The translations under genes and the position numbers were made by a program. From Spartobacteria bacterium (GTDB lineage Bacteria; Verrucomicrobiota; Verrucomicrobiia; Chthoniobacterales; UBA10450), in the NCBI GenBank assembly GCA_003169975.1, contig PNAA01000022.1, forward strand, positions 1-64,000: a DNA stretch of 64,000 nucleotides, given 5' to 3'. The notes below the pieces were generated by a model. The model was not told the origin of the DNA, did not search any database, and was given only the letters and a program-made list of their open reading frames with translations. Of the stretch, positions 1 through 64,000 are shown piece by piece. The first letter of the stretch is position 1; each line of letters opens with the position of its first letter.

Positions 1-235
1 TAGTCAATGATACACTGCAGTAGTCGGAATTGCTCGCGGGCTTGCTTCCGTGAATCGGACAGCAATGCCAGAAGCATCCATCGACAAAGACCGCGATTCG
101 CTCGCGGTGGAAAAGGAAATCTGGCCGCCCCGGCAGGCCAACGTGGCGCCGCCAGCCTGTGATGCCATTTTCTCGAAAGATACGAACAAGCTTAACTTCC
201 GTGTCGCGATTGCCCCTAGAGCGAACCGCTGCCAT
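1..235 (-). CDS. Vsr-like (very short patch repair-type) endonuclease, partial
   Basis: An open frame of at least 78 codons starts at an ATG at 235-233 and runs off the left edge of the window. Its translation contains GITGWRRH, GLPGRPDFLF and FVDGCFWHCCPIHG. This is the hallmark arrangement of Vsr-type and related DUF559 nucleases of the restriction-endonuclease-like fold, where the Asp of PDF and the FVDGCFWH segment build the active site. Known members nick DNA at T:G mismatches made by deamination of methylcytosine, and often neighbour a cytosine methyltransferase, which would have to lie outside the window. After SNSDY the sequence (CSVSLT) stops resembling the family, so the gene may be damaged near the edge. 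The family call is firm; the substrate is inferred. Confidence 0.75.
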   Translation of the reverse strand, partial: MAAVRSRGNRDTEVKLVRIFRENGITGWRRHVGLPGRPDFLFHRERIAVFVDGCFWHCCPIHGSKPASNSDYCSVSLT

Positions 236-273
236 AACTCGCGACCTAACTGACTTGCAAAAAACGTCCGCCA

Positions 274-570
274 TCACATCCAGATTTCACCGAAGTTGAG
301 ATGGGATCTCGTGAATCCACTTGGACGAATCGCCTTTGAGCAACTGCATCGCTTTGGCCAGCGGCATGGTCGCACGCAGGCTGAGAAGGATGTGCACATG
401 ATCGGGACACCACCGATCGCCAGGGCGTGCATGCCGTTTTTCGCGGGCGGTCCCTCCGAGGTACGGTCAAAGCCGAGCGCGAACCTCGCGGGTGAGCACG
501 GGCGCGCGGCCTTTGCTGGCGAAGATGCAATGGAAGAGGGAAGGAATGCACTCTTTCGTCCTTTCCCAAG
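274..570 (-). pseudogene. IS200-like / REP-associated (RAYT, Y1) transposase, degraded
   Basis: Joining the minus-strand frames gives a recognisable Y1 (HUH) transposase: FHCIFASKGRAPVLTREV, then PYLGGTARE, MHALAIGG, PDHVHILLSLRAT and KAMQLLKGDSSKWIHE. The HUH metal-binding motif (PDHVHILL) is preserved in the DNA. Reading the gene through requires ignoring a TGA where the family has Trp (before PYLGG), one extra A in an A-run after GTARE, and one missing base before PDHVH. The C-terminal part with the catalytic tyrosine cannot be recognised, because the frame ends soon after IPSQLRNF. It is therefore a dead copy. A perfect REP-type hairpin lies just upstream at 596-617, as expected for these single-copy REP-binding transposases. 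Confidence 0.8.
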
Positions 571-595
571 GACTTTGCTTGTTTTCGTGGGCGAT

Positions 596-617
596 GCCCA
601 GCGCTAAAGCGCTGGGC
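596..617. repeat. REP-like perfect hairpin next to the transposase remnant
   Basis: A 10-bp perfect inverted repeat (GCCCAGCGCT / AGCGCTGGGC) is separated by two A residues. It lies about 30 bp upstream of the RAYT remnant. RAYT proteins of this type bind and nick such palindromes, so it is probably a REP element mobilised by the transposase while it was active. Confidence 0.6.
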
Positions 618-726
618 TATCTCCAGAAGAATTGATCCGACCGCCACCGCCCAGGGCTATTTACAAGGAAATCGCCGCTGTTTTTTCCGGTCGAGGGCCC
701 GCCTCATTTTTCCGCAAAAATAAGTC

Positions 727-1337
727 TTGCCTAACAAACTCCGGCGGACCCAAACTCGCGCCTTATTGGCAAACATTACCTCAGATCCTGCTTCTCCCGC
801 CCCGGCGGCAAGCGCTCCGAAAGTTCATCGCTCGATCCAAAATTATATCGGCGAAGCCGAAACCTTCATCACTACGGTCAAGACCGATGCCGAAATCAAC
901 CCCGTCATGGATTTACACGGCTATGATGCCGCCGAGCTGGCCACCGCCGATGGCCTCCTCCAAACCGCCGCGGCTGCCTTCGGCGTCCGCCTTGCCGGCA
1001 TCGGAGGGAAGACCGAGAAACATGAAGAATTGATGACGGGGGAAGCGCAGGTGCGCGGCGACTACGCCGCCTTTCGCTCGGTCGCGCGTGCGGCCTTTCC
1101 CGCTTAGGCGGATCGGGTCTCGCTCGGGCTCACCGGCAACGTGCCGCAGGATCTGCAAAAATTCGTACCCTTGCCCACACCAGCTACACGAACGCCGCCA
1201 CAGGGCCGTGGGCGAAGAAGATGAGCAGGCGCAACTACGCGCCCGCGCGCCTGACGATGTGGATCAAAGAGGCGCACGGCGTGGCCCGCGGCGCTTTCCG
1301 CGGCAACCCGGGCGCGCTGACGAAGCTGAAACTGTAG
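727..1337 (+). pseudogene. Decayed gene for a hypothetical protein of about 200 aa
   Basis: A TTG-started frame (727) encodes an Ala-rich helical protein of 126 residues and hits TAG at 1105-1107. The same frame continues without obvious loss of coding character (ADRVSLGLTGNVPQDL), then needs a one-base shift near 1165. After that it continues as TLAHTSYTNAATGPWAKK through KLKL to a TAG at 1335-1337. This looks like one original gene carrying a nonsense mutation and a frameshift. I do not recognise the family. The final TAG belongs to a TGTAGAC repeat-like sequence. The 5' end could also be misassigned. Confidence 0.5.
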
Positions 1338-1433
1338 ACCTCAAGACGCGCCCGCCGGTTCAACCGCGCCGGTGGGCGCTTCGCGGGGCGAAGCGTCTGG
1401 AGTGGGCGACGCTCAGCGACGTACCGCGACTCG

Positions 1434-1832
1434 TTAGGTCAGCGAAATGGCCTGGAACGAACTGACGACGTCGTCCGGGCCGGCCTCGTTGAAGAAGGAT
1501 TCGTAAAAGCCGGGGCCGAGGTCCCAATAATCGCCTTTGTAGTATTCGTCGCGGTAGAAGCGCCAGACGCCGCTGACCACGATCAACGAGCTGATGCGAT
1601 CGTTCCAAAAGTCGCCCAGAAAATGGAAGCTCAGGTTGGTCCGCGCGTAGGCGCCTTTGAAGCAGATGTGATCGTAAACAATGACCTCCGGCAGACGAAT
1701 ACCTCCTTCCGACGCCCTCGCGGACGCCGGGCTTGCCGCGGAGGCGTGATAGCCCAGCGGTCCAACTTTCCACTTCGTGTCAATGATCGCGCCATTGTCT
1801 GGCGACAGCTCGGTCTTGGGTATTTGTTTCAT
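1434..1832 (-). CDS. Beta/gamma-crystallin domain protein
   Basis: The 132-aa protein has no signal peptide. Its C-terminal 85 residues form a beta/gamma-crystallin-like double Greek key: VIVYDHICFKGAYAR, then NDRISSLIVVSGVWRFYRDEYYKGDYWDLGPGFY. It carries the family's calcium-binding signature (N/D)(N/D)xx(S/T)S twice, as NDRISS and near the C-terminus as DDVVSS. Microbial crystallins bind Ca2+ and are linked to stress, dormancy or matrix functions, but the role here is unknown. The stop codon TAA lies inside a CCTAACGA word at 1431-1438. It stands alone between a decayed gene and glpX. Confidence 0.75.
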   Translation of the reverse strand: MKQIPKTELSPDNGAIIDTKWKVGPLGYHASAASPASARASEGGIRLPEVIVYDHICFKGAYARTNLSFHFLGDFWNDRISSLIVVSGVWRFYRDEYYKGDYWDLGPGFYESFFNEAGPDDVVSSFQAISLT

Positions 1833-1918
1833 AAGCGGCTCTTGCTATCTGAATTTGAACAGGCGACCGCACGCTTGTCGAGCACGAGAATGAAGAAAAG
1901 GAAGAAGTAAGAAAGAAT

Positions 1919-1968
1919 AAGGATGAAAATGATCGCCAACAATTCCAGCGGTTTTCATTTTCATCCTT
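1919..1968. repeat. 13-bp perfect inverted repeat upstream of the crystallin gene and downstream of glpX
   Basis: AAGGATGAAAATG at 1919-1931 is repeated inverted as CATTTTCATCCTT at 1956-1968 with a 24-nt loop. It lies 25 bp beyond the glpX stop on the minus strand and is AT-rich compared with its surroundings. It could end glpX transcription, but the loop is long and no clean T-tract follows the stem. The function is uncertain. Confidence 0.4.
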
Positions 1969-1992
1969 CCGCCTTCATCTTTCTGCCTTTTC

Positions 1993-3057
1993 TTAAATGC
2001 GATGCTCGCGATTGTCGGAACGCAGCCGGATCGTTTTGCTCTGGAGATCGTGCGACGCGCGGATGAAACGCACCGTCTTGCTCTTCGCGCGCATCAGGAC
2101 GGAATAGGTGATCGCGTTGGCCCCCTGCGATTTTACCCCGCGGAGGAGCGCGCTGTCGCTGATCCCGGTCGCGCAAAAGATGATGTTTTTTCCATTCGCG
2201 AGATCGTCGGCGAAAAAGACGCGCCCGAGATCTTTTTCGTGGCCGTCGGCAATCAGTTGCGCCTTCTCTTTTTCGTCCCGTGGCCACATCATGCATTGCA
2301 TGTCGCCCCCGAGGCATTTGATCCCGGCCGCGGCCAGGACCGCTTCGGGCGAGCCGCCGATTCCGACGTAGAGATCGATCCCGCTCTCCGGATAGGACGG
2401 GGCCATCGCGGCCGCGATGTCGCCGTCGCTGATCATGCGGAGCGAGGCGCCGACGCGCCGGATTTCTGCGACGATGTGTTTGTGGCGCGGGCGGTCGAGC
2501 ATCACGACGACGACGTCCTGCACGCGTTTGTTCAGCGCCTTCGCCACCGTGATGAGCGTCTCTTCGATCGGGCTCTCCAGCTTCAGAGTTTCAATGCCGG
2601 CGATCTTCATGCTGCGGATGACGTCCGGGCCGTAGGCCAGCTTCATCATGTAAAACGACGGGATATCGCGGAGCGCGACCTTGACTCCTTTTTCCGGCGT
2701 CGCCGCCGCGATGCAGGTGATCGAGTTCGGCGCGCCCTTGGCGATGTTGGTCGTGCCATCGATCGGATCGAGCGCGATGTCGAATTGCGGCGCGCCGGGC
2801 AGCCACATCCCGAGTTGTTCGCCTTTGAAAATGCCGGGGGCATCGTCCTTGATCCCTTCGCCGATCACGACTTCGCCGCAGATGTTCATCAGGTCGAACA
2901 TCCCGCGAATCGCATCGCAGGCTGCGCCATCGGCTTTTTCTTTTTCGCCGCGGCCGAGCCAGGGAAGGGCGTTGAGCGCGGCTGCTTCGGTCGCGCGAAC
3001 GAAATCGAATTCGATGATGCGCTCGATGTCGTCGTAATTCTGTTTTGGGATGCGCAT
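1993..3057 (-). CDS. glpX: Class II fructose-1,6-bisphosphatase
   Basis: This 354-aa protein hydrolyses fructose-1,6-bisphosphate to fructose-6-phosphate, the committed gluconeogenic step, in the cytoplasm. Family features are visible in order: GEVVIGEGIKDDAPG near residues 61-75, the metal/substrate motif LDPIDGTTNIAKG near 96-108, and IGGSPEAVLAAAGIKCLGG near 233-251, typical of GlpX and its SBPase-capable relatives. The length fits the family. It is transcribed alone from the minus strand; its promoter region carries a TGTAGACG-type inverted repeat (3098-3195) shared with the end of the next gene. Nothing in the sequence indicates loss of function. Confidence 0.95.
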   Translation of the reverse strand: MRIPKQNYDDIERIIEFDFVRATEAAALNALPWLGRGEKEKADGAACDAIRGMFDLMNICGEVVIGEGIKDDAPGIFKGEQLGMWLPGAPQFDIALDPIDGTTNIAKGAPNSITCIAAATPEKGVKVALRDIPSFYMMKLAYGPDVIRSMKIAGIETLKLESPIEETLITVAKALNKRVQDVVVVMLDRPRHKHIVAEIRRVGASLRMISDGDIAAAMAPSYPESGIDLYVGIGGSPEAVLAAAGIKCLGGDMQCMMWPRDEKEKAQLIADGHEKDLGRVFFADDLANGKNIIFCATGISDSALLRGVKSQGANAITYSVLMRAKSKTVRFIRASHDLQSKTIRLRSDNREHRI

Positions 3058-3097
3058 CGCCTGATGCTCGCAAAGGTCCGAGACAGTGACAAGCGCG

Positions 3098-3195
3098 TTG
3101 TAGACGCTTCCCTGCGGGAAGCGCGAGAGTTGTTGTCATCGGCTCTGGCCGCGATCCACGCCCGTCCCGCGCTTCGCAGAGCGAAGCGGCTACAA
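3098..3195. repeat. R1 inverted-repeat pair (TGTAGACGCTTC...), BIME-like
   Basis: Two copies of a short hairpin element face each other: TGTAGACGCTTCCCTGCGGG at 3099-3118 and, inverted, GCGCTTCGCAGAGCGAAGCG at 3169-3188 followed by GCTACAA. Related copies occur at 1375-1400, 22923-22956, 24443-24556, 30717-30750, 47062-47171 and 48722-48820. The outer TGTAG supplies the stop codon of the S9 peptidase gene at 3190. Confidence 0.75.
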
Positions 3196-5469
3196 CGGCT
3201 TGCGCGAAACGTCCTCTTTCGGCCCCACTTCGTATTCCGGTTTCGCGATGCCTTTCAGCCAATGATCGAACCAGCCGACGATGTGCTCGAGCCGCTCAAT
3301 CCGGTGCCACGGTTGCCCGGAGCGTGACAGTTCGTGCGTCTCGTTAGGGAACTTCACCATCACCGTCGGAATCTTGCGAAACTTGAGCGCACGAAACATT
3401 TGCTCGCCACCCGCGCCGGGTGGCGTGCGGGTGTCGTCTTCGCCGAGCACGAGCATGAGCGGCGTTTTCACATTGTTGATGTAGGTGATCGGGGAGCGCG
3501 CTTTGTAATCGCCTTCTTTGTCCTCGAAGGGCGGTGTCTTGAACCAGTTCGGCTGGAAGAACGTAAAGTCGGCGGTGTACCACCAGTCGGCCCAATCCGC
3601 GATGTCGCGTTGCGCCACGGCGGCGGCGAAACGGTCGGTCTGTCCGACGACCCAGTTCGTGAGCAGGCCGCCGCCGCTCCCGCCGGTCACGCCCATTTTT
3701 TTCTCGTCGATCCCGCCTCGCCTAACGACTTCGTCCACGCCCGCCATCAGGTCTTTGAAATCGTCGCCCGGATATTTGTATTGGATCACATTGCCGAAGG
3801 CCTGGCCGTAGCTCGTGCTCCCGCGCGGGTTGGGATAAAGCACGACGTAGCCTTTCGCCGCCATCCATTGGAATTCGTGCTCGAAGATGTAGCCGTACGC
3901 CGTGTGCGGCCCGCCGTGGATGTCCAGGATGAGCGGATATTTTTTTGTCGGATCGAAGCCCGGCGGCTTCTGCACCCAGGCCTGAATGCGTTTGCCATCG
4001 AAGCTCTCGTACCAGATTTCTTCCGGCTCGGTCAGGTCGAACTGGCTGAAGAGCGCGTCGTTCGAATGGGTCAACTGGCGCGGCTCCGCTCCCGGTTGAT
4101 CGATGCAAAACAAGTCATTGATCCGGGTCGGCGTGGAAACGAGGTAGACAAGTTTCGTCCCGTCGGCTGAGGCGGAATAGCGCAGCACAGCCTGGTTGCC
4201 ATGCGTCAGCTCAGTGACGGTGCCGTTCTCGGCGCTGAATGAGGCCAGCTGGGTGCGCCCCTCCTTCGAATAAATCTCGACGATGCTTTTGCCGTCGGCC
4301 GACCAGAGTGGGGCGTTGCCACCGAGCCCGCGCGGCGCGGCATTATCGCCGACGACGCTCGCCCCGGCGTCATCGTCGAACTCACTCGTTAGGCTGCGCG
4401 CCTTCGCGTCGGGTGCCAGGTCGATCGTCCAAAGATCGGGCTGCGTGTAGGAATTTACCGGCTCGTTAGCCGAGGCGATAAAGGCCGCCCTCTTCCCGTC
4501 CGGGCTGAGCGTGAGCGGGCCCGTGTCCATTGGGATCGTGGTCAATTTGTTCGCTTCGCCGCCCTTCGCCGGCACCGAGTAAAGTTCCGTTTTCGGCAGC
4601 TCGTAATACGGTTCGTCCACATGCAGCGACGTGAAATAAATCTGCGCGCCATCCTTCGACCAGACCGCGTTGCCTTCGTCGAACCGGCCGCTCGTTAGCT
4701 GCCGCGGCTCGACCTTCTCGTCCGCGCTGTGCGGCGCCGGAATCATCCAGAGATGCTGTGGATGCTTCGGATCGAGATAGCCCTCTTCGTTATCGCGATA
4801 AACGGCCTGCGTGATCACGTGCACGTCGCTCTCGTGTTCCGCTTCTTCCTCGGCTTTTTTGGTGGCCGTGTCCTCTTTTTTCGACGCTTCGTTTTTCTTC
4901 GAAGGCGAGGGCGAACCTTCCGCCGCGACGGCCTTCTTTAGTTCTTCCTCCTTCTTTTTCTTGCGCGCCTGCTTCGCGAGATCGTCCGGGTTCGAGCTAT
5001 TCCTGAATACGATCCACTTTCCATCCGGCGACCACCGCGGATCAGCGGCGCCTTTCGGCAGGTCGGTGAAAGCAAAAGCGTCGCCGCCCGACATGGGCAG
5101 AAGGCAAAGTTGCGGCGGTTGTTTCTTGCCCTCCTTTTCCGCGGCCCGACTGAAGACGAGATATTTTCCATCGGGCGACCAGCGTTGGCCGGTATCGCGC
5201 GGGCCGCTTGTCAGTTGCCGGGGCGGTTCACTGCCCGTCGTCGGTACCACCCAGATGGAAGTGTCGTAGCCATCCTTCTTTTCGTTCACCGTCACCCGCA
5301 CGTAAGCGACGCGCGTGCCGTCGGGCGAGAGCTGCGGGTGGCCAATCCAGACGAAATCGAAAAGATCTTTTTCCGTGATGTTGCGCTTCGCGGGCGCGGC
5401 TGGCGCGAGGGGGCTTATCGTTAGGCAAAGAAAGGGAAAAAGAAAAGCGCGCAGGATTCGGTTCGACAT
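3190..5469 (-). CDS. Secreted prolyl-oligopeptidase family (S9) serine peptidase
   Basis: A 759-aa protein with an N-terminal signal peptide (hydrophobic residues about 7-24 ending in APAAPA), a WD40/TolB-like beta-propeller region made of repeated 'LSPDGxxxAF' blades (residues about 40-480), and a C-terminal alpha/beta-hydrolase domain. The catalytic triad is visible: Ser in TGGSGGGLL, Asp in GEDDTRTPPG and His in NETHELSRSG. This is the acylaminoacyl-peptidase/dipeptidyl-peptidase S9 architecture, which trims peptides in the periplasm or outside the cell. An Ala/Lys/Glu-rich insert (residues about 165-215) is likely disordered. Two CCTAACGA words occur in the coding strand region, one giving the PNE just before the catalytic His. 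Confidence 0.9.
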   Translation of the reverse strand: MSNRILRAFLFPFLCLTISPLAPAAPAKRNITEKDLFDFVWIGHPQLSPDGTRVAYVRVTVNEKKDGYDTSIWVVPTTGSEPPRQLTSGPRDTGQRWSPDGKYLVFSRAAEKEGKKQPPQLCLLPMSGGDAFAFTDLPKGAADPRWSPDGKWIVFRNSSNPDDLAKQARKKKKEEELKKAVAAEGSPSPSKKNEASKKEDTATKKAEEEAEHESDVHVITQAVYRDNEEGYLDPKHPQHLWMIPAPHSADEKVEPRQLTSGRFDEGNAVWSKDGAQIYFTSLHVDEPYYELPKTELYSVPAKGGEANKLTTIPMDTGPLTLSPDGKRAAFIASANEPVNSYTQPDLWTIDLAPDAKARSLTSEFDDDAGASVVGDNAAPRGLGGNAPLWSADGKSIVEIYSKEGRTQLASFSAENGTVTELTHGNQAVLRYSASADGTKLVYLVSTPTRINDLFCIDQPGAEPRQLTHSNDALFSQFDLTEPEEIWYESFDGKRIQAWVQKPPGFDPTKKYPLILDIHGGPHTAYGYIFEHEFQWMAAKGYVVLYPNPRGSTSYGQAFGNVIQYKYPGDDFKDLMAGVDEVVRRGGIDEKKMGVTGGSGGGLLTNWVVGQTDRFAAAVAQRDIADWADWWYTADFTFFQPNWFKTPPFEDKEGDYKARSPITYINNVKTPLMLVLGEDDTRTPPGAGGEQMFRALKFRKIPTVMVKFPNETHELSRSGQPWHRIERLEHIVGWFDHWLKGIAKPEYEVGPKEDVSRKPL

Positions 5470-5508
5470 GCGCCTAAGCTGGCACTGCGCGCGCTCGGCG
5501 CAATCGAC

Positions 5509-5616
5509 GGAAGTCAGCCGTCCCGCCTGACTTGGCCGACGATCTTTCAGCTCGTCGGTTCTTTTCGGGGCAGGCTGGAAGGCTGCCCGCGGAGTCAGTC
5601 AAGATGACTGACTTCC
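5509..5616. repeat. R3 long inverted repeat (GGAAGTCAG ... CTGACTTCC)
   Basis: A roughly 108-bp element starts GGAAGTCAGCCGTCC and ends GACTGACTTCC, with an inner GGGCAGGCTGGAAGGCTGCC stem. Sister copies lie at 9675-9778 and 25691-25811 with the same outer and inner arms and variable centres. It separates the S9 peptidase from the next gene. Confidence 0.75.
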
Positions 5617-5623
5617 GAGCCGC

Positions 5624-6097
5624 CTAACGTTTCCTGGAAGGGGCCGGAGATGGTGGTGGATTGCGGCTTTCGTAAATGGTGAACGACTCCTCCAAGACCA
5701 TGTAATCCTGGTGCAACTGCGCCAGGATCTCCGGCGGAACGGGCGGCGCGCGCAGTTGCTCAATCGCCCTCCGCGCGATCAGTTCGTCCATTTGGCCGCC
5801 CGTGTTTGAGGTCATGAGGTTACGCACCTTCCCACCGGAGGCCGGTATCTCGAAGGTCGTATCTACCGTTCCCACGCTCAGGGAACCTATGTTGGAAGTT
5901 ACCAGGCGATACCAGAGCGGGCCGAGCTGATATTCGACAGTTTTTTTGTAGCGCTCCTGAGCTGGAGAAGCCTTGGCGGGGGGTTTGGGAGCCTCCGCGG
6001 TCAGTGAAGCCGTTCGGCACGAAGCGAGGCAGAGCAAGACGACGAAAGTGAGCGCCTTCGAACAGGGCAGCACCGCGTTCCTCATGCGCCGAACCAT
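5624..6097 (-). CDS. Lipoprotein with TonB C-terminal-like domain
   Basis: This 157-aa protein begins with a lipoprotein signal peptide (residues about 10-28, lipobox LCLASC, lipidated Cys near 28). After a Pro/Ala-rich linker comes a domain resembling the TonB/TolA C-terminus: LGPLWYRLVTSN, then VGTVDTTFEIPASGGKVRNL and AIEQLRAPPVPPEIL, with the beta-strand and 'P(P)VP' ending common in energy-transducer domains. It probably acts at the envelope. No TonB transmembrane anchor or ExbBD genes are adjacent, so a direct energy-transducing role is not shown. Confidence 0.6.
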   Translation of the reverse strand: MVRRMRNAVLPCSKALTFVVLLCLASCRTASLTAEAPKPPAKASPAQERYKKTVEYQLGPLWYRLVTSNIGSLSVGTVDTTFEIPASGGKVRNLMTSNTGGQMDELIARRAIEQLRAPPVPPEILAQLHQDYMVLEESFTIYESRNPPPSPAPSRKR

Positions 6098-6169
6098 AAC
6101 AATGCGCCCGCCAGGCTGACCAATCTTTTTGTTGCGCCCCGCGCAAGTAGCCCCTTAATCTCCTCCCGC

Positions 6170-6382
6170 ATGTTTCGTCCTCGGTTGTCTCCGCTCGCGG
6201 CGCTTGCCGGTTTGCTCATCGTCTTCACTTCCTGCGAGCGTCATCACGTCGGCGAATTGCCGGAATTGCAAAGGGAGCACCTCCATCCTCTCGTACCGCA
6301 GGCGGAAGAGGCCCGACCACCCGCGGCTCCGGCTTCTTCCTCCCCGACCCCGGCGGACTTTTTTCCGAAGCAGCAGCCCTAA
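6170..6382 (+). CDS. Small Pro/Ala-rich lipoprotein
   Basis: A 70-aa protein with a short basic start, a hydrophobic core and a lipobox (IVFTSC, Cys near residue 22), followed by a Pro/Ala/Ser-rich tail. This is a typical small lipoprotein architecture. It is transcribed divergently from the TonB-like lipoprotein and sits just upstream of the peptide transporter. The stop TAA is contained in a CCTAACGA word (6378-6385). The function is unknown. Confidence 0.55.
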   Translation: MFRPRLSPLAALAGLLIVFTSCERHHVGELPELQREHLHPLVPQAEEARPPAAPASSSPTPADFFPKQQP

Positions 6383-6418
6383 CGAGAGCGAATCGCATGC
6401 CTAACGAAAAGTAGCGCC

Positions 6419-7846
6419 ATGGCCAAGTACAAATACGCGCGGACTCCGCCCAACATCAGGACCATGCCGCCCGGTGTTCCCTACATCATCGGCAACGAAG
6501 CGGCCGAGCGTTTCTCCTACTACGGCATGAAGTCCATCCTCGCGGTCTTCATGACTCATTACATTCTGAGCAAGACGGGCGTGCTCGATCCGATGCACGA
6601 GCACGAGGCCGACAGTTACACGCACTATTTCGTCTCCGGTGTTTACTATCTGCCGGTGCTCGGCGCGATCCTCGCCGATGGCTGGCTCGGAAAATATTTC
6701 ACGATCTTTTCCCTCTCGATCGTCTACTGCTTCGGTCATCTCACGCTCGCCTTCATGGATTCGTCGTGGGGCATCGCGGTGGGCGAACGCACCATGCTCG
6801 CGATCGGGCTCGGGCTGATTTGTCTCGGCGCGGGCGGGATCAAGCCGTGCGTCTCGGCGAACGTCGGCGATCAGTTCGGCGAATCGAACAAGCATTTGAT
6901 CTCAAAAATGTTTGGCTGGTTTTATTTTTCGATCAACGCCGGCTCGTTTATCTCCACGATTCTTTGTCCGTGGCTTCTCTCCGATCCGCATTACGGGCCG
7001 CGCTATGCGTTTGGAATTCCCGGCGTGGCGATGTTTATCGCGACGATTTTCTTTTGGGCCGGGCGCAAGAAAATGGTGCACGTCCCGCCCGCCGGGCTCG
7101 GTTATTTGAAGGAAACCTTCAGCAAAGAAGGCCTGATCACGCTCGGCCGAATTGCCCTGGTTTATATTTTCATTCTCTTTTTCTGGGCGCTTTGGGACAT
7201 GAGCAACGGCATCGAGTGGACCTTGCAGGCGCAGAAGATGGATCTGCATTTTCTCGGGATGAACTTGCAGGCGGCACAGGTGCAGACGGCCAATCCGATT
7301 CTGATTCTGATCTTCATTCCGCTCGTCAATTACCTGATCTATCCAATGATCGATCGCTTTTTCCCGCTCACCCCACTGCGCAAAATCGGGATCGGGCTCT
7401 TCCTCACCGGCTTTTCCTTCGTCGTCATCGTTTACGTCCAATCCCAGATCGATCTCGGCCTGAAGCCGACCATTTGGTGGCAAATGCTGGCTTACGTGAT
7501 CCTCACCATGGGCGAAGCGATGGTCTCGATTACCGGCCTCGAGTTCTCCTACACCCAAGCGCCGAACTCGATGAAGAGCTCGGTCATGGCCTTGTGGCTT
7601 TTCGCGATCGCCTCCGGCAATCTTTTCGACGCGCGCTTCAACGCCTGGGATGGGAACGCGGATGGAACGACGAAGCTGACCGATTTTCAATTTTACTCCT
7701 TCTTTACCGTCCTGATGTTTGCCGCGGCAACGCTCTTCGTCATCTTCGCCTGCTTCTACAAGGGCCGCACGCATCTGCAATCCCAAGACTTGACGCCCGA
7801 CGAAATCGCGACCGAACCGATCATCGCTGGCGGCACGCCGACCTAA
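6419..7846 (+). CDS. POT/PTR family proton-coupled oligopeptide transporter
   Basis: A 475-aa multi-spanning membrane protein of the major facilitator superfamily. The proton-coupling signature ExxERF is present as EAAERFSYYG near residue 28. The PTR2 signatures follow: GGIKPCVSANVGDQF near 139-153 and FGWFYFSINAGSF near 164-176. These proteins import di- and tripeptides with H+. The length fits the family. Two CCTAACGA words lie 11 and 33 bp upstream of the ATG. The nearby secreted S9 peptidase could supply peptides, but co-regulation is not shown, as the genes lie on opposite strands. Confidence 0.92.
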   Translation: MAKYKYARTPPNIRTMPPGVPYIIGNEAAERFSYYGMKSILAVFMTHYILSKTGVLDPMHEHEADSYTHYFVSGVYYLPVLGAILADGWLGKYFTIFSLSIVYCFGHLTLAFMDSSWGIAVGERTMLAIGLGLICLGAGGIKPCVSANVGDQFGESNKHLISKMFGWFYFSINAGSFISTILCPWLLSDPHYGPRYAFGIPGVAMFIATIFFWAGRKKMVHVPPAGLGYLKETFSKEGLITLGRIALVYIFILFFWALWDMSNGIEWTLQAQKMDLHFLGMNLQAAQVQTANPILILIFIPLVNYLIYPMIDRFFPLTPLRKIGIGLFLTGFSFVVIVYVQSQIDLGLKPTIWWQMLAYVILTMGEAMVSITGLEFSYTQAPNSMKSSVMALWLFAIASGNLFDARFNAWDGNADGTTKLTDFQFYSFFTVLMFAAATLFVIFACFYKGRTHLQSQDLTPDEIATEPIIAGGTPT

Positions 7847-7939
7847 CTTTTCGTCCCGAGCGTCTGCTCTTTCGGAAGCGACTAACGAGCGACTTCCCCC
7901 TTTTCTTTTCGCGTCTCGACCGCGATCATCATCTCGCGA

Positions 7940-9646
7940 ATGCCGCCGCCGAACGAAGAGTATGTGCTCGATCTCCTCCGCGATGTGGGCTTGGTGACCC
8001 GCAAGCAGATCGAGGAGGCGCGCACCGGTCTCAACGGCTCCGGCAGTGTCGTGGATCTGCTCGTTAGGCAGGGCATTGTTTCGGCCGACGACATTTCCCG
8101 CAGTCTCGCCGCCCAGGCCCAGATGACCTGGATCGATCTCGCCGACATGGTCGTGCCGCAGGAGATCATCGACGAGATCAAGCCGCAGGACGCGCGCCGT
8201 TTCAAGATGATCCCGATCGCGCGCAACGAGCACGGTCTCGTCGTCGCGACCGGCGATCCGCTCGATTTCGACAGCATCGACAGCCTCAGCTTTCTTTTGA
8301 AACGCGAAATCGAGCTGGTCTGCACCACGCCCGAGAAAATTCGCCAGGCCCTCATCAAGTATTACGGCAGCGCGGAGGAAGCGGTCGATGTGCTCCGGGA
8401 AAAAATCGGCGATGCCGCGCTCGCGGAACTCGACATCACCGAGGGCGCCGAATTGCCCGAAGGCGAGGGCGGCGATGCGCCGATCGTCCGGATGGTCTCG
8501 ATGCTCCTGCTCGAAGCGCACAAGCTCGGCGCGAGCGACATCCATCTCGAGCCGCTCGAGAGAAGTTTTCGGGTCCGTTTCCGGATCGACGGCGTGCTCC
8601 AGGAAATGCAATCGCCGCCGAAGAAATTGCAGTCGGCCATCATCAGCCGGCTCAAGATCATGACCGGCACGATGAGCATCGCGGAGAAGCGCCTCCCGCA
8701 GGACGGCCGCATCCAGGTGAAGATGGGCAAGAAATCGATCGACCTGCGTGTCTCGACGGTGCCGACCAATCACGGCGAAAGCATGGTCATGCGGTTACTC
8801 GACAAAACGAGCCTGCTCCTCGGCCTGCCTGAGCTCGGTTTCCTGAGCGACGACCAGGAAATTTTCGAGCGACTCCTGCAGGCGCCCGACGGCATTCTGC
8901 TCGTCACCGGCCCGACCGGTTCGGGCAAAACGAGCACGCTCTACGCCTGCCTCAATTACATCAACAAACCCGATCGCAAGATCATCACCGTCGAGGAACC
9001 GGTCGAGTACCAGATGAACGGGATCAACCAGGTGCAGGTGAATTCCGAGATCGGGATGACTTTCCCCGCGGCCCTTCGCTCGATCCTGCGCCAGGCGCCG
9101 AACATCATCATGATCGGCGAAATTCGCGATCTCGAGACGGCGTCGATCGCGACCAACGCCAGCCTCACCGGTCACCTCGTCTTCAGCACCCTGCACACGA
9201 ACGACGCGCCCTCGGCCGTCGCGCGCTTGATCGACATCGGCGTGCAGCCGTTTCTCGTCGCCACCGCGATCCGCGCGATCATGGCGCAGCGGCTCGTGCG
9301 GCGACTTTGCGTCAACTGCAAGGAACCGGGCCAGCTCTCGGAATCGGAGCTGCGCGCGTTGCGCATCGAGTCCCGGCAACTGAGCGAGGCGAACGTCATG
9401 CGGCCGGTCGGTTGCGAGCGGTGCCGGCAGACCGGTTACAAAGGCCGCATGGGCATTTTCGAGATCTTCGAGATCGACGACGAAGTGCGCCACATGGTGA
9501 ACAACCGCGCTTCGACCATGGTTCTGCGCCAGCGCGCGCGCGAGCTCGGGATGCGCACCTTGCGCGAGGACGGCGTGCGCAAAGTGCTTGCCGGCCTAAC
9601 GAGCGCGGAAGAAGTGATTTCGATTACGCTGGGCGATTTGAATTGA
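7940..9646 (+). CDS. GspE/PilB-type secretion or pilus-assembly ATPase (copy 1)
   Basis: A 568-aa hexameric traffic ATPase. The N-terminal MshEN/T2SSE_N domain spans residues about 5-145 and the catalytic domain about 190-565. Walker A is GPTGSGKTSTLYA near 323-335, the Asp box VEEPVEYQMNG follows, and Walker B is IIMIGEIRDLET. Paired CxxC motifs (LCVNC near 456 and CERC near 492) form the zinc-binding finger typical of GspE/PilB and absent from PilT. It is followed by a second ATPase, a PilC/GspF and a prepilin on the same strand. It contains CCTAACGA words at 8061 and 9595. Confidence 0.9.
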   Translation: MPPPNEEYVLDLLRDVGLVTRKQIEEARTGLNGSGSVVDLLVRQGIVSADDISRSLAAQAQMTWIDLADMVVPQEIIDEIKPQDARRFKMIPIARNEHGLVVATGDPLDFDSIDSLSFLLKREIELVCTTPEKIRQALIKYYGSAEEAVDVLREKIGDAALAELDITEGAELPEGEGGDAPIVRMVSMLLLEAHKLGASDIHLEPLERSFRVRFRIDGVLQEMQSPPKKLQSAIISRLKIMTGTMSIAEKRLPQDGRIQVKMGKKSIDLRVSTVPTNHGESMVMRLLDKTSLLLGLPELGFLSDDQEIFERLLQAPDGILLVTGPTGSGKTSTLYACLNYINKPDRKIITVEEPVEYQMNGINQVQVNSEIGMTFPAALRSILRQAPNIIMIGEIRDLETASIATNASLTGHLVFSTLHTNDAPSAVARLIDIGVQPFLVATAIRAIMAQRLVRRLCVNCKEPGQLSESELRALRIESRQLSEANVMRPVGCERCRQTGYKGRMGIFEIFEIDDEVRHMVNNRASTMVLRQRARELGMRTLREDGVRKVLAGLTSAEEVISITLGDLN

Positions 9647-9674
9647 ATGATGAAAACGGTTGGCGAACGCATAC

Positions 9675-9778
9675 GGAAGTCAGTCGTCTCGACTGACTCG
9701 GCGGCCGGCCATACTGCCCGGCCGGTTGCGGGCAGGCTGGAAGGCTGCCCGCCGAGTCAGGCAAGATGCCTGACTTCC
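9675..9778. repeat. R3 long inverted repeat
   Basis: Second copy of the GGAAGTCAG...CTGACTTCC element, with an inner GGCAGGCTGGAAGGCTGCCC arm. It fills the gap between the two GspE/PilB genes, and a CCTAACGA word follows immediately at 9780, abutting the next start codon. Confidence 0.75.
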
Positions 9779-9787
9779 GCCTAACGA

Positions 9788-11476
9788 ATGAATAACGAAC
9801 GACTCGCCGATCTTTTCATCGACCAGGGCCTGATGGACCGGGCCCAGGCGGACGACGTCCTGCTCGAGACCACCCAGAACGGGAAAGCGATCGACCAGGC
9901 GATGGTCGATCACGGGATTGTCGATGAACATCAATTCTATCTCGCGATTGCCGAGGCCCTCGGGAGCGAGGTGGTCGATCTCGACCAGATCGAATTTACC
10001 CCGCAAATTCTGCACCTCATCCCGGCCGGCCTGGCACGGTTGCATCGCGCTCTGCCGATCGGCGAACAGGACAACGGGATTCGCGTCGCGCTCGTCGATC
10101 CGCTCGATACCCAGACGATCGAGGACCTGCGCTTTGCCTTGGGCCGCGACATTCACGTCGTCCTCGCGCCTTCGCTGCAAATCGAAGAACGCCTGAAAAA
10201 GCATTACGGCGAGGACACCTCCAGCATGGAGGACATCCTCAAGCAGCTCGGCGAAGCGGGCGAGCTGATGACGCTCGCGGGCGACAAGGCGGTCGGCCCG
10301 AATGTGGAAGCCGAAGCGAACGCCACGCCGATCATTCGCTTCGTCGATTTGATTCTCTACCAAGCGATCCAGGACCGGGCGAGCGATATCCATTTCGAGC
10401 CGTTCGAGGCAGAGTTCAAAGTCCGCTACCGAGTGGACGGCGCGCTCTACGAAATGGCGCCGCCGCCGCGTCACCTCGCGCTCCCCGTCATTTCGCGCGT
10501 CAAAGTGATGGCGAACATGAACATCGCCGAGCGCCGTCTGCCGCAGGATGGGCGCATCCAGAAAAATATCGCGGGTCGCGCCATCGATCTGCGTGTCTCG
10601 ACTTTGCCGACGCAGTTCGGCGAAAGCGTCGTCCTCCGCGTGCTCGATCGTTCGACCGTCAATCTCGATCTTGAGGCGCTCGGGATGCCCGATTACATCC
10701 TGCAATACATCCTCGAGGTGATTCAGCGGCCTAACGGAATCTTCATCGTCACCGGCCCGACCGGTTCCGGCAAAACGACCACGCTTTATTCCTGCCTGCG
10801 CAAGATCAATACGATCGATTCCAAACTCTTAACCGCGGAAGAGCCGGTCGAGTACGACCTCGAGGGCGTGATGCAGGTGCCGGTGAACGACGCGATCGGC
10901 CTGAGTTTCGCCCGCGTCCTGCGCGCCTTCCTCCGCCAGGATCCCGACCGCATCATGGTCGGTGAGACACGCGATCTCGAGACGGCGCAGATTGCGATCC
11001 AGGCCTCGCTCACCGGGCATCTCGTCTTCACCACTCTGCACACCAACGACGCCCCCGGCGCGATCGCGCGCCTGATCGACATGGGCGTCGAGCCGTTCCT
11101 CATTTCCTCCACCCTCGACGCCGTCCTTGGGCAGCGTCTGCTCCGGAGCATTTGTCGCGATTGCCGCACGGCCTACCAGCCTAACGAATCTCTCCTCGCA
11201 CAGCTCAATCTTTCGCCGCACGAAATTGGCGACCGCCATTTTTACTACGGCAAGGGCTGCGACAAATGCAATCGCACCGGCTACAAGGGCCGCAAAGGAA
11301 TCTACGAGTTGATGCGCATCACCGACCCGCTCCGCGCGCTGATCAACGAGCGCGCCCCCTCGGTCGTCCTGAAACAAAAGGCGATCGAGCTTGGCATGGT
11401 GACGCTGCGCCAGGACGGCGTCCGGAGTATTTTCGATGGCGACACCACGATCGAGGAGGTGCTCAAGTACACTTGA
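9788..11476 (+). CDS. GspE/PilB-type ATPase (copy 2)
   Basis: A 562-aa paralogue of the preceding gene with the same architecture: MshEN-like N-terminus (residues about 1-150), Walker A GPTGSGKTTTLYS near 322-334, Asp box AEEPVEYDLEG, Walker B IMVGETRDLET (Thr replaces the usual Ile of GEIRD), and zinc-finger cysteines CRDC near 456 and CDKC near 491. It would power pilin polymerisation or pseudopilus assembly at the inner membrane. Two successive full-length ATPases before a single GspF suggest sub-functionalisation. The start ATG directly follows a CCTAACGA word. Confidence 0.9.
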   Translation: MNNERLADLFIDQGLMDRAQADDVLLETTQNGKAIDQAMVDHGIVDEHQFYLAIAEALGSEVVDLDQIEFTPQILHLIPAGLARLHRALPIGEQDNGIRVALVDPLDTQTIEDLRFALGRDIHVVLAPSLQIEERLKKHYGEDTSSMEDILKQLGEAGELMTLAGDKAVGPNVEAEANATPIIRFVDLILYQAIQDRASDIHFEPFEAEFKVRYRVDGALYEMAPPPRHLALPVISRVKVMANMNIAERRLPQDGRIQKNIAGRAIDLRVSTLPTQFGESVVLRVLDRSTVNLDLEALGMPDYILQYILEVIQRPNGIFIVTGPTGSGKTTTLYSCLRKINTIDSKLLTAEEPVEYDLEGVMQVPVNDAIGLSFARVLRAFLRQDPDRIMVGETRDLETAQIAIQASLTGHLVFTTLHTNDAPGAIARLIDMGVEPFLISSTLDAVLGQRLLRSICRDCRTAYQPNESLLAQLNLSPHEIGDRHFYYGKGCDKCNRTGYKGRKGIYELMRITDPLRALINERAPSVVLKQKAIELGMVTLRQDGVRSIFDGDTTIEEVLKYT

Positions 11477-11478
11477 GG

Positions 11479-11602
11479 AAATGACGAAAGTCTAATGACG
11501 AAGGAATGACGAAGCGCGAATGACGAAAGAACTCGCCGGGCGGGCATATCATTTGTCATTCTTCATTTGGCATTCCTTCGTCCTTCGGAATTCGTCATTT
11601 TC
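11479..11602. repeat. R7 AT-rich inverted repeat (AATGACGAA ... TTCGTCATT)
   Basis: Several copies of AATGACGAA in the left half are mirrored by TTGTCATT, CATTCCTTCG and TTCGTCATTTTC in the right half, giving a long imperfect hairpin. It fills the 185-bp gap between the second ATPase and the pilC-like gene. Gene expression across it could be affected, but no T-tract terminator is evident. Confidence 0.6.
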
Positions 11603-11661
11603 TTCCCCCTTCTCACAAAATCTCGACACAACTTTCCCTCTTCTCTATCCTTCCCGCTGTC

Positions 11662-12948
11662 ATGCCGCGATTCACTTACATAGCGCTCGACTCCCGTGGT
11701 CAGGAATCCACCGGTCTGGTCGACGCGCCCTCGACCAACGACGCCATCGGCCAGTTGCGGCAGGCGGGATATTTTCCGACGAGCGTTTTTGAGGACGGGC
11801 AGGGCGGCGTGGCGGAAAAGAAAACGCAGCGGGCGACAAAGACCACCGCGGCGGCGCCGAAGGCCAAGGGGAAAGGGATCGTTCTCTTTGCGAAGAAGAC
11901 GGTCAAAGCCAGAGTCCTGATGGTCTTTACCCGCCAGCTCGCGACCCTGATCGACGCCGGCCTGCCGTTGCTGCGCGGCCTCAACGTGCTCGCGAAACAG
12001 GAGCGCGACGTCCTGCTCAAGAGCACCATTAATCAGCTCGCCGACTCTGTGCAGGGTGGCAGCACCTTCTCGGAAAGCCTCGCGCAGCACCCGAGGATTT
12101 TTAACAAGCTCTTTGTCAACATGGTGAAAGCGGGCGAGCTCGGCGGTGTGCTTGAGCTCGTGCTCAGCCGGCTCGCCGAGTTCCAGGAAAAAGCGCAGAA
12201 GGTCAAAAACAAGGTCAAATCAGCGATGATCTATCCAGCCATCGTGCTCTCGCTCGCGATGGTCATCATGGCCTTCCTCCTCGTCTTCATCGTGCCGAAG
12301 TTCGAATCGATTTTCCACGACATGCTCGGCGACAAACCGCTCCCGGCGATCACCCAGTTCGTCATCGGGATCAGCGGTTTCATGCAACACCATTGGTTGA
12401 TTTTGCTCGGTGGCATCTTCGCGATTGTCGCCGGTTATAAATTCATCTCCCGCAGACCCGCTGGGCGCGCGGTCATCGATCGCCTCGCGTTGCGCGCGCC
12501 GCTTTTCGGCGACCTGACCCGCAAGAGTTCGATCTCGCGCTTCGCGCGTACCCTCGGCACCCTCGTCACGAGCGGCGTTCCGATTTTGCAGGCGCTCAAT
12601 ATTACGCGCGAGACGGCCGGCAACACCGTCATCGCCAATGCCATTTCGCAGGTGCACGACTCGGTCAAGGAAGGCGAATCCATCGTGCAACCATTGGAGT
12701 CGAGCGGCGCTTTTCCGCCGATGGTCATCAGCATGGTCGATGTCGGGGAGGAGACCGGCCAGTTGCCGGAGATGCTGCTCAAGATCGCGGAAGTTTACGA
12801 CGATGAAGTCGACAACGCGGTCGCGGGCCTGACCTCCATGCTCGAGCCAATCATGATTGTGCTCCTGGCGGTGATCGTCGGCACGATCGTGATCGCGTTG
12901 TTCATGCCCTTGATCAGCATCATCGGCGGCCTGCAGGCGCAGACCTAA
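11662..12948 (+). CDS. GspF/PilC inner-membrane platform protein (copy 1)
   Basis: This 428-aa polytopic protein has two tandem T2SSF domains (residues about 88-210 and 290-415), each followed by transmembrane segments. Typical motifs are FTRQLATLIDAGLPLLRGL, SAMIYPAIVLSLAMVIM, FARTLGTLVTSGVPILQAL and VGEETGQLPEML. The platform protein couples the cytoplasmic ATPase to pilin assembly. A Lys/Ala-rich stretch (about 50-80) links the short N-terminal domain. It lies 4 nt upstream of the prepilin gene, so the two are probably translated together. The stop TAA is inside a CCTAACGA word (12944). Confidence 0.92.
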   Translation: MPRFTYIALDSRGQESTGLVDAPSTNDAIGQLRQAGYFPTSVFEDGQGGVAEKKTQRATKTTAAAPKAKGKGIVLFAKKTVKARVLMVFTRQLATLIDAGLPLLRGLNVLAKQERDVLLKSTINQLADSVQGGSTFSESLAQHPRIFNKLFVNMVKAGELGGVLELVLSRLAEFQEKAQKVKNKVKSAMIYPAIVLSLAMVIMAFLLVFIVPKFESIFHDMLGDKPLPAITQFVIGISGFMQHHWLILLGGIFAIVAGYKFISRRPAGRAVIDRLALRAPLFGDLTRKSSISRFARTLGTLVTSGVPILQALNITRETAGNTVIANAISQVHDSVKEGESIVQPLESSGAFPPMVISMVDVGEETGQLPEMLLKIAEVYDDEVDNAVAGLTSMLEPIMIVLLAVIVGTIVIALFMPLISIIGGLQAQT

Positions 12949-12951
12949 CGA

Positions 12952-13509
12952 ATGCGTTTAAGGGGCAGAGCCGCATTCACGATCGTCGAGCTGCTGGTCG
13001 TGATGGCGATCATTCTCGTGTTGGCTGGCCTGGTCCTGGCGACGAGCAGCTACGTGCACAACAAAGGCGCCCGCTCCCGCGCCGAAGCCGAGATCGCCGC
13101 GATGTCCGCCGCGCTGGAGAATTACAAGGCGGATAATGGGGTGTATCCGAGTGACTCCACAAAAACTGATCTGCTCAGTCCGAAGGCGGGGGTCGATTTT
13201 GCGAGCTATTCAACGGCAAGCCTATTTCTCTACGAGAAATTGACCGGCGTCACTAGTGGGAGCCGTTCTGAGGTCCCGTCAACTACAACGTACTTCACGT
13301 TCAAGCCGAACATGCTCTTGCCGTCACCTCCCTCGACCGCGGATATCACAGGCATTCGTGATCCATTTGGCGACAGTTATGGATATTCAACTGCCGGGCA
13401 AACTACTTCCGGAACTGGCTACAATCCCACGTTCGACCTCTGGAGCACTGGTGGCTACATTGCCACGACTAGCCCACCCGACCAATCACAGTGGATCAAG
13501 AATTGGTAA
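12952..13509 (+). CDS. GspG-like prepilin
   Basis: A 185-aa class III-signal protein with a short basic leader (MRLRGRAA), a prepilin peptidase site before F (AA|FTIVELLVV), Glu at position +5 and a hydrophobic helix (residues about 9-30). The segment after the helix (AEIAAMSAALENYKADNGVYPS) is the signature of the major pseudopilin GspG. The -1 residue is Ala rather than the usual Gly, as in other prepilins in this window. It is the last gene of the ATPase-ATPase-PilC-pilin block, so it is a likely substrate of that machine. Confidence 0.85.
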   Translation: MRLRGRAAFTIVELLVVMAIILVLAGLVLATSSYVHNKGARSRAEAEIAAMSAALENYKADNGVYPSDSTKTDLLSPKAGVDFASYSTASLFLYEKLTGVTSGSRSEVPSTTTYFTFKPNMLLPSPPSTADITGIRDPFGDSYGYSTAGQTTSGTGYNPTFDLWSTGGYIATTSPPDQSQWIKNW

Positions 13510-13518
13510 CGCTCCCGC

Positions 13519-13612
13519 GTCATCCTGAGCGGAGCGCAGCGGAGTCGAAGGATCCCGTGGAGTTACCTTGCACCTACCGCCGCGGGATCCCTCGACTGCG
13601 CTCGGGATGACG
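13519..13612. repeat. R5 inverted repeat (GTCATCCTGAGC ... CTCGGGATGAC)
   Basis: Arms GTCATCCTGAGCGGAGCGCA and GCGCTCGGGATGACG, with inner GGATCCCG / CGGGATCC, form a long imperfect hairpin between two convergent genes. A related element is at 22990-23111. Confidence 0.65.
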
Positions 13613-13627
13613 AATGCGGCCCTGTCC

Positions 13628-14662
13628 TCAGTGCACCACCACCACCACCCGCCGATTTATTTCCTGTTCCGGAATCGATGCATCCGGTGAGGTCAGCAGG
13701 TTCGCTTTCCCGTAACCGCGCGTCTCGATTTGCTCCGGATTGATCCCCAGCGCTTCGACTAAATACGCTTTCACACTTTCCGCCCGCCGCCGGCTCAGAT
13801 CGAGATTGTATTCGTCCGACCCATACGAGTCGGTGTAACCCTCGAGCGTGAAAGTCGCGTTCGGATTGCGCTTAATCAGCGTCGCCACTTTCTGCAATTG
13901 CTCCAGCGCGCTGCCCTGCAACTCCGCGCTGTCATACTCGAAGAGCTGATTGTTAGGCATTTTGAATTTCGTGCCCGCCCCGAGCGGACCCTTTTGCGAG
14001 AGTAGAGACTCCAGATCGCTGAAACCCGGCGCGCGATCGGTCCGCGGCCCGGCGCTGTCGCCCGGGATGCCGTTGAAATTGTTCGGCCGCTTGATCGTCG
14101 TGCTCGTCGCCAGCTCCGTCCCCGTCATTGCCGGCTGCGGACGGCCGGAGTCGGCGACATCATTGAGCTGCGCCTGCTCGCGCTGCGCGTCCGGCGTTTT
14201 CTCGAGCGACTGCGCCGTCGTGCGCTCGATTTCATTGATCACGGAATTCAGGTTCGTCTGCTCGACTTTCGGTTTGTCCGGCAGGACATCGCGGGTGTCG
14301 TCCGGCAGCGCCGCGGTCGCGTGCACTTCCTGCAGGAGTTTGTCGAATGACTTCTGGTCATCCGGCAGCTGGACGTCGGTCTTGTCCGGGTTCGGTTTGG
14401 CCGCCTCGGCAGTGTCGCTCGCCGTTGCCTGGTCGAGCGGCTTGGGCGCGACCTCGACGCTCTTCACTTTGAAGGTCGGTGGCGGGGGTTTTTCCAGCCC
14501 GAGCGGCGCGGTCGGTTGAAAGCCGGTGCGATAGAAAAAAAAGCAAAGCAGTCCGTGCAAGGTGAGCGAGAGGAGCAGGCCGACGAAGAGCCAGTTGCGC
14601 TGCTTGCTCCGGCCGGACCAGACCGGGAGAGGCGCGGAAGCTCGAGCAGTGACGGCGTTCAT
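13628..14662 (-). CDS. Inner-membrane-anchored OmpA-domain envelope protein
   Basis: A 344-aa protein with a single N-terminal transmembrane helix (residues about 24-45), a Pro/Asp-rich periplasmic linker, and a C-terminal OmpA/MotB peptidoglycan-binding domain (about 235-344) carrying FTLEGYTDSYGSDEYNLDLSRRRA and IETRGYGKANL. The anchor plus acidic linker resembles TonB/TolA-like N-termini fused to OmpA. It probably tethers an inner-membrane complex to peptidoglycan. It is convergent with the prepilin gene, so a link to the pilus block is positional only. Confidence 0.75.
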   Translation of the reverse strand: MNAVTARASAPLPVWSGRSKQRNWLFVGLLLSLTLHGLLCFFFYRTGFQPTAPLGLEKPPPPTFKVKSVEVAPKPLDQATASDTAEAAKPNPDKTDVQLPDDQKSFDKLLQEVHATAALPDDTRDVLPDKPKVEQTNLNSVINEIERTTAQSLEKTPDAQREQAQLNDVADSGRPQPAMTGTELATSTTIKRPNNFNGIPGDSAGPRTDRAPGFSDLESLLSQKGPLGAGTKFKMPNNQLFEYDSAELQGSALEQLQKVATLIKRNPNATFTLEGYTDSYGSDEYNLDLSRRRAESVKAYLVEALGINPEQIETRGYGKANLLTSPDASIPEQEINRRVVVVVH

Positions 14663-14734
14663 CCCGGGTTAGACAAACGAGCGGCGAAAATGTTTGTCAA
14701 ACTTCGCAACGGTGGGTGGTCGACGCGTGGCATC

Positions 14735-14808
14735 TGTAGGGCGACCGCTCCGGTTGCCGAGAATCAAATTGGCTATGAAACTGGGCAGGCGAAGCGCCCG
14801 CCCTACAA
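14735..14808. repeat. R2 inverted repeat (TGTAGGGCGACCGCTCCG ... GCGCCCGCCCTACA)
   Basis: The element starts TGTAGGGCGACCGCTCCGGT and ends GAAGCGCCCGCCCTACAA, with a variable centre. A close copy is at 16108-16187. It lies immediately downstream of panB on the minus strand. Confidence 0.75.
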
Positions 14809-14811
14809 TTC

Positions 14812-15585
14812 CTACCGAACCGGCCCGCGGGTCCGTTCGATGAAAATGCGCGCGGCGCGCCGGATTTCTTCGGCGACCTGGACCTCCGGGGAAACAAATT
14901 TCGGCGTGAACCACGGATACAACCCGATCAGATCATGCGTCACGAGAATCTGTCCGTCGCAATGCTCGCCCGAGCCGATCCCGATCGTCGGGATGCCGAT
15001 CGCGTCCGTGATCTGGCGGGCCGCTTCCGCCGCCACGATCTCGAGCACGACGGAAAAAGCGCCTGCGTCCTCGACCGCGCGCGCGTCGGCCAGCAAGCGC
15101 TCCGCTTCGGCGGCGCCCCTCCCCTTCACTTTGTAGCCACCTTCCGCGCGCACGCTTTGCGGCAGCATGCCGATGTGCGCCATGAGCGGAATTCCCGCCC
15201 CGACAATCGCCCGGATCTGCGCCACGTGACTGGCACCGCCTTCCAGCTTCACCGCCTGCGCGCCGGCCTCCACCAGCTGGCGCGCATTCGCGACCGCCTC
15301 CTCCGGGATGTCGTAGGTGCCGATGGAAAGATCGGCCACGAGCAACGCCCGCTTCACCCCGCGCGCCGCCGCCCGGGTGTGGTGGAGCATTTCCTCGAAC
15401 TTTACCTCGGTCGTGTCAGTGTAACCGAGGACCACCATGCCTAACGAGTCGCCGACGAGGATGATGTCGATCCCACTTTCGTCGAGCAAGCGGGCGGTTG
15501 GATAATCGTAGGCTGTCAGCGCGGTGATGCGCTCCCGGCGACGTTTTTTCGCGCGAAAATCCTCCATCGCTGGCGACACTACCAT
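14812..15585 (-). CDS. panB: 3-methyl-2-oxobutanoate hydroxymethyltransferase
   Basis: A 257-aa protein catalysing formation of ketopantoate from alpha-ketoisovalerate and methylene-tetrahydrofolate, the first step of pantothenate synthesis. Family motifs: TALTAYDYPTARLLDE, ILVGDSLGMVVLGY, HHTRAAARG, a catalytic-region VKLEGG and MAHIGMLPQSV. The length is normal. It overlaps the folK stop codon by 7 nt if it starts at 15585; an internal ATG at 15567 is an equally plausible start. The overlap suggests translational coupling, and both products depend on folate. Confidence 0.95.
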   Translation of the reverse strand: MVVSPAMEDFRAKKRRRERITALTAYDYPTARLLDESGIDIILVGDSLGMVVLGYTDTTEVKFEEMLHHTRAAARGVKRALLVADLSIGTYDIPEEAVANARQLVEAGAQAVKLEGGASHVAQIRAIVGAGIPLMAHIGMLPQSVRAEGGYKVKGRGAAEAERLLADARAVEDAGAFSVVLEIVAAEAARQITDAIGIPTIGIGSGEHCDGQILVTHDLIGLYPWFTPKFVSPEVQVAEEIRRAARIFIERTRGPVR

Positions 15586-16079
15586 TGCAGCGCGGAACGC
15601 ACCACTGATGGAGCGGACGACAATTCCCCGGTCAGCTCGTGGATGGTTTTTTGTTGTCCAGGCAGGACCAGGTTGGGACGGATCTCGGCCAGCGGATGGA
15701 GGACGAATCCCCGCAGGTGCAAACGTGGATGCGGCAGCTGCAGATCCGGCTCGTCGATGAGCCGCGGCCCGTGATAGAGGAGGTCGAGGTCGATCGTGCG
15801 GGAGCGATTGCGCCCGTGCCGCGGCGGACGGCCGAGATCGGCTTCAATCTTTTTCAGCTCCTCCAGGAGTTGCCGGGACAAGCCACCGTAGCCAATCTCG
15901 ACCACGGCGTTCAAAAATTTGGCCGCGCCCAGTTCGCATTCGACCGGCTCCGTCTCGTAGAGCGCGGAGGAAAGAAGTGGCGGCACGATCTCGGGCAGAG
16001 CGAAGATGCGGCGGCGGGCGGTCGTTAGGCAAAGGAGCCGGTCGCCGAGGTTGGCGCCGAGTGCGATGCCCGCTCTCAT
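15579..16079 (-). CDS. folK: 2-amino-4-hydroxy-6-hydroxymethyldihydropteridine pyrophosphokinase
   Basis: This 166-aa enzyme pyrophosphorylates 6-hydroxymethyldihydropterin for folate synthesis. Family motifs: GIALGANLGDR at the N-terminus, SALYETEPVE, and the catalytic RSRTIDLDLLYHG followed by LQLPHPRLHLRGFVL. I chose the ATG at 16079 because the family begins almost directly at the GANLGDR motif; the upstream in-frame codons overlap the R2 repeat. It contains a CCTAACGA word at 16022. Confidence 0.93.
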   Translation of the reverse strand: MRAGIALGANLGDRLLCLTTARRRIFALPEIVPPLLSSALYETEPVECELGAAKFLNAVVEIGYGGLSRQLLEELKKIEADLGRPPRHGRNRSRTIDLDLLYHGPRLIDEPDLQLPHPRLHLRGFVLHPLAEIRPNLVLPGQQKTIHELTGELSSAPSVVRSALQW

Positions 16080-16107
16080 GCGGAGAAACCAGCAACCGCG
16101 CGGGATT

Positions 16108-16187
16108 TGTAGGGCGACCGCTCCGGTTGCCAAGAACCAACGTTCCGCGCGTCCGCAAACTGGGCAGGCGGAGCGCCCGCCCTACAA
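16108..16187. repeat. R2 inverted repeat, second copy
   Basis: TGTAGGGCGACCGCTCCGGT at the left and GGAGCGCCCGCCCTACAA at the right, with a centre differing from the copy at 14735. The right arm overlaps the end of dapB and supplies its TAG stop codon. Confidence 0.75.
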
Positions 16188-16865
16188 CCCGAGGACATCT
16201 TCCATGTTGTAAAGCCCGGCCGGCTGTTCGAGCGCCCAGCGCGCGGCGCGCAACGCGCCGACGGCAAAAGTCTCCCGGCTCGCGGCGCGATGTGTCAGCT
16301 CCAAACGCTCGCCCGCTCCCGCGAAAATGACGGTGTGCTCGCCCACGATGTCGCCGGCGCGAATGGAGTGCGCCGGGATGGCGTGCTGGCCCCTGCGCAC
16401 TTCCTGCAAAATTTCCAAAAGTCGTTTCGCGGTGCCGCTCGGGGCGTCCTTCTTCGTGCGATGATGCATCTCCACCACCTCGAGATCGAAATCGTCGCCT
16501 AACAACTCCGCCGCGCGCCGGGTGAGAGCGAAGAGGACGTTGACGCCGACACTGAAATTCGCCGCGAAAACGAGCGGGATTTTTTGCGCCGCCGCCACCA
16601 CCGCCTCCTTTTGCGTGGCACTGTGGCCGGTCGTTCCCAGAACGAGCGGCTTCCCGTACTGCGCGCAGGCCTGGCAGACCGCCTCCGTTGCATCCGCGGC
16701 GCTGAAATCGATCACCACGTCGCAGCTTTCGATGGCTGGCCCGATGGGATCGCCGCGCTCGATTCCGGCCGTGATCGTTAGGCCGGGGTCCTGCGCCGCC
16801 GCCGCGACCACGGCTTGCCCCATCCGACCGTCAGCGCCGACGAGCAAGATGCGGGCGGCACTCAT
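16182..16865 (-). CDS. dapB: 4-hydroxy-tetrahydrodipicolinate reductase
   Basis: A 227-aa NAD(P)H-dependent reductase of the diaminopimelate/lysine pathway. It shows the Rossmann motif GADGRMGQAV near the N-terminus, VIDFSAADA, the substrate motif EMHHRTKKDAPSGTAK and the C-terminal TFAVGALRAARW. The ATG at 16865 is chosen because it overlaps the dapA stop by one base (TGATG) and places the Rossmann motif correctly. The final Leu and stop come from the R2 repeat. Confidence 0.95.
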   Translation of the reverse strand: MSAARILLVGADGRMGQAVVAAAAQDPGLTITAGIERGDPIGPAIESCDVVIDFSAADATEAVCQACAQYGKPLVLGTTGHSATQKEAVVAAAQKIPLVFAANFSVGVNVLFALTRRAAELLGDDFDLEVVEMHHRTKKDAPSGTAKRLLEILQEVRRGQHAIPAHSIRAGDIVGEHTVIFAGAGERLELTHRAASRETFAVGALRAARWALEQPAGLYNMEDVLGL

Positions 16866-17743
16866 CAGCCGGCGTTTTCCAAAGCGTCGAGCGTCTTGCG
16901 CAAACGCGCCGCGTTCGCCTCCGTCATCCCCACGAGCGGCAGCCGGCATTCGGCCGACATCATTCCGCGCCAGGCGAGAATGGTCTTGGCCGGCACCGGA
17001 TTTGGTTCGATGAAAATGTCTTTGAAGAGCGCAAAAAATTTCCGGTGCAACCGGCGCGCTTCGTCGGCCCGGCCCTCGAGAAACAGCCTGACGAGCTGCG
17101 AGACTTCCGCCGGGAAAAGATTGGAGGCGACGCTAACCACCCCGGCCGCGCCGACGGCCAGAAACGGGAGGGTCAACGAATCGTCGCCGCTCAGGACGGT
17201 AAATCCATCCGGCAACCGGCCGACCAATTCGCTCACCCGGTCGACGCTTCCGCTCGCTTCCTTGATCGCGACGATGTTGGGGCAGCTCTCCGCCAGCCTA
17301 ACGACCGTGTCGGCCGCGATGTCGACCCCGCAGCGTCCCGGAATGTTGTAGAGCACGAGCTTGAGCGAAGTGGACTCGGCGATCGCGGCGAAATGCCGGA
17401 AGAGTCCTTCCTGGCTCGGCTTGTTGTAGTAGGGCGCGACAAGGAGAGCTCCGTCGACCCCGATTTCTTCCGCCTCTTTGGTGTGCGCGATCGCGTCCCG
17501 CGTCGAGTTCGAGCCTGTCCCGGCGATGATCTGGCAGCGTTTGCGCGCCGCCTGGACCGCCAGCTCGATTACCTGTCGGCGTTCGCCATGGCTCAGGGTG
17601 GGCGATTCGCCCGTTGTCCCGACCGGCACGATCCCGGTGATGCCGGCGGCGATTTGCGCTTCGATGAGCCGGGCAAAGGCTTCGTAGTCGAACTCGTCAT
17701 TCTGGAACGGGGTGACGAGCGCTGTGTAGGTGCCGCGGAACAT
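16865..17743 (-). CDS. dapA: 4-hydroxy-tetrahydrodipicolinate synthase
   Basis: A 292-aa aldolase condensing pyruvate with aspartate semialdehyde. Motifs: GTTGESPTLSHGE near residues 43-55, LYNIPGRCGVD with the active-site Tyr, and the Schiff-base Lys in NIVAIKEASGS. The length is typical. It follows dapF and overlaps dapB, so dapF-dapA-dapB form an operon. A CCTAACGA word lies 4 nt upstream of the ATG (17747-17754), where a ribosome-binding site would be expected. Confidence 0.96.
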   Translation of the reverse strand: MFRGTYTALVTPFQNDEFDYEAFARLIEAQIAAGITGIVPVGTTGESPTLSHGERRQVIELAVQAARKRCQIIAGTGSNSTRDAIAHTKEAEEIGVDGALLVAPYYNKPSQEGLFRHFAAIAESTSLKLVLYNIPGRCGVDIAADTVVRLAESCPNIVAIKEASGSVDRVSELVGRLPDGFTVLSGDDSLTLPFLAVGAAGVVSVASNLFPAEVSQLVRLFLEGRADEARRLHRKFFALFKDIFIEPNPVPAKTILAWRGMMSAECRLPLVGMTEANAARLRKTLDALENAG

Positions 17744-17768
17744 ATCTCGTTAGGCGAAGCGGAAGGAA

Positions 17769-18572
17769 TCAGAGCTCGATCGTGCCGTCGAAAACAAAAT
17801 CGGCCGGGCCGGTCAAGGTGACGTTGCTGAATTGATCGCCCCTGCGCGTGAAATCGACCTGCAGGGTGTCGCCGCCGCGCACCAGGACATCGATCGGGCC
17901 GGCCACGTTTTCATTCGCCGCAAAAATGAGCGCGCTCGCGACTACGCCGGTGCCACAGGCGAGGGTTTCATCCTCCACCCCGCGCTCGTAAGTGCGAATC
18001 GCGATGCCGCGCGGACCGCGTTGCTCGCTGAAATTGGCATTGGCGCCGCGCGGCTCGAACATCGGGTGATGACGCAGAGCCGAACCTAACGATCGCACGT
18101 CCACGTCGCCAATTTTCGCCACCGGAACGACGACATGCGGCACGCCGCTGTCGACATAACCCGCGACGAGCTTTTTGCGCTCGAGCGGGACTTCGAGGCC
18201 CAGCCGCATGTCCTGCGGCTCGCTCATTTGCAGCGTGACCAATCCGCCGTTCAGCGTCGCGCCGATCACTCCGGCTGGAGTTTCAAAGGAAAGCTTCTGC
18301 AGCGGACCGGCGGCGCGGTCGGCGAAGCGGGCGAAACAGCGCGCGCCGTTGCCGCACATCTCGGCCTCGCCGCCATCGGCATTGTAATAGCGCATCCGGA
18401 AATCAGCGCCGTTCGTCGGCCGCTCGAGCAGGAGAACGCCGTCCGCGCCGACCCCGCGGTGCCGATCGCAGACGCGCGCGATCTGCTCGCGGGTCAGTGC
18501 GAGATCGCCGGCGCGATTGTCGAGCAGGACGAAATCGTTGCCCGCGCCATTCATCTTGGTGAAACGGAGCAT
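17769..18572 (-). CDS. dapF: Diaminopimelate epimerase
   Basis: A 267-aa enzyme converting LL- to meso-diaminopimelate for peptidoglycan and lysine. The two catalytic cysteines are in CGNGARCFARF (first half) and LACGTGVVASA (second half), with KMNGAGNDFVLLDN at the N-terminus. An ATG at 18590 would add six residues; neither start has a clear Shine-Dalgarno. It leads the dapF-dapA-dapB operon, 25 bp upstream of dapA. Confidence 0.95.
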   Translation of the reverse strand: MLRFTKMNGAGNDFVLLDNRAGDLALTREQIARVCDRHRGVGADGVLLLERPTNGADFRMRYYNADGGEAEMCGNGARCFARFADRAAGPLQKLSFETPAGVIGATLNGGLVTLQMSEPQDMRLGLEVPLERKKLVAGYVDSGVPHVVVPVAKIGDVDVRSLGSALRHHPMFEPRGANANFSEQRGPRGIAIRTYERGVEDETLACGTGVVASALIFAANENVAGPIDVLVRGGDTLQVDFTRRGDQFSNVTLTGPADFVFDGTIEL

Positions 18573-18710
18573 GCGAATTTTGGTTAACATACTCTCGCGC
18601 GAAAGCCAACTGGGGAGCGCAGGCACGGCCCCGCCCTGCCAAGCGAGACACTGGACAACTCACAGTCGACTTTGAGATACTGGGTCAAGCGAAACCGCCG
18701 GAGAACTTTC

Positions 18711-20668
18711 ATGGCAGCGCAATCCAAACCGGCGAAGAAAATCTCCACGCACTCACTCCGTCACTCCGTCGCGGCGGTTGGGATTGGCTTTTACCTTTTG
18801 CTCTCTTCTGCGACGGCGCAGGCGACGGACGGATACATCCGCGTGAACCAGCTCGGCTACGAATTCGGTCGGCTCATGCGCGCCCACCTCATGGCGCCCG
18901 GTTCAGCAACCGGCGCGACCTTCAGCATTCTGAACTCACGTGGGGCGACGGTCTACACCGCGCCGGTCGGCGCGAGCGTCGGGGCCTGGGGTGATTTCAC
19001 CGTCTACCCCTCGATTTTCGCTTGTCGAAAAAGGACTCTTACACCATCGCGGTGACTGGTCCGATCGGCGCGACCTCTCCCGTCTTCGCCGTCGATGCGA
19101 CGCCGAAGCTTTACACCGCGGCGCTCGGCAACGCTCTCTACTTTTATCAAAACGAGCGGGACGGCGCGGATTACATCCCGACTCCACTACGCAGCGCGCC
19201 GGCGCATCTCAATGACGAAACGGCCGCGGTTTATCTGACTCCGGTCATCGACCGCAACGACGACCTCGTCGGAGATCTGCAACCGACCGGCGCGACGACC
19301 AACGCGGCCGGCGGCTGGTGGGATGCGGGCGATTATCTCAAGTTTGTCCAGACGGCCAGTTATACCGAGGCCCTGATGTTGATCGGGGTGCGAGACTTTC
19401 CCGCTGCGATGGGTAAGGGTTCGCCGAATGCCGACTTCACCGCTGAGGCAAAGTTCGGCGTCGATTGGCTGCGACGGATGTGGGACGACAACTCGCGGAC
19501 TCTCTATTATCAGGTCGGCATCGGGACCGGAAATGACGAGATCGTCAGCGATCACGATATCTGGCGGCTCCCGCAAGTGGACGATGATTATGGGCACGGA
19601 TGGGATCCTTCCTATCGCTACATTCGTAACCGTCCCGTCCTCATCGCGGCTCCGGCTGGCTCGCCCATCAGTCCGAACCTGGCCGGCCGTCTGGCGGCGG
19701 CCTTTGCCGAATCCTATCAGCTCTTCCGCACGAGTAACCCGACCTATGCCCGGCAATGCCTGCTCTCGGCGGAGCATATCTTCGACCTGGCCGATACGTC
19801 GCCGAAAGACGATCTGCTGACGGTTGCGCCGTTCGATTTTTATCCGGAAACCGAATGGCGGGATGGTCTCGAGCTGGGGGCCACCGAACTTTATTTTGCC
19901 CTCGCGAGCGGGCGGCCGCCGTCCGGCCTGCCGCACAATGACGCGTTTTTCTATCTGCGGGCCGCCGCGCAATGGGCGCGCGCCTACATTCATGGGCCTA
20001 ACGACGCGACCGACACCTTGAATCTCTACGACGTCAGCGGCCTGGCCCATTTCGAGTTGTATCGCGCGATCGCGCGCGCGGGAAATCCGGGCGGTCTCGA
20101 TGTTTCCCAAGCGGATCTGCTCGACGATCTCGAACGGCAGTTGAGCAATGCCGGCGTGCAGGCCGCGCTCGATCCCTTCGGATTTGGTTTCCCCTGGGAC
20201 GAATACGACAGCGCGACTCACGGGGCTGGTCTTTCGGTCATGGCGAAGGAGGTTTCCTACCTCACGCAGGATGCTTCCTATGAAAACGACGCGCGTTTCT
20301 GGCTCGCCAATATCATGGGCGCAAATGCATGGGGCTCCTCCTTCATCGTCGGCGACGGCGGCACTTTCCCCGATTGCATGCAACATCAGGTCGCTAATCT
20401 GGTCGGCTCGCTCGATGGCCAGGAGCCTCTCCTGCGCGGGGCGCTGGTCGAGGGTCCGAATTCCTTTGCGGCCAAAGGATTCCTCCATGGGATGCGACGT
20501 TGTCCGCCCGGGAGCGGGGATGTCTTCGCGCCGTTCAATAGGAACGGCGCGGTCTACAAGGACAATGTCCAGTCCTACTCCACGGTCGAGCCCGCGATCG
20601 ATCTGACGGCGGCCTCGTTCCTGATGTTCGCGTGGAGCCTTGCCGGGGCGCCGGCGGCCGGCTTTTGA
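18711..20668 (+). pseudogene. Glycoside hydrolase family 9 (endoglucanase-type), interrupted by a frameshift
   Basis: From an ATG at 18711 (GGAG 8-10 nt upstream) runs a signal peptide (to about residue 38), then a CelD-type N-terminal Ig-like domain (GYIRVNQLGYEF). The GH9 catalytic domain continues in another frame: WWDAGDYLKF with the catalytic Asp pair, PFDFYPETEWRDGLELGATEL, and SYSTVEPAID with the likely acid Glu. The frames join if one C is added to the CCCC run at 19007-19010, which restores FTVYPLDFRLSKKDSY. So the domains are intact but separated by a one-base deletion. It is either a recent pseudogene or a sequencing error. A functional product would be a secreted beta-glucan/cellulose hydrolase. 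Confidence 0.85.
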
Positions 20669-20749
20669 AGGCGGGCGAAATTCTCGCGTCTAGCCTAACG
20701 AAGTTGCCGGAACGGTTGCCGCGGCGCTTATTTCCTCTATTGATCTCGC

Positions 20750-21514
20750 GTGCGTTTCGTTGCCGCTCTCGCTCTCGCCGCGCTCTGCTGCGCGGTGGAC
20801 TCGACGCGCGCCCAGTTGCCGCGCAGTCCGTTCAACGCACTCATTCTCGAGCATATCAAAGAGATGCCGACGGGCGGAAAGTATTCCGCATCGCGGATCG
20901 CGACGATGCGCTTGCAATCCGCCGTGCAGCTCGAGGCAGGCAAACTTTTCATCCAGCCGATCGCGGCGATGCCGAGCTATTGCTCCGGGGCGACCTATCT
21001 CGTCTTCCTAAAAACCATCGCCGCCTTGCGCGATCGCGGCGCCCTCAGTCTGGATGACGGGACACTCAACCAGTTGATGATCCGCGGGCAACGCGATGGC
21101 GCCGGGATCTGGGGCCGCTGGAACGCCAATGGACCGGGCACGGCCCGGCTTTTCCATGAACTCGGGCTCGGGCGCAACTTCGACGATTTCGAAGAAGCGC
21201 AGCCGGGCGATTTCATGAAGATTTTCTGGTCGCCGGAAGTGGGGCGCGCGGAGCATGGACATTCCGTGATTTTTCTCCGCATGGAGAAGAAGGAGGGGAT
21301 CGACTACGTGCGTTATTGGTCGAGCAATATTCCGTTAGGCTACGGCGAACGGAGCGTGCCGCGCACAAGAATCGTGCACGCGATTTTTTCCCGGCTCGAC
21401 GCTCCGTCGAATCTCTCCCGCATCGGGGAGGTGCCGAAGTTGGATCCGTATCTCGCCAGCCTGGAACGCGTCCGCTCCAGCTACGAAGAGGCGAAAGAGA
21501 AGTGCGGGATGTGA
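20750..21514 (+). CDS. Secreted cysteine peptidase/amidase-like protein
   Basis: A 254-aa protein with a GTG start, a signal peptide (residues about 1-21, ending DSTRAQ) and a fold suggestive of the NlpC/P60-CHAP clan. A potential catalytic Cys lies in MPSYCSGATYLVF, followed by PGDFMKIFW and a potential catalytic His in HGHSVIFLRM. I do not recognise a named family. It may process peptidoglycan or peptides in the periplasm. It follows the GH9 gene on the same strand by about 80 bp, with a CCTAACGA word in between. Confidence 0.55.
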   Translation: MRFVAALALAALCCAVDSTRAQLPRSPFNALILEHIKEMPTGGKYSASRIATMRLQSAVQLEAGKLFIQPIAAMPSYCSGATYLVFLKTIAALRDRGALSLDDGTLNQLMIRGQRDGAGIWGRWNANGPGTARLFHELGLGRNFDDFEEAQPGDFMKIFWSPEVGRAEHGHSVIFLRMEKKEGIDYVRYWSSNIPLGYGERSVPRTRIVHAIFSRLDAPSNLSRIGEVPKLDPYLASLERVRSSYEEAKEKCGM

Positions 21515-21526
21515 TTTCCCCTAACG

Positions 21527-22192
21527 ATGGACGCTTTTTCGGCCGCGACGATCGCGAACGGTCTCGTGCTGGGCTGGTCGGTGGCCTGGCCGCCGGGGCC
21601 GATCAATGCCGAGATGATTCGCCGCGCCCTGCTTCCGCGGGAACTGGGCGGGGGATTTTGGGCGGCGTGGCAACTGGGCCTCGGCGCGTGCACCGGCGAT
21701 TTCTGCTGGGCCCTGGGGGTGGCGGCGGGCGCCGGCGCGCTGCTCGCCTCCCCACGTCTGCACCTCGCGCTCGGAGTGATCAGTTTTCTCCTGCTTCTCT
21801 TCCTCGCTTTCAATTTTGCCCGCGGTGCCGTACGCGCGGCGCACATCAATGTGGGAGGGACCTCTGCGCCCCGATCGGCGCAAAAGCTGGCCACCTCGCG
21901 CGGCTATCTCCTCGGGCTGACCCTCGCCCTAACGAGCCCTTGGAACGTCGGATTCTGGTTCGCGGTCGTGGGCGGGCAGGGCGCGGCGCAACCGCACGCG
22001 AATTTTCTCAGCTCACTCACGCTCGCGGGCGCAGTCGTCTGCGGCGCGATTGCGTGGACGATTGTTCTTTGCACGGCCTTGAAACTGGGCGCGCGGGTTT
22101 TTGCCCGATCCGCCTGGCAGGTCGGCACCCAGGTGGTTAGCGCGCTCGTCATGCTCTTCTTTGCTGCGCGGCTGGTCTGGCTCTGGCGTTAG
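21527..22192 (+). CDS. LysE/RhtB family exporter
   Basis: A 221-aa membrane protein with about six transmembrane segments and the N-terminal family motif SVAWPPGPINAEMIRRAL; the second half has LTLTSPWN-like LALTSPWNVGFW. Members export amino acids such as lysine or homoserine. Its start codon shares its first base with a CCTAACGA word (21520-21527). Residues around INVGGTSAPRSAQK are encoded by a copy of the R4 intergenic repeat (21851-21880), placed in the central cytoplasmic loop without breaking the frame. Confidence 0.82.
   Translation: MDAFSAATIANGLVLGWSVAWPPGPINAEMIRRALLPRELGGGFWAAWQLGLGACTGDFCWALGVAAGAGALLASPRLHLALGVISFLLLLFLAFNFARGAVRAAHINVGGTSAPRSAQKLATSRGYLLGLTLALTSPWNVGFWFAVVGGQGAAQPHANFLSSLTLAGAVVCGAIAWTIVLCTALKLGARVFARSAWQVGTQVVSALVMLFFAARLVWLWR
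21851..21880. repeat. R4 repeat unit inside the lysE-family coding sequence
   Basis: GTGGGAGGGACCTCTGCGCC followed by CCGATCGGCG matches the intergenic R4 element (48186-48255, 30669-30693, 30928-30953 inverted). Here it lies in frame within a loop of the exporter. Confidence 0.65.
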
Positions 22193-22198
22193 GCGTTC

Positions 22199-22215
22199 GG
22201 CGGTCATAGACCGCC
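22199..22215. repeat. Short perfect hairpin between lysE-family gene and queE
   Basis: GGCGGTC-ATA-GACCGCC forms a 7-bp perfect stem in the 52-bp gap between the genes. There is no T-tract, so it is not an obvious terminator. Confidence 0.45.
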
Positions 22216-22244
22216 GCTACAGGCCGGATACATTCGTCACCGGC

Positions 22245-22904
22245 ATGTCGCATCAGGAAAAGAAACTGACGATCAACGAAATCTATTTTTCGGTCCAGGG
22301 CGAGAGCACCTGGGCGGGGCTGCCCTGCGTTTTCGTCAGGCTGACGTTCTGCGATCTGCGTTGCACTTATTGCGACACGGAATACGCATTTTACGAGGGG
22401 AAAAAGCAGACGTTGGGCGAAATTGTGGAGGCGGTTACCAGCTACGATTGCCGCTTGGTCGAGATCACCGGCGGTGAGCCGCTGCTCCAAAAAAATGTCC
22501 TGCCCCTGATGACGCTGCTCGCTGATGCCGGGCGCACCATTTTGCTCGAGACGAGTGGCGCGCATGATATTTCCGCGGTTGATCCGCGCGTCCATCGGAT
22601 CATGGATTTGAAAACCCCCGGGAGCGGTGAAGTCGCGCGCAACCTGTTCTCCAACATCGCGCACCTCACACCGCGCGACGAAGTGAAATTCGTCATTGGC
22701 TCGCGCGAGGATTACGAATGGTCGCGCGCGCAGGTGCACGAACATCGGCTGGCGGAGCGTTGCCGGGCGGTGCTTTTCTCGCCGATTTCCGGACGGATCG
22801 ATCCGCGCCAGATTGTCGAGTGGATCCTGGCCGACAACCTGCCGGTCCGGTTCCAGCTCCAGATTCACAAGTTCATCTGGACGCCGACGCAGCGCGGGGT
22901 GTAG
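22245..22904 (+). CDS. queE: 7-carboxy-7-deazaguanine synthase (radical SAM)
   Basis: A 219-aa radical SAM enzyme making 7-carboxy-7-deazaguanine from carboxytetrahydropterin in queuosine synthesis. The cluster motif CxxxCxxC is present as FCDLRCTYC near residues 35-43. EIYFSVQGES precedes it, and ITGGEPLLQ and the substrate segment HKFIWTPTQRGV near the C-terminus fit QueE. The ATG at 22245 gives the family-typical N-terminus. The stop TAG lies in a TGTAGGG repeat arm. QueD is encoded 2.4 kb downstream on the same strand. Confidence 0.93.
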   Translation: MSHQEKKLTINEIYFSVQGESTWAGLPCVFVRLTFCDLRCTYCDTEYAFYEGKKQTLGEIVEAVTSYDCRLVEITGGEPLLQKNVLPLMTLLADAGRTILLETSGAHDISAVDPRVHRIMDLKTPGSGEVARNLFSNIAHLTPRDEVKFVIGSREDYEWSRAQVHEHRLAERCRAVLFSPISGRIDPRQIVEWILADNLPVRFQLQIHKFIWTPTQRGV

Positions 22905-23111
22905 GGGCGGGCGTGTCGCCGCCTGTAGACGCTTCGCTGTGCGAAGCGCGAGAGTGATCTCCGCCGCCGGGTAACGCGCCGCTCTTTTTGTCATCCCGAG
23001 CCGCGCAGATGGCGAGGGACCTTCCCCAAAATCTTGGGGCGTTGTTGTGTGCCCGCGTGACTAAGACCATCGGTGAGGTCCCTCGGCGCGCTGCGCCAGC
23101 CTCGGGATGAC
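22905..23111. repeat. R1 unit plus R5 inverted repeat in the queE-MFS gap
   Basis: An R1 hairpin (TGTAGACGCTTCGCTGTGCG, 22923-22942) is followed by an R5 element whose arms are GTCATCCCGAGCCGCGCAGA and GCGCCAGCCTCGGGATGACA. The R5 contains GGTGAGGTCCCTCG opposite GCGAGGGACCTTCC. The region lies between two convergent genes and appears to contain nothing else. Confidence 0.65.
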
Positions 23112-23135
23112 AAGCGGGGAGCAATCGCGACAAGC

Positions 23136-24383
23136 TCACGCCGCCGAGCGCGGCGCTCGCCGGTTGAGATTCGGCAGAAACGCGGTCAGCAACCCGATCA
23201 GCGGCAGGAAAGAGCAGAGTTGAAAGACGTAGTTGATGCTCGTGCGGTCGGCCAGCTCACCGAGGACGGCGGAGCCGATGCCGGCCATGCCGAAGGCCAG
23301 CCCGAAAAATAATCCCGAAATCAAACCGACCTTTCCCGGGATCAGTTCCTGCGCGTAAACCAGAATCGCGGAAAAGGCCGAAGCGAGAATGATGCCGATG
23401 ATGGCGGTGAGCACGCCGGTCCAGAAAAGGTTCGCGTGTGGGAGGGCGAGGGTAAAGGGCGCGACGCCGAGAATCGAAACCCAGATGACCAGCTTGCGTC
23501 CGTAGCGGTCACCGACCGGACCGCCGAGGATCGTGCCGACGGCGACGGCAAAGAGGAAGAGGAAGAGGTGCAGTTGCGCCCCCTGGACCGAGAGATGGAA
23601 TTTCTGGATCAGGTAAAAGGTGTAGTAATTCGTTAAGCTGGCGAGATAGAAATATTTCGAAAAGATCAGCACGCCGAGGACCGAAAGGGCGAACCAGACC
23701 CGGCGCGAAAGAGGACGGGCCGCTGGCGCGCCGGGCGTCGGCCGCGACTTGGCCTCGGCCAAATGTTGCCCGTACCAACGCCCCACTCCGGACAGAATGC
23801 CGATGCCGAGGAGCGCGACGACCGCAAACCAGAGGACGCTTGCCTGGCCGTGCGGCACCACGATCAAGGCGGCGAGGAGCGGGCCTAACGAACTACCGGC
23901 GTTCCCGCCGACCTGGAAGACGGACTGCGCAAAACCGTGCCGCCCGCCCGAGGCAAGATGGGCGACGCGCGACGATTCGGGATGAAAGATCGACGAACCC
24001 AGGCCGACGAGCGCGGCCGCCCCGACGACCATCGCATAATGCGTGGCGTGGGAGAGAAGCACGAGGCCGCCCAGAGTCAGGCCCATCCCCCAGGCCAGGG
24101 AATACGGCTTTGGCCGGCGGTCGGTATACCAACCGACGAACGGTTGCAGGATCGAAGCCGTCATCTGGAAGGCGAGCGTGATCAAGCCGACCTGCACGAA
24201 GCTGAGGTGGAAACTCGTTTTGAGGAGCGGATAAATCGCGGGGATGAGCGATTGGATCGTGTCGTTGAGCAAGTGCGAAAAACTGATCGCGAAGAGGATC
24301 GTCAGTACTGTGCGATTGGCCGGGCCGGAGACCGGGTGCAATGCGGTCTGGTTGCGATCGGATTCGGTCACCGTCGGGTCCAT
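23136..24383 (-). CDS. MFS transporter, fosmidomycin-resistance (Fsr) type
   Basis: A 415-aa twelve-helix transporter. The N-terminal helix SHLLNDTIQSLIPAIYPLLK and FVGWYTDRRPKP are characteristic of the Fsr subfamily, as is GLGSSIFHPESSRVAHLASGG. Such proteins are drug:H+ antiporters, though physiological substrates are usually unknown. It is transcribed alone and convergently with queE. It contains one CCTAACGA word. Confidence 0.85.
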   Translation of the reverse strand: MDPTVTESDRNQTALHPVSGPANRTVLTILFAISFSHLLNDTIQSLIPAIYPLLKTSFHLSFVQVGLITLAFQMTASILQPFVGWYTDRRPKPYSLAWGMGLTLGGLVLLSHATHYAMVVGAAALVGLGSSIFHPESSRVAHLASGGRHGFAQSVFQVGGNAGSSLGPLLAALIVVPHGQASVLWFAVVALLGIGILSGVGRWYGQHLAEAKSRPTPGAPAARPLSRRVWFALSVLGVLIFSKYFYLASLTNYYTFYLIQKFHLSVQGAQLHLFLFLFAVAVGTILGGPVGDRYGRKLVIWVSILGVAPFTLALPHANLFWTGVLTAIIGIILASAFSAILVYAQELIPGKVGLISGLFFGLAFGMAGIGSAVLGELADRTSINYVFQLCSFLPLIGLLTAFLPNLNRRAPRSAA

Positions 24384-24439
24384 GACGAGGAGGGAAGCTA
24401 GTCGGGCATCGGGCGGACGCGAATCGCGACGCCCGCGCC

Positions 24440-24556
24440 AGCGTTGTAGACGTTTCGCTGCGCGAAACGCGGGTCTGCGCGGAGCGACAGAAAACGCGTC
24501 TCAACTCCGGCCCGAGGGAATGTCGGCCGCGTTTCGCACAGCGAAACGTCCACAGG
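24440..24556. repeat. R1 inverted-repeat pair (TGTAGACGTTTCGC ... GCGAAACGTCCACA)
   Basis: Left unit TGTAGACGTTTCGCTGCGCG near 24445 and right unit CGTTTCGCACAGCGAAACGT ending near 24551 face each other. This pair uses a TTTCGC variant of the R1 core. It lies upstream of the MFS gene (24384) and downstream of the thioredoxin tail. Confidence 0.7.
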
Positions 24557-24581
24557 TCGTGGCGCGCGGAGGCGCTCCTCG

Positions 24582-24724
24582 TTAGGGCGATTTCTTTTTG
24601 AAGACTTCGTCCCAATTCGTGTCACTGGGCGATTGGATCGTTGGCTTCGCCGGCGCGTTCGCAGTCGCGGCGACGGCGGCGGGAGTGACGAGGGCAGCTT
24701 GTGTGACTCCGTCGGCTTCACCGC
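24582..24724 (-). pseudogene. Out-of-frame C-terminal tail of the thioredoxin-like gene
   Basis: Directly beyond the TAG that ends the thioredoxin-like frame, a second frame encodes GGEADGVTQAALVTPAAV, an Ala/Thr-rich linker, then SPSDTNWDEVFKKKSP and a TAA inside a CCTAACGA word. The Ala/Pro linker plus Trp-Asp-x-Val-Phe-Lys end reads as a genuine protein tail. A single-base deletion at the TCCTAG site would explain the truncation of the gene. The call rests on coding appearance only. Confidence 0.5.
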
Positions 24725-25249
24725 CTAGGAGTTTTTCAGGTCATTCATCACCTTGTAGGGACCGAGATAGTTGGTTCCCTCATAGCTGTGCGAGAGCACT
24801 TCGCCTTTTTCGTTGAGCAGGACCAGACAAGGAATGCCCGGCCCGGCATACTTGTTGAGCGCGCGGTTTCCTTTGGCCGCGCTGTAGCGCAACGCCGGCC
24901 AGGGCATCGTCATCTCGCCCATGTATTTTTCCATCGCGTTCGCCGACTCATCCTCGCTCACAAAAACCACCTCGAAGCCGGGATATTTCGGCTTCATCTC
25001 GTTGTAAAATTTTACCAGCGCTGGGGTGAACTGGTGGCACGGACCGCACCAGCCGGCCGAGAAATAAAGCGCGATGTATTTCGCCTGTGGCAGATCGGGC
25101 GCCGCGCAGGGGAGCGCGGATTTGCCGCGGAGGGCGACCAGTTTGCCGTTGAGTTGGCTCGCGATGGTCTGGGCATCGGCGGCAGTTGCGACGCAGCAGA
25201 CGAGGATGAGAGCCGGTCCGAGGAGGAAACGGAGGGAGTTTGTCTTCAT
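24725..25249 (-). CDS. Secreted thioredoxin-like (nucleoredoxin/TlpA-type) protein, probably C-terminally truncated by a frameshift
   Basis: A 174-aa protein with a signal peptide (MKTNSLRFLLGPALIL..., ending near ADAQ) and a thioredoxin fold. The redox site is SAGWCGPCHQFTP with the CGPC pair, followed by EVVFVSEDES and the cis-Pro region PGIPCLVLL. It probably reduces or exchanges disulfides in the periplasm. The ATG at 25249 gives a proper leader; six upstream codons are unlikely. The frame ends abruptly at LKNS and what looks like its remaining tail follows in another frame. Confidence 0.8.
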   Translation of the reverse strand: MKTNSLRFLLGPALILVCCVATAADAQTIASQLNGKLVALRGKSALPCAAPDLPQAKYIALYFSAGWCGPCHQFTPALVKFYNEMKPKYPGFEVVFVSEDESANAMEKYMGEMTMPWPALRYSAAKGNRALNKYAGPGIPCLVLLNEKGEVLSHSYEGTNYLGPYKVMNDLKNS

Positions 25250-25336
25250 ACCGCAAGGGGTTACCAAATCGTCCGGGCGTGGTCAACCCCGGGGATGGAT
25301 GACAGGCGCGACGAGGAGTGCGATTTTTGGGCCGCG

Positions 25337-25699
25337 ATGCGTGCCCGCCTAACGAAAGACTTTACCTTCGAAGCCGCCCAGACTCTTCCTGCCGCGCCCG
25401 AAGGCCATAAGTGCCGCCGGATGCATGGGCACAGCTTCAAGGTGGAAGTGACGGTCGAGGGCGAGGTCGATCGGGTGAGCGGCTGGGTCTACGATCATGC
25501 CGAGATCGGCGCGGCGATGAAGCCGCTCATCGCGGCGCTCGATCACTCTTATCTGAACGACATCGCCGGTCTGGAGAACCCCACGATCGAGAACATGGCG
25601 GCGTGGTTTTGGGAGAAGATCGCGCCGCAATGCCCAGGGCTGAGCGAAATTGTGATCCACGAGACGCCGACCGCGCGCTGCGTTTATCGCGGAAGTTAG
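25337..25699 (+). CDS. queD: 6-carboxy-5,6,7,8-tetrahydropterin synthase family protein
   Basis: A 120-aa PTPS/QueD-fold protein expected to convert dihydroneopterin triphosphate to carboxytetrahydropterin, the substrate of QueE. Seen motifs: FTFEAAQTLP, GHKCRRMHGHSFKV with the catalytic Cys and two metal-binding His, and the C-terminal IVIHETPTARCVY with the substrate Glu. The first zinc ligand of the family (His in AAH) is Gln here, which is unusual. The last two residues and the TAG stop derive from an R3 repeat (GGAAGTTAG). A CCTAACGA word lies in codons 4-6. Confidence 0.85.
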   Translation: MRARLTKDFTFEAAQTLPAAPEGHKCRRMHGHSFKVEVTVEGEVDRVSGWVYDHAEIGAAMKPLIAALDHSYLNDIAGLENPTIENMAAWFWEKIAPQCPGLSEIVIHETPTARCVYRGS

Positions 25700-25811
25700 G
25701 CGTCTCGCCTGACTCGGCGGGCGGCCATCTTGCCCGCCCGGTCGCTGTCTCTTTGCCTGAACCGACGGGCTGGAAGGCCGTCGGCCGAGTCAGGCAGGAT
25801 GCCTGACTTCC
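25691..25811. repeat. R3 long inverted repeat, third copy
   Basis: The outer arms are GGAAGTTAGGCGTCTCGCCT and GGCAGGATGCCTGACTTCC; the inner arm reads CGGGCTGGAAGGCCGTCGGC. The left arm overlaps the end of queD. Confidence 0.75.
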
Positions 25812-25849
25812 ATTCGACACGGCCGCCGCTACCCCGCCGGACGGCGGAA

Positions 25850-26744
25850 TTAATGCCGCGGCGCGCGTACCGTGTCGGTCTCGATCGCCGCGCGGCGTTG
25901 CTCGACAATCCGGCTCGCGATCTCATCCACCATTTGCTCGAGGAGCAAACGGAGATGACTGCCGCGCCGGTAATCGGCTGGCGCGATATGCCGCACCCGG
26001 TCGGCATGGGTCGAAAGTTGGTAGCATTTTTTGAAGCCGACGCGCTCCGGATCGTCGGGGTTGTAAACCGCGATCGCGTGGCTGTCGTTCTTGCGCATGA
26101 CGGTGAAGCACGGCACGTCGGTCGGGCCGTCGCCGAGGTAGATCATGTTCGGAAAAGGGATCGGCCGGATATCCGCGGCCATATGATCGTTTACGTCCTG
26201 CGCCAGATCGAGCAGCCCCTTGTTGATCCGAAAAAGGAACTGCGTCAGGAACTGCGTCTTTTGCGTGTGACTGATGACGCGCTTCGGAAAAGTGATCCGG
26301 CCCTGCTCATCCTCGGCGAATTCGCAGCCAAAAATGGCGCGCACATAAGGCGCGAGCCGGCTCCCTTCGAGCAACACCTTCATGCCCGATGAGATGATGT
26401 AATGCTCGACGTTGATCCCCTGGCCGCGTTGTTCCTCCGTCAGGAGATGGTCGCGGAAATCGTCGAACATCTCCGGCAACCCCTTGTAGAAATTGAGTTT
26501 CGCGCCTAACGAGCGCAGCTCGTCGTTCGTCGGGCGATCCATCCCGAGGGTGTCGAGCAGCACCTGCATGTAGGCCAGCTCGCTGTCGTAGCCCTGGTCC
26601 CTGACGAACTCGGAACAGCGCTTCCAAAAAATTTTTCCCATCAATCCCAAAGGTCGGAAAAACGACCTCGTCCTGCATCTAGCTCGGGCTCAGGGTCTGG
26701 TCGTAATCGTAAACGATCGCGATCGTGTTCTGCGGTGTGGACAT
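25850..26744 (-). pseudogene. HAD-superfamily hydrolase, disrupted
   Basis: From an ATG at 26744 the sequence encodes TIAIVYDYDQTLSPS, the HAD nucleophile motif DxD, but then meets TAG (26681-26679) where Tyr is expected before MQDEVVFPTFGIDGKNF. A run of six T residues just after GKNF then causes a frameshift. Removing one T joins it to FWKRCSEFVRDQGYDSELAY and the rest of a 266-codon frame containing YIISSG, FPKRVISHT and the acidic motif IYLGDGPTDVPCF. Two independent lesions separate the nucleophile from the rest, so the gene is probably dead unless translation restarts at an internal ATG without a catalytic Asp. Confidence 0.8.
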
Positions 26745-26817
26745 CGGAAACCAGGACAGGATTTACAGGATGAACAGGATTTGGGGAAGGAGGGAAACGG
26801 GGATTCCCAAAATCCAG

Positions 26818-27444
26818 CTAAGACCCGTTAATCCTGTCGAAAAAATCCTCGAAGAGCGGCCCGTAAAGTGTCCCGCGTTCCGGATGATATTGCACCGCGA
26901 TCCCGAACGGCCGGTCGCGCAGACGAAACTGCTCGATCACGTCATCCGCCGCGCACCACGATTCCACCACGCACCCCTCCGCCAACCGATCGACCGCCTG
27001 GTGATGGCAGCTGTTCACCTTCGCAAAGCGATGCCTGGCCGTGGCGTCACTCCGCAGCGGTTGCACGTCGTGCGACTTCTGCGTGGGAAGATTGTGTCCG
27101 TCAATGTCGAGCCGCAGTGTGCCGCCGAGCGCGACATTGAGCAGTTGCATGCCTTTGCAGATGGCGAGGATCGGCAACCCGCGGTCGAGCGCGTTTTGGA
27201 CCGCGGCAAACTCCCATTTGTCGCGCGGCAGATCGCTCCTTTCCAGGACCGACGGATCGGGCACCTGCTGGCGCAGATATTCCGGCGCGATGTCGTTGCC
27301 CCCCGTGAGCAGGAGCGCATCCATCTCATCGAGCGCGACCGCGCGGCGCGCGGCATTCCAGACCTTGATCCCGGGACGCGTCGCGAGGATGGGATGGAAC
27401 CACTTCTCGTCGCGGCGGCGAATCCAGCTGGCAAGGTTAGGCAT
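26818..27444 (-). CDS. Class I glutamine amidotransferase / gamma-glutamyl hydrolase (peptidase C26, PuuD-like)
   Basis: A 208-aa protein with the class I GATase fold. Visible are ALLLTGGNDIAPEYL, the nucleophile elbow AICKGMQLLNVALGG (Cys; Lys replaces the usual Arg of GxCRG) and the His/Glu of QYHPERG. PuuD-like members hydrolyse gamma-glutamyl-GABA or related amides. The ATG at 27444 starts the recognisable N-terminus (MPNLASWI). The gene is divergent from a small basic ORF at 27584. No putrescine-pathway genes are adjacent, so the substrate is unknown. Confidence 0.85.
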   Translation of the reverse strand: MPNLASWIRRRDEKWFHPILATRPGIKVWNAARRAVALDEMDALLLTGGNDIAPEYLRQQVPDPSVLERSDLPRDKWEFAAVQNALDRGLPILAICKGMQLLNVALGGTLRLDIDGHNLPTQKSHDVQPLRSDATARHRFAKVNSCHHQAVDRLAEGCVVESWCAADDVIEQFRLRDRPFGIAVQYHPERGTLYGPLFEDFFDRINGS

Positions 27445-27583
27445 CGGCGAATTTGCGACCGCTGGCGCGCGGTGTAAAGGGGGCGCGCCTGGGGCGTGGT
27501 CTCCTTCCTTTCCGCCGGGCGAAGTTGTCATCGGGCCGCAAAACGTCGAAGGTCTTCGCAAGCTCCTAAGAAAGGAAATCCAT

Positions 27584-27751
27584 ATGGCTACCAAACATCC
27601 GAAAGCGAAACGCAGATCGCCCGCCCGCAAGGTGCGCGACCTGGCGGCGCGCAAAGATCCAAAGGGCGGGGCGCAGAAGAAAGAGGGCCCGGCCGATTCG
27701 ACGGGCATGGGCAACGGCCCGCTCGCCGCCACCAAACGAAGATTGGCGTAG
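27584..27751 (+). CDS. Small, highly basic protein with DPKGG motif
   Basis: A 55-aa protein starts at an ATG preceded by AAGGAAA 5-10 nt upstream, a good ribosome-binding site. It is Lys/Arg/Ala-rich (MATKHPKAKRRS) and holds KVRDLAARKDPKGGAQKK. The arrangement of a charged DL-x-x-(R/K)-K segment followed by a Gly-Gly pair resembles precursor-type small proteins with double-glycine leaders, but no processing enzyme or bacteriocin exporter is evident besides the ABC ATPase at 27881. It could equally be a nucleic-acid-binding protein. The function is unknown. Confidence 0.55.
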   Translation: MATKHPKAKRRSPARKVRDLAARKDPKGGAQKKEGPADSTGMGNGPLAATKRRLA

Positions 27752-27805
27752 CGGCCGCTCGCCGCGTCAGGGTGCCTGGAGGCGCCCTGCCATTCCCCGC
27801 CCCGA

Positions 27806-27856
27806 GCCGTTCGGCGAGGCGCCGATCGGAGCACGCGAGGGCGCGTGCGCTCCCCG
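27806..27856. repeat. R11 repeat (GGCGAGGCGCCG ... GGGCGCGTGCGCTCCCC)
   Basis: GCCGTTCGGCGAGGCGCCGA followed by GGAGCACGCGAGGGCGCGTG resembles the segment at 32492-32541 (CCTTCGGCGAGGGCGCCGCA then GGGGGCACGCGAGTCGCGCG). It lies in the leader of the ABC ATPase gene. Confidence 0.5.
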
Positions 27857-27880
27857 GGAGTTCCCGCTATCGTCCTGGCG

Positions 27881-28834
27881 ATGTCCGCTGCCGAAATTGC
27901 CGCGCCTGCGCTCACGACCAGCGACCTGACCCATCGTTATGGCGATCGCATCGCGCTCGATCGCGTCTCGCTCCGGATCGCTCCGCGCGAGATTTTCGGC
28001 CTGCTCGGGCCGAACGGCGGCGGCAAGACAACCCTCTTTCGCATCCTCTCCACGCTCGTTAGGCCGAGCGACGGCTCGGCCAGCATTCTCGGCCTTGATC
28101 TCCTGCGCGACACCGCCGCCTTGCGCAGCCGGATCGGCGTCGTCTTCCAGGCGCCGAGCCTCGACAAGAAACTGCGGGTGCGCGAAAACCTCGAGCATCA
28201 GGGACATCTCTACGGCCTTTCCGGGGCCGCGTTGCGCGAGCGCATCGATCATCTCCTGCTCGAATTCAACCTCCGCGATCGCGCGCGCGATCTGGTCGAG
28301 ACGCTCTCCGGCGGATTGCAGCGGCGGGTCGAGATTGCGAAAAGTTTGCTTCATCGGCCGGAGCTTTTGTTGCTCGACGAGCCCTCTACCGGACTCGATC
28401 CCGGGGCGCGGATCGATCTTTGGCAGACGCTCTACCGCCTGCGCGACCAGCAGGGCGTGACCGTCCTTCTCACCACCCACCTGATGGAGGAAGCGGAGCG
28501 CTGCGACCGGGTCGCGATCATCGATCACGGGAAAATCGTCGCCTTGAATACACCAGACGCGCTTCGAGCCGAGATCGGCGGCGACGTCATCAGCGCGCGG
28601 ACCAAGGACGCGACGTCGTTAGGCGAACGGATCGCCACCACCCTGGAAGTGGAAGTCACCGTCCTGAACGATGAAGTGCGGATCGAGCATTCGGATGGTC
28701 CCGCTTTCATCACGCGCCTGTTGGAGACGTTTCCCGGCGAGATCGATTCCGTTACTCTGGCCAAGCCGACGCTCGAAGATGTTTTTATCGCGAAAACCGG
28801 GCGGCGTCTGAGCGAACAAGACGGCGACACCTAG
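27881..28834 (+). CDS. ABC transporter ATP-binding protein (CcmA/daunorubicin-type)
   Basis: A 317-aa ATPase with Walker A GPNGGGKTT near residue 43, signature LSGGLQRRVEIAKSLL, Walker B LLLLDEPSTGLDPGARI and the H-loop TTHLMEEAERCD. The C-terminal extension (about 230-317, ending SVTLAKPTLEDVFIAKTGR) is typical of drug/polysaccharide exporters of the DrrA type. These work with a separate ABC-2 permease, but the next gene is a convergent DUF885 protein and no permease is present, so the partner must be elsewhere. It contains two CCTAACGA words. Confidence 0.88.
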   Translation: MSAAEIAAPALTTSDLTHRYGDRIALDRVSLRIAPREIFGLLGPNGGGKTTLFRILSTLVRPSDGSASILGLDLLRDTAALRSRIGVVFQAPSLDKKLRVRENLEHQGHLYGLSGAALRERIDHLLLEFNLRDRARDLVETLSGGLQRRVEIAKSLLHRPELLLLDEPSTGLDPGARIDLWQTLYRLRDQQGVTVLLTTHLMEEAERCDRVAIIDHGKIVALNTPDALRAEIGGDVISARTKDATSLGERIATTLEVEVTVLNDEVRIEHSDGPAFITRLLETFPGEIDSVTLAKPTLEDVFIAKTGRRLSEQDGDT

Positions 28835-28850
28835 AGCCGCAATCCCAGTC

Positions 28851-28872
28851 GGGGCACAAAGGCACCTCCCAC
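28851..28872. repeat. R4 partial repeat between convergent genes
   Basis: CGGGGCACAAAGGCACCTCC followed by CAC resembles one arm of the R4 element. It occupies the 40-bp gap between the ABC ATPase and the DUF885 gene. Confidence 0.45.
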
Positions 28873-28874
28873 CT

Positions 28875-30602
28875 TTACAACCCCATCATTTCGCGGATGT
28901 ATTTCACCGGCGGACTTCCGAAACTCAAGGCTTCGTCGTTGAATTTCTTCGCGTCGAAATCCTTCCCCGCTTTCACTTGCGCGCGCGCCCGCAGGTCGAG
29001 CCACTCGCTGACCCCGATGAAATAAGTCGATAACTGGGCCGAGGTAATCCGCGCCCGTTTCCATTTCGCAACCGCCTCGCCTTCCTGCTGGAACCCTTCC
29101 TTCTCCATCAGATCGATCGCTTCCTGCTCGGTCATTTTCCCGGCATGAATGCGCTGGTCGATGATCGCGTTCACGATCACGCGCAGCCGCATTTTCAGTT
29201 GCTCGATCTTCACTTCCGGTCCGCCGAAGCCGTTCTCCGCCATGGTCTGCTCCATGCAAACCGCCCAGCCCTCGATCATGCTCCCGCTCTGGAACATCGC
29301 GCGCACCAGGGTCGGCCCCTTGAACTGGTTCGAATGCATTAGCTGCAAGTAATGCCCGGGCATCGCCTCGTGGACCACGAGGTCGTGCACCATGTCGTTG
29401 TTGTACTCGCGAAAGAACGATTTCTTCCGCTCGTCCGGCCAGTCGTTAGGCGTGGGTTCGATCGCGAAAAAGGTTTTGCCGTTTTTCTCCAGCGGCCCCG
29501 GTGAATCGCAGTAGGCGATGCCCGCCCCGCGCTTGAACTCCGGCATCACGATGATGTCGAGCGGCTCATTCGGAACGGTGACGAAATTCTTTTCCCGCAC
29601 GAAGGCCGTTGCCTCGCCCAGCACCTTCTTCGCGTAGTCCACGATCGTGTCGTTGTCCGGATGCTCCTGCGCGAGCTTGTCGAGCACCGCGGCGGTCACT
29701 TTGTGTTTGTCCGCCAGGGCCGCGGGATCGGCGTCAGGGAAATATTTTTTGTAAAGCGGCAGCGCGGTCTCGTAGATCGCCGCCTGCGTCGCCGCGAGAT
29801 CGGCTTGGGCGCGCTTCATCACTTCTTCCATCGGCAGGTCGGAGGCGAGGGCGAAGTGCAGTTTCTTGCGATACTTCTCCTCGCCCAGCCGGAAGTCGCC
29901 GACGGAACGCGGCAGCAGATCGCCTTGCAGCCATTTCTTGTAGTCCTCCAGCGCGGCGGCGGTCTTCTCCTGCAGCGGCGCGATTTCTTTTTTTAATTCC
30001 GGCGCCTGATCGAGGAGCGGCGCGAGCCCCTCGCGGACTAACGAGATCGCGCCCTGCGTCTGCTCGATCGCGGTCTGGGTGTCGATCTCCGGCGGCCTCT
30101 GCAGGTTGGCCTTGGCCTGCACGATAACCGCCGGGAGCGCCACCATCCGCCGGCGCAGATTGGCGATCCGATCCGCGGCCGGCGCGAAATCGCGCGCCAC
30201 CAGCAGATAGAGGCTATTGGCCAGGCTCTCGTTGTAAACCAGCGGGTTCGATTCCCATTCCTTCAGCTCCTCGAGCTGGAAGAGTTCGTAATCGATCGCG
30301 TCCTGCAGAATCTGGGCGTCGACCTTGTTCGCCCCGGTCAGCTCCGCGCGATCGATCTTCTCGAGCCGGGTGCGGAAATCGTGCGCCGCCGCGCGCGCCT
30401 CGGCGAAGGCGTGCGGCGAATAATCCGTCAGGCGCGCATCGAATCGATGATCGCCCAGGTTCGTCGCCTCCTCGGGATTGTGCTGCAGATATTGCTCGAT
30501 GTAAGCGTTCGCCATGGTTTCAAACTGTTTGTCCGCGGGTGTCGCGGGCGCGGCGCCGGCGAGGTTCAATCCGACCAGGGAAAGAAGGGCGAAAAATTTC
30601 AT
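28875..30602 (-). CDS. DUF885 family (putative zinc metallopeptidase), secreted
   Basis: A 575-aa protein with a signal peptide (MKFFALLSLVGLNLAGAAPA) and a long helical body. A HExxxGH-type motif (VVHEAMPGHYLQLMHSN) followed by EGWAVCMEQTM provides two His and a Glu arranged as in gluzincin-like DUF885 proteins. The family is widespread and presumed to hydrolyse peptides in the periplasm. The ATG at 30602 is chosen because it starts the signal peptide; an upstream in-frame ATG (30647) would bury it. The length is typical. Confidence 0.85.
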   Translation of the reverse strand: MKFFALLSLVGLNLAGAAPATPADKQFETMANAYIEQYLQHNPEEATNLGDHRFDARLTDYSPHAFAEARAAAHDFRTRLEKIDRAELTGANKVDAQILQDAIDYELFQLEELKEWESNPLVYNESLANSLYLLVARDFAPAADRIANLRRRMVALPAVIVQAKANLQRPPEIDTQTAIEQTQGAISLVREGLAPLLDQAPELKKEIAPLQEKTAAALEDYKKWLQGDLLPRSVGDFRLGEEKYRKKLHFALASDLPMEEVMKRAQADLAATQAAIYETALPLYKKYFPDADPAALADKHKVTAAVLDKLAQEHPDNDTIVDYAKKVLGEATAFVREKNFVTVPNEPLDIIVMPEFKRGAGIAYCDSPGPLEKNGKTFFAIEPTPNDWPDERKKSFFREYNNDMVHDLVVHEAMPGHYLQLMHSNQFKGPTLVRAMFQSGSMIEGWAVCMEQTMAENGFGGPEVKIEQLKMRLRVIVNAIIDQRIHAGKMTEQEAIDLMEKEGFQQEGEAVAKWKRARITSAQLSTYFIGVSEWLDLRARAQVKAGKDFDAKKFNDEALSFGSPPVKYIREMMGL

Positions 30603-30668
30603 AAGCGAAACAGGTTGGCGCGAATGGCGCCCGGACGCGAGCCACAACTCTGACGAATGTGGGAGAAT

Positions 30669-30953
30669 GTGGGAGGGGCCTTTGCGCCCCGATTAGATAG
30701 CGGCTGTGCGAAGATCTGTAGACGCCTCCCTGTGGGAGGCGCGGGGGAACCGTCGGCGATGGAGAGACTTCGCTTTCGTGCTCCTGCTCGTGCTCGTAAT
30801 CGTAATCGGAAAAGAGATCGAGCAAGAGCACGATTACGAGCACGAGCAGGAGTGTAGCGGAGGCCTGCCTGCTCGCGAAAGCCTTCGGAGTGTCGGCCGC
30901 AAGATTACCGGCCAGCTTGCCGCGGCCCATCGGGGCGCACAGGCCCCTCCCAC
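30669..30953. repeat. Composite repeat block: R4 pair, R1 unit and R6 hairpin
   Basis: Left to right are an R4 arm (30669-30693), an R1-type hairpin (TGTAGACGCCTCCCTGTGGG, 30717-30736), an R6 hairpin made of CTCCTGCTCGTGCTCGTAAT and its inverse (30778-30853), and an inverted R4 arm (30928-30953). The outer R4 arms face each other around the whole block. This is the upstream region of the DUF885 gene and overlaps the 3' end of the next gene. Confidence 0.7.
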
Positions 30954-32293
30954 ATTTTCGCTTTAGCCATTGCGGCCTGCTTTTTGCCTAACCAAAGGCT
31001 GAGCACGCACCAGAGCGCGGCGAGCGGCGCGGCAACAAACGAGATGCCGGTCAGGCCGAGCCCGAGCCAGGTGAGAAGCGGATACGACCACGCCCCAATT
31101 TGGTCGCCGGCGCGATAAACAAACGTGTCGATGAAACTCTTCGCTTTGTATTTGTCCTCGCGCCGCAGGACGGTGAAAAGCACCTCGCGCGCAGGCCGGG
31201 TGACCGCGAAATTTCCGGCGCGCCGCAGCACTTGGAAAACCGCGAGGAGCGCGAGTACCGGCACGAAGCCCATCCCGAGGAAGCCGAACATGCTCAGTAC
31301 CGGGAGGAAGGCGAGGGTGAAGCCGACGCCAAACCATTTCAGCAGCCGGCCGGTGAGAAGCAATTGTACGATGATGGTGAGGGTATTCACCGCCAGATCG
31401 AGCTGGGCGAAAAACGCCGTCCGTGTGGCGTGATCGTGGAAGTGATGACCGGTGATGTCGGCCTGTTGAAAATAAACGAGCGTGGAAGTGATCGCGTGCA
31501 GGAGCATGAAGGCGCAGATTGCGAGCAAATAAGGCGAACTGAAAACGTGCGAGATACCGGAGATAATCCCGCCGCCGATCGGCTTCTCGGCGCCCGCTTC
31601 CTCCGCCCTAACGACTTCCTCGTGCTCCTGCCCGGTCTCTTTCTCGTTCCGATCACGATCATGATCACGAAGGTCGGGCGAAGCGAACTCCGCCGGGAAG
31701 AATTTCACGCACCAAGGCGCAACTTCGAGGAGCGCGGCGGTCACGAGGATCAGATTGGCCGCACCGAGCTGGTGCACGAGCGACGCGGTCACGATCGGCC
31801 CGGCGATCGCGCCTAACGACCCGCCGACGGCGATGAAGGCGAAGAGGCGTTTCGCCTGTTCGCTGTTGAAGAGGTCGGTCATGAAGGCCCAGAAAAGCGT
31901 CACGACAAAGAGATTGAAGACGCTCACCCAGACGTAAAACGCGCGCCCGACCCAGACGTTCTGCGCGGGCGTCATGGTGCGCATGAGCACATAAAAGATG
32001 ATCAAGTTCGCGCTGAAAAAGCGGTAGGCGATCGGGAGAAATTTCCGGCGCGACATCCGCGCGACGATCGCGGAGAAGGCGGTATTGGCGAGGAGCATGG
32101 CGACGAGCGTGCCGCTGAACATCCAGGACAAACTCTCGAGGCTGCCAGCCGCCGCGATATCGTCGCGGATCGGGCGGATGACGTAATAACTGCCGAGGAT
32201 GACGAAGTTAAAGAGGCAGGCGACGAGGAGCGCGCGTACCTCGTTAGGGCGGACATCGACCGCCTTGCGCAGAAGGGTGTATGAGCGGTTCAT
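30905..32293 (-). CDS. Nucleotide-exchanger-like MFS transporter (NTP/NDP antiporter-related)
   Basis: A 462-aa protein with about 12 transmembrane helices. The N-terminus (ACLFNFVILGSYYVIRPIRDD) and EVLFTVLRREDKYKAKSFIDTFVYRAGDQ are typical of the ATP/ADP-translocase-like MFS group common in free-living bacteria. The substrate is not known in such members. A charged loop (RDHDRDRNEKETGQEHEE) separates the halves. The last ~17 residues after AKAK (MWEGPVRPDGPRQ...) are encoded by the R4 repeat, so the native stop may have been lost. The ATG at 32293 gives the family start. Confidence 0.8.
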   Translation of the reverse strand: MNRSYTLLRKAVDVRPNEVRALLVACLFNFVILGSYYVIRPIRDDIAAAGSLESLSWMFSGTLVAMLLANTAFSAIVARMSRRKFLPIAYRFFSANLIIFYVLMRTMTPAQNVWVGRAFYVWVSVFNLFVVTLFWAFMTDLFNSEQAKRLFAFIAVGGSLGAIAGPIVTASLVHQLGAANLILVTAALLEVAPWCVKFFPAEFASPDLRDHDRDRNEKETGQEHEEVVRAEEAGAEKPIGGGIISGISHVFSSPYLLAICAFMLLHAITSTLVYFQQADITGHHFHDHATRTAFFAQLDLAVNTLTIIVQLLLTGRLLKWFGVGFTLAFLPVLSMFGFLGMGFVPVLALLAVFQVLRRAGNFAVTRPAREVLFTVLRREDKYKAKSFIDTFVYRAGDQIGAWSYPLLTWLGLGLTGISFVAAPLAALWCVLSLWLGKKQAAMAKAKMWEGPVRPDGPRQAGR

Positions 32294-32334
32294 CGGGACA
32301 GAGTTTCGGCCAGAGATTGGCACAGATTTATTCG

Positions 32335-32382
32335 GAGGGACATGCTTCTGCATGTCCTGGACGTGCGGAAGCACGTCCCTCC
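32335..32382. repeat. R9 inverted repeat (GGAGGGACATGC ... GCACGTCCCTCC)
   Basis: Nested palindromes GGACATGCTTCTGCATGTCC and GGACGTGCGGAAGCACGTCC lie side by side, bounded by GGAGGG / CCCTCC. It sits upstream of the transporter gene, downstream of the epimerase gene. Confidence 0.65.
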
Positions 32383-32484
32383 GGAGAGCACGTGCGCCTC
32401 GCACGCTGTTTTTGGCGCCCCGCCGAAAACTCGGGCAATCGGCGCGGTTGTCATGTTAAACGACCGAGGGCTCTGCGTGTTTCG

Positions 32485-33702
32485 CTACGGGCCCTTCGGC
32501 GAGGGCGCCGCAGGGGGCACGCGAGTCGCGCGCGCTCCCCATGCTTTGAGCACCTTCGCTTCGCGCTCGGGCGTCAGCCCGGCTTTCAACTTTTCCTGGC
32601 GCTCCTTCGGCTGCGCCTTGAACCACGCCGGCGTGTCGCGCGCCGTCTCGGCAAGCGGCCGGAAGGTCAGCCCCTTATCCAGCGCGCGCCGGATGCTGAT
32701 CGCCCCCAGCCCGCCGTCTTCGCCCGTCGGCGGCACCCACACCGGCATGTCCGACCACGGCGACACCTTTTGCGCTTCGAGAAATTTCGCCGGCACCCAG
32801 GTGAAGGTCGCCTTCGACCCGAGCGCCGTTTTGATTCCGTCCACCATCCCGCCGATCGTTAGGGGCGCGGCCGGCCCAGTCGCATTGTAAACGCCGGTCG
32901 CGCCTTGCTCGGCCATCCGGATCGTCCATTCCGCCAGGTCCCGCGCATCGATGAACTGCACCGGATCACTCGGCTCGCCCGGCGCGAGCACCTCGCCGCC
33001 GCGATCGATCCGCACCGGCCAATACGTGAACCGGTCCGACTCGTCACCCGGCCCCACGATCAATCCCGGCCGGATGATGAGCGCTTTGCCGGGGAACCAT
33101 TTTTCCACTTCCTTTTCCGAGAGCGCCTTGAGCGGGCCGTAGAGCGCAAACTTCGAGGCGATCAACGTGTCGCGCGTCTCCTTCATCGCATCGGCGCCGG
33201 TGTATTTCGCGACCGGCGCGGTCTCGTCCATCCCCGGCTTCGAATCGTCGGCGTAGACCGAGATGGTCGAGATAAAGATGTAGCGCTCGACGTTCCCCTT
33301 CAGGATCGCGGCCGCATCGTGCACCCATTTCGGGAACGTCGTCGGGATATCGATCACCACGTCCCACTTGCGGCCCTTGAGCGCGTCGAGCTGGCCGGTG
33401 TCGCGATCGCCGATCAACTGCTCGACCCCGTCCGGCCACTCGCCCGGATGCGTCTTGCCGCGATTGAACACCGTGACCTTATGTCCGCGCGCGACCGCAT
33501 ACTTCACCTGATACGGCCCGGTAAAACCCGTCCCGCCAAGGATCAGAATCTTGAGTGGCTTGGGCGCCTTACCCACGTCCACACTGTAGCCGGGGTCGCT
33601 GACCCCGCTCGAACTCGCCGAAGGCGACGCGCCAGGCTTGGCAGCCGCCGCGCCGGCGACGACGCTGGAGACGATGACGGAGAGGAGAAAGAAGGTTTTC
33701 AT
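32485..33702 (-). CDS. Secreted NAD-dependent epimerase/dehydratase family protein
   Basis: A 405-aa protein with a signal peptide (MKTFFLLSVIVSSVVAGAAAA) followed by an extended SDR domain: nucleotide-binding GGTGFTGPYQVKYAVARG near residues 55-72, DVVIDIPTTFPKW, and FISTISVYADDSKPG with the substrate Ser/Tyr region. The export signal is unusual for an NAD-dependent SDR, though secreted members of this lineage exist. The last ~15 residues (ATRVPPAAPSPKGP) come from an R11-type repeat. The ATG at 33702 starts the signal peptide. Confidence 0.8.
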   Translation of the reverse strand: MKTFFLLSVIVSSVVAGAAAAKPGASPSASSSGVSDPGYSVDVGKAPKPLKILILGGTGFTGPYQVKYAVARGHKVTVFNRGKTHPGEWPDGVEQLIGDRDTGQLDALKGRKWDVVIDIPTTFPKWVHDAAAILKGNVERYIFISTISVYADDSKPGMDETAPVAKYTGADAMKETRDTLIASKFALYGPLKALSEKEVEKWFPGKALIIRPGLIVGPGDESDRFTYWPVRIDRGGEVLAPGEPSDPVQFIDARDLAEWTIRMAEQGATGVYNATGPAAPLTIGGMVDGIKTALGSKATFTWVPAKFLEAQKVSPWSDMPVWVPPTGEDGGLGAISIRRALDKGLTFRPLAETARDTPAWFKAQPKERQEKLKAGLTPEREAKVLKAWGARATRVPPAAPSPKGP

Positions 33703-33810
33703 TGAGAGATTGAGCGAGTGAGTGGTTGAGCGAATGACATGGGATCGAACGTTCAACCCCGAAAAACTCTCGGGGCAGGCTGTCCAATTTGGGAGAAGTA
33801 ATTGCTCTGC

Positions 33811-33930
33811 AAGGAGCGCCTCGACGGGTTGATGGAACAATTCAAAGAGACCCAGCCCGATTTCTACAACGCCTACCACGCCGCGCGCGACATCATCGAC
33901 ACCGGCCACCGCAAAAGACCCCGCCGGTGA
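33811..33930 (+). pseudogene. 3' remnant of an unknown gene
   Basis: A frame reading KERLDGLMEQFKETQPDFYN then AYHAARDIIDTGHRKRPRR and TGA has clear coding character (amphipathic helix, conserved-looking TQPDFYNAYHAAR) but no adequate upstream extension; the 5' side is repeat-like DNA. It looks like the C-terminal end of a deleted gene. An ATG exists at 33832, but a 32-residue product is unlikely to be functional. The family is not recognised. Confidence 0.4.
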
Positions 33931-33952
33931 AGCCGTGAGTCGAGCAAGACGT

Positions 33953-36900
33953 TTATTCGTTAATTTTTTCCAACTGTTGATCGATGACCTCTCCGGTGTA
34001 CCGATCGATAGCCACGTGCAGCCAATAACGTTTTTCACCTTCGACGATGAAATCGTCGACGGTTGAAGCTTGTGCGCCATACTTACCGCTTTGAGCGATA
34101 ACGTCCATCATCAGGTTCCACGTTCGTGTTTGGCCAACATCTGAGAGTGCGCGGATTACAGCCTCGCGTGCCTCCTTGTTGCCAAGGCCAGTAACGGACG
34201 GATCAGCCGCCAGTCGCGTAACCAGCTCGGATTTGTTGATCATCGGCTGCGCTGACGTCATCGCGACAAGCGCACTAGCGATGGCACTTCGCTGCGTCGG
34301 CGTTATTAGGGGGGTGCCGTTGTTGGTGTTCGTGGCGACACCAGCGAGGACAGCTTCTAAGACTAATGGTTGTCTCGTATTGAGTGAGAGTTTTCCGGCA
34401 ACGATGTCAGAGCGAAAGACACTGTTTGGCTCAAAGATTGTAAACGCATCCAATAATCCGGCGTCTCCAGAGTCAGCGGTTGTAAAGTTGAGTGTCTTCC
34501 ACGGTTGGCCACGGAAAACGGTTCCTAGCTCCGCGACCGTGCGAATCGGACGACTAAGAATCGGAGGGCGATCTGTCGCAGTTGTCGCTAACATCGCCGA
34601 GGTTGCGCCAGAGCTAAGCATATCGCCTTGTCGCCGGATTCCATCCAAATCTGTATAACCCGGAGAAGCAGTGGTGTTATTTGCCATCTGAGCGCCGACC
34701 CCGGAGAAATGTGATCCCTGCGGTCCGAAACCGGTGATGGCTTGGTAAACTCCGGCAGACTTCTCAAGGGCCTCATTATAACCACGCGTGTAATCACTTG
34801 TGTCACCCGTTCCTGATGCGTGCGTCTCCCATACGCCGAAACGCATCGTGCGCGGGTCAAGAAGGACATATTCCGGGTCGTAGTTTGACGCTAGCGCCCA
34901 ATTAACGCCAGCGTAAGTATCGTATGCGGAGGTGACCGAGGATATGTTGATCGTACAGTTAGTCCAGCGCTGGTATGTCTTCCACGGCCCACTCACTCCG
35001 CCGATTTGCGCCTGCATCTCAAACGTGGCGTTGCTGAGTTTTTGGTATGTTCTGGTTGTGTTTGCCTTGGTCACGACTCCTAATGAACTGAAAATGAAAG
35101 GAACTCCCAGTTTGCCGTTGGGTGCGTTCGGCGGCGTCACACCCGAATTTGGGATGCTTGAGGTGCTCGGCGTGTTTGGCGGCGACCAGATCGCACTAGA
35201 AACGAGCTGGAGCAACGGCTGTGAAGCACTTCCCGTTACAACTGCTGACGATGCCGAACTCGCTCCGCCCTCTACGACGGCTGAAGCTGTGCCGCCGGTC
35301 ATCACAAAGCGGATAGCAGGAATGGTCGCACTTTGAGTGCCAACGGCCGTTGAATTCTGTGCAGCTGTCCAAAACGAGGGCATTAGCCATGCACTGAAGG
35401 CGACGTTGCTAGTCCACTGCGGCTGAAAAATAAGTTTGTTTAAATAGGGTATGTTTTCCACGCCAGCATATTCACTGGTGTCGAAGAAGATAAAGGTAGG
35501 GTTCTTATCTGCGTCCGATTGATCTATGATGTTGGCGCCGATTTGAATGATTTGAGCGTCGTTGCTTAAGGGCTGCTGATAAAAGCGAGGCTCGGCGTCT
35601 ACTATTGTCCTCCCGGCCCCGGTATTATCCGAGCCAAGCCCGATCGATCCACTTAAGATAAACGCTTTAAGGATTTCAAAAAAATTAGGCTCGCGATTGC
35701 CGGTCGCCACCCGATCTTGCGTAGAAATCGAGCTCAATACCGTTGTACCTGTTGCGCCTACGTAATCCCATCGGTTACTCGCACTATTCCACAGAAGTCC
35801 GAAGTCTCGTTGTATGGTAGTCGCTGAAGGTGACTGCAAGGCACCAGCGACCATAACAGGAAAGCCCACGGTGTTGGCGCCATTATAGCCGACACCATCA
35901 AGTCTCCGCAGGGGAAAACGATTCTTAAGCAAAGGCTCGCCGACGATGGCCGCCGTCCCATCTGCCCGCGTAAAAGCGGCTTTTACTCGCACGTTCGGAA
36001 TATCTCGATTTGTAGCAGTCGCCTGCTCGGCTTGGCCTGCATAATCAATCGTGCTGCCTGCCGGAGTGATCGGGGTCCATGAAGGCGCGTTTAATTCGCG
36101 ACTGAAATGAGTGAAATAAGCCAAGGAAGCTGCGGTTAAGTATGAATTGCCCGGAATTCCACCAAGTGCGGCGATTGTTGCGCGGATCAGATCCTGCCGA
36201 GAAAAAGGCATGGAATTGCTGGTACCACCACGCACAGTCGGTCTCATAAAGCCGGAGTCAGCGAATGTTGGGATCGTGGACATGAAATCGGCAAAAAAAT
36301 TGCCACTACTGTTTGATTTAAATCTCCAGGTGTTCACAAATAGGGTTTGCTTCGCTGTATCGAATCCGGGTATAATCGAATCTAGATAAGCTCCAGTTTG
36401 TGTGCTCTTTAGCTGCTGGATTTGCAAATTTGTAAGGACTGGTGAGTAAATAGGGTTTCCGGCAACGCTTGCGTCCAACAAACCACCGGTATCATACACG
36501 TTAAAAGCAAAGCGACCGATGATCGCGTTGTCGTTACCCGGAGTGTAATCGCGAAAAGTGGCGTCCCAGGACTGACTTGTCGAAATGCCTTGTCGGTTTA
36601 GTAAAACCCACTGCGGCAGTTGACCCGAACCGGTAAAACCAGCACCTGTGTTGAGTACTGGAGCATTCCACCGAGCGAGGCTCACCACTTTGTTGTTGGC
36701 CGAAACGATGCTCGTATCACGTCCAGTGGAAGAGACAATTAAAGGTGTCAGAGTGTATCCACCGCTTGTCGGGAAGAATCGGCCAATTGATTGTTTTGCC
36801 AGGTTGTTGAAGGTCGTGTCGCCTAACATAGCCGACTGTGCGAGGACGCGCGCTGGAACCATCTTCTGGGCGTCAATGGGACTGTAAATTGGCATCTGTT

Positions 36901-37156
36901 GTGAGGTAGGTTGGGTGATCATGGAGCCCGCAATGACTTCGGTTTTAAGATCCGATAGGATGATCTCACTCGCGGTTCTCGCCAGGACATCCGCCCCGAC
37001 GGCGGATGTCGAGGCTTTGTCGATTCGGCGGTTTGTCGTCGCGCGAGAAAAGTAGGCCACGACGGTAAACGTTATTAGGACTATGAGCGCCAAGGTCAAG
37101 ACGAGCGCAAAAGCGCTCTCGCGTCGCGTGGAACTCGGGCAAATCAATATTCTCAC
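33953..37156 (-). CDS. Verru_Chthon cassette protein A (large pilin-like surface protein)
   Basis: A 1067-aa protein with a GTG start overlapping the preceding gene by 4 nt (GTGA). The N-terminus has a class III-like signal (RRESA|FALVLTLALIVLITFTVVAYFSRA) without the usual Glu+5, followed by a long Ser/Thr/Asn/Gly-rich ectodomain. Size, position and composition match protein A of the four-gene Verru_Chthon cassette described from Chthoniobacter and Verrucomicrobium. Protein A is thought to be exported through a pilin-type route, and its role is unknown. The gene is visibly lower in GC than its surroundings and lacks CCTAACGA words. Confidence 0.82.
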   Translation of the reverse strand: MRILICPSSTRRESAFALVLTLALIVLITFTVVAYFSRATTNRRIDKASTSAVGADVLARTASEIILSDLKTEVIAGSMITQPTSQQMPIYSPIDAQKMVPARVLAQSAMLGDTTFNNLAKQSIGRFFPTSGGYTLTPLIVSSTGRDTSIVSANNKVVSLARWNAPVLNTGAGFTGSGQLPQWVLLNRQGISTSQSWDATFRDYTPGNDNAIIGRFAFNVYDTGGLLDASVAGNPIYSPVLTNLQIQQLKSTQTGAYLDSIIPGFDTAKQTLFVNTWRFKSNSSGNFFADFMSTIPTFADSGFMRPTVRGGTSNSMPFSRQDLIRATIAALGGIPGNSYLTAASLAYFTHFSRELNAPSWTPITPAGSTIDYAGQAEQATATNRDIPNVRVKAAFTRADGTAAIVGEPLLKNRFPLRRLDGVGYNGANTVGFPVMVAGALQSPSATTIQRDFGLLWNSASNRWDYVGATGTTVLSSISTQDRVATGNREPNFFEILKAFILSGSIGLGSDNTGAGRTIVDAEPRFYQQPLSNDAQIIQIGANIIDQSDADKNPTFIFFDTSEYAGVENIPYLNKLIFQPQWTSNVAFSAWLMPSFWTAAQNSTAVGTQSATIPAIRFVMTGGTASAVVEGGASSASSAVVTGSASQPLLQLVSSAIWSPPNTPSTSSIPNSGVTPPNAPNGKLGVPFIFSSLGVVTKANTTRTYQKLSNATFEMQAQIGGVSGPWKTYQRWTNCTINISSVTSAYDTYAGVNWALASNYDPEYVLLDPRTMRFGVWETHASGTGDTSDYTRGYNEALEKSAGVYQAITGFGPQGSHFSGVGAQMANNTTASPGYTDLDGIRRQGDMLSSGATSAMLATTATDRPPILSRPIRTVAELGTVFRGQPWKTLNFTTADSGDAGLLDAFTIFEPNSVFRSDIVAGKLSLNTRQPLVLEAVLAGVATNTNNGTPLITPTQRSAIASALVAMTSAQPMINKSELVTRLAADPSVTGLGNKEAREAVIRALSDVGQTRTWNLMMDVIAQSGKYGAQASTVDDFIVEGEKRYWLHVAIDRYTGEVIDQQLEKINE

Positions 37157-38172
37157 AAGTTGACGTTGTAGAACCGTTGGTAAAAGCGAATGTTTTGCCG
37201 AACCGGTGGGAAAAGATAGTTCGGATCGGCCGGATCATTCGATGTGAGCGTTTGTAATTTCGTGCTCCAGAACTGAACCGGAGTTTCACCATCGAGTGTC
37301 GGTCTAGAAAGTTTTGTTCCCACCGTTGTCCAGAAATTATTGTCCACTATGTAAGCGAGATTTCGCGTTTTCTCATCGAGGACGGCTAAACCGACAATAA
37401 TTCCCTTAACGTATGCCTGATTAAGATCGCTTGATGTTTGTCTGGAAAAGGCAACTGGAACACAAGCTGAAGCCCCCATCCCCCCGTTTGAGTAGAAGTT
37501 CCGGTAGGTTGGGGGCGCCTGAACAATGCGACCGTCGTTCAGGACAAAGCTAATATGCATTCGGAAGATTGCGTTCGCGATGACCTGCCAATTAAGGACG
37601 CGCTGATCGTTAGCGGGGGGGATGAGCGTTAGGTCGTTTGGAAGTCTGGGATTAGTGGTTCCGAATGTATCCCAAAGATTCTGCGTCGCATTATTACCAA
37701 TATCGGACGTGCTAAGCGTGAAGCGAGCGTCCCCGCGGTTCAAACACGGAATTGAAGGGCTGCTCCCTCCGATATACTGAGCAACTGGTCGTATTCGATA
37801 GCCGACAAAAGCCCCTCGTGTATCAGTGGTCCATGGTGGGAACGAGGTAGTTGGACCTCGAGCACGGGAACCCGTCACGAAGGCGATGGCTGAGTTGCCG
37901 TATACAGTGGTATCGCTGTAGTAGAGGACTGTTGTGCCATTGCTGAGCAGGACACTTGAAAAATCGTTATCAAAGCGATCCAAAACGATTCGGGCCAGCG
38001 ATGCGGTATCGATCTGGGCGTTCGACGCTTTAATTATCGAGGCTGTACCCGACACGATGCGCGTGACCAAGGTCAGTAATAGCACCAAAATCGTCATCGA
38101 TATTAGCAACTCGACCACTGTGAAGGAAGCGAGCGAAATGCGCTTCGCGTTTATTCGCCAAGTCTCGCGCAT
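37153..38172 (-). CDS. Verru_Chthon cassette protein C (pilin-like)
   Basis: A 339-aa protein with a 16-residue basic leader and prepilin site (SLAS|FTVVELLISMTILVLLL) with Glu at +5. The remaining domain is Ser/Thr/Asn-rich and resembles the PilW/GspJ-like third component. I chose the ATG at 38172, one base after the preceding gene's stop, because it leaves a normal leader; an upstream ATG overlaps gene B. It lies between cassette B and A in one operon. Confidence 0.82.
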   Translation of the reverse strand: MRETWRINAKRISLASFTVVELLISMTILVLLLTLVTRIVSGTASIIKASNAQIDTASLARIVLDRFDNDFSSVLLSNGTTVLYYSDTTVYGNSAIAFVTGSRARGPTTSFPPWTTDTRGAFVGYRIRPVAQYIGGSSPSIPCLNRGDARFTLSTSDIGNNATQNLWDTFGTTNPRLPNDLTLIPPANDQRVLNWQVIANAIFRMHISFVLNDGRIVQAPPTYRNFYSNGGMGASACVPVAFSRQTSSDLNQAYVKGIIVGLAVLDEKTRNLAYIVDNNFWTTVGTKLSRPTLDGETPVQFWSTKLQTLTSNDPADPNYLFPPVRQNIRFYQRFYNVNL

Positions 38173-38173
38173 G

Positions 38174-38752
38174 CTAGAGAGTCGATTTTGGAGTGAAGGC
38201 GACAAGGGTGTCCATGAACCCTTCGCGGCCAATCATTTGAGCGGGCGTCGTGACGCTGGTATCCGTGGGTTTATAAGGCCACGCTACAGCCGCATATATT
38301 TGCACAGGCTGACCCTCAATCTGAGGAGGGTAAACCTTAACGTAAAGAGTCTGCCGACGCCCGGTCGTTGTGTCGGTGCTTGGAATGATCAGACCTCCGT
38401 CGCTAACAAAGAATGTGTAGTTCCACGCCCCTTGTGAAACCCAGACGATAGCAGCCGTGGACGAATCGGAAAAGTAAATCGGAAACGACCACGTGGCGTT
38501 ACCTGAAGTTCGACCGGTGAACTGAAGTGATTGCGCTGCAGAATAGACCATATCAAGCGCCGAACCCGCACGGGACTGCTCTTGGCTGAAGCGTTGAGTA
38601 TTCAGCCCGGTCGGCAGGAGCCCAACGACGGCGAGCAAACAGAATCCGAAAACTCCGATGGCAAGCGCGAGTTCAATCATCGAAAATCCGCCCGAATGAC
38701 GGTTGGTGAGTCGGCGACAATTGCGAATCGGCAGTAGCGGTTGCCTGTGCAT
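38174..38752 (-). CDS. Verru_Chthon cassette protein B (pilin-like, PilV/GspI-type)
   Basis: A 192-aa prepilin with leader MHRQPLLPIRNCRRLTNRHS and processing site GG|FSMIELALAIGVFGFCLL (Gly at -1, Glu at +5). It is followed by a short periplasmic domain ending at the next gene's start. This matches cassette protein B in size and order. It follows protein D by 4 bp, so D-B-C-A is one operon. Confidence 0.82.
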   Translation of the reverse strand: MHRQPLLPIRNCRRLTNRHSGGFSMIELALAIGVFGFCLLAVVGLLPTGLNTQRFSQEQSRAGSALDMVYSAAQSLQFTGRTSGNATWSFPIYFSDSSTAAIVWVSQGAWNYTFFVSDGGLIIPSTDTTTGRRQTLYVKVYPPQIEGQPVQIYAAVAWPYKPTDTSVTTPAQMIGREGFMDTLVAFTPKSTL

Positions 38753-38756
38753 ATCT

Positions 38757-39437
38757 TTAGAGAGGCCTCGTCAGACGGAGTTGTCCGGTTCCGCCATAGT
38801 AACTGACTATCGCACCGTCCGTGGTCCCAGGCACTGTTCCGTGTGTCGGCACTAATCCGACGGATGTTGTTGTTCGGAAGAAGACCGCCGGGTTCAGACT
38901 GTGCAGGATCTCCCCTTGAGGAGAAATCTGAACCGTTGGGCAACTGTCGAAGGCGCTGTCATTAAACTTGTCCTTCAAATACGCTGTCACCGGAAAGCTG
39001 ATAACGTAATCGGAGTCGGTTTGTATGCTGACGTCTGTCGCCGCCTTCACGCTTGCCGGTAGATTCGTGTAATTGGTCATCAAAATGCTGGGGAGCTTGA
39101 GTAGTTTTGAAACCGGCCGAAGGTTCGCCGCAGTGGTGTCTGAGCTTCCGTCGATGGAAATTACCGCGCCGCACCGCAACTCCGCGTTGCCATCAGAGTT
39201 GGTCGTATTCACGAAACCGACGTAAACATAACTGCGCGTGGCCATCGCTTCAGCGCGAGCTAGTTCTAGCGCGCTGCTAACTTGGTTCATCGCTCGAGTG
39301 ACACCGCGAGCCACATTGATGCTGTTGAAAGCTGGCACCACCGCTATCAGCAGGATTGAAATCACCCCGATCACCACCAGCATCTCGACCAGCGTGAAGG
39401 CATGGCGTGGGCGCGGGTTGGGTGACGGTGTTTGCAC
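38757..39437 (-). CDS. Verru_Chthon cassette protein D (pilin-like, GspH-type)
   Basis: A prepilin with processing site RHA|FTLVEMLVVIGVISILL and Glu at +5, and a C-terminal domain of the GspH/FimT type. The start is uncertain: a GTG at 39437 gives a 13-residue leader, while the only in-frame ATG (39557) lies in repeat DNA and adds 40 residues. It is the first gene of the D-B-C-A operon. The cassette is thought to use the cell's prepilin peptidase and assembly ATPases, which this window supplies in triplicate. Confidence 0.8.
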   Translation of the reverse strand: MQTPSPNPRPRHAFTLVEMLVVIGVISILLIAVVPAFNSINVARGVTRAMNQVSSALELARAEAMATRSYVYVGFVNTTNSDGNAELRCGAVISIDGSSDTTAANLRPVSKLLKLPSILMTNYTNLPASVKAATDVSIQTDSDYVISFPVTAYLKDKFNDSAFDSCPTVQISPQGEILHSLNPAVFFRTTTSVGLVPTHGTVPGTTDGAIVSYYGGTGQLRLTRPL

Positions 39438-39585
39438 GGCGAGCGGATTCGGAATCAGCAGGCGCTTATAGCAGAGGAAAGGAGAAAGTAGAAAGGAGAA
39501 AGTAGAAGGAGCCGGAGGGCGGAGATCAGAGGTCAGAGGTCGGAGGGCAGAGGGCACAGGGCAGAGGTCGGGGCACCTCTTGCTC

Positions 39586-39668
39586 TCTCATCCGTGTCAT
39601 CTGCGTAATCCGTGGTTGTCATCGGATTTTTTTTGACCACGGATTACGCGGATTTCTCGGATTGATGG
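39586..39668. repeat. R8 inverted repeat (TCCGTGTCATCTGCGTAATC ... GATTACGCGGATTTCTCGGA)
   Basis: The arms ATCTGCGTAATCCGTGGTTG and GACCACGGATTACGCGGATT surround a poly-T loop. A second copy is at 40285-40374 and a half-copy at 41001-41040. It is flanked on both sides by purine-rich GGACAGAGG / GGAGGTCGGAGG tracts. Confidence 0.7.
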
Positions 39669-39729
39669 AGACGGGCCGGAGGACAGAAGACGGAGGACGG
39701 AGGTCGGAGGGCAGAGGGAAATACGAAAA

Positions 39730-39983
39730 TCAAAATTTGAAATGGTTGTATTCCTCGTGGGTGCCGATCCAGAACCAGTAGTAGGCGCCGTTGCGCTCCC
39801 GGGCGATCGCGCGGTAGCTACGGCCGATGTCGACGGTGTGAACGCCCCCCTTTTTCTTCAAACCCAGCGAGGGATGCGTGGGTTCGCCTGGAAGAGGGCA
39901 AAATTCTTATCGGCGAGCTTTTGAACGTGCTGGGGAAGCTGGTGATAGCATCTTCAGAACGACGCCAGCGCGTGTGACTTCAA
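39730..39983 (-). pseudogene. RelE/ParE-type toxin, disrupted
   Basis: Starting at a TTG that overlaps the antitoxin stop, the frame reads LKSHALASF, then TGA where Trp is likely, then RCYHQLPQHVQKLADKNFAL. After NP a one-base deletion moves it to HPSLGLKKKGGVHTVDIGRS and YRAIARERNGAYYWFWIGTH, ending HFKF. The second half is a recognisable RelE-like fold with the RSYRAI and FWIGTHEEY segments. Two lesions mean no active toxin, although the antitoxin stays open. Confidence 0.7.
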
Positions 39984-40183
39984 GGCAGCGGCGTGAAATC
40001 TCCGGCGTCAATATCGGAGTCGATCTTCTCGAGTGCGCGCGCATGCTTGCCACCCGGGGAAAAATCTTCCTCCAATTGTTTGTCCCAGGCGAGGTTGTCC
40101 TGTCTGGCAATGAAAGCGGCCAGGCGCGCCAATTCTTCGGGCGACAAAGTAGCAACGGCCTTTTCGATCTCGGCGAGGCTCAC
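39980..40183 (-). CDS. Antitoxin of a type II TA module
   Basis: A 67-aa acidic protein (GTG start) with a helical N-terminus (SLAEIEKAVATLSPEELARL) and an extended C-terminal part (LEKIDSDIDAGDFTPLP) typical of short antitoxins that wrap around a RelE-like toxin. Its stop overlaps the toxin remnant. The upstream 64 bp are almost identical to those of the second module at 40902. Confidence 0.65.
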   Translation of the reverse strand: MSLAEIEKAVATLSPEELARLAAFIARQDNLAWDKQLEEDFSPGGKHARALEKIDSDIDAGDFTPLP

Positions 40184-40247
40184 GGTGCGAGCGTAGCGAA
40201 CGCGGCCAGGAAAAGCAATCGGGCTGATTGGAAGGAGCGAATCAAGG
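40184..40247 (-). promoter_or_regulatory. Duplicated upstream region of antitoxin 1 (copy a)
   Basis: The 64 bp before this antitoxin match those before the second antitoxin (40902-40965) with about three differences. The shared core, on the + strand, includes GCGAGCGTAGCGAACGCGGC and AGCAATCGGGCTGATTGG. Such identity at two paralogous loci points to a shared promoter/operator or to duplication of a whole module. Confidence 0.6.
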
Positions 40248-40284
40248 GTTCGGGATTCAGAGTTCTGAGGTCGGGGGCATCACT

Positions 40285-40374
40285 GGCTCTCCCATCCGTG
40301 TCATCTGTGTAATCCGTGGTCGCCGTCGGATTCTTTTTTACCGCGGATTACGCGGATTTCTCGGATGGATGGAA
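40285..40374. repeat. R8 inverted repeat, second copy
   Basis: CATCCGTGTCATCTGTGTAA and ATTACGCGGATTTCTCGGAT arms surround a T-rich loop, followed by GGACAGAGGACAGAGGACAG. It matches the copy at 39586-39668. Confidence 0.7.
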
Positions 40375-40440
40375 AGAGGGTGGGGACAGAGGACAGAGGA
40401 CAGAGTTCGGAGGCGGGATTCTAAAATGCTGCCGCCGATT

Positions 40441-40728
40441 TCAGCGTCGATACACATCGCGCCGATGGGCGATCGAGAGAATCAGCAGGCGGCGCGTGGC
40501 ATCATTGACTTGATAGACGACGCGATAATCTCCAACCCGAATGCGATACAGATCGGGCGCACCGGCGAGTTTCACGCAGCCCGCGGGCCGAGCGTTTTGC
40601 TCCAAGCTATCAATGGCCTCGCGCAACCGCCGGTAAGGGCCGGCATCGCCCAGGGCGCTGAGGAATTTCTCAGCTCGCCAGCTGAGCAGAACCGAATTGC
40701 ATCCAATCTGGCTTTCACTTGCTCCCAA
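40441..40728 (-). CDS. RelE/ParE family toxin
   Basis: The frame contains a complete RelE-type toxin core: LLSWRAEKFLSALGDAGPYR, KLAGAPDLYRIRVGDYRVVY and LILSIAHRRDVYRR with the basic C-terminal active-site residues. RelE proteins cleave mRNA at the ribosome, whereas ParE homologues poison gyrase; the family cannot be resolved by eye. The exact start is unclear because the frame overlaps the antitoxin by 157 nt, more than usual. The native start is probably near the LLSW segment. Confidence 0.75.
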   Translation of the reverse strand: MGASESQIGCNSVLLSWRAEKFLSALGDAGPYRRLREAIDSLEQNARPAGCVKLAGAPDLYRIRVGDYRVVYQVNDATRRLLILSIAHRRDVYRR

Positions 40729-40901
40729 GGAAGTGGTTCTTCCGCTTCGCCTAACGCGTCGCGCGCTGCTTTCAGGTCGGCCGCATTTTCCAGCGCTTCG
40801 AGCTCTGCCAAATCCTGGATGAGAGAAACCACCTGCTGAGCCCGAGCCTCAGAAAGGTGTTCGAGTCTTGCCATCGCGTCGGACAGATCGGTCTTGCTCA
40901 C
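40572..40901 (-). CDS. Antitoxin of second RelE-type module
   Basis: The N-terminal 70 residues (GTG start, SKTDLSDAMARLEHLSEARA then EALENAADLKAARDALGEAE and LPWEQVKARL) are typical of antitoxins paired with RelE toxins, ending in the LPWEQVK motif that often precedes the toxin start. The frame then continues into the toxin coding region, so the natural stop is probably lost or a small indel lies near 40700. The true product is likely about 75 aa. Confidence 0.7.
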   Translation of the reverse strand: MSKTDLSDAMARLEHLSEARAQQVVSLIQDLAELEALENAADLKAARDALGEAEEPLPWEQVKARLDAIRFCSAGELRNSSAPWAMPALTGGCARPLIAWSKTLGPRAA

Positions 40902-40965
40902 ATTGCGAGCGTAGCGAACGCGGCCAGGAAAAGCAATCGGGCTGATTGGTAGGAGCGAATCAAGG
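40902..40965 (-). promoter_or_regulatory. Duplicated upstream region of antitoxin 2 (copy b)
   Basis: Nearly identical to 40184-40247 (see there). It is followed on the left by the GTG start of the second antitoxin, so the conserved block ends exactly at both antitoxin start codons. Confidence 0.6.
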
Positions 40966-41171
40966 ATGAGGAGAACGGAGGACAGAGGACAGATGCACGT
41001 CTGGCTCTCCCATCTGTGTCAACCGCGTAATCCGTGGTTAGAATTCTTTCTGCCGGCCGAGGACAGCGCCCAGCGACAAAGAACCGCTTTCGCGTCTCTG
41101 CAGATGCCATGATTTTGGCTAATCCCGTCCGGCGACGGGGCATCGGCATGGTTCTAGCTTTTTAGTGCCTC

Positions 41172-42101
41172 GTGCTGGAACACGCGCTATCAGAAGAGGA
41201 ACGTAGCCAGATTCTCCAAGCGATCGAGATGTTCGAAGTGATAGCTCAATCGCAGAAGGACGATTATCAGTCGTTGGAGATCCTGAAGGTTGCGTATCAG
41301 AAGCTCGGCAAAACTGCCGAGGCGCTAAAGGTTTCGCGACGCCTCGCGGAGGCTTATCATGGTGTCGGTTCTTTCTCTCTCGCGCTCCAGGAATGCGAGG
41401 CGGTGCTGGCGGTGGAACCGAACGCCCCGGAAATCCTCGCGATGCTGGGCGAAATCGAAAACCGACTCCAGTCATCCGACCAGAGCACCGTGGATCCCGG
41501 TCTGGAGCATTCTCTCATCGAGAAGCCCGAATATCGGGCGAGTTCCGCGCCGGCTACTGCCAGCGGCTTGCTCGAACCCGGCGGCCGCAACACCGGCCAG
41601 GTACTCAAACGCATCTTGCCGCACGATCCCGACCAGGGCAATGATGCGCTCGGTAAATTCCTCGTCGTCCAACAGTTGTTTCCCGAGGACGAAGTGAAGA
41701 CTGCGCTCGCCGCAGTCAAGGAAGCGAACGCGGCCATCAGCGGCCAGACGCTCGGGACCTCGTTGCTCGATTGGCTCTGCAAGGCCGACGACGAAAAAAT
41801 GGAGCGGGTCCTCTCGGCCTTGATCGACCGGACGAAGTTTGCCTATGTGCCGCTGGAATATTACGACGTCGATCGCCAGGTGGTGCGCATGTTGCCCGAC
41901 GAGCTGACGATTAACCGGCTCTATGTGCCCTTCGATTTGATCAGCCGCACGATCATGGTGGCGGTCTGCAATCCCTTTGACTCGGTGGGACGCGAAGCAG
42001 TGCAGAAATCGCTCGATTACACGGTCACGTGGTATCTCGCCAAGCCGGCTACGGTGATCAAGACGTTGCAGGAAATCCACCGACTGGAGGCGCGGGTTTA
42101 G
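41172..42101 (+). CDS. TPR protein with C-terminal MshEN (GspE N-terminal) domain
   Basis: A 309-aa protein with a GTG start. Residues about 5-95 form TPR-like helices (DDYQSLEILKVAYQKLGKTA, SLALQECEAVLAVEPNAPEI). Residues about 145-305 resemble the N-terminal domain of GspE/MshE ATPases (LGKFLVVQQLFPEDEV and DRQVVRMLPDELTINRLYVP), which in some members binds cyclic di-GMP. It is 12 bp upstream of a full PilB-type ATPase, so it may be a regulatory partner with a free-standing N-domain. Confidence 0.7.
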   Translation: MLEHALSEEERSQILQAIEMFEVIAQSQKDDYQSLEILKVAYQKLGKTAEALKVSRRLAEAYHGVGSFSLALQECEAVLAVEPNAPEILAMLGEIENRLQSSDQSTVDPGLEHSLIEKPEYRASSAPATASGLLEPGGRNTGQVLKRILPHDPDQGNDALGKFLVVQQLFPEDEVKTALAAVKEANAAISGQTLGTSLLDWLCKADDEKMERVLSALIDRTKFAYVPLEYYDVDRQVVRMLPDELTINRLYVPFDLISRTIMVAVCNPFDSVGREAVQKSLDYTVTWYLAKPATVIKTLQEIHRLEARV

Positions 42102-42113
42102 CCTCGCACGAGG

Positions 42114-43826
42114 ATGAGAAGCAAATCTTTCGGAGAACGCATCGCCGATGTCCTGATCGAGGACGGCCTCCTCCTGCCCAGCCAGCTCGAGGAAGCGGCC
42201 ACCCTCCAGAAACAGCAGGGCGGGCGGCTGCTCAAGATTTTAACCGACAAACAATTCGTCAGCGACCAGGACATGGCCTTCAGCATGGGACGCTGCCTGA
42301 ATACGCCGCCGATTAATTTGTCGAAGGTGCGCGTGCCAGAGGACATTCTCGATCTTATCCCGCGCGACCTGGCGAAAGCGCACAAGCTGGTGCCGATCGC
42401 GCGGCTGGACAAGAAGCTGTTCGTCGCGATGGCCGACCCGACCAATGTGCTCGCGGTCGACGACCTGAAGCGCCGCGTGCAGATGGAGATCATCCCGATG
42501 ATCACGACGGAGCGCGCGGTCAGCGAAGCGCTCAGCGGCGTGCACAGCGGCCAGAACATGAGCGACGTGCTCAAGCAGGTCGCGGATGAAGCGGCCGGCG
42601 ACGTCGAAGTGCAGAAGCAGGGTCGCGAGGATATCGATCTCGACCGTCTCGCGACCGACAGCGAAGACGCGCCGGTGATCAAGATCGTGAACTTGATCCT
42701 GGCCCAGGCGATCAAGGAAAAAGCGTCGGATATTCACCTCGAGCCGTTCCAGAAAACGCTGAGATTGCGCTACCGCATCGACGGCGAATTGGTCAAGGCG
42801 GAGTCGCCACCGAAAGCGCTCCAACTCGCGATCACTTCGCGCATCAAAATTCTGGCCGGGCTCAACATCGCGGAGCGGCGGGTGCCGCAGGACGGCCGGT
42901 TCCGCATCAAGGTGATGGGGAAAGAGATCGACCTGCGTATTTCGATCCTGCCCACCTCGCACGGCGAGAAGGTCGTCATTCGTATCCTCGATAAGTCGGC
43001 TCTCGCCGGCAGCATCGAGACAATGGGAATGGATGAGGAAACGGTCCGGCGTTTCCGCAAGGCGATCGACGCGCCGCACGGGATGATCCTTGTCACCGGC
43101 CCGACCGGTTCGGGCAAGACAACGACGCTCTATTCCGTGCTCCAGGAATTGAACAGCCCCAACTACAACATCGTGACGGTAGAGGACCCGATCGAGTACG
43201 AGCTGATGGGGGTAAATCAGGTGGCGGCCCGGCCGGATATCGGCCTCGATTTTGCTTCCGCGCTGCGGTCAATCCTCCGGCAGGATCCGGACATCGTGAT
43301 GGTCGGCGAAATTCGTGACAACGAGACGGCGGACATCGCGGTGAAAGCGGCCCTCACCGGTCACCAGGTCTTGAGCACACTGCACACGAACGATGCGGCC
43401 GGCGCAATCGCGCGACTCGACGACATGGGGATCGAGCCTTTCCTGATCGCGAGCTCGGTCATCATGGCCTGCGCCCAACGACTCATCAGGCGGGTGTGCG
43501 TCAATTGCCGTGAAGAATTTGCCCCCGAGCCGGAAATGTTCGAACGCCTCGGGATGGAGCCGACGGAAGGGGCCGTCTTCTATCAAGGGGTGGGCTGCGA
43601 GCGTTGCAAGAACCGCGGATATTCCGGGCGCGCGGCGATTATCGAGGCGCTGCCGGTGAGCGAGGCGATTCGCCGCCTGATCATCAAGCGTGCGTCCGCC
43701 GCGGTGATCAAGAATCAGGCTATTACCGAAGGGATGAAAACTCTGCGCATGGTTGGCATCGACAAAGCTTTGGAAGGGGTCACCACACTCGAAGAAGTCT
43801 GGCGCGTCACCGCTGAGGACCACTAG
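42114..43826 (+). CDS. GspE/PilB-type ATPase (copy 3)
   Basis: A 570-aa traffic ATPase with an N-terminal MshEN region (FGERIADVLIEDGLLLPSQL), Walker A GPTGSGKTTTLYS near 328-340, Asp box VEDPIEYELMG, Walker B IVMVGEIRDNET and zinc-finger cysteines CVNC near 462 and CERC near 494. It is placed directly before roadblock, MglA and MglB-like genes, which suggests that this copy, rather than the two at 8-11 kb, drives polarity-controlled type IV pilus extension. That is inference from context. It lacks CCTAACGA words, unlike the other copies. Confidence 0.92.
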   Translation: MRSKSFGERIADVLIEDGLLLPSQLEEAATLQKQQGGRLLKILTDKQFVSDQDMAFSMGRCLNTPPINLSKVRVPEDILDLIPRDLAKAHKLVPIARLDKKLFVAMADPTNVLAVDDLKRRVQMEIIPMITTERAVSEALSGVHSGQNMSDVLKQVADEAAGDVEVQKQGREDIDLDRLATDSEDAPVIKIVNLILAQAIKEKASDIHLEPFQKTLRLRYRIDGELVKAESPPKALQLAITSRIKILAGLNIAERRVPQDGRFRIKVMGKEIDLRISILPTSHGEKVVIRILDKSALAGSIETMGMDEETVRRFRKAIDAPHGMILVTGPTGSGKTTTLYSVLQELNSPNYNIVTVEDPIEYELMGVNQVAARPDIGLDFASALRSILRQDPDIVMVGEIRDNETADIAVKAALTGHQVLSTLHTNDAAGAIARLDDMGIEPFLIASSVIMACAQRLIRRVCVNCREEFAPEPEMFERLGMEPTEGAVFYQGVGCERCKNRGYSGRAAIIEALPVSEAIRRLIIKRASAAVIKNQAITEGMKTLRMVGIDKALEGVTTLEEVWRVTAEDH

Positions 43827-45902
43827 ATGAATTTATCGTTTCTGCGCTATTTTAAGAAGGAGAAGGCCCCGGCCAACGCGGTCGCGCGTGCGCCCGTTCC
43901 GCTGATCGAGAAACCGGCTTCCGAACGATTCGGTAAAACGGTCATGCCCAACTCCTCGCGCGTCGTCGGTCTGGAATCGACGCGGAATTTCCCGGTTCCG
44001 GCGCCGCTCTCCGGCCCGACGCCGGCCGGACCGCGGACGATATCGTTAGGCGGAAACGGTTCCGTCGGCGTGGCGACGATCACGCCCGGTGGAGACCGGA
44101 CGATCGCCCTGCCCCTGATCGACCTGGTCCCGCACATTCCGGCCGGAATGTTGCGGCCGGGGCCGATCGACCCGCAGCATCGGGTTACTTTGAAGGCGGC
44201 CGAGGTCGAGCGCGGGATGGCGACCGGTCGTCCGGCGGTGCTCCTGCGCGCGATCTATCAACAAGCACCGGAATTTTTCGCGAGCAAAGTGGAGGAAGCC
44301 GACAAGACCGAAGTGGCACTGTCGCTGGACAAGGTGCTCGAACAATTCGCCGCCTTTCAAGTGCGGGACGATCAAATTTGCGATGAGGTAATCGCGCATG
44401 TCGAGACGCCATTTCTCAAAGTGACGGTCGAAGACGGCGCGCGTTTCGGCACGCCCGTGGCTCCGCTGCGGACGAGCGCACAACCCGCTGTCGCGGTGCA
44501 GCCGGCGATCGCGGGCACGATCGCCGCGGCGCAACCCGAAGCCGTTGCCGAAAGCAAGCCACCCACTCCAGTCCGGCTTCCCGAGCCAAACAAAACCAAT
44601 CCAGTCGCCAGCGGCTCCCCGGCCAAGGCTCCCATCCGACTCGATCATCCGCCCGCGGCCCCGCCGATCAGAGCGAAGATTTCTCCGAACGGAACGGGTG
44701 TGCCCGCCTCTGAGAGAGTTCCAGCCTCAAGTGGGCCGCCCGTTCCTACTCCTTTGCCTGTGCCTCCCGCGCCTCCTGTGTCTGCCGCGCCCGCCGTGCC
44801 TCCCGCCCCGGCGGCGCCGACGCGGATTCCCTTTAAGATCAGCCCACCATCCAACGACCTGCGTCCGCCCGTTTTGCAGGCCGCAAAGACGAAAGAGGAA
44901 GCCGAGGCGATCGAGTTTTCGAGCGCGGGTCCGCGCATTCAGCTGTCGCTGCGCAACATCCTGCGCGGGATTCCGGCCTTCCACTTGACCGGCCCGATCG
45001 ACGAAGTGCCGGAAGCGGCAGTGATCGAATTGCCTTTCTCGATTATTGAGCCGCAGTTGTCGTTAGGCAAAATCGCCATCTCGCCCGCGCAATTCCAGGC
45101 GGCGATGCCGGAAGAATACCGCCCGCTGTTCAAGACCGAGGAGGCCGGGACGCCGATCTCCCTCCCGCTCCAGCAAGTGTTGCAAAATCTGCCTAACGAG
45201 TCCCTGCGGATCCGAGGCGATCAGGAGGAAGTCGAGATCAGGGAAGCTTTTGAGACCCCGTTCAGTCGGAAAATGGCCGAGGACGCCGTCCGGATAAAAG
45301 GATCGGACGGTCCCATCGCGAAACCCGACATCCCCTTCGCTCAACCGGAGCCCGAACCGGTCGCGGCCGCGCCCGAAAAAGCGCCCGTGTCCGTCGCCGC
45401 TCCGATCGCGAAACCGGCCGTCACCCTAGCCAAACAGAAGCCCGAACCGGCGCCGATCAAGCCGATCGCAGAAGAGGTGCCCGCCGCCCCGGCGGGACGC
45501 AACGCCCTCCAGGTCGCGCTCGATACCGATGAACCGCTGACCGCGAAATCAGTCGTCGACCGCGTCAGCCACCTACCCGGATTGATCGCCTGCGCGATTG
45601 TTTTCTCCGACGGCCTCAGTCTGGCGGGAAATATTCCGGCCGAATATGAAGCCGAGGCGCTCTGCGGGCTGGCGCCCTCCATCGTGCGACGGATCAGCGA
45701 CCAGATGATGGGAACCAATCTCGGCTCGCTCTCCGGCATCACGCTTTTCTGCGCGAAAGCGCCGGTCAGTTTTTTTACGCACGGCAATATCTGCCTTGCG
45801 GCAATCCATTCGGCCGGCGAAATCGCGGCCGAAATCCGCGACCGACTCGGCTGCATCGCGCAAGAGCTTGCGTGGATGTATGCCAATCAGCCTACCGAAT
45901 AA
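43827..45902 (+). CDS. Long proline-rich protein with C-terminal roadblock/LC7 domain
   Basis: A 691-aa cytoplasmic protein. The middle (residues about 210-355) is a Pro/Ala-rich linker. Short repeated modules (AVLLRAIYQQAPEFF, PISLPLQQVLQNLPNESL, RIQLSLRNILRGIPAFHL) recur along the chain at about 130-160, 370-400 and 440-470. The C-terminal ~120 residues (SVVDRVSHLPGLIACAIVFS then GLSLAGNIP) form a roadblock/LC7 domain like MglB. The start ATG follows the ATPase stop without a gap. It probably scaffolds or regulates the MglA GTPase encoded next. Three CCTAACGA words lie in its gene. Confidence 0.7.
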   Translation: MNLSFLRYFKKEKAPANAVARAPVPLIEKPASERFGKTVMPNSSRVVGLESTRNFPVPAPLSGPTPAGPRTISLGGNGSVGVATITPGGDRTIALPLIDLVPHIPAGMLRPGPIDPQHRVTLKAAEVERGMATGRPAVLLRAIYQQAPEFFASKVEEADKTEVALSLDKVLEQFAAFQVRDDQICDEVIAHVETPFLKVTVEDGARFGTPVAPLRTSAQPAVAVQPAIAGTIAAAQPEAVAESKPPTPVRLPEPNKTNPVASGSPAKAPIRLDHPPAAPPIRAKISPNGTGVPASERVPASSGPPVPTPLPVPPAPPVSAAPAVPPAPAAPTRIPFKISPPSNDLRPPVLQAAKTKEEAEAIEFSSAGPRIQLSLRNILRGIPAFHLTGPIDEVPEAAVIELPFSIIEPQLSLGKIAISPAQFQAAMPEEYRPLFKTEEAGTPISLPLQQVLQNLPNESLRIRGDQEEVEIREAFETPFSRKMAEDAVRIKGSDGPIAKPDIPFAQPEPEPVAAAPEKAPVSVAAPIAKPAVTLAKQKPEPAPIKPIAEEVPAAPAGRNALQVALDTDEPLTAKSVVDRVSHLPGLIACAIVFSDGLSLAGNIPAEYEAEALCGLAPSIVRRISDQMMGTNLGSLSGITLFCAKAPVSFFTHGNICLAAIHSAGEIAAEIRDRLGCIAQELAWMYANQPTE

Positions 45903-45911
45903 GAAAACGCC

Positions 45912-46592
45912 ATGTCCATCATCAACTACGCCAGCCGGGAAATTCAGTTCAAGATCGTTTACTACGGTCCCGCCCTCTGCGGCAAGACGACGAACCTCGC
46001 GTATATCCACGAACGGGTCTGCCCGGCCAATCGCGGCGATCTCGTTTCGCTCGCCACCGCCGCCGATCGCACCCTGTTCTTTGATTTTCTCCCGTTGAAC
46101 GCAGTGGTCATCAAAGGGTTTGTCACCAAATTCCAGCTCTACACCGTGCCCGGCCAGGTGATCTACAACGCCACCCGCCAGCTCGTCCTGCGGAGCGTCG
46201 ATGGCGTCGTTTTCGTGGCCGACTCGCAGTGGGAGAAAATGGAAGAGAACGTCGAGAGCTTCCGCAACCTGGAGGAAAATCTTGCTCAGCAAAACATCTC
46301 GATCGACGAGATCCCTTACGTGTTGCAGTACAACAAGCGCGACCTGGGGAACATCGCGCCGATCAATTACCTCGAGTTCCTTTTGAACAATCGCCGAAAG
46401 CGGGCGCAAAGCTTCGAGGTGACTTCGAGCACCGGCCAAAATGTTTTCGCCTCGCTCAACGCCGTCTCGCAAATGCTGCTCTACAAGTTCAGCAAGCAAA
46501 GCAACGTCACGCCGACCGTCGCGCCTCCCGCGGTCGCTGGACAACCGGAACCGGTGGCGGCGCCGAAAATCGTGGTTCCAGCCAGAGTATGA
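45912..46592 (+). CDS. mglA: MglA-type Ras-like GTPase
   Basis: A 226-aa small GTPase. Walker A/P-loop is YYGPALCGKTTNLAYIH near residues 17-33, switch II is LYTVPGQVIYNATRQLVLRS, and the base-specificity motif is QYNKRDL near 138. This pattern is typical of bacterial MglA, the polarity switch that positions type IV pili and gliding machinery. A Pro/Val-rich tail (about 200-226) extends the usual ~195-aa length. It follows the roadblock protein by 9 bp and overlaps the next gene by 4 nt (ATGA). Confidence 0.93.
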   Translation: MSIINYASREIQFKIVYYGPALCGKTTNLAYIHERVCPANRGDLVSLATAADRTLFFDFLPLNAVVIKGFVTKFQLYTVPGQVIYNATRQLVLRSVDGVVFVADSQWEKMEENVESFRNLEENLAQQNISIDEIPYVLQYNKRDLGNIAPINYLEFLLNNRRKRAQSFEVTSSTGQNVFASLNAVSQMLLYKFSKQSNVTPTVAPPAVAGQPEPVAAPKIVVPARV

Positions 46593-47065
46593 ACTGCATC
46601 CCGGCGCTCACGATCGAGAACGTCGCCAGCCTCGACGGCATCCTCGGCGATTTTCTGAAGCAGGCGGAAGCGGAATTGACCGTGGTAATCGATCGCGGCG
46701 GGAATGTGATCTCGCAGTTCGGCGATGTCTCGGTCATGGACGTCACGATTATCGCGGCGCTCGCCGCGGGTTCGTTTGCCGCGACCAGGGAGCTGGCCCG
46801 CCGGATCGGCGAGGTCGAGTTCAACGCGCTCTATCACCAGGGCAACGGCAGCCATATTTTCATGAACTCAGTCGACGACGACACGATCATGATCACGGTC
46901 TTCGGGCGGCGCACCACGGTGGGCCTCGTCCGTTTCTATTCCGCCACGACCGCCGCCGCGGTCTCGGAATTGTTGAAGTCGCTGCCCGTCACCGGGGGCC
47001 ACGGTTTCACTTTTGATGCCGCCGACGTGACTTCGGTGCCGCTCTTCGTCGATCGTCCGGTGTAG
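46589..47065 (+). CDS. MglB-like roadblock/LC7 protein
   Basis: A 158-aa protein starting in the ATGA overlap with mglA. The sequence (LTVVIDRGGNVISQFGDVSV, ATRELARRIGEVEF, IMITVFGRRTTVGLVRFYSA) fits the roadblock fold of MglB, the GTPase-activating partner of MglA. It is translationally coupled to mglA, as are known MglAB pairs. Its stop codon TAG is part of an R1 repeat. Confidence 0.8.
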   Translation: MNCIPALTIENVASLDGILGDFLKQAEAELTVVIDRGGNVISQFGDVSVMDVTIIAALAAGSFAATRELARRIGEVEFNALYHQGNGSHIFMNSVDDDTIMITVFGRRTTVGLVRFYSATTAAAVSELLKSLPVTGGHGFTFDAADVTSVPLFVDRPV

Positions 47066-47171
47066 ACGCGGCGCCCCGCGAAGCGCGGAAGAGAGCGTCG
47101 TTAGGGCGCCCCGGTTTTCTTCGGCCATGCGCGAGGCCGCGCTTCGCAGAGCGAAGCGTCTACAGGCGCAG
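47062..47171. repeat. R1 inverted-repeat pair around a CCTAACGA word
   Basis: Left unit TGTAGACGCGGCGCCCCGCG and right unit GCGCTTCGCAGAGCGAAGCG followed by TCTACAG. A TCGTTAGG word (47098-47105) sits between the units. The left end supplies the stop codon of the MglB-like gene. Confidence 0.75.
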
Positions 47172-47219
47172 CGGGGTTGCGCAATCCGGGCGATGCGGGA
47201 AATTCAACCGCACAAATTT

Positions 47220-48182
47220 ATGGCGGTTCAATTCAGGGATTATTACGAGACGCTCGGCGTTTCGAAAACGGCCGGCGCCGATGAAATCAAAAGCGCCTTT
47301 CGCAAGCTCGCGCGACAGCATCATCCCGATGTGGTCAAGCCGAAGGAAAAGGCCGCGGCCGAGGAGAAATTCAAGCAGATCAACGAAGCCTACGAAGTCC
47401 TGAGCGATCCGGAGAAGCGGGAAAAATACGATCAGCTGGGCGCGGATTGGAATCAGCCGGGCGGGTTTCAGCCACCGCCGGATTGGGGCCGCGGCGGAGC
47501 GGGCGGTGGCTTTCGGCGGGCGGCCGGTGGCAACGGCGGCGTGGAGTTTGAATTTGGCGGGACCGGGTTCAGCGACTTTTTCGAAGCGTTCTTTGGTGGC
47601 GGAAGGGGCGAGTCAGCATTCGGTGGCGGCCTTGGCCGGCGACCGGCGACCGCGGAGCGCGGCCAGGATGTCGAGGCCGACATCATGGTGACCCTGGAAG
47701 AAGCGCTGCACGGTTCCACCCGCCAGGTTTCGTTGCGGCGCGGCGGTTCGGAAAAAGTGGAGACGTACCAGGTCAAGATCCCTCGCGGCGTGCACGAAGG
47801 CCAGCGCATCCGCCTGGCGGGCCAGGGCGAAGCGGGCGCGCGGGGTGGCACACACGGAGATTTGTTTCTGCGGGTGCGCATCGCGCGCCATCCCGACTTT
47901 GCGGTGGAAGGAAGCGATCTGATTCACGAGGTCACGCTGGAGCCATGGCTGGCGGCGCTCGGCACGGAGATCGAGGTGCCGACCCTGGAAGGCGATCGAC
48001 GTTTGAAAATCCCCCCCGGCACGCAGTCGGGCCGGCGTTTCCGCCTTCGCGACCGCGGACTGCCGACCGCTGCCGGGAAACGCGGCAATCTTTACGTGGT
48101 CACCCAGATCACGATCCCGAAGACGCTGAGCGACGCCGAGCGCAAACTGTGGGAACAGCTCGCCGCGCTCCCCCGAACCTAG
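47220..48182 (+). CDS. DnaJ/CbpA-type co-chaperone
   Basis: A 320-aa J-domain protein: J domain at residues about 5-70 with HHPDVV (HPD), a Gly/Phe-rich linker (about 78-145), and two beta-barrel C-terminal substrate-binding domains (HEGQRIRLAGQGEAGARGGT, LTLEP-like VTLEPWLAALGTEIEVPTL). The DnaJ zinc-finger repeats are missing, so it is the CbpA/DjlB-like class II type. It would stimulate DnaK. The ATG at 47220 gives the canonical start (MAVQFRDYYETLGV). Confidence 0.9.
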   Translation: MAVQFRDYYETLGVSKTAGADEIKSAFRKLARQHHPDVVKPKEKAAAEEKFKQINEAYEVLSDPEKREKYDQLGADWNQPGGFQPPPDWGRGGAGGGFRRAAGGNGGVEFEFGGTGFSDFFEAFFGGGRGESAFGGGLGRRPATAERGQDVEADIMVTLEEALHGSTRQVSLRRGGSEKVETYQVKIPRGVHEGQRIRLAGQGEAGARGGTHGDLFLRVRIARHPDFAVEGSDLIHEVTLEPWLAALGTEIEVPTLEGDRRLKIPPGTQSGRRFRLRDRGLPTAAGKRGNLYVVTQITIPKTLSDAERKLWEQLAALPRT

Positions 48183-48185
48183 AAA

Positions 48186-48255
48186 GTGGGAGGGGCCTCT
48201 GCGCCCCGATTGGCTGCGGCGCGCGATCTGATCGGGGCGCAAAGACCCCTCCCAC
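48186..48255. repeat. R4 complete inverted repeat
   Basis: GTGGGAGGGGCCTCTGCGCC and GGGGCGCAAAGACCCCTCCC arms with a GCGGCGCGCGATC centre. It is the most complete R4 copy and lies between dnaJ-like and rpiB. Confidence 0.75.
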
Positions 48256-48296
48256 GAAGCCTCGACAGGGCCGCCGCGTTCCTATAAAACGACGAA

Positions 48297-48725
48297 ATGA
48301 AAATTTCTCTGGGCTCCGATCACGCCGGCTTTCGTTACAAGGAAAAAATCAAGGAGCTGCTCCTTTCGTTAGGGCACGAAGTGAAAGACTTCGGCACCTC
48401 GAGCGAAGAGCCGGTGGATTATCCCAAATTTATCCGGCCCGCGGCCGAGGCGGTGGCCAGCGGTGAGTGCGATCGCGGGATCGTGCTCGGCGGCTCCGGC
48501 AACGGCGAAGCGATTGCGGCCAACAAGGTACGCGGGGTCCGTTGCGCGCTCTGCTGGAACGAAGAGACGGCGCGCCTTTCGCGCCAGCATAACGACGCCA
48601 ACGTTCTCTCGCTCGGCGAGCGGATGATCCCGGAGGATCTGGCGCTGCAGATTGTGCGCGTCTGGCTGACGACGGATTTCGAGGGTGGCCGTCACATCCA
48701 GCGCATCGCCCAGCTCGAGCCGTAG
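48297..48725 (+). CDS. rpiB: Ribose-5-phosphate isomerase B
   Basis: A 142-aa enzyme interconverting ribose-5-phosphate and ribulose-5-phosphate. Family features: LGSDHAGFRYKEKIKELL at the N-terminus, PVDYPKFIRPAAEAV, GIVLGGSGNGEAIAANKV with Ser at the usual active-site Cys position (CGSGNG in E. coli RpiB), and ARLSRQHNDANVLSLG. Ser at this site is common in many RpiB proteins. The stop TAG lies in an R1 repeat. Confidence 0.93.
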   Translation: MKISLGSDHAGFRYKEKIKELLLSLGHEVKDFGTSSEEPVDYPKFIRPAAEAVASGECDRGIVLGGSGNGEAIAANKVRGVRCALCWNEETARLSRQHNDANVLSLGERMIPEDLALQIVRVWLTTDFEGGRHIQRIAQLEP

Positions 48726-48820
48726 ACGGTTCGCTCCGCGCTGCGCGGCACGAGACCTCCTTCGCGCCTGACCGTCGCATCATCGCGCCTCCGCGCTTCG
48801 CAGAGCGAAGCGTCTACAGT
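48722..48820. repeat. R1 inverted-repeat pair between rpiB and the UbiA-like gene
   Basis: CGTAGACGGTTCGCTCCGCG (left) and GCGCTTCGCAGAGCGAAGCG followed by TCTACAG (right). Each end supplies a stop codon: rpiB on the + strand and the UbiA-like gene on the - strand. Confidence 0.75.
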
Positions 48821-49665
48821 GCAACCGCGGCCGCGACGCTCGCGAGAAAGACCGCACTGACGAAGGCGTTGCTCTGGAAAAAGGCGCGGTTGATCCCGGC
48901 GAGGTCGAGGCGGGCCGCGCTCCGGTGTTCGTAAACCAGCGCCCCGGCGACCAACGGCATGCCCCAAAAATAGACGCTGCCTAACGAGGCGGCGAAACCG
49001 AAGGCGAGCAACGCGAGCAGCATACCGAGGTGGAGAAACTGCGCGAGGCGCAGGGAACGGGCGAGGCCGAGCCGCACGACCAGCGAGCGCAATCCCTCGC
49101 GTCGATCGAACTCCAGATCCTGGGTGGCGTAGATTAGATCGAACCCCGCCACCCAACCGACCACGCCGGCGCCAAGCAACAGGGGAGCCAGTGCCAGCCG
49201 GCCGGTCGCCGCGATCCAGGCGCCCGCCGGCGCGACGGCCAGGGCGAGTCCCAGAAAAAAGTGGCTCGCCGCCGTGAACCGCTTGGTCAGCGAGTAGAAA
49301 AAAATGATGCCGAGCGCGAGCGGCGAGAGGAGCAGGGTGGTGCGGTTGATGCCCGCCGCGGCCGCGACGAAGGCCGCCGAGCTGAGCGCGAGAAGGACGA
49401 GCGCGACCGGTCGCGAGATGAGTTGGTGCCGCGTCGCGGTGCGTGGGTTCCGCTGGTCGAGCGTCCAATCGGCGATCCGGTTGAAGAGCATCGCGGCGGT
49501 CCGGGCGCAGACCATGCAGACGAACACGAGCGTGAGGAGCCGCGCCGAGGGCCGGCCGCGGGTCGCGACAAGGAGCGCCCCGAGCGCAAAGGGCAACGCG
49601 AAAATGGTGTGCGAAAATCGGATCAGGCGCAGGAAACGCGTCAGGCCGCTTTCTCTAGGCTTCAT
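48814..49665 (-). CDS. UbiA-family prenyltransferase (menaquinone/futalosine MqnP-like)
   Basis: A 283-aa membrane enzyme with about eight to nine helices. The two Asp-rich prenyl-diphosphate sites are FNRIADWTLDQRNPRTATR (NDxxD-like) and DLIYATQDLEFDRREGLRS. It attaches a polyprenyl chain to an aromatic precursor for quinones. The exact substrate is unresolved; the NRxxDWxLDxRNPRTxxR pattern is typical of the UbiA/MqnP type. It is convergent with rpiB and shares a repeat with it. Confidence 0.85.
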   Translation of the reverse strand: MKPRESGLTRFLRLIRFSHTIFALPFALGALLVATRGRPSARLLTLVFVCMVCARTAAMLFNRIADWTLDQRNPRTATRHQLISRPVALVLLALSSAAFVAAAAGINRTTLLLSPLALGIIFFYSLTKRFTAASHFFLGLALAVAPAGAWIAATGRLALAPLLLGAGVVGWVAGFDLIYATQDLEFDRREGLRSLVVRLGLARSLRLAQFLHLGMLLALLAFGFAASLGSVYFWGMPLVAGALVYEHRSAARLDLAGINRAFFQSNAFVSAVFLASVAAAVAL

Positions 49666-49674
49666 TTTCGGCAG

Positions 49675-50292
49675 TCAATCGTCGTCGGCGAGGAGCGCTT
49701 CGAGCCGCGACCGCGCGGACGAGAGAATCGGCGTTCCGTGAGCGAAGAGCAGGCGCTCAAATGGACAATCGAGTAGCTGCCGGAGCGAACGCCGCATCTC
49801 TTTTTGGCTGGAACAGTATTTTGGCGGCAGGAGGGCGAACCCATACGGCTCGAGATGGATCAGAGCGTCGCCGATGACAATCGCGCCGTCGTCGGCGGCG
49901 AAATGGAATGCCATCTCACCGGCCGCCGCTCCGGCGATCGCGATCGCGGCGACCCCGGGGGCGATCCGCTGGCCGGCCGCCAGCACGACGGTCCTGGCCC
50001 CTCCGAATTCGCCGATCACTGGCTCCGCCGCGAAGATCGGGGCATCGAACTGCCGGGCGAACGCGGTCGCGGCCCGTGGGTGATTCAAGTTGGTCACGAG
50101 CACGCCGGCCACGCCTCCATTGAGCGTCAGTTCCTCCAAGGCAGGCGTGGTCAGCGGGATCGGATCGATAACGAGCAGGCGATCTCCGATTTGGGCAGCG
50201 CTGGAGAAGAGATCGGACTTCACGGCGGGGTCGTAAGCCTGCCAAAGCCAGAGGGAATCGGTCAGGCGACTGAGGTCAGGGGCGGCAATCAT
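49675..50292 (-). CDS. MBL-fold-like protein with degraded metal site
   Basis: A 205-aa protein with metallo-beta-lactamase-like organisation: LLVIDPIPLTTPALEEL, VLVTNLNHPRAATAFARQF at the place of HxHxDH, VIGDALIH and LLFAHGTPILS. Only isolated His/Asp residues (NHPR, GDAL, AHGT) remain of the metal ligands. It may have a non-metal role or keep one site. It lies 9 bp upstream of the UbiA-like gene on the same strand, so they may be co-transcribed. Confidence 0.6.
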   Translation of the reverse strand: MIAAPDLSRLTDSLWLWQAYDPAVKSDLFSSAAQIGDRLLVIDPIPLTTPALEELTLNGGVAGVLVTNLNHPRAATAFARQFDAPIFAAEPVIGEFGGARTVVLAAGQRIAPGVAAIAIAGAAAGEMAFHFAADDGAIVIGDALIHLEPYGFALLPPKYCSSQKEMRRSLRQLLDCPFERLLFAHGTPILSSARSRLEALLADDD

Positions 50293-50329
50293 GGACGAAT
50301 TATAAGGAGAGTCGGGAAGCGTGGCATCG

Positions 50330-50366
50330 TAGTTGCTATACTCAATATAGTTACTATAAAAACCAT
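50330..50366 (+). promoter_or_regulatory. AT-rich promoter/operator candidate before the second pilC-like gene
   Basis: GTTGCTATACTCAATATAGT runs into TACTATAAAAACCAT just before the ATG. It contains TATACT and TACTAT, each resembling a -10 box, and two small palindromes (CTATA-CTCAA-TATAG and TAGT-T-ACTA). The stretch is far more AT-rich than its surroundings. A promoter with an overlapping operator is plausible; no -35 box is clear. Confidence 0.4.
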
Positions 50367-51590
50367 ATGATGACCTTCTCCTATCAAGCTCGCGACGGCG
50401 CCGGGAATATCGTAAACGGTATTCAGGACGCCATCAACGAGGACAACGCTGTCACCAGTCTCATGAGCCGCGGGCTCATGGTCCTCTCGCTCCAACAAAA
50501 GGCCGCGGCCAACCGTCTGAAAAAGAAAGTCTGGTCGGTCAAAGAAACCGACCTGGTTCTTTTCACCCGGCAGCTCGCGACCATGATCGAAGCGGGCATC
50601 TCGCTCGTCCAGGCGCTGACCGCGCTCTACGAGCAGTGCGACCCGAAAAAGCAGAAAAACCTGCGCAACGTCATCAGCGACGTGACCGCGCGCGTCCAAG
50701 GCGGCGAGACCTTTCACGAGTCGATCGCGAAGCATCCGCGCGTCTTCAATCGCCTCTTCGTCAGCATGGTCAAAGCCGGCGAACATGGCGGTTTGCTCTC
50801 GGAGATTCTCGACCGGCTGGCCGGCTTCCTCGAAGCCAGCGCCCGCCTGCGCAAGAAGATCAAGTCGGCCATGACCTATCCGGTCATCGTCATCTCGATC
50901 GCGTTCTTGATTACCACTTTTCTTATCGTCCGGGTCGTCCCGGTCTTCGGCGAAATCTTCAAGGATTTCGGCGCCAAGCTGCCCGCTCCGACGCAATTCC
51001 TGATCGACCTGAGCGACTTCATCCGGGCTAACTGGTACTTCATGATTCTCGGCGTCGGCGGCACGATCTTCGGGACCCGCGCCTTCTTGCGCTCGACCCG
51101 CGGCCGCCAATTGAGCGATCGCTGGAAGCTCAAGCTGCCGGTCTTCGGGCCGCTTGTGCATAAGATTTGCATGTCGCGCTTCGCCCGCACGTTTGCCCAG
51201 CTCATCCGCAGCGGCGTGCCGATTCTGGAAGTGCTCGACATCGTGGGCGGTTCGTCCGGCAACCATGTCGTCGAAGAGAGTATCAAAGGCGTCAGCACCG
51301 ACGTCGAGAAGGGCGACAACCTCTCGGTGGCGCTTTCGAAGAAGAAAATTTTCCCGCCGATGATGCTGCGAATGGTCGCGGCCGGTGAAGCGACGGGCCG
51401 CATCGACACCATGCTGGAGAAGATGGCCGATTTTTGGGACGAAGAAATTGAAGCGATGCTTGATGCGATGACCTCGTTGATCGAGCCGCTCCTGATCGTG
51501 TTCCTCGGGGTGATCGTGGGTGGCATCGTGATCGCGATGTTCCTGCCGATCTTCAAGCTGAACGAAGTAGTTTCGCAGAGCAAAAGCTAG
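50367..51590 (+). CDS. GspF/PilC inner-membrane platform protein (copy 2)
   Basis: A 407-aa protein with two T2SSF domains: LFTRQLATMIEAGISLVQAL and SAMTYPVIVISIAFLITTFL in the first half, SRFARTFAQLIRSGVPILEV and AAGEATGRIDTMLEKM in the second. The first codons are ATG ATG, so the start may be one codon later. It stands apart from the MglAB/ATPase-3 block by 3.3 kb but on the same strand, and is a candidate partner for ATPase 3. An intrinsic terminator follows immediately. Confidence 0.92.
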   Translation: MMTFSYQARDGAGNIVNGIQDAINEDNAVTSLMSRGLMVLSLQQKAAANRLKKKVWSVKETDLVLFTRQLATMIEAGISLVQALTALYEQCDPKKQKNLRNVISDVTARVQGGETFHESIAKHPRVFNRLFVSMVKAGEHGGLLSEILDRLAGFLEASARLRKKIKSAMTYPVIVISIAFLITTFLIVRVVPVFGEIFKDFGAKLPAPTQFLIDLSDFIRANWYFMILGVGGTIFGTRAFLRSTRGRQLSDRWKLKLPVFGPLVHKICMSRFARTFAQLIRSGVPILEVLDIVGGSSGNHVVEESIKGVSTDVEKGDNLSVALSKKKIFPPMMLRMVAAGEATGRIDTMLEKMADFWDEEIEAMLDAMTSLIEPLLIVFLGVIVGGIVIAMFLPIFKLNEVVSQSKS

Positions 51591-51614
51591 GGAGAAGCTG
51601 CTCGACGGAAAAGG

Positions 51615-51650
51615 GAGGGCGGGTCGCAAGACCCGCCCTCTTCATTTTTC
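51615..51650 (+). terminator. Rho-independent terminator
   Basis: GAGGGCGGGTC and GACCCGCCCTC form a perfect 11-bp stem with a GCAA tetraloop, followed by TTCATTTTTC. It lies 25 bp after the second pilC-like gene. Confidence 0.85.
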
Positions 51651-51750
51651 GCTCATGCTCGTCATCGTAATCGTGCTCGTGCTCGAATGCGGAATTGGGG
51701 AAACAGGGCAGGGGATCGATTACGAGCACGAGCAGGAGCACGAGCACGAG
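51651..51750. repeat. R6 inverted repeat of GAGCACGAG units
   Basis: GCTCATGCTCGTCATCGTAA followed by CGTGCTCGTGCTCG on the left, and GATTACGAGCACGAGCAGGA followed by GCACGAGCACGAG on the right. The same element occurs at 30778-30853. Short near-direct GAGCACGAGC units within the arms invite slippage. Confidence 0.7.
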
Positions 51751-51754
51751 TTTG

Positions 51755-52498
51755 TCACGCTCGGCCGATCCGAATCGTTAGGGGCCAAATGGCCGGGCGC
51801 TCCTCGGCTGGGGTGCCCCAGGCAGTCGCCAGGTCGGCCGCGACCGCGGCCACTGGATCGCGGCCCTGCGTTGCGAGGAAGCGCTGCGTCGCCGACCACG
51901 TCCGGAGATAGCCGAGCAAATGATGCAACGACCAGCGCACTTCGATTTGAAACGCCGGCGCCTCTATTTCGTCGAACGGGAACGGCAGATCGCGATATCC
52001 GCGCCCGACCATCTTTCGCTCCACCGGCCAATAGGGACCGACGATGTCATCGTGAAAACGCCGAACGAGCGCATCAACTTTCGGGGTGATTCGCAACTCG
52101 TTATAGGCCCAGACCGCCAGCATTCCTCCTGGTTGCAAGACGCGGCGCGCTTCCGCATAAAATGCGTCCAGCTCGAACCAGTGCAGCGCCTGCGCCACGG
52201 TCAGCGCGGCGCAGGAATGAGCGGCCAAACCGGTCGACTCGGCCGCGGCGACGCGGTACTCCACGAGGTCGTTAGGCAAAGCCCGCGCGATTTGGTCCGC
52301 GCTCGCGTCGAGCGCGATCACTTTTTGAAAAAACTCGGCCAGCGCGACCGCGGCCTGCCCGTTGCCGGTCGCGCCATCGAGCGCCAGCCGGTCGTTAGGC
52401 GCAAGCGCGGCGATGAATTGGAAAAGCGCCCGCGGATATTGCGGACGAAACTTCGCGTAGTCCGATGCCTGTCGTGAAAAATGATCTTTGAACGCCAC
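51755..52498 (-). CDS. Class I SAM-dependent methyltransferase (UbiE/Methyltransf_11 type)
   Basis: A 247-aa protein with a GTG start preceded by AGAGG. Motif I is LALDGATGNGQAAVALAEFF, motif II VIALDASADQI and motif IV AALTVAQALHWFELD, where HWF matches the trans-aconitate/phenazine-type group; VLQPGGMLAVWAY is motif V. The substrate is unknown. The GTG at 52498 gives the family-like N-terminus (FKDHFSRQASDYAKFRP). It contains three CCTAACGA words. Confidence 0.8.
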   Translation of the reverse strand: MAFKDHFSRQASDYAKFRPQYPRALFQFIAALAPNDRLALDGATGNGQAAVALAEFFQKVIALDASADQIARALPNDLVEYRVAAAESTGLAAHSCAALTVAQALHWFELDAFYAEARRVLQPGGMLAVWAYNELRITPKVDALVRRFHDDIVGPYWPVERKMVGRGYRDLPFPFDEIEAPAFQIEVRWSLHHLLGYLRTWSATQRFLATQGRDPVAAVAADLATAWGTPAEERPAIWPLTIRIGRA

Positions 52499-52615
52499 GC
52501 CTCTTTCTTTTGATCGCACGCGGGTTGTTCTTCGGCCAGCGCGCAGCGCCAAAATGGGCCGTTTCGGGCGTGACAATCCTGCTTGACGCGTCAAGCTGGG
52601 TCGGCTTCCGCCGTT

Positions 52616-53035
52616 ATGAGAACACTACAGATGGCTCTTGTGCCCGGTGCAATTGCCGGGGTGATTTCAATTTTCACCAGCTGGCTTTGGATGGGGGTGA
52701 TTTTCCATCGCTTCCAAAAGCGTACGCCGCAGACGTGGCGGGCCGAGGGAAACGGCAGCTACGCAATGTCAGCCGCGATCCACTTCGCGGCCTGCATCGC
52801 GATCGCGACCGTCTTTCTGTTCGTCGCGCGGATGCCGGGTAACTTGTTTGCGGGCGGGATCCACGGCGCGCTGCGCTTCGCGGCGCTTATCTGGATGGCG
52901 GTCGCGGCTCCGTTCGCGATCGAAGCAGCGATCTTTATCAATCTCCATCCCTGGGTGGTGGTCGGCCAGGTGCTCGATTGGCTCACGACCTCCGCGCTCG
53001 CCTGTACGATCGCGGCCTGGTGGACGCGGACTTAG
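52616..53035 (+). CDS. Four-helix integral membrane protein of unknown function
   Basis: A 139-aa hydrophobic protein with about four transmembrane segments (ALVPGAIAGVISIFTSWLWM; AIHFAACIAIATVFLFVA; FAALIWMAVAAPFAIEAAIF; WLTTSALACTIAAWW). No family is recognised with certainty; it resembles small DUF1761-like membrane proteins. It is divergent from the methyltransferase, with a 117-bp gap containing nothing notable. Confidence 0.5.
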   Translation: MRTLQMALVPGAIAGVISIFTSWLWMGVIFHRFQKRTPQTWRAEGNGSYAMSAAIHFAACIAIATVFLFVARMPGNLFAGGIHGALRFAALIWMAVAAPFAIEAAIFINLHPWVVVGQVLDWLTTSALACTIAAWWTRT

Positions 53036-53069
53036 TGCCGAGCAGGCGGTCACTAACAAGACCTCGGAT

Positions 53070-53576
53070 CTAGTCCTTACGATGGAAGTCGAACTTCCCA
53101 GTCATTTCCTTGCCCTTTTCGAGGTAGGTCCATTCTTCGATGTGATGATCGGGCGTATCGAAGATAAATACGACTTGGTTCATGTGTCCGGTCGCGGGGT
53201 CAAGGTTGGTCCCGTCTTTGAACTTAAAGACGAGTTTGTTCGGGTCGCCGCCGCGGGCCAGGACCATTCGCGGTTGGTTATGCGCCGCGCAGTAGTGGGT
53301 CGCCATCAGGTCGTCGCCGTCGGGATGAAACATCGTCACCATTTCGTCGCTCGTCCGCTCGTTTAACCAGCCCATCAACGCCGAACCGTCCGAGATGAGT
53401 TGGAATCGCGCGTTGGTCGGCACCGCCTTGCCGCCTTCGTCGGCCGATCCTTCCCAGGAACCAACCAGCATTTTCATCTTATCGAACGCGGGGTTGGGGG
53501 CGACTTTTGACCTCGCCTGGCCGAAAAGAAGAGCGGTCGAACAAATGAGGAGCAGAGTGACTTTGATGATGCGCAT
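53070..53576 (-). CDS. Secreted DUF1579-like protein
   Basis: A 168-aa protein with a signal peptide (MRIIKVTLLLICSTALLFGQ) and a beta-rich domain: KMLVGSWEGSADEGGKAVPT, then LISDGSALMGWLNER, HPDGDDLMATHYCAAHNQPR and FDTPDHHIEEWTY. This looks like the lipocalin-like DUF1579 family that binds small ligands. The function is unknown. Confidence 0.6.
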   Translation of the reverse strand: MRIIKVTLLLICSTALLFGQARSKVAPNPAFDKMKMLVGSWEGSADEGGKAVPTNARFQLISDGSALMGWLNERTSDEMVTMFHPDGDDLMATHYCAAHNQPRMVLARGGDPNKLVFKFKDGTNLDPATGHMNQVVFIFDTPDHHIEEWTYLEKGKEMTGKFDFHRKD

Positions 53577-53688
53577 GGGAATCTCCGGTTGAAGACCGCG
53601 AGATAACTCCCCCCGCGGGATGGTGTCGAGGCAATTTGAAAAACGGTCGGTTGGTTCGCAGCGAAGGAATTTTGTGGGAAATTGCGCC

Positions 53689-53929
53689 ATGGCCGTCGTC
53701 CACGCGCACAGCGATTCCGTCTTCGCGCTGCGGATTGTCTTCAGCGTTTGCCTCGCGCTTGTTTTGCTCGCCGGCGTCTACGTTTTCCGTATCCGGAAAC
53801 AGCTCTTCGACCGCGATCCCCAGGTGGCGGCCGATCACTGGGCGGCGCGCAATTTGCGCGCTCTGGCAGGTGGTTCTCGTCTGGTTGCTCGCGGTCGATC
53901 TGCTCGTGACGATGCTCTGGCGGTTGTAG
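53689..53929 (+). pseudogene. Two-helix small membrane protein, frameshifted
   Basis: From an ATG at 53689 the frame encodes HAHSDSVFALRIVFSVCLAL then VLLAGVYVFRIRKQLFDRD and AADHWAARNLRAL. At that point the other frame continues naturally as WQVVLVWLLAVDLLVTMLWR, a second hydrophobic helix, and a TAG. A single missing base at the GCTCTGG site would explain it. Without the shift the first frame continues 50 residues with no hydrophobic helix. It is probably a small membrane protein of about 80 aa. Confidence 0.5.
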
Positions 53930-54093
53930 GGCGCAGAGCCGCCCCGGACATTCCCGTTGTGTTTCGGCGCGGAAGGACAATAGTAGGAGAAGTTTCTCTG
54001 CTGCGATTTTCATCGGAACCCATCTCCCGGTTTCCAATCCCTGTGCGGGGAATAACTCGTCGTTAGCCGCGGACGCTGTCGGTTTGTTAATCT

Positions 54094-54366
54094 ATGAAAG
54101 CTCATCTCATCAAAGCTGCCTGCGAAGTGATCACTGATCAAAAAATGCTCGTCAACGTCATCTCCCGGCGCGTCCGTCAACTCGCCTTCGGTCATCGTCC
54201 GCTCGTCGCCTGTCCTCCTGGAACGGGTTTGGCCGATGTGGCCCTGACCGAAGTGATCGAAGGGAAACTGACTTACGAGTCCACGCTCGGAGCAAAAGAA
54301 ACCGACGAAGTCAAAACGGTGGTCCCTTTCCCGGCGAAAGAGGCTACGAGAAAAAAGGCGGCGTAG
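54094..54366 (+). CDS. rpoZ: RNA polymerase omega subunit
   Basis: A 90-aa protein whose first 65 residues (LVNVISRRVRQLAFGHRPLV, then DVALTEVIEGKLTYE) match the omega fold: a helix with VxxRVRQL, and the conserved DVALTEVxEGKL close to E. coli IALREIEEGLI. Omega helps assemble RNA polymerase and takes part in ppGpp response. The C-terminal tail is Lys/Glu-rich. It is followed convergently by a methyltransferase. A near-match of the CCTAACGA word (TCGTTAGC) is at 54059. Confidence 0.7.
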   Translation: MKAHLIKAACEVITDQKMLVNVISRRVRQLAFGHRPLVACPPGTGLADVALTEVIEGKLTYESTLGAKETDEVKTVVPFPAKEATRKKAA

Positions 54367-54375
54367 GCTCGACCT

Positions 54376-55092
54376 CTAGCTCCGCTTCGGTGGGAAAAGA
54401 ACGTTCTCACGCTCCACCGTCGCCCCGCGACGGAGAAACATATCGAGAATCTCCGGGGTGTAATAATCTCCGCCGTAGGCCGGATTGAGTCCGAAGAAAA
54501 TCTGGCCGCCCGGATTCAGATGCTGCTCCAGGTCGGCGACGAGAAATTCCCATTCCTTCGCGCCCCAGCGCCACGAATGATCCCGGCCGCCGTGAAACGC
54601 GGTGGAGAAAGCGGTGATCAAATCGAATTTGCGGCCGAGCGCCGGCAATGGTTCGAGCGCCTTAATCGTGTAGATAATGCGTTCGACGCCGAGCAGCTCG
54701 ACCAGGTCGTCGAAAACCGGAATGCCGGGTGTGTCGAGACCGAGGCCGCGATGACCCTGCGCCTGGGCGACAAAGAGGAAAAATCCCCCGCCACAACCAA
54801 TATCCAGGATTTCCCGCGGGGGGCTGCGGTGCAGATTCAGGTCCTGCACGCGCCGGATATTCAGCGGGAGATATTTTTTCAGATCAAGGTATTTCGAGTA
54901 ATGATGCCAACTGCTCGGGGCGTCGGGCGGCGGCGAACCGTGTCTGGCCTGTAGTGCGCGCAGGCGGTCCTGGTCGACCCGCGCCAGAAGGGGCCCAATC
55001 CGAATCGGATGAAGCTTCCGGCGCAGCCGTCGCGCGGCCCGCCGATAGGTCAGCGGCTGGGCGAGTTTGCTCATCTTGTGAGTGAGTTTCAC
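54376..55092 (-). CDS. Class I SAM-dependent methyltransferase
   Basis: A 238-aa protein with motif I EILDIGCGGGFFLFVAQAQG near residues 93-112, FDLITAFSTAFHGGRDH as motif IV, and LNPGGQIFFGLNPAYGG as motif V. The basic N-terminal 60 residues (RRAARRLRRKLHPIRIGPLL) are unlike the rest and may form an anchor. It lies 1 bp downstream of rarA, probably in the same transcript. The substrate is unknown. Confidence 0.8.
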   Translation of the reverse strand: MKLTHKMSKLAQPLTYRRAARRLRRKLHPIRIGPLLARVDQDRLRALQARHGSPPPDAPSSWHHYSKYLDLKKYLPLNIRRVQDLNLHRSPPREILDIGCGGGFFLFVAQAQGHRGLGLDTPGIPVFDDLVELLGVERIIYTIKALEPLPALGRKFDLITAFSTAFHGGRDHSWRWGAKEWEFLVADLEQHLNPGGQIFFGLNPAYGGDYYTPEILDMFLRRGATVERENVLFPPKRS

Positions 55093-55093
55093 G

Positions 55094-56266
55094 CTAGTGC
55101 TCCGGATTTACGGGAAAGTGTTTGTTCTTCAAATTCTCCGGGACGCGCCTGGTTTTTTCCGCTTCGATTTCCTCGCTCGCCGCGCCTAACGATTCGTAGG
55201 CTTCGCGGTTTTTCGGCGCGCGACACAGGTAGACGGTGGCGTGGGCGAGGGGGATGCGCGCCTCCGGCATCCCGACAAACTCGACCGCCTGTTGCGTCGC
55301 GATGGCGAGCGGCAAGGCCTCGGCATCGGCCAGCCCGACGTCTTCGCTCGCGAAAATGACGAGGCGCCGCGCGATGAAACGGCAGTCCTCCCCGGCGTGG
55401 AGCATTTTCGCGAGCCAGTAGATCGCGCCCTTCTCGTCGGAAGCGCGCATGCTCTTGATGAAAGCGCTGATCGTGTCGTAATGCGCGTCGCCCGCGCGAT
55501 CGTAGACGACGGCTTTGGTCTGGATGCTCTCCTCGGCCACCCGGAGGGTGAAATGAATAATGCCTTTGTCGTTAGGCGGAGTCGTCAGCACGCCAATCTC
55601 GAGTGCGTTTAGGCATTTCCGCGCGTCGCCGTCGCTTAATTTGGCGAGGTGGCGCTTCGCGTCCGGGTCCATCTTCACGCGATGCTGGCCGAGCCCGCGT
55701 TCCTCGTCCTTTAGGGCGCGGTCGATCAACTTCCCGAGATCCTCCACGCCTAACGACTCGAGCTGGAAAACCTGCGAGCGCGAAACGAGCGCGCTGTTCA
55801 CGTAGAAAAACGGATTGTAAGTCGTCGCACCGATCAGCCGCAGGTTTCCGCTCTCGACGTCGGGCAACAAAATGTCCTGCTGCACTTTGTTGAAATGATG
55901 AATCTCATCCACAAACAGAATTGTCTTCTTTCCCGAGGTACGGCGGCGGTTGCTCGCGGCGGCGACGACCCGGCGCATCTCCGCGACATTGCTCTCCACT
56001 CCACTCAGTCGTTCAAATTTCGACTCCGTCATGGCCGCGATGATTTGGGCCAGCGTCGTTTTGCCCGTGCCGGGCGGACCGGAAAGGATGACCGATGGGA
56101 GCCGGTCGGCCTCGATCGCGCGCCGGAGCAGCTTACCGGGGGCGAGGATGTGTTCCTGGCCGACGAACTCGTCGAGCGAGCGCGGCCGCATCCGGCTAGC
56201 GAGCGGCGCGGCGGCGTCGGGCTTCGCTTCCGTTTCAGCTTCCGCCTCGTTGAAGAGGTCCTGCAC
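55094..56266 (-). CDS. rarA: Replication-associated recombination protein A (AAA+ ATPase)
   Basis: A 390-aa clamp-loader-like ATPase acting at stalled forks. Features: SLDEFVGQEHILAPGKLLRR, Walker A LSGPPGTGKTTLAQII near 61-76, Walker B ILFVDEIHHFNKVQQD near 115-130, sensor 1 IGATTYNPFF, arginine-finger region LVSRSQVF, sensor 2 LSDGDARKCLNALE, and the RarA-specific HYDTISAFIKSMRASDEKGA. It contains three CCTAACGA words, the densest gene in the window; uptake-type words are often enriched in genome-maintenance genes. Confidence 0.95.
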   Translation of the reverse strand: MQDLFNEAEAETEAKPDAAAPLASRMRPRSLDEFVGQEHILAPGKLLRRAIEADRLPSVILSGPPGTGKTTLAQIIAAMTESKFERLSGVESNVAEMRRVVAAASNRRRTSGKKTILFVDEIHHFNKVQQDILLPDVESGNLRLIGATTYNPFFYVNSALVSRSQVFQLESLGVEDLGKLIDRALKDEERGLGQHRVKMDPDAKRHLAKLSDGDARKCLNALEIGVLTTPPNDKGIIHFTLRVAEESIQTKAVVYDRAGDAHYDTISAFIKSMRASDEKGAIYWLAKMLHAGEDCRFIARRLVIFASEDVGLADAEALPLAIATQQAVEFVGMPEARIPLAHATVYLCRAPKNREAYESLGAASEEIEAEKTRRVPENLKNKHFPVNPEH

Positions 56267-56362
56267 GCAGGAGAATAAGGGTGCGCGGCTCGTTTGTCAG
56301 CCGCTTGACCACGGCGACACGTTCCCGCATCCTGTCGCGAGCCGGCGAAGCGGCGCACGAGC

Positions 56363-56869
56363 ATGAAACGAATCCTCGTCCCAGTGGATTTTTCCCCCGC
56401 GACGGATTGCGTCCTGACGCTGGCGCGCGAGCTGGCGCGCGCGCTGCAGGCCGAGCTCCATCTCGTGCACGTGCGCGAAATCGCCGCCGTGCCCGTTTTC
56501 CCCGCCGCCACGATTGGGTATCCGGGAATCGGCATGCCGGAAATGGGGATGGCCGGCGGCCTGCCGGTTGGGTCCCCCGGCCTGGGCGTCGCCGATTTGC
56601 CTAACGAAAAAGAAAAAAGCCGGCTTGCTTCGCTGCAGGAAGAATTGGCGCGGAGCGGGCTAAGCGCGTTTGCCCATGAGCCGGAGGGAGCGGTGGTGGA
56701 GGAAATCCTCAAGCTGGCGAGCGAAATTTCGGCCGATTTGGTTGTGATGGGTTCGCATGGGCACGGGGCGGTTTACAACCTGCTCGTCGGCTGCGTGACC
56801 GAAGGCGTCCTGAAGGCGGGTCGGTGCCCGGTCCTGCTCGTGCCCGCTCCGGCCCCCGCGGCGAAATAA
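56363..56869 (+). CDS. Universal stress protein (UspA family)
   Basis: A 168-aa single-domain Usp. The N-terminus is KRILVPVDFSPATDCVLTLA. The ATP-binding motif Gx2Gx9G(S/T) is represented by MGSHGHGAVYNLLVGCVTEG and the C-terminus by RCPVLLVPAP. A Gly/Pro/Met-rich insert (residues about 46-75, YPGIGMPEMGMAGGLPVG) lengthens the loop after strand 2 and is unusual. It is transcribed alone, divergent from rarA. A CCTAACGA word follows the insert. Confidence 0.9.
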   Translation: MKRILVPVDFSPATDCVLTLARELARALQAELHLVHVREIAAVPVFPAATIGYPGIGMPEMGMAGGLPVGSPGLGVADLPNEKEKSRLASLQEELARSGLSAFAHEPEGAVVEEILKLASEISADLVVMGSHGHGAVYNLLVGCVTEGVLKAGRCPVLLVPAPAPAAK

Positions 56870-56918
56870 GGGCGGCGCGCCTTGCGCCGGGCGGCTTTCG
56901 TCCGCAGGGTTTCAGCCG

Positions 56919-57806
56919 ATGCGCGCCGGAAAATTCCTGCTTCTCCTTTTCCTTCTCGCGACCGCCAGCCTGACGAGTGGCGCTTCGCTCCCTTTTCGAA
57001 CGGTCTTCCAGGGGCGCGAAAAGTTTGACCGGCTGGTGGCGCAGGCGCAGGCGAACGATTGGAAATCGCTGCCCATTGGGGAGCGGACCGCGGCGGTCGG
57101 CCGCGCGCTGGTCGGGACGCGCTACAAATCTTTCACCCTCGAAATCGACGACCGGGTCGAGGCGCCCTCCGCAAATTTCAATGGGATGGATTGCTGGACG
57201 TTTTTCGAGATCGCGCTCGGCTTTGCCCGCATGCTCGATGAACCGCAAGCACAGTGGACCCCCGCGACGTTGCTCCACTATATCGAACTCGATCGCTACC
57301 GCGGAGGTCAGTGCACCGGCGGGTATCTTTCCCGGTTGCATTACCTTGAGGACTGGCTCGCGGATAACGATCAGCGCGGCCTGGTCAAAGATCTCACCCG
57401 GGATCTCGGCGGCGTGCGCGCCAATCACGCCGCGCAGGAGATGACGTTCGGATGGCGGCATTATCGTTATCTAAAAGCGAACCCGGCCCTGCTCGCACCG
57501 CTGGGCCGGATGGAAGCGAGAGTTAGTGCGCGGCCGCTCTACCAGATTCCAAAGAACCGCGTGGCCCGAATCGAATCCAGGCTGAAAAGCGGCGATATCA
57601 TTGGCATCGTGTCGCGCGATCGACCGGGGCTTTATTCGACGTCGCACGTCGGTCTGGTCTACCGAACGGCGGACGGCGTCCTGCATTTCATGCACGCCTC
57701 ATCACCGCGAAACTATGGGCGAGTGGTGATCGATTCGCGGCTTTCGAGTTATCTCTACCGCTATGGCACCGATACTGGAATTCTCGTCGCGCGGCCGCAG
57801 CGCTAA
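56919..57806 (+). CDS. DUF1460 family protein (putative N-acetylmuramoyl-L-alanine amidase-like), secreted
   Basis: A 295-aa protein with a signal peptide (RAGKFLLLLFLLATASLTSG) and the DUF1460 domain of the NlpC/P60 clan: NFNGMDCWTFFEIALGFARM holds the likely catalytic Cys, YLSRLHYLEDWLADN follows, and YSTSHVGLVYRTADGVLHF holds the likely His. A structurally known Bacteroides relative is a muropeptide amidase/endopeptidase. It probably trims cell-wall peptides. Its end overlaps a convergent HPr-like gene by 4 nt. Confidence 0.82.
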   Translation: MRAGKFLLLLFLLATASLTSGASLPFRTVFQGREKFDRLVAQAQANDWKSLPIGERTAAVGRALVGTRYKSFTLEIDDRVEAPSANFNGMDCWTFFEIALGFARMLDEPQAQWTPATLLHYIELDRYRGGQCTGGYLSRLHYLEDWLADNDQRGLVKDLTRDLGGVRANHAAQEMTFGWRHYRYLKANPALLAPLGRMEARVSARPLYQIPKNRVARIESRLKSGDIIGIVSRDRPGLYSTSHVGLVYRTADGVLHFMHASSPRNYGRVVIDSRLSSYLYRYGTDTGILVARPQR

Positions 57807-58105
57807 TCGTCGTAATCAGGGAGCTCTTTGACGAGCCTGGCAAGTCGCTCCACGGCTTCTTCGGCGTCAGTGCCATCCGCTTCCAGGGTGGCGACCGTGC
57901 CGCAGTCGAGGTTTGCGCGCATCACATCGATCAGACTCAACGCTGAAAATCGGCCGGCCGCCGTCACAACCCAGATTTCCGAGCGGAACGCATTAGCGCG
58001 GCGAACGAATTGGGCCGCCGGGCGCGCGTGCAAGCCAAGCTTGTTGACGATCGTTATCTGTTGAGAGGCATGCACGGCTTCACGCCGGGAGTGGACCATT
58101 AACAT
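57803..58105 (-). CDS. HPr-like phosphocarrier protein (copy 1)
   Basis: A 100-aa HPr-fold protein: the phosphorylatable His is in NKLGLHARPAAQFVRRANAF near residue 26, and the Ser46-type region is FSALSLIDVMRANLDCGTVA, where a Ser is kept but the context differs from HPr. Such proteins accept phosphate from EI of the PTS. It is the last gene of the ABC transporter operon, 3 bp after the permease, and there is no EI or EII gene in the window. Its role is probably regulatory. A related copy is at 63249. Confidence 0.82.
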   Translation of the reverse strand: MLMVHSRREAVHASQQITIVNKLGLHARPAAQFVRRANAFRSEIWVVTAAGRFSALSLIDVMRANLDCGTVATLEADGTDAEEAVERLARLVKELPDYDD

Positions 58106-58108
58106 CGG

Positions 58109-58879
58109 CTATTGGCTGGCGCCGGTGCCCCAGCGTCGATGAAGGAACTGCTCGATCGGCGAAAAGAAAATCTTATCTGCAAGCAAGCCGATGACAACGA
58201 TTATCACCATGATGCCGATGACCTGGTCCATGGCTTGCTGCTCGCGTCCGAAGTGCAGGAGCTGGCCAAGACCAAACCCGGTCAGAATGGTGACGAAAAT
58301 TTCTGCTGCCATCAAGGATCGCCAGGCGAAGGCCCACCCTTGCTTCATCCCGCTCACAACAAACGGCAGCGCCGCAGGCAGAATAACTTTCAACCATAGG
58401 TGCATGTTTTTTGAACCCATGGTGAGGGCGGCACGGCGGAAAATTGGCGGAACGTTGCGCACGCCGGTATCAGTGGCAATGACGACCGACCACAAGGTGC
58501 CCATGACCACGACAAACAACATCGCGGCCTCAGTTTGTCCGAACCACAGAAGCGCAAGCGGCACCCAGCAAACACTTGGGAGCGTTTGTAAGCCAAGCGA
58601 CAGTGTCCCAACGGTATCCTGCAGTACATTCCAGCGGGCGGTTAACAACCCCAAGGGTAAACCAAAAATAATACCTATGACGTAGCCGATCAACAGACGG
58701 CGCATGGTAATAAGGGTGGCCTGTCCCAACGTTCCGTCTCCAGCGGCACCGCGCAAATAATTCGCAACGGAAGCAGGAGAAGGCACCAGCACAGGTGACC
58801 AAATATGCGCGTCATAAAGCAGCTGCCAAAGGATGATCAAACCACCGAAAAAGGCGGCCGCACTCGCAAATCGTTTCAT
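58109..58879 (-). CDS. ABC transporter permease (SsuC/TauC type)
   Basis: A 256-aa permease with about six helices and the EAA loop typical of nitrate/sulfonate/taurine transporters (RRAALTMGSKNMHLWLKVIL then PAALPFVVSGMKQGWAFAWR). It starts in a 4-nt overlap with the upstream ATPase gene, so expression is coupled. No CCTAACGA words are found in this or any gene to the right. Confidence 0.9.
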   Translation of the reverse strand: MKRFASAAAFFGGLIILWQLLYDAHIWSPVLVPSPASVANYLRGAAGDGTLGQATLITMRRLLIGYVIGIIFGLPLGLLTARWNVLQDTVGTLSLGLQTLPSVCWVPLALLWFGQTEAAMLFVVVMGTLWSVVIATDTGVRNVPPIFRRAALTMGSKNMHLWLKVILPAALPFVVSGMKQGWAFAWRSLMAAEIFVTILTGFGLGQLLHFGREQQAMDQVIGIMVIIVVIGLLADKIFFSPIEQFLHRRWGTGASQ

Positions 58880-59727
58880 TCCGCTACTTCTCCTTCCGTT
58901 TTAGTAAAGCCCTTTAGGGAGCGCATGATCCGACCGGCGTAACCAGCGAGATCAACGCTGTTAATGTCGCGCGGACGCGGCAACTCGATCGTGAACTCTT
59001 CCTGGACGCGTCCTGGATGAGGCGAAAAGAGAAGCACTCGATCGCCCAGGCACGCGGCTTCGCGGACGTTATGGGTAACAAAGACGATCGTTTTGTTTCG
59101 CGCCTTCCAGATTCGCTGGATATCGCCGTAAAGCTGCTCGCGGGTTAGCGCGTCAAGCGCCGCGAACGGTTCGTCCATCAACAACACCCTTGGGTTCGGA
59201 GCGAGCGCGCGGGCCAAAGCGACACGCTGTTTCATGCCCCCCGATAGCTCGTGAATATTCGCATGCTCGAATCGAGTTAGCCCGACAAGCTCGAGATAGT
59301 ACTTCGCCACATCGAGGCGATCCTTATCTCGGAGACCCGGCTTTAATTTCAAACCAAAGAGCACGTTGCCTAGGACGTCGAGCCATGGGAAGAGCGCCGC
59401 TTCCTGGAACATGACAAGCCGTTCTCTTCCCGGCCCAGTCACTGGTTTCCCATTCGCCATCACTGATCCGCTGTCCGGCTTTTCCAGCCCGGCAATGATG
59501 TTGAGCAAGGTGGACTTCCCGCAACCGCTCGCGCCGACGAGACAAACGAATTCGCCTTCGCTGACTTTCAAGCTCACGCGGTCGAGCGCCTGCACCGTTC
59601 CAGTTGCGGTCTTGAAACTCTTCGAAACGCTCTCGATCGCGAGTTTGATTGGCGCGACAATTTCTAATTCCTCTTTCGCCGAAGAGGTGACTCTGGAATG
59701 CCAGGGAATAACGTGCGTGATATACAT
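58876..59727 (-). CDS. ABC transporter ATP-binding protein (SsuB/TauB type)
   Basis: A 283-aa ATPase with Walker A GASGCGKSTLLNIIAG near residue 65, the Q-loop MFQEAALFPWLDVLGNV, signature ELSGGMKQRVALARAL, Walker B VLLMDEPFAALD and H-loop FVTHNVREAACLGD. The N-terminal ~25 residues precede the conserved KLAIESVSKSF start and may be non-native. The Q-loop 'LFPWLDV' is typical of the nitrate/sulfonate/taurine class. It lies 39 bp after the binding protein gene. Confidence 0.92.
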   Translation of the reverse strand: MYITHVIPWHSRVTSSAKEELEIVAPIKLAIESVSKSFKTATGTVQALDRVSLKVSEGEFVCLVGASGCGKSTLLNIIAGLEKPDSGSVMANGKPVTGPGRERLVMFQEAALFPWLDVLGNVLFGLKLKPGLRDKDRLDVAKYYLELVGLTRFEHANIHELSGGMKQRVALARALAPNPRVLLMDEPFAALDALTREQLYGDIQRIWKARNKTIVFVTHNVREAACLGDRVLLFSPHPGRVQEEFTIELPRPRDINSVDLAGYAGRIMRSLKGFTKTEGEVAE

Positions 59728-59766
59728 GCAGGAAATGAGGAGCTGTCGTTTCGATTAAGGAGTGTA

Positions 59767-60735
59767 CTAAAACGTTTCGATGAGCTTCGAAGTGTCGGTT
59801 GAACCTTTCAGGAAGCCGGCATCTTTCCCCTCCTGCACTGCTTTCTTGATCAGAGCCGGTGAGACTTCGGTTGTGAGTTTTATTCTATTCAAGGATCGCG
59901 TGACGGTGTCTGGCGGCACGTCCGTCTTGGTTTCTGCCTTCAACTCGTCCACCAATAACTTCTGCGCTTCGTCTGGGTGGGATTGAATCCACTGTGTGAG
60001 TTCCGTATTTGCCGCCGCAATCTTTTTCGCGAGATCGCGGTGATCCTTAAGAAATTTCACGCTCGAAACGAGCCAGGTGGTGATGACGTCTTTGTCCTCG
60101 AGAAACACCTTGCCATTGGCGTCCTTTTCGAGTCGGGTTACCCAAGGCTCGACGGTCCAGACCGCATCGACGCTTCCGCTTTGGAACAACGGCAACTGAT
60201 CCGGGTTAGCCGTTGGAACAACCAACACATCGCCCCCTGTTTGCGTGATGTTGAACCCCTGGGCCTTTAGCCAGGCCCGGCACGAGATATCCTGCGTGTT
60301 ACCCATTTGCGGCGTCGCGACTTTCTTGCCCCGGAAATCCGCCGGCGTTTTTATCCCGCCATCCGGCCTGACGATGAGAGCCGCTCCGCCATTTGCTGCG
60401 CCCGAGATCACGCGGATCTCTTCGCCTTTCGACTTGAAATGCGCGTTGAGCGCAGGGCCCTGACCGACGTAGGTCACATCGAGTGACCCAGCGAAGATCG
60501 CTTCCATCGCGGAAGGTCCGGCGTTGTAAGTGAACCACTGAATTTCGACGTTCGGCCCGAGCCGTTGTTCGAACCACCCTTTGCCTTGACGCGAAAGTGC
60601 GTGAGCAATGACGCCTTGGGCGTGGGTAATGTTCGGAAAATGCCCGAAGCGGATTGTGGTTTTCTCTTCGGCGTTTAGACTCGTCGCGCAAAGGGTTGCT
60701 GCGCCGATGAGTGCTGCGAGTGTGTATAGTCTCAT
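59767..60735 (-). CDS. Periplasmic substrate-binding protein of sulfonate/taurine-type ABC transporter
   Basis: A 322-aa protein with a signal peptide (MRLYTLAALIGAATLCATSL ending at NAEE) and the SsuA/TauA/NMT1 fold: IRFGHFPNITHAQGVIAHAL, NAGPSAMEAIFAGSLDVTYV, GQGPALNAHF and VDAVWTVEPWVTRLEKD. It delivers an alkanesulfonate or similar oxyanion to the permease. The substrate is inferred from the Rrf2/YezD context. The ATG at 60735 gives a canonical signal peptide. Confidence 0.88.
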   Translation of the reverse strand: MRLYTLAALIGAATLCATSLNAEEKTTIRFGHFPNITHAQGVIAHALSRQGKGWFEQRLGPNVEIQWFTYNAGPSAMEAIFAGSLDVTYVGQGPALNAHFKSKGEEIRVISGAANGGAALIVRPDGGIKTPADFRGKKVATPQMGNTQDISCRAWLKAQGFNITQTGGDVLVVPTANPDQLPLFQSGSVDAVWTVEPWVTRLEKDANGKVFLEDKDVITTWLVSSVKFLKDHRDLAKKIAAANTELTQWIQSHPDEAQKLLVDELKAETKTDVPPDTVTRSLNRIKLTTEVSPALIKKAVQEGKDAGFLKGSTDTSKLIETF

Positions 60736-60843
60736 AGGTTTGATCTTTAGAAGCTGAATGCGGTTGTGAAGCACCCGAGGTCGGACATGGTCATCCGGAG
60801 CACGAGTTACTATCGCGACAGAAAAGTTCTTCAGTCTCTTAGG

Positions 60844-62292
60844 CTAGAACATTAGCTGGAGGCGCAGGATGACTTCGTCGAACTGGTCATTGCCAAAGGT
60901 CGGGTTGGCAGCGCGAAGGTCGGACCAGGTGTGCACGTAGTTAGCCATTACTTTGAGAGAATCCCCGTGAATGTAGTAGTTGAGGCCGCCGGTAACGGAG
61001 TGGATCCCGTCGTTCGGAACTTGCGCCGGGTCGAGCTCTTCCCAGCGGACCGCTGCCTGGAACTTTTTCGGGATGATAAAGTAACTGCCTTGCACGTACC
61101 AGCCACTCGGACTGAAGTCGGCAAAGCCGGGGGCCACCCCGTTCACGGTCCGGCCGTTGACATCTTCGGAGATATACTCGCCGATGAGATCAAAGGGACC
61201 GATGTTTAACCAAGCGTCCAGGCTCCAGGCCGTTCGTTCGGCCGCGCCCGGCAGCGTGTACGCTGCGAGTGAGCCGTCAGTGTTGACCTTCAAGTTACCC
61301 GAGGGGGAGATGATCGTTCCGGCATCGTCGCGGCTGTTCATGACATCGCCGCCCAGCTTCAGGCTCGCCTCCTGGCCTAATAACTTGCCGCTGAACGGCA
61401 GCAATTCCAGCCGGCCGACATACATGAAGTTGTTGTTATCATTGGTGTTGACGTTGCGGCCGTTGCCGTTAAAGACGCCAGCGTAGTAGGTCACCAAGTC
61501 CTTCTCCTGCGGCCACAGATTGGCCAGTGGCTTGCCCCAAAGTTGCACTCCGACCTGGCGCTCCGGCGTGAGGGCACCGGTGGGCAGACTGCGCTCGATC
61601 ATGATGAGCTTGGGATCGGGCGTCAATTGCTCCAGACCAAAGGGCGCTTTCCATTGCCCCACCTTGATGTTCGCTTCCGGAATCCCGTGCCAGTTAATGA
61701 AGACGTCGGTCGCGGAAAACTCCGTCCGCGTCGAATTGGTCACCGTCGTCGTCTTGCCGGTTGTCGTACTGACCGACTTCAACGCCGTGATCGCAGAGTC
61801 GCTTTGCTCAAAGTCGCCTTCGACCTTGAAGTCGAACTGCTCGGCAAAATCACCGCTCAGGTTGATGCGCGCACGGCGCAGACGAAAACGGTCTTTCAGC
61901 CCGCTCAAGCCGAATCGCCCTTCGAAGGCCGAGACATCGCCATCTTCGAAGTTCGCCTGGATATATCCGCCTAGCGTCAGCTTGTATTCCGGGCCGCCCG
62001 GAGAGACGTAGACCGGCGGCTTCTCTTCGGCAGCGACGCCCTTGTCGACATACCCTTTGCCATCGGAAGTGACTCTCGTTTTGCTCTCCGGCCCAAATTC
62101 AGGCGCAAACGGGGAGCGCTTCTTTAAGGTGCTGACTTCCTGTTCCAACTCGGCATTGCGCGTTTGCAATTGATCGACCGCGCGTTCGAGCTTCTCAATT
62201 CGTTGGGTTTCGCTGGATGAGGTTTGCGCAGCGAGCGGTTGCAACGCAAGCAACACGAGTGGAAGGGCGGCAATAAGGGTGATTTTTTTCAT
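60844..62292 (-). CDS. Outer-membrane porin (OprP/OprO-like, phosphate-selective porin family)
   Basis: A 482-aa protein with a signal peptide (KKITLIAALPLVLLALQPLA ending AQ), an N-terminal coiled coil (RIEKLERAVDQLQTRNAELE) that may trimerise, and a beta-barrel of the porin O/P family: LRRARINLSGDFAEQFDFKV, WKAPFGLEQLTPDPKL and ending FDEVILRLQLMF with the terminal Phe. It would let the anionic nutrient cross the outer membrane for the ABC transporter. It follows yezD after 79 bp, which hold a likely regulator site. Confidence 0.9.
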   Translation of the reverse strand: MKKITLIAALPLVLLALQPLAAQTSSSETQRIEKLERAVDQLQTRNAELEQEVSTLKKRSPFAPEFGPESKTRVTSDGKGYVDKGVAAEEKPPVYVSPGGPEYKLTLGGYIQANFEDGDVSAFEGRFGLSGLKDRFRLRRARINLSGDFAEQFDFKVEGDFEQSDSAITALKSVSTTTGKTTTVTNSTRTEFSATDVFINWHGIPEANIKVGQWKAPFGLEQLTPDPKLIMIERSLPTGALTPERQVGVQLWGKPLANLWPQEKDLVTYYAGVFNGNGRNVNTNDNNNFMYVGRLELLPFSGKLLGQEASLKLGGDVMNSRDDAGTIISPSGNLKVNTDGSLAAYTLPGAAERTAWSLDAWLNIGPFDLIGEYISEDVNGRTVNGVAPGFADFSPSGWYVQGSYFIIPKKFQAAVRWEELDPAQVPNDGIHSVTGGLNYYIHGDSLKVMANYVHTWSDLRAANPTFGNDQFDEVILRLQLMF

Positions 62293-62309
62293 GAACGTTG
62301 GGTTTCTCC

Positions 62310-62371
62310 TTTGTTGTATCTACACAGTGTGAATGAGGGAACGGTCTCCGGTAGTCTGGTAGAACGCTCGA
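62310..62371 (-). promoter_or_regulatory. Leader of the porin gene with Rrf2-like operator candidate
   Basis: On the + strand GGTAGTCTGGTAG at 62350-62362 matches GATAGTCTAGTAG in the rrf2 promoter (63157-63169) at 11 of 13 positions. It lies about 60 bp upstream of the porin ATG. Rrf2 family regulators bind short, partly palindromic sites, so both may be operators of the regulator encoded upstream. Confidence 0.45.
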
Positions 62372-62590
62372 TTAGCTGATGGTTTCCTCCAGGGTGTCTG
62401 GTTGGTCAGAACTGCGGTTGATTGTAGGGCGAGAAGGTTCGGCCGGACTCCGGCTTTCGATTCTTGTTCTCTCGGTGCGCTCGATTTGCGTCACTTTGGA
62501 ATCATGAATCACGATCTGCACGACGCCGTAGCGGAGCGTTTCCACTTTTTCGCGCACGATCGAAAGCCAGTCAGGTTGGTCCTTGGTCAT
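62372..62590 (-). CDS. YezD-family (DUF2292) small protein
   Basis: A 72-aa protein whose first 45 residues (WLSIVREKVETLRYGVVQIV then HDSKVTQIERTERTRI) match the YezD/DUF2292 family of small proteins with the LRYGxVQIVIHDxxVxQIERTE pattern. Such genes are repeatedly found beside sulfur-assimilation and sulfonate-uptake genes. The C-terminal 25 residues are Ser/Pro-rich and lineage-specific. It overlaps the stop of rrf2 by 4 nt, so it is co-translated with the regulator. Confidence 0.85.
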   Translation of the reverse strand: MTKDQPDWLSIVREKVETLRYGVVQIVIHDSKVTQIERTERTRIESRSPAEPSRPTINRSSDQPDTLEETIS

Positions 62591-63132
62591 CGTTTCGTTA
62601 GTTCATTGCGGTTCAATGGCGTTGCGCCTTCTGCAGGCGGAAGGAGATCGTCGAGGCCGAACGAGCGGCGGCCGAAAGGCACGGGGATTTTGTCGCGGCG
62701 CATTTTGCGCAGAGTGATCTCGACAATTTGCGCGAGGGTGGAGCGATCGAGGATGCGCGCAATCGCGTTGCGCACGTCGAGCATCAGCATCCGCAGACCG
62801 CAGTGGGCTTCATCCGGGCAAGTGCAGCGATGGTAAGCTGTCTGGCTCACGCAGGCGATCGGCGCGAGCGGACCATCGAGCACGCGGATGACTGCGCCGA
62901 GCTTGATGCGCGCTGCTGGCTTAGCCAGGGAATAACCGCCGAACTTGCCCCGCTTAGTTTCGACGTAACCGGCGAGGCGCAGCTGAGTGAGGATTTGTTC
63001 GAGAAACTTAATGGGCAGTTTTTCTTTCGACGCCAATTCGGTCACTTGCAGCATCGGTCGGCCCAACTCCCGGGCGATGCCGAGATCGATCAGCGCTCGC
63101 AGGGCGTATTCGCTTCGTTTGGAAAGATTCAT
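62587..63132 (-). CDS. Rrf2-family transcriptional regulator (CymR-like)
   Basis: A 181-aa winged-helix regulator: MNLSKRSEYALRALIDLGIA, then TELASKEKLPIKFLEQILTQ, LRLAGYVETKRGKFGGYSLA and the linker ACVSQTAYHRCTCPDEAHCG. The CxC/C cluster near residues 93-111 resembles the Fe-S-type cysteines of some Rrf2 proteins but is more Cys-rich. CymR-like members repress sulfur uptake genes. The clustering with yezD, porin and sulfonate ABC genes suggests it controls this regulon and itself. Confidence 0.9.
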   Translation of the reverse strand: MNLSKRSEYALRALIDLGIARELGRPMLQVTELASKEKLPIKFLEQILTQLRLAGYVETKRGKFGGYSLAKPAARIKLGAVIRVLDGPLAPIACVSQTAYHRCTCPDEAHCGLRMLMLDVRNAIARILDRSTLAQIVEITLRKMRRDKIPVPFGRRSFGLDDLLPPAEGATPLNRNELTKR

Positions 63133-63149
63133 CTCTAGTCGTTGCAGTC

Positions 63150-63186
63150 GAGTTGCGATAGTCTAGTAGTCGAGTAGAGTTGTCAA
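63150..63186 (-). promoter_or_regulatory. Promoter and operator candidate of the rrf2 gene
   Basis: Reading the minus strand, TTGACA (63186-63181) is a perfect -35 box, followed after 17 bp by GACTAT (63163-63158) as a weak -10. The spacer holds two copies of TACTNGAC in tandem. The overlap of this repeat with the promoter suggests autorepression. Confidence 0.5.
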
Positions 63187-63248
63187 AGCATTTTTCGGCG
63201 GTCGAGAAGTTATTCCCCGATCGAGTTCGAAAAGAGCATAGTCCGCGC

Positions 63249-63599
63249 TCAATCGAGAGCTTCCCACCGGAGGCGTTGGGAGTTTTGCTTTCGGTTTTCC
63301 TCCCCCTTCTCCAGGAACATTGGCAGGCGGGCGATGCGCTCTACCGCCCGCCTCGCATCTGGACCTTCGGCTTCGAGCACGAATGTGTCGCCGCAATCAA
63401 GCCTAGCGAGCAATACTTCAAGGATACGGTCGGCCGGATACCGTTTGCCTTTGGCGTTGATGGTAACCGTGCTTTCGAACAATAGCACGCAGCTGACGAA
63501 TTCGGTGGCGGGCCGCGCGTGCAGGCCGTGTGCATTGAGCAGAGTCAATTCCCTGGTGATTCGTTCTATTTCAGGGCGCAAGTGGCGAAAGATGATCAT
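63249..63599 (-). CDS. HPr-like phosphocarrier protein (copy 2)
   Basis: A 116-aa HPr-fold protein with the active His in LNAHGLHARPATEFVSCVLL near residue 27 and GKRYPADRILEVLLARLDCG at the regulatory Ser46 region, where no Ser is present. The C-terminus is extended (MFLEKGEENRKQNSQRLRW). It shares the unusual LDCG segment with copy 1. No EI is nearby. It is 116 bp upstream of rrf2 on the same strand. Confidence 0.82.
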   Translation of the reverse strand: MIIFRHLRPEIERITRELTLLNAHGLHARPATEFVSCVLLFESTVTINAKGKRYPADRILEVLLARLDCGDTFVLEAEGPDARRAVERIARLPMFLEKGEENRKQNSQRLRWEALD

Positions 63600-63703
63600 G
63601 GCGTGGTGGTCGGTTGGAAGCTGGAAAACTCCGCTGAGCGAAGCAAGTATTTCCCGCGTGCCTTCCGAGCGTTCTAAACTTGAGTGGTTGCGGCTCGCGG
63701 TTG

Positions 63704-63883
63704 TCAGGCGGAGATGGGCGAAGCGCCCGCGCAGCCCGGACCTGCCGTTCCTCTAACCAGCGCGGCCCCGATTTTCTCGCAAAGCGCGATCGCAGGAAAA
63801 ACGACGAGAGCGGCTGGGAGAGCCACCGTCCACAACACGATTGCCCCACCAAGCAGAACAGTTTCGGTCAAGATTGATTTCAT
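63704..63883 (-). CDS. Small single-span membrane protein
   Basis: A 59-aa protein starting at an ATG preceded by AAAGGAA 9-15 nt upstream. It has one or two hydrophobic segments (LLGGAIVLWTVALPAALVVF then PAIALCEKIGAALVRG). It lies upstream of HPr-like copy 2 on the same strand. The family is not recognised. The upstream region holds a degenerate match to the proposed Rrf2 site (GATTGTCTACTAC at 63898-63910, 10 of 13). Confidence 0.5.
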   Translation of the reverse strand: MKSILTETVLLGGAIVLWTVALPAALVVFPAIALCEKIGAALVRGTAGPGCAGASPISA

Positions 63884-64000
63884 ATTTTCATTCCTTTGAT
63901 TGTCTACTACATCAGTATGGATTCAATACTCTATCGTGCAAGTAGAGATTGCAAGCAATATTTTTCACAAATTTTTCAGGTGCGAAATTCCCCTCGGAAA

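Follow-up and report, generated by a model that had tools for sequence, protein, structure and literature searches.

A conserved HPr-family gene in an Rrf2-associated, SsuA-type importer operon of one family of soil Verrucomicrobiota and its possible regulatory role

The gene block and its two HPr-family proteins

The window, i.e., the whole stretch of 64,000 nucleotides that was analyzed, carries one minus-strand block at positions 57803-63599. In transcription order, the block comprises HPrB, rrf2, a yezD-like (DUF2292) gene, a porin gene, the genes for the substrate-binding protein (SBP), ATPase, and permease of an ABC importer, and HPrA. HPrB (63249..63599) is a divergent HPr-family protein identified by PF00381, a residue table, and a tree. 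It is followed by an Rrf2-family transcriptional regulator (62587..63132; PF02082, 118.9 bits), a YezD/OscA-like DUF2292 small protein (62372..62590; PF10055, 51.4 bits), and an outer-membrane porin of the Porin_O_P family (60844..62292; PF07396, 95.5 bits), so that Pfam bore out the Rrf2-yezD-porin neighborhood read in the initial annotation. The periplasmic SBP (59767..60774; PF13379) had been called sulfonate type, and it does exceed the cut-off of the SsuA-family model TIGR01728 (172.3 versus 163.5 bits). The ATPase (58876..59727) is of the SsuB/TauB/NtrC-D type by PF00005 (117 bits) and NCBIfam, and the permease (58109..58879) is of the SsuC/TauC/NtrB type by PF00528, with NCBIfam scores below the equivalog cut-offs. 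HPrA (57803..58105), the last gene, is an HPr-family phosphocarrier by PF00381, TIGR01003, and its AlphaFold model. Reading frames overlap between rrf2 and yezD and between the ATPase and permease genes, and 3 bases separate the permease stop codon from the start of HPrA, as first described. A small minus-strand open reading frame (ORF) of 59 amino acids, called at 63704..63883 and without a Pfam match, lies 5′ of HPrB and may open the HPrB unit as its first gene.

Both HPr-like genes proposed earlier belong to the HPr family. HPrA and HPrB scored 84.8 and 70.8 bits, respectively, against the Pfam PTS-HPr cut-off of 23, and 73 and 52.3 bits against the TIGR01003 cut-off of 47.9. The AlphaFold model of HPrA (pLDDT 89.5) has the HPr fold, an open-faced beta-sandwich, and its top Foldseek match in the PDB was E. 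coli HPr, with a TM-score of 0.95 by target and an rmsd of 0.9. The active-site histidine in its GLHARP context is present in HPrA, HPrB, and 38/38 operon HPr copies, and in E. coli numbering both His15 and Ser46 are found in all 38. With Ser46 in HPrA and hprK in the genome, HPrA has the features of an HprK-regulated HPr; the Crh-type replacement of the active histidine was not found in HPrA, which retains His15. HPrB retains His15 and has Arg46 in place of the serine, and therefore lacks the mark of an HprK-regulated HPr. Thus, the claim that one of the two proteins lacks the regulatory serine was correct for HPrB, while HPrA keeps the Ser46 equivalent.

The operon HPrs differ from canonical HPrs in helix 2, the surface on which partners dock in HPr complexes. 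Here, the region of residues 45 to 57 is changed from KSIMGLMMLAAGQ to xSLIDVLRANLDC, and residue 49 is Asp or Glu in 38/38 operon HPrs versus 0/48 canonical HPrs. The dN/dS of HPrA was ~0.04-0.15, which indicates purifying selection. A shared LDCG segment had been singled out as an unusual feature of the pair. Sequence checks found it, as well as GLHARP, in both proteins, but it is common across a wider clade of HPr paralogs, and we rejected a special meaning for it: the share of HPrs with Cys57 is 71% in the operon copies, 47% in the sister group, and 21% among other canonical HPrs. In a midpoint-rooted tree built from few alignment columns, one group (SH-aLRT of 99) united HPrB with the operon HPrs and with solo HPrs of the order's other families, and the housekeeping HPrs fell outside it. 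Among further HPr-like proteins of the window's family, those at L072, L073, L074, and L075 are without the standard GLHARP, the active histidine being missing in the last three, and at L052:7751-9838 an HPr domain is fused to an EI-like protein.

Conservation of HPrA with the importer

We sampled 83 genomes of the window's family and sorted the relatives of the SBP into two classes. Class I SBPs are ~70-79% identical, with Rrf2 upstream in most loci where the contig shows it, while class II SBPs are 55-65% identical and no Rrf2 was found nearby. Since loci were gathered partly via HPr matches, a separate SBP search was used to seek counter-examples. Among class I loci whose contig reached far enough past the permease to be testable, an HPr gene directly follows the permease gene in 39/40, spread over nine genera. 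None of the nine class II importers is followed by an HPr gene, and five of them adjoin the same AmiA-like gene. We therefore rejected chance adjacency for HPrA. The initial annotation had made its proposal depend on HPr genes recurring in orthologous clusters; this held for HPrA but not for HPrB, which has no counterpart there. In 34 of the 39 loci, the permease stop and HPr start overlap by 4 bases or 1 base. In the single exception (L100), the HPr gene lies elsewhere in the genome, divergent from an SLC13-type transporter.

The same association was seen by genome. The variant HPr occurs in 41/45 genomes with class I and in 2/38 without it (Fisher P of ~1e-16, which is not an independent-sample probability because the genomes are related). 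The four class I genomes without the variant are accounted for by contig ends (G016, G018, and G068) and a broken frame (G049, at L209). Of the two genomes that carry the variant HPr but do not have class I, one has the gene beside a porin remnant and the other beside an SLC13 gene. Searched against GTDB genomes with an HPrA profile, the same operon appeared only in close relatives; matches beyond these were housekeeping hprK-HPr-EI genes or solo HPrs.

In a handful of loci, the HPr gene is placed differently. It lies between the porin and SBP genes in L041, after the SBP gene in L070, and after a lone rrf2 gene in L071; in G023 (L040), HPr has been kept beside the porin remnant only. The HPrA frame is broken by a stop or frameshift at L107:9021-9248 and L209:3923-4104, reflecting either loss or assembly error. 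Within one genus, the variant HPr is divergent from an SLC13-type transporter made up of CitMHS and two TrkA_C domains (L053:7982-10253 and L065:7980-10329); G034, a genome of this genus, has an importer operon without HPr. The genome with the fused HPr domain (G027) is a class II genome. In another family of the order, solo HPrs adjoin unrelated genes, e.g., that for a KpsF/KdsD-like isomerase (named by eye), and we rejected the idea that the paralogs of the wider clade are linked to sulfur.

For HPrB, no counterpart was found at the equivalent place in same-genus relatives, implying that its adjacency is lineage specific, and a third HPr is absent from the three same-genus genomes that have the operon. 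The tree did not support a recent duplication of HPrA, or orthology to it, as the origin of HPrB, whose long branch falls near the solo HPrs (a placement with weak support). Extra copies of variant HPr do recur in the regulon, with G064 carrying three, one of them directly after an rrf2 gene. Within this regulon, HPrB has the appearance of a second HPr that is divergent and specific to its lineage. In two loci of same-genus relatives, an S30AE/RaiA-type ribosome-hibernation protein is encoded upstream of rrf2, at the place that HPrB takes in the window (L068:11463-11843 and L069:12005-12340).

Sulfur link, candidate operators, and the phosphorelay of the genome

Several family assignments point to sulfur: the SsuA-family SBP, Rrf2, DUF2292, and upstream sulfotransferases. 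Sulfotransferase genes recur 5′ of the operon (L004:3249-4094, L041, and L098), together with a neighboring family of unknown function. The nearest named model for the Rrf2 protein was CymR (NF047409), at 77.4 bits against a cut-off of 195, which supports membership in the Rrf2 superfamily only, and the DUF2292 protein matched the OscA sulfur-starvation model NF033785 weakly (31.5 versus a cut-off of 85). Neither SsuD (TIGR03565), the desulfonating enzyme that accompanies Ssu importers, nor the PAPS_reduct family (CysD/CysH type) had a match in the window genome (G000, a 4.47-Mb assembly that is 97% complete). Thus, both the standard sulfonate route and the standard sulfate-reduction route are unsupported. 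We use “sulfonate” as a family label only, and sulfur uptake is the function that these family-level matches suggest.

An inverted repeat, CTAST-N5-ASTAG, lies just 5′ of rrf2 in many class I loci, often in tandem copies ~30 bases apart, and was found in no class II locus. The enrichment 5′ of rrf2 is circular, since the motif was derived from those same regions. In the window, a perfect match at 63163..63177 precedes rrf2 by ~30-45 bases, and a second candidate Rrf2 operator with one mismatch (63904..63918) lies 5′ of the 59-amino-acid ORF, ~305-320 bases before HPrB. A weaker candidate copy, read by eye, follows at 63931-63945, ~27 bases beyond the second. The two matches compare with 0.49 expected, and at least two were obtained in 9/100 shuffles. 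With candidate operators before both rrf2 and HPrB, both HPr genes are likely members of the Rrf2 regulon.

As the initial annotation had noted, the window has no PTS enzymes: EI, HprK, EIIA_2, EIIA-man, and EIIC all lacked matches there. The genome encodes EI, HprK, and four EIIA_2 domains elsewhere. It has three HPr domains, namely, HPrA, HPrB, and a housekeeping HPr on contig 58 whose gene is directly flanked by hprK on one side and the EI gene on the other. No family match was obtained genome-wide for EIIA-man or for EIIC as represented by the PTS_EIIC family, while control searches were positive. The combination of EI, HprK, and EIIA_2 with unmatched EIIC and EIIA-man looks like a regulatory PTS. 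PTS chains that act in regulation and have no sugar permease occur widely, mostly with unknown targets.

Possible role of HPrA and comparison with known systems

We tentatively believe that HPrA is the dedicated regulatory HPr of an Rrf2-controlled operon of the sulfur-starvation type, most likely acting on the importer encoded with it. In such a model, sulfur limitation would cause Rrf2 to leave its operator, and the importer and HPrA would be produced together. HPrA would then receive phosphate on His15 through the chromosomal EI, with phosphoenolpyruvate (PEP) as the donor, on Ser46 through HprK, or on both. The changed docking helix may allow HPrA to bind outside the usual set of PTS partners, most likely to the ABC importer, and uptake would track the PEP/ATP state of the cell. 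With EI, HprK, and both phosphorylation sites present, control of uptake through phosphorylation is plausible. Taken together, these data suggest that the cells link sulfur uptake to an energy-signaling phosphorelay.

We favor the importer as the target because HPrA is coupled to the permease gene and because there is a documented case of PTS control over ABC transport. The class I and class II counts, the overlapping frames, the low dN/dS, the invariant phosphorylation sites, and the acidic residue 49 argue for this, as do the regulatory-looking PTS of the genome, with its EI, HprK, and EIIA_2, and the HPrs of the clade that lie off the importer (L053 and L065) beside an SLC13-type anion transporter. 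Against it stand the related solo HPrs beside unrelated genes in another family of the order and the uncertain substrate. HPrA may have a direct target other than the importer, given the varying gene position in L041, L070, and L071 and the remnant in G023. A narrower version, in which HPrA would regulate just one ABC transporter in the manner of a subunit, receive phosphate from the PTS on His and Ser, and directly tie sulfur uptake to PEP/ATP, we regard as credible yet doubtful.

Two other explanations also deserve weight in view of the variable gene position and the remnant in G023. HPrA might alter the general phosphorelay: made during sulfur starvation, it would compete for EI, HprK, and EIIA_2 with the housekeeping HPr and so report sulfur state to the PTS network. 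A genome with four EIIA_2 domains and one EI-HPr-HprK set would suit this, as would the genome in which HPr stands beside just the porin remnant, and substrate-tied operon variants of HPr are known, e.g., FPr of fructose transport, whose clade has been described (PMC2405797). We consider this somewhat unlikely, as the patch on which common PTS partners dock has been rewritten and competition of this kind would not need the tight coupling to the class I permease. Alternatively, HPrA or HPrB could modulate Rrf2, much as P-Ser-HPr acts with CcpA, and bring a carbon or energy input to sulfur-gene transcription. The variant HPr does accompany Rrf2-type operons and not the Rrf2-less class II, L071 is a simple rrf2-HPr pair, and HPrB lies upstream of rrf2. 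However, the tight overlap is with the permease gene rather than with rrf2, and no Rrf2 regulator is known to use an HPr co-factor, so we judge this unlikely. Finally, a passenger role for HPr is very improbable; here, a paralog that was copied beside the importer at some point would have been retained by collinearity with no sulfur-specific role. Synteny confined to one family, the equally constant AmiA-like neighbor, the solo relatives without a sulfur link, and the broken frames in L107 and L209 would fit, but the low dN/dS, the overlapping frames, the invariance of both phosphorylation sites and of the new residue pattern, and the absence of HPr from class II importers, five of which lie beside the same AmiA gene, do not.

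Several known systems are close to this one. HPrA resembles HPr (PtsH) of the bacterial PTS, a small phosphocarrier that normally serves in sugar-uptake control, in its fold, GLHARP motif, and Ser46, and E. coli HPr chains were the best matches of its profile; it differs from PtsH in lying in an importer operon, in its rewritten residues 45 to 57 with an acidic residue 49, and in grouping apart from the housekeeping hprK-HPr-EI copy. As specialized HPr paralogs with regulatory rather than sugar-transport roles, Crh and NPr are also parallels. Crh is without the active histidine, unlike HPrA with both His15 and Ser46, and neither Crh nor NPr is known from a sulfur operon. The SBP, the NitT/TauT-type ATPase and permease, Rrf2, and DUF2292 recall Ssu/Tau-type importers with a CymR-like Rrf2 and YezD/OscA, while the lack of an SsuD match in the window genome and the HPr in the operon set this system apart. 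In the literature searched, which lay mostly outside subscription journals, we found no description of a sulfur ABC operon that includes an HPr gene. In Rhizobium leguminosarum, PTSNtr, likewise a regulatory phosphorelay with an HPr-type carrier, controls ABC transport, and the NPr histidine and its phosphorylation are required (PMC3665714). There, one NPr serves several ABC systems, whereas here an HPr is encoded with one importer. Thus, paralogs of HPr are already known, as is ABC uptake under PTS control, and an HPr dedicated to one sulfur-type importer operon would be the new element. For a family of soil Verrucomicrobiota represented by metagenome-assembled genomes, a conserved HPr bound by gene order to one importer offers a testable target for a regulatory PTS and, if our model is true, a phosphorelay can be dedicated to sulfur, beyond carbon, nitrogen, or potassium.
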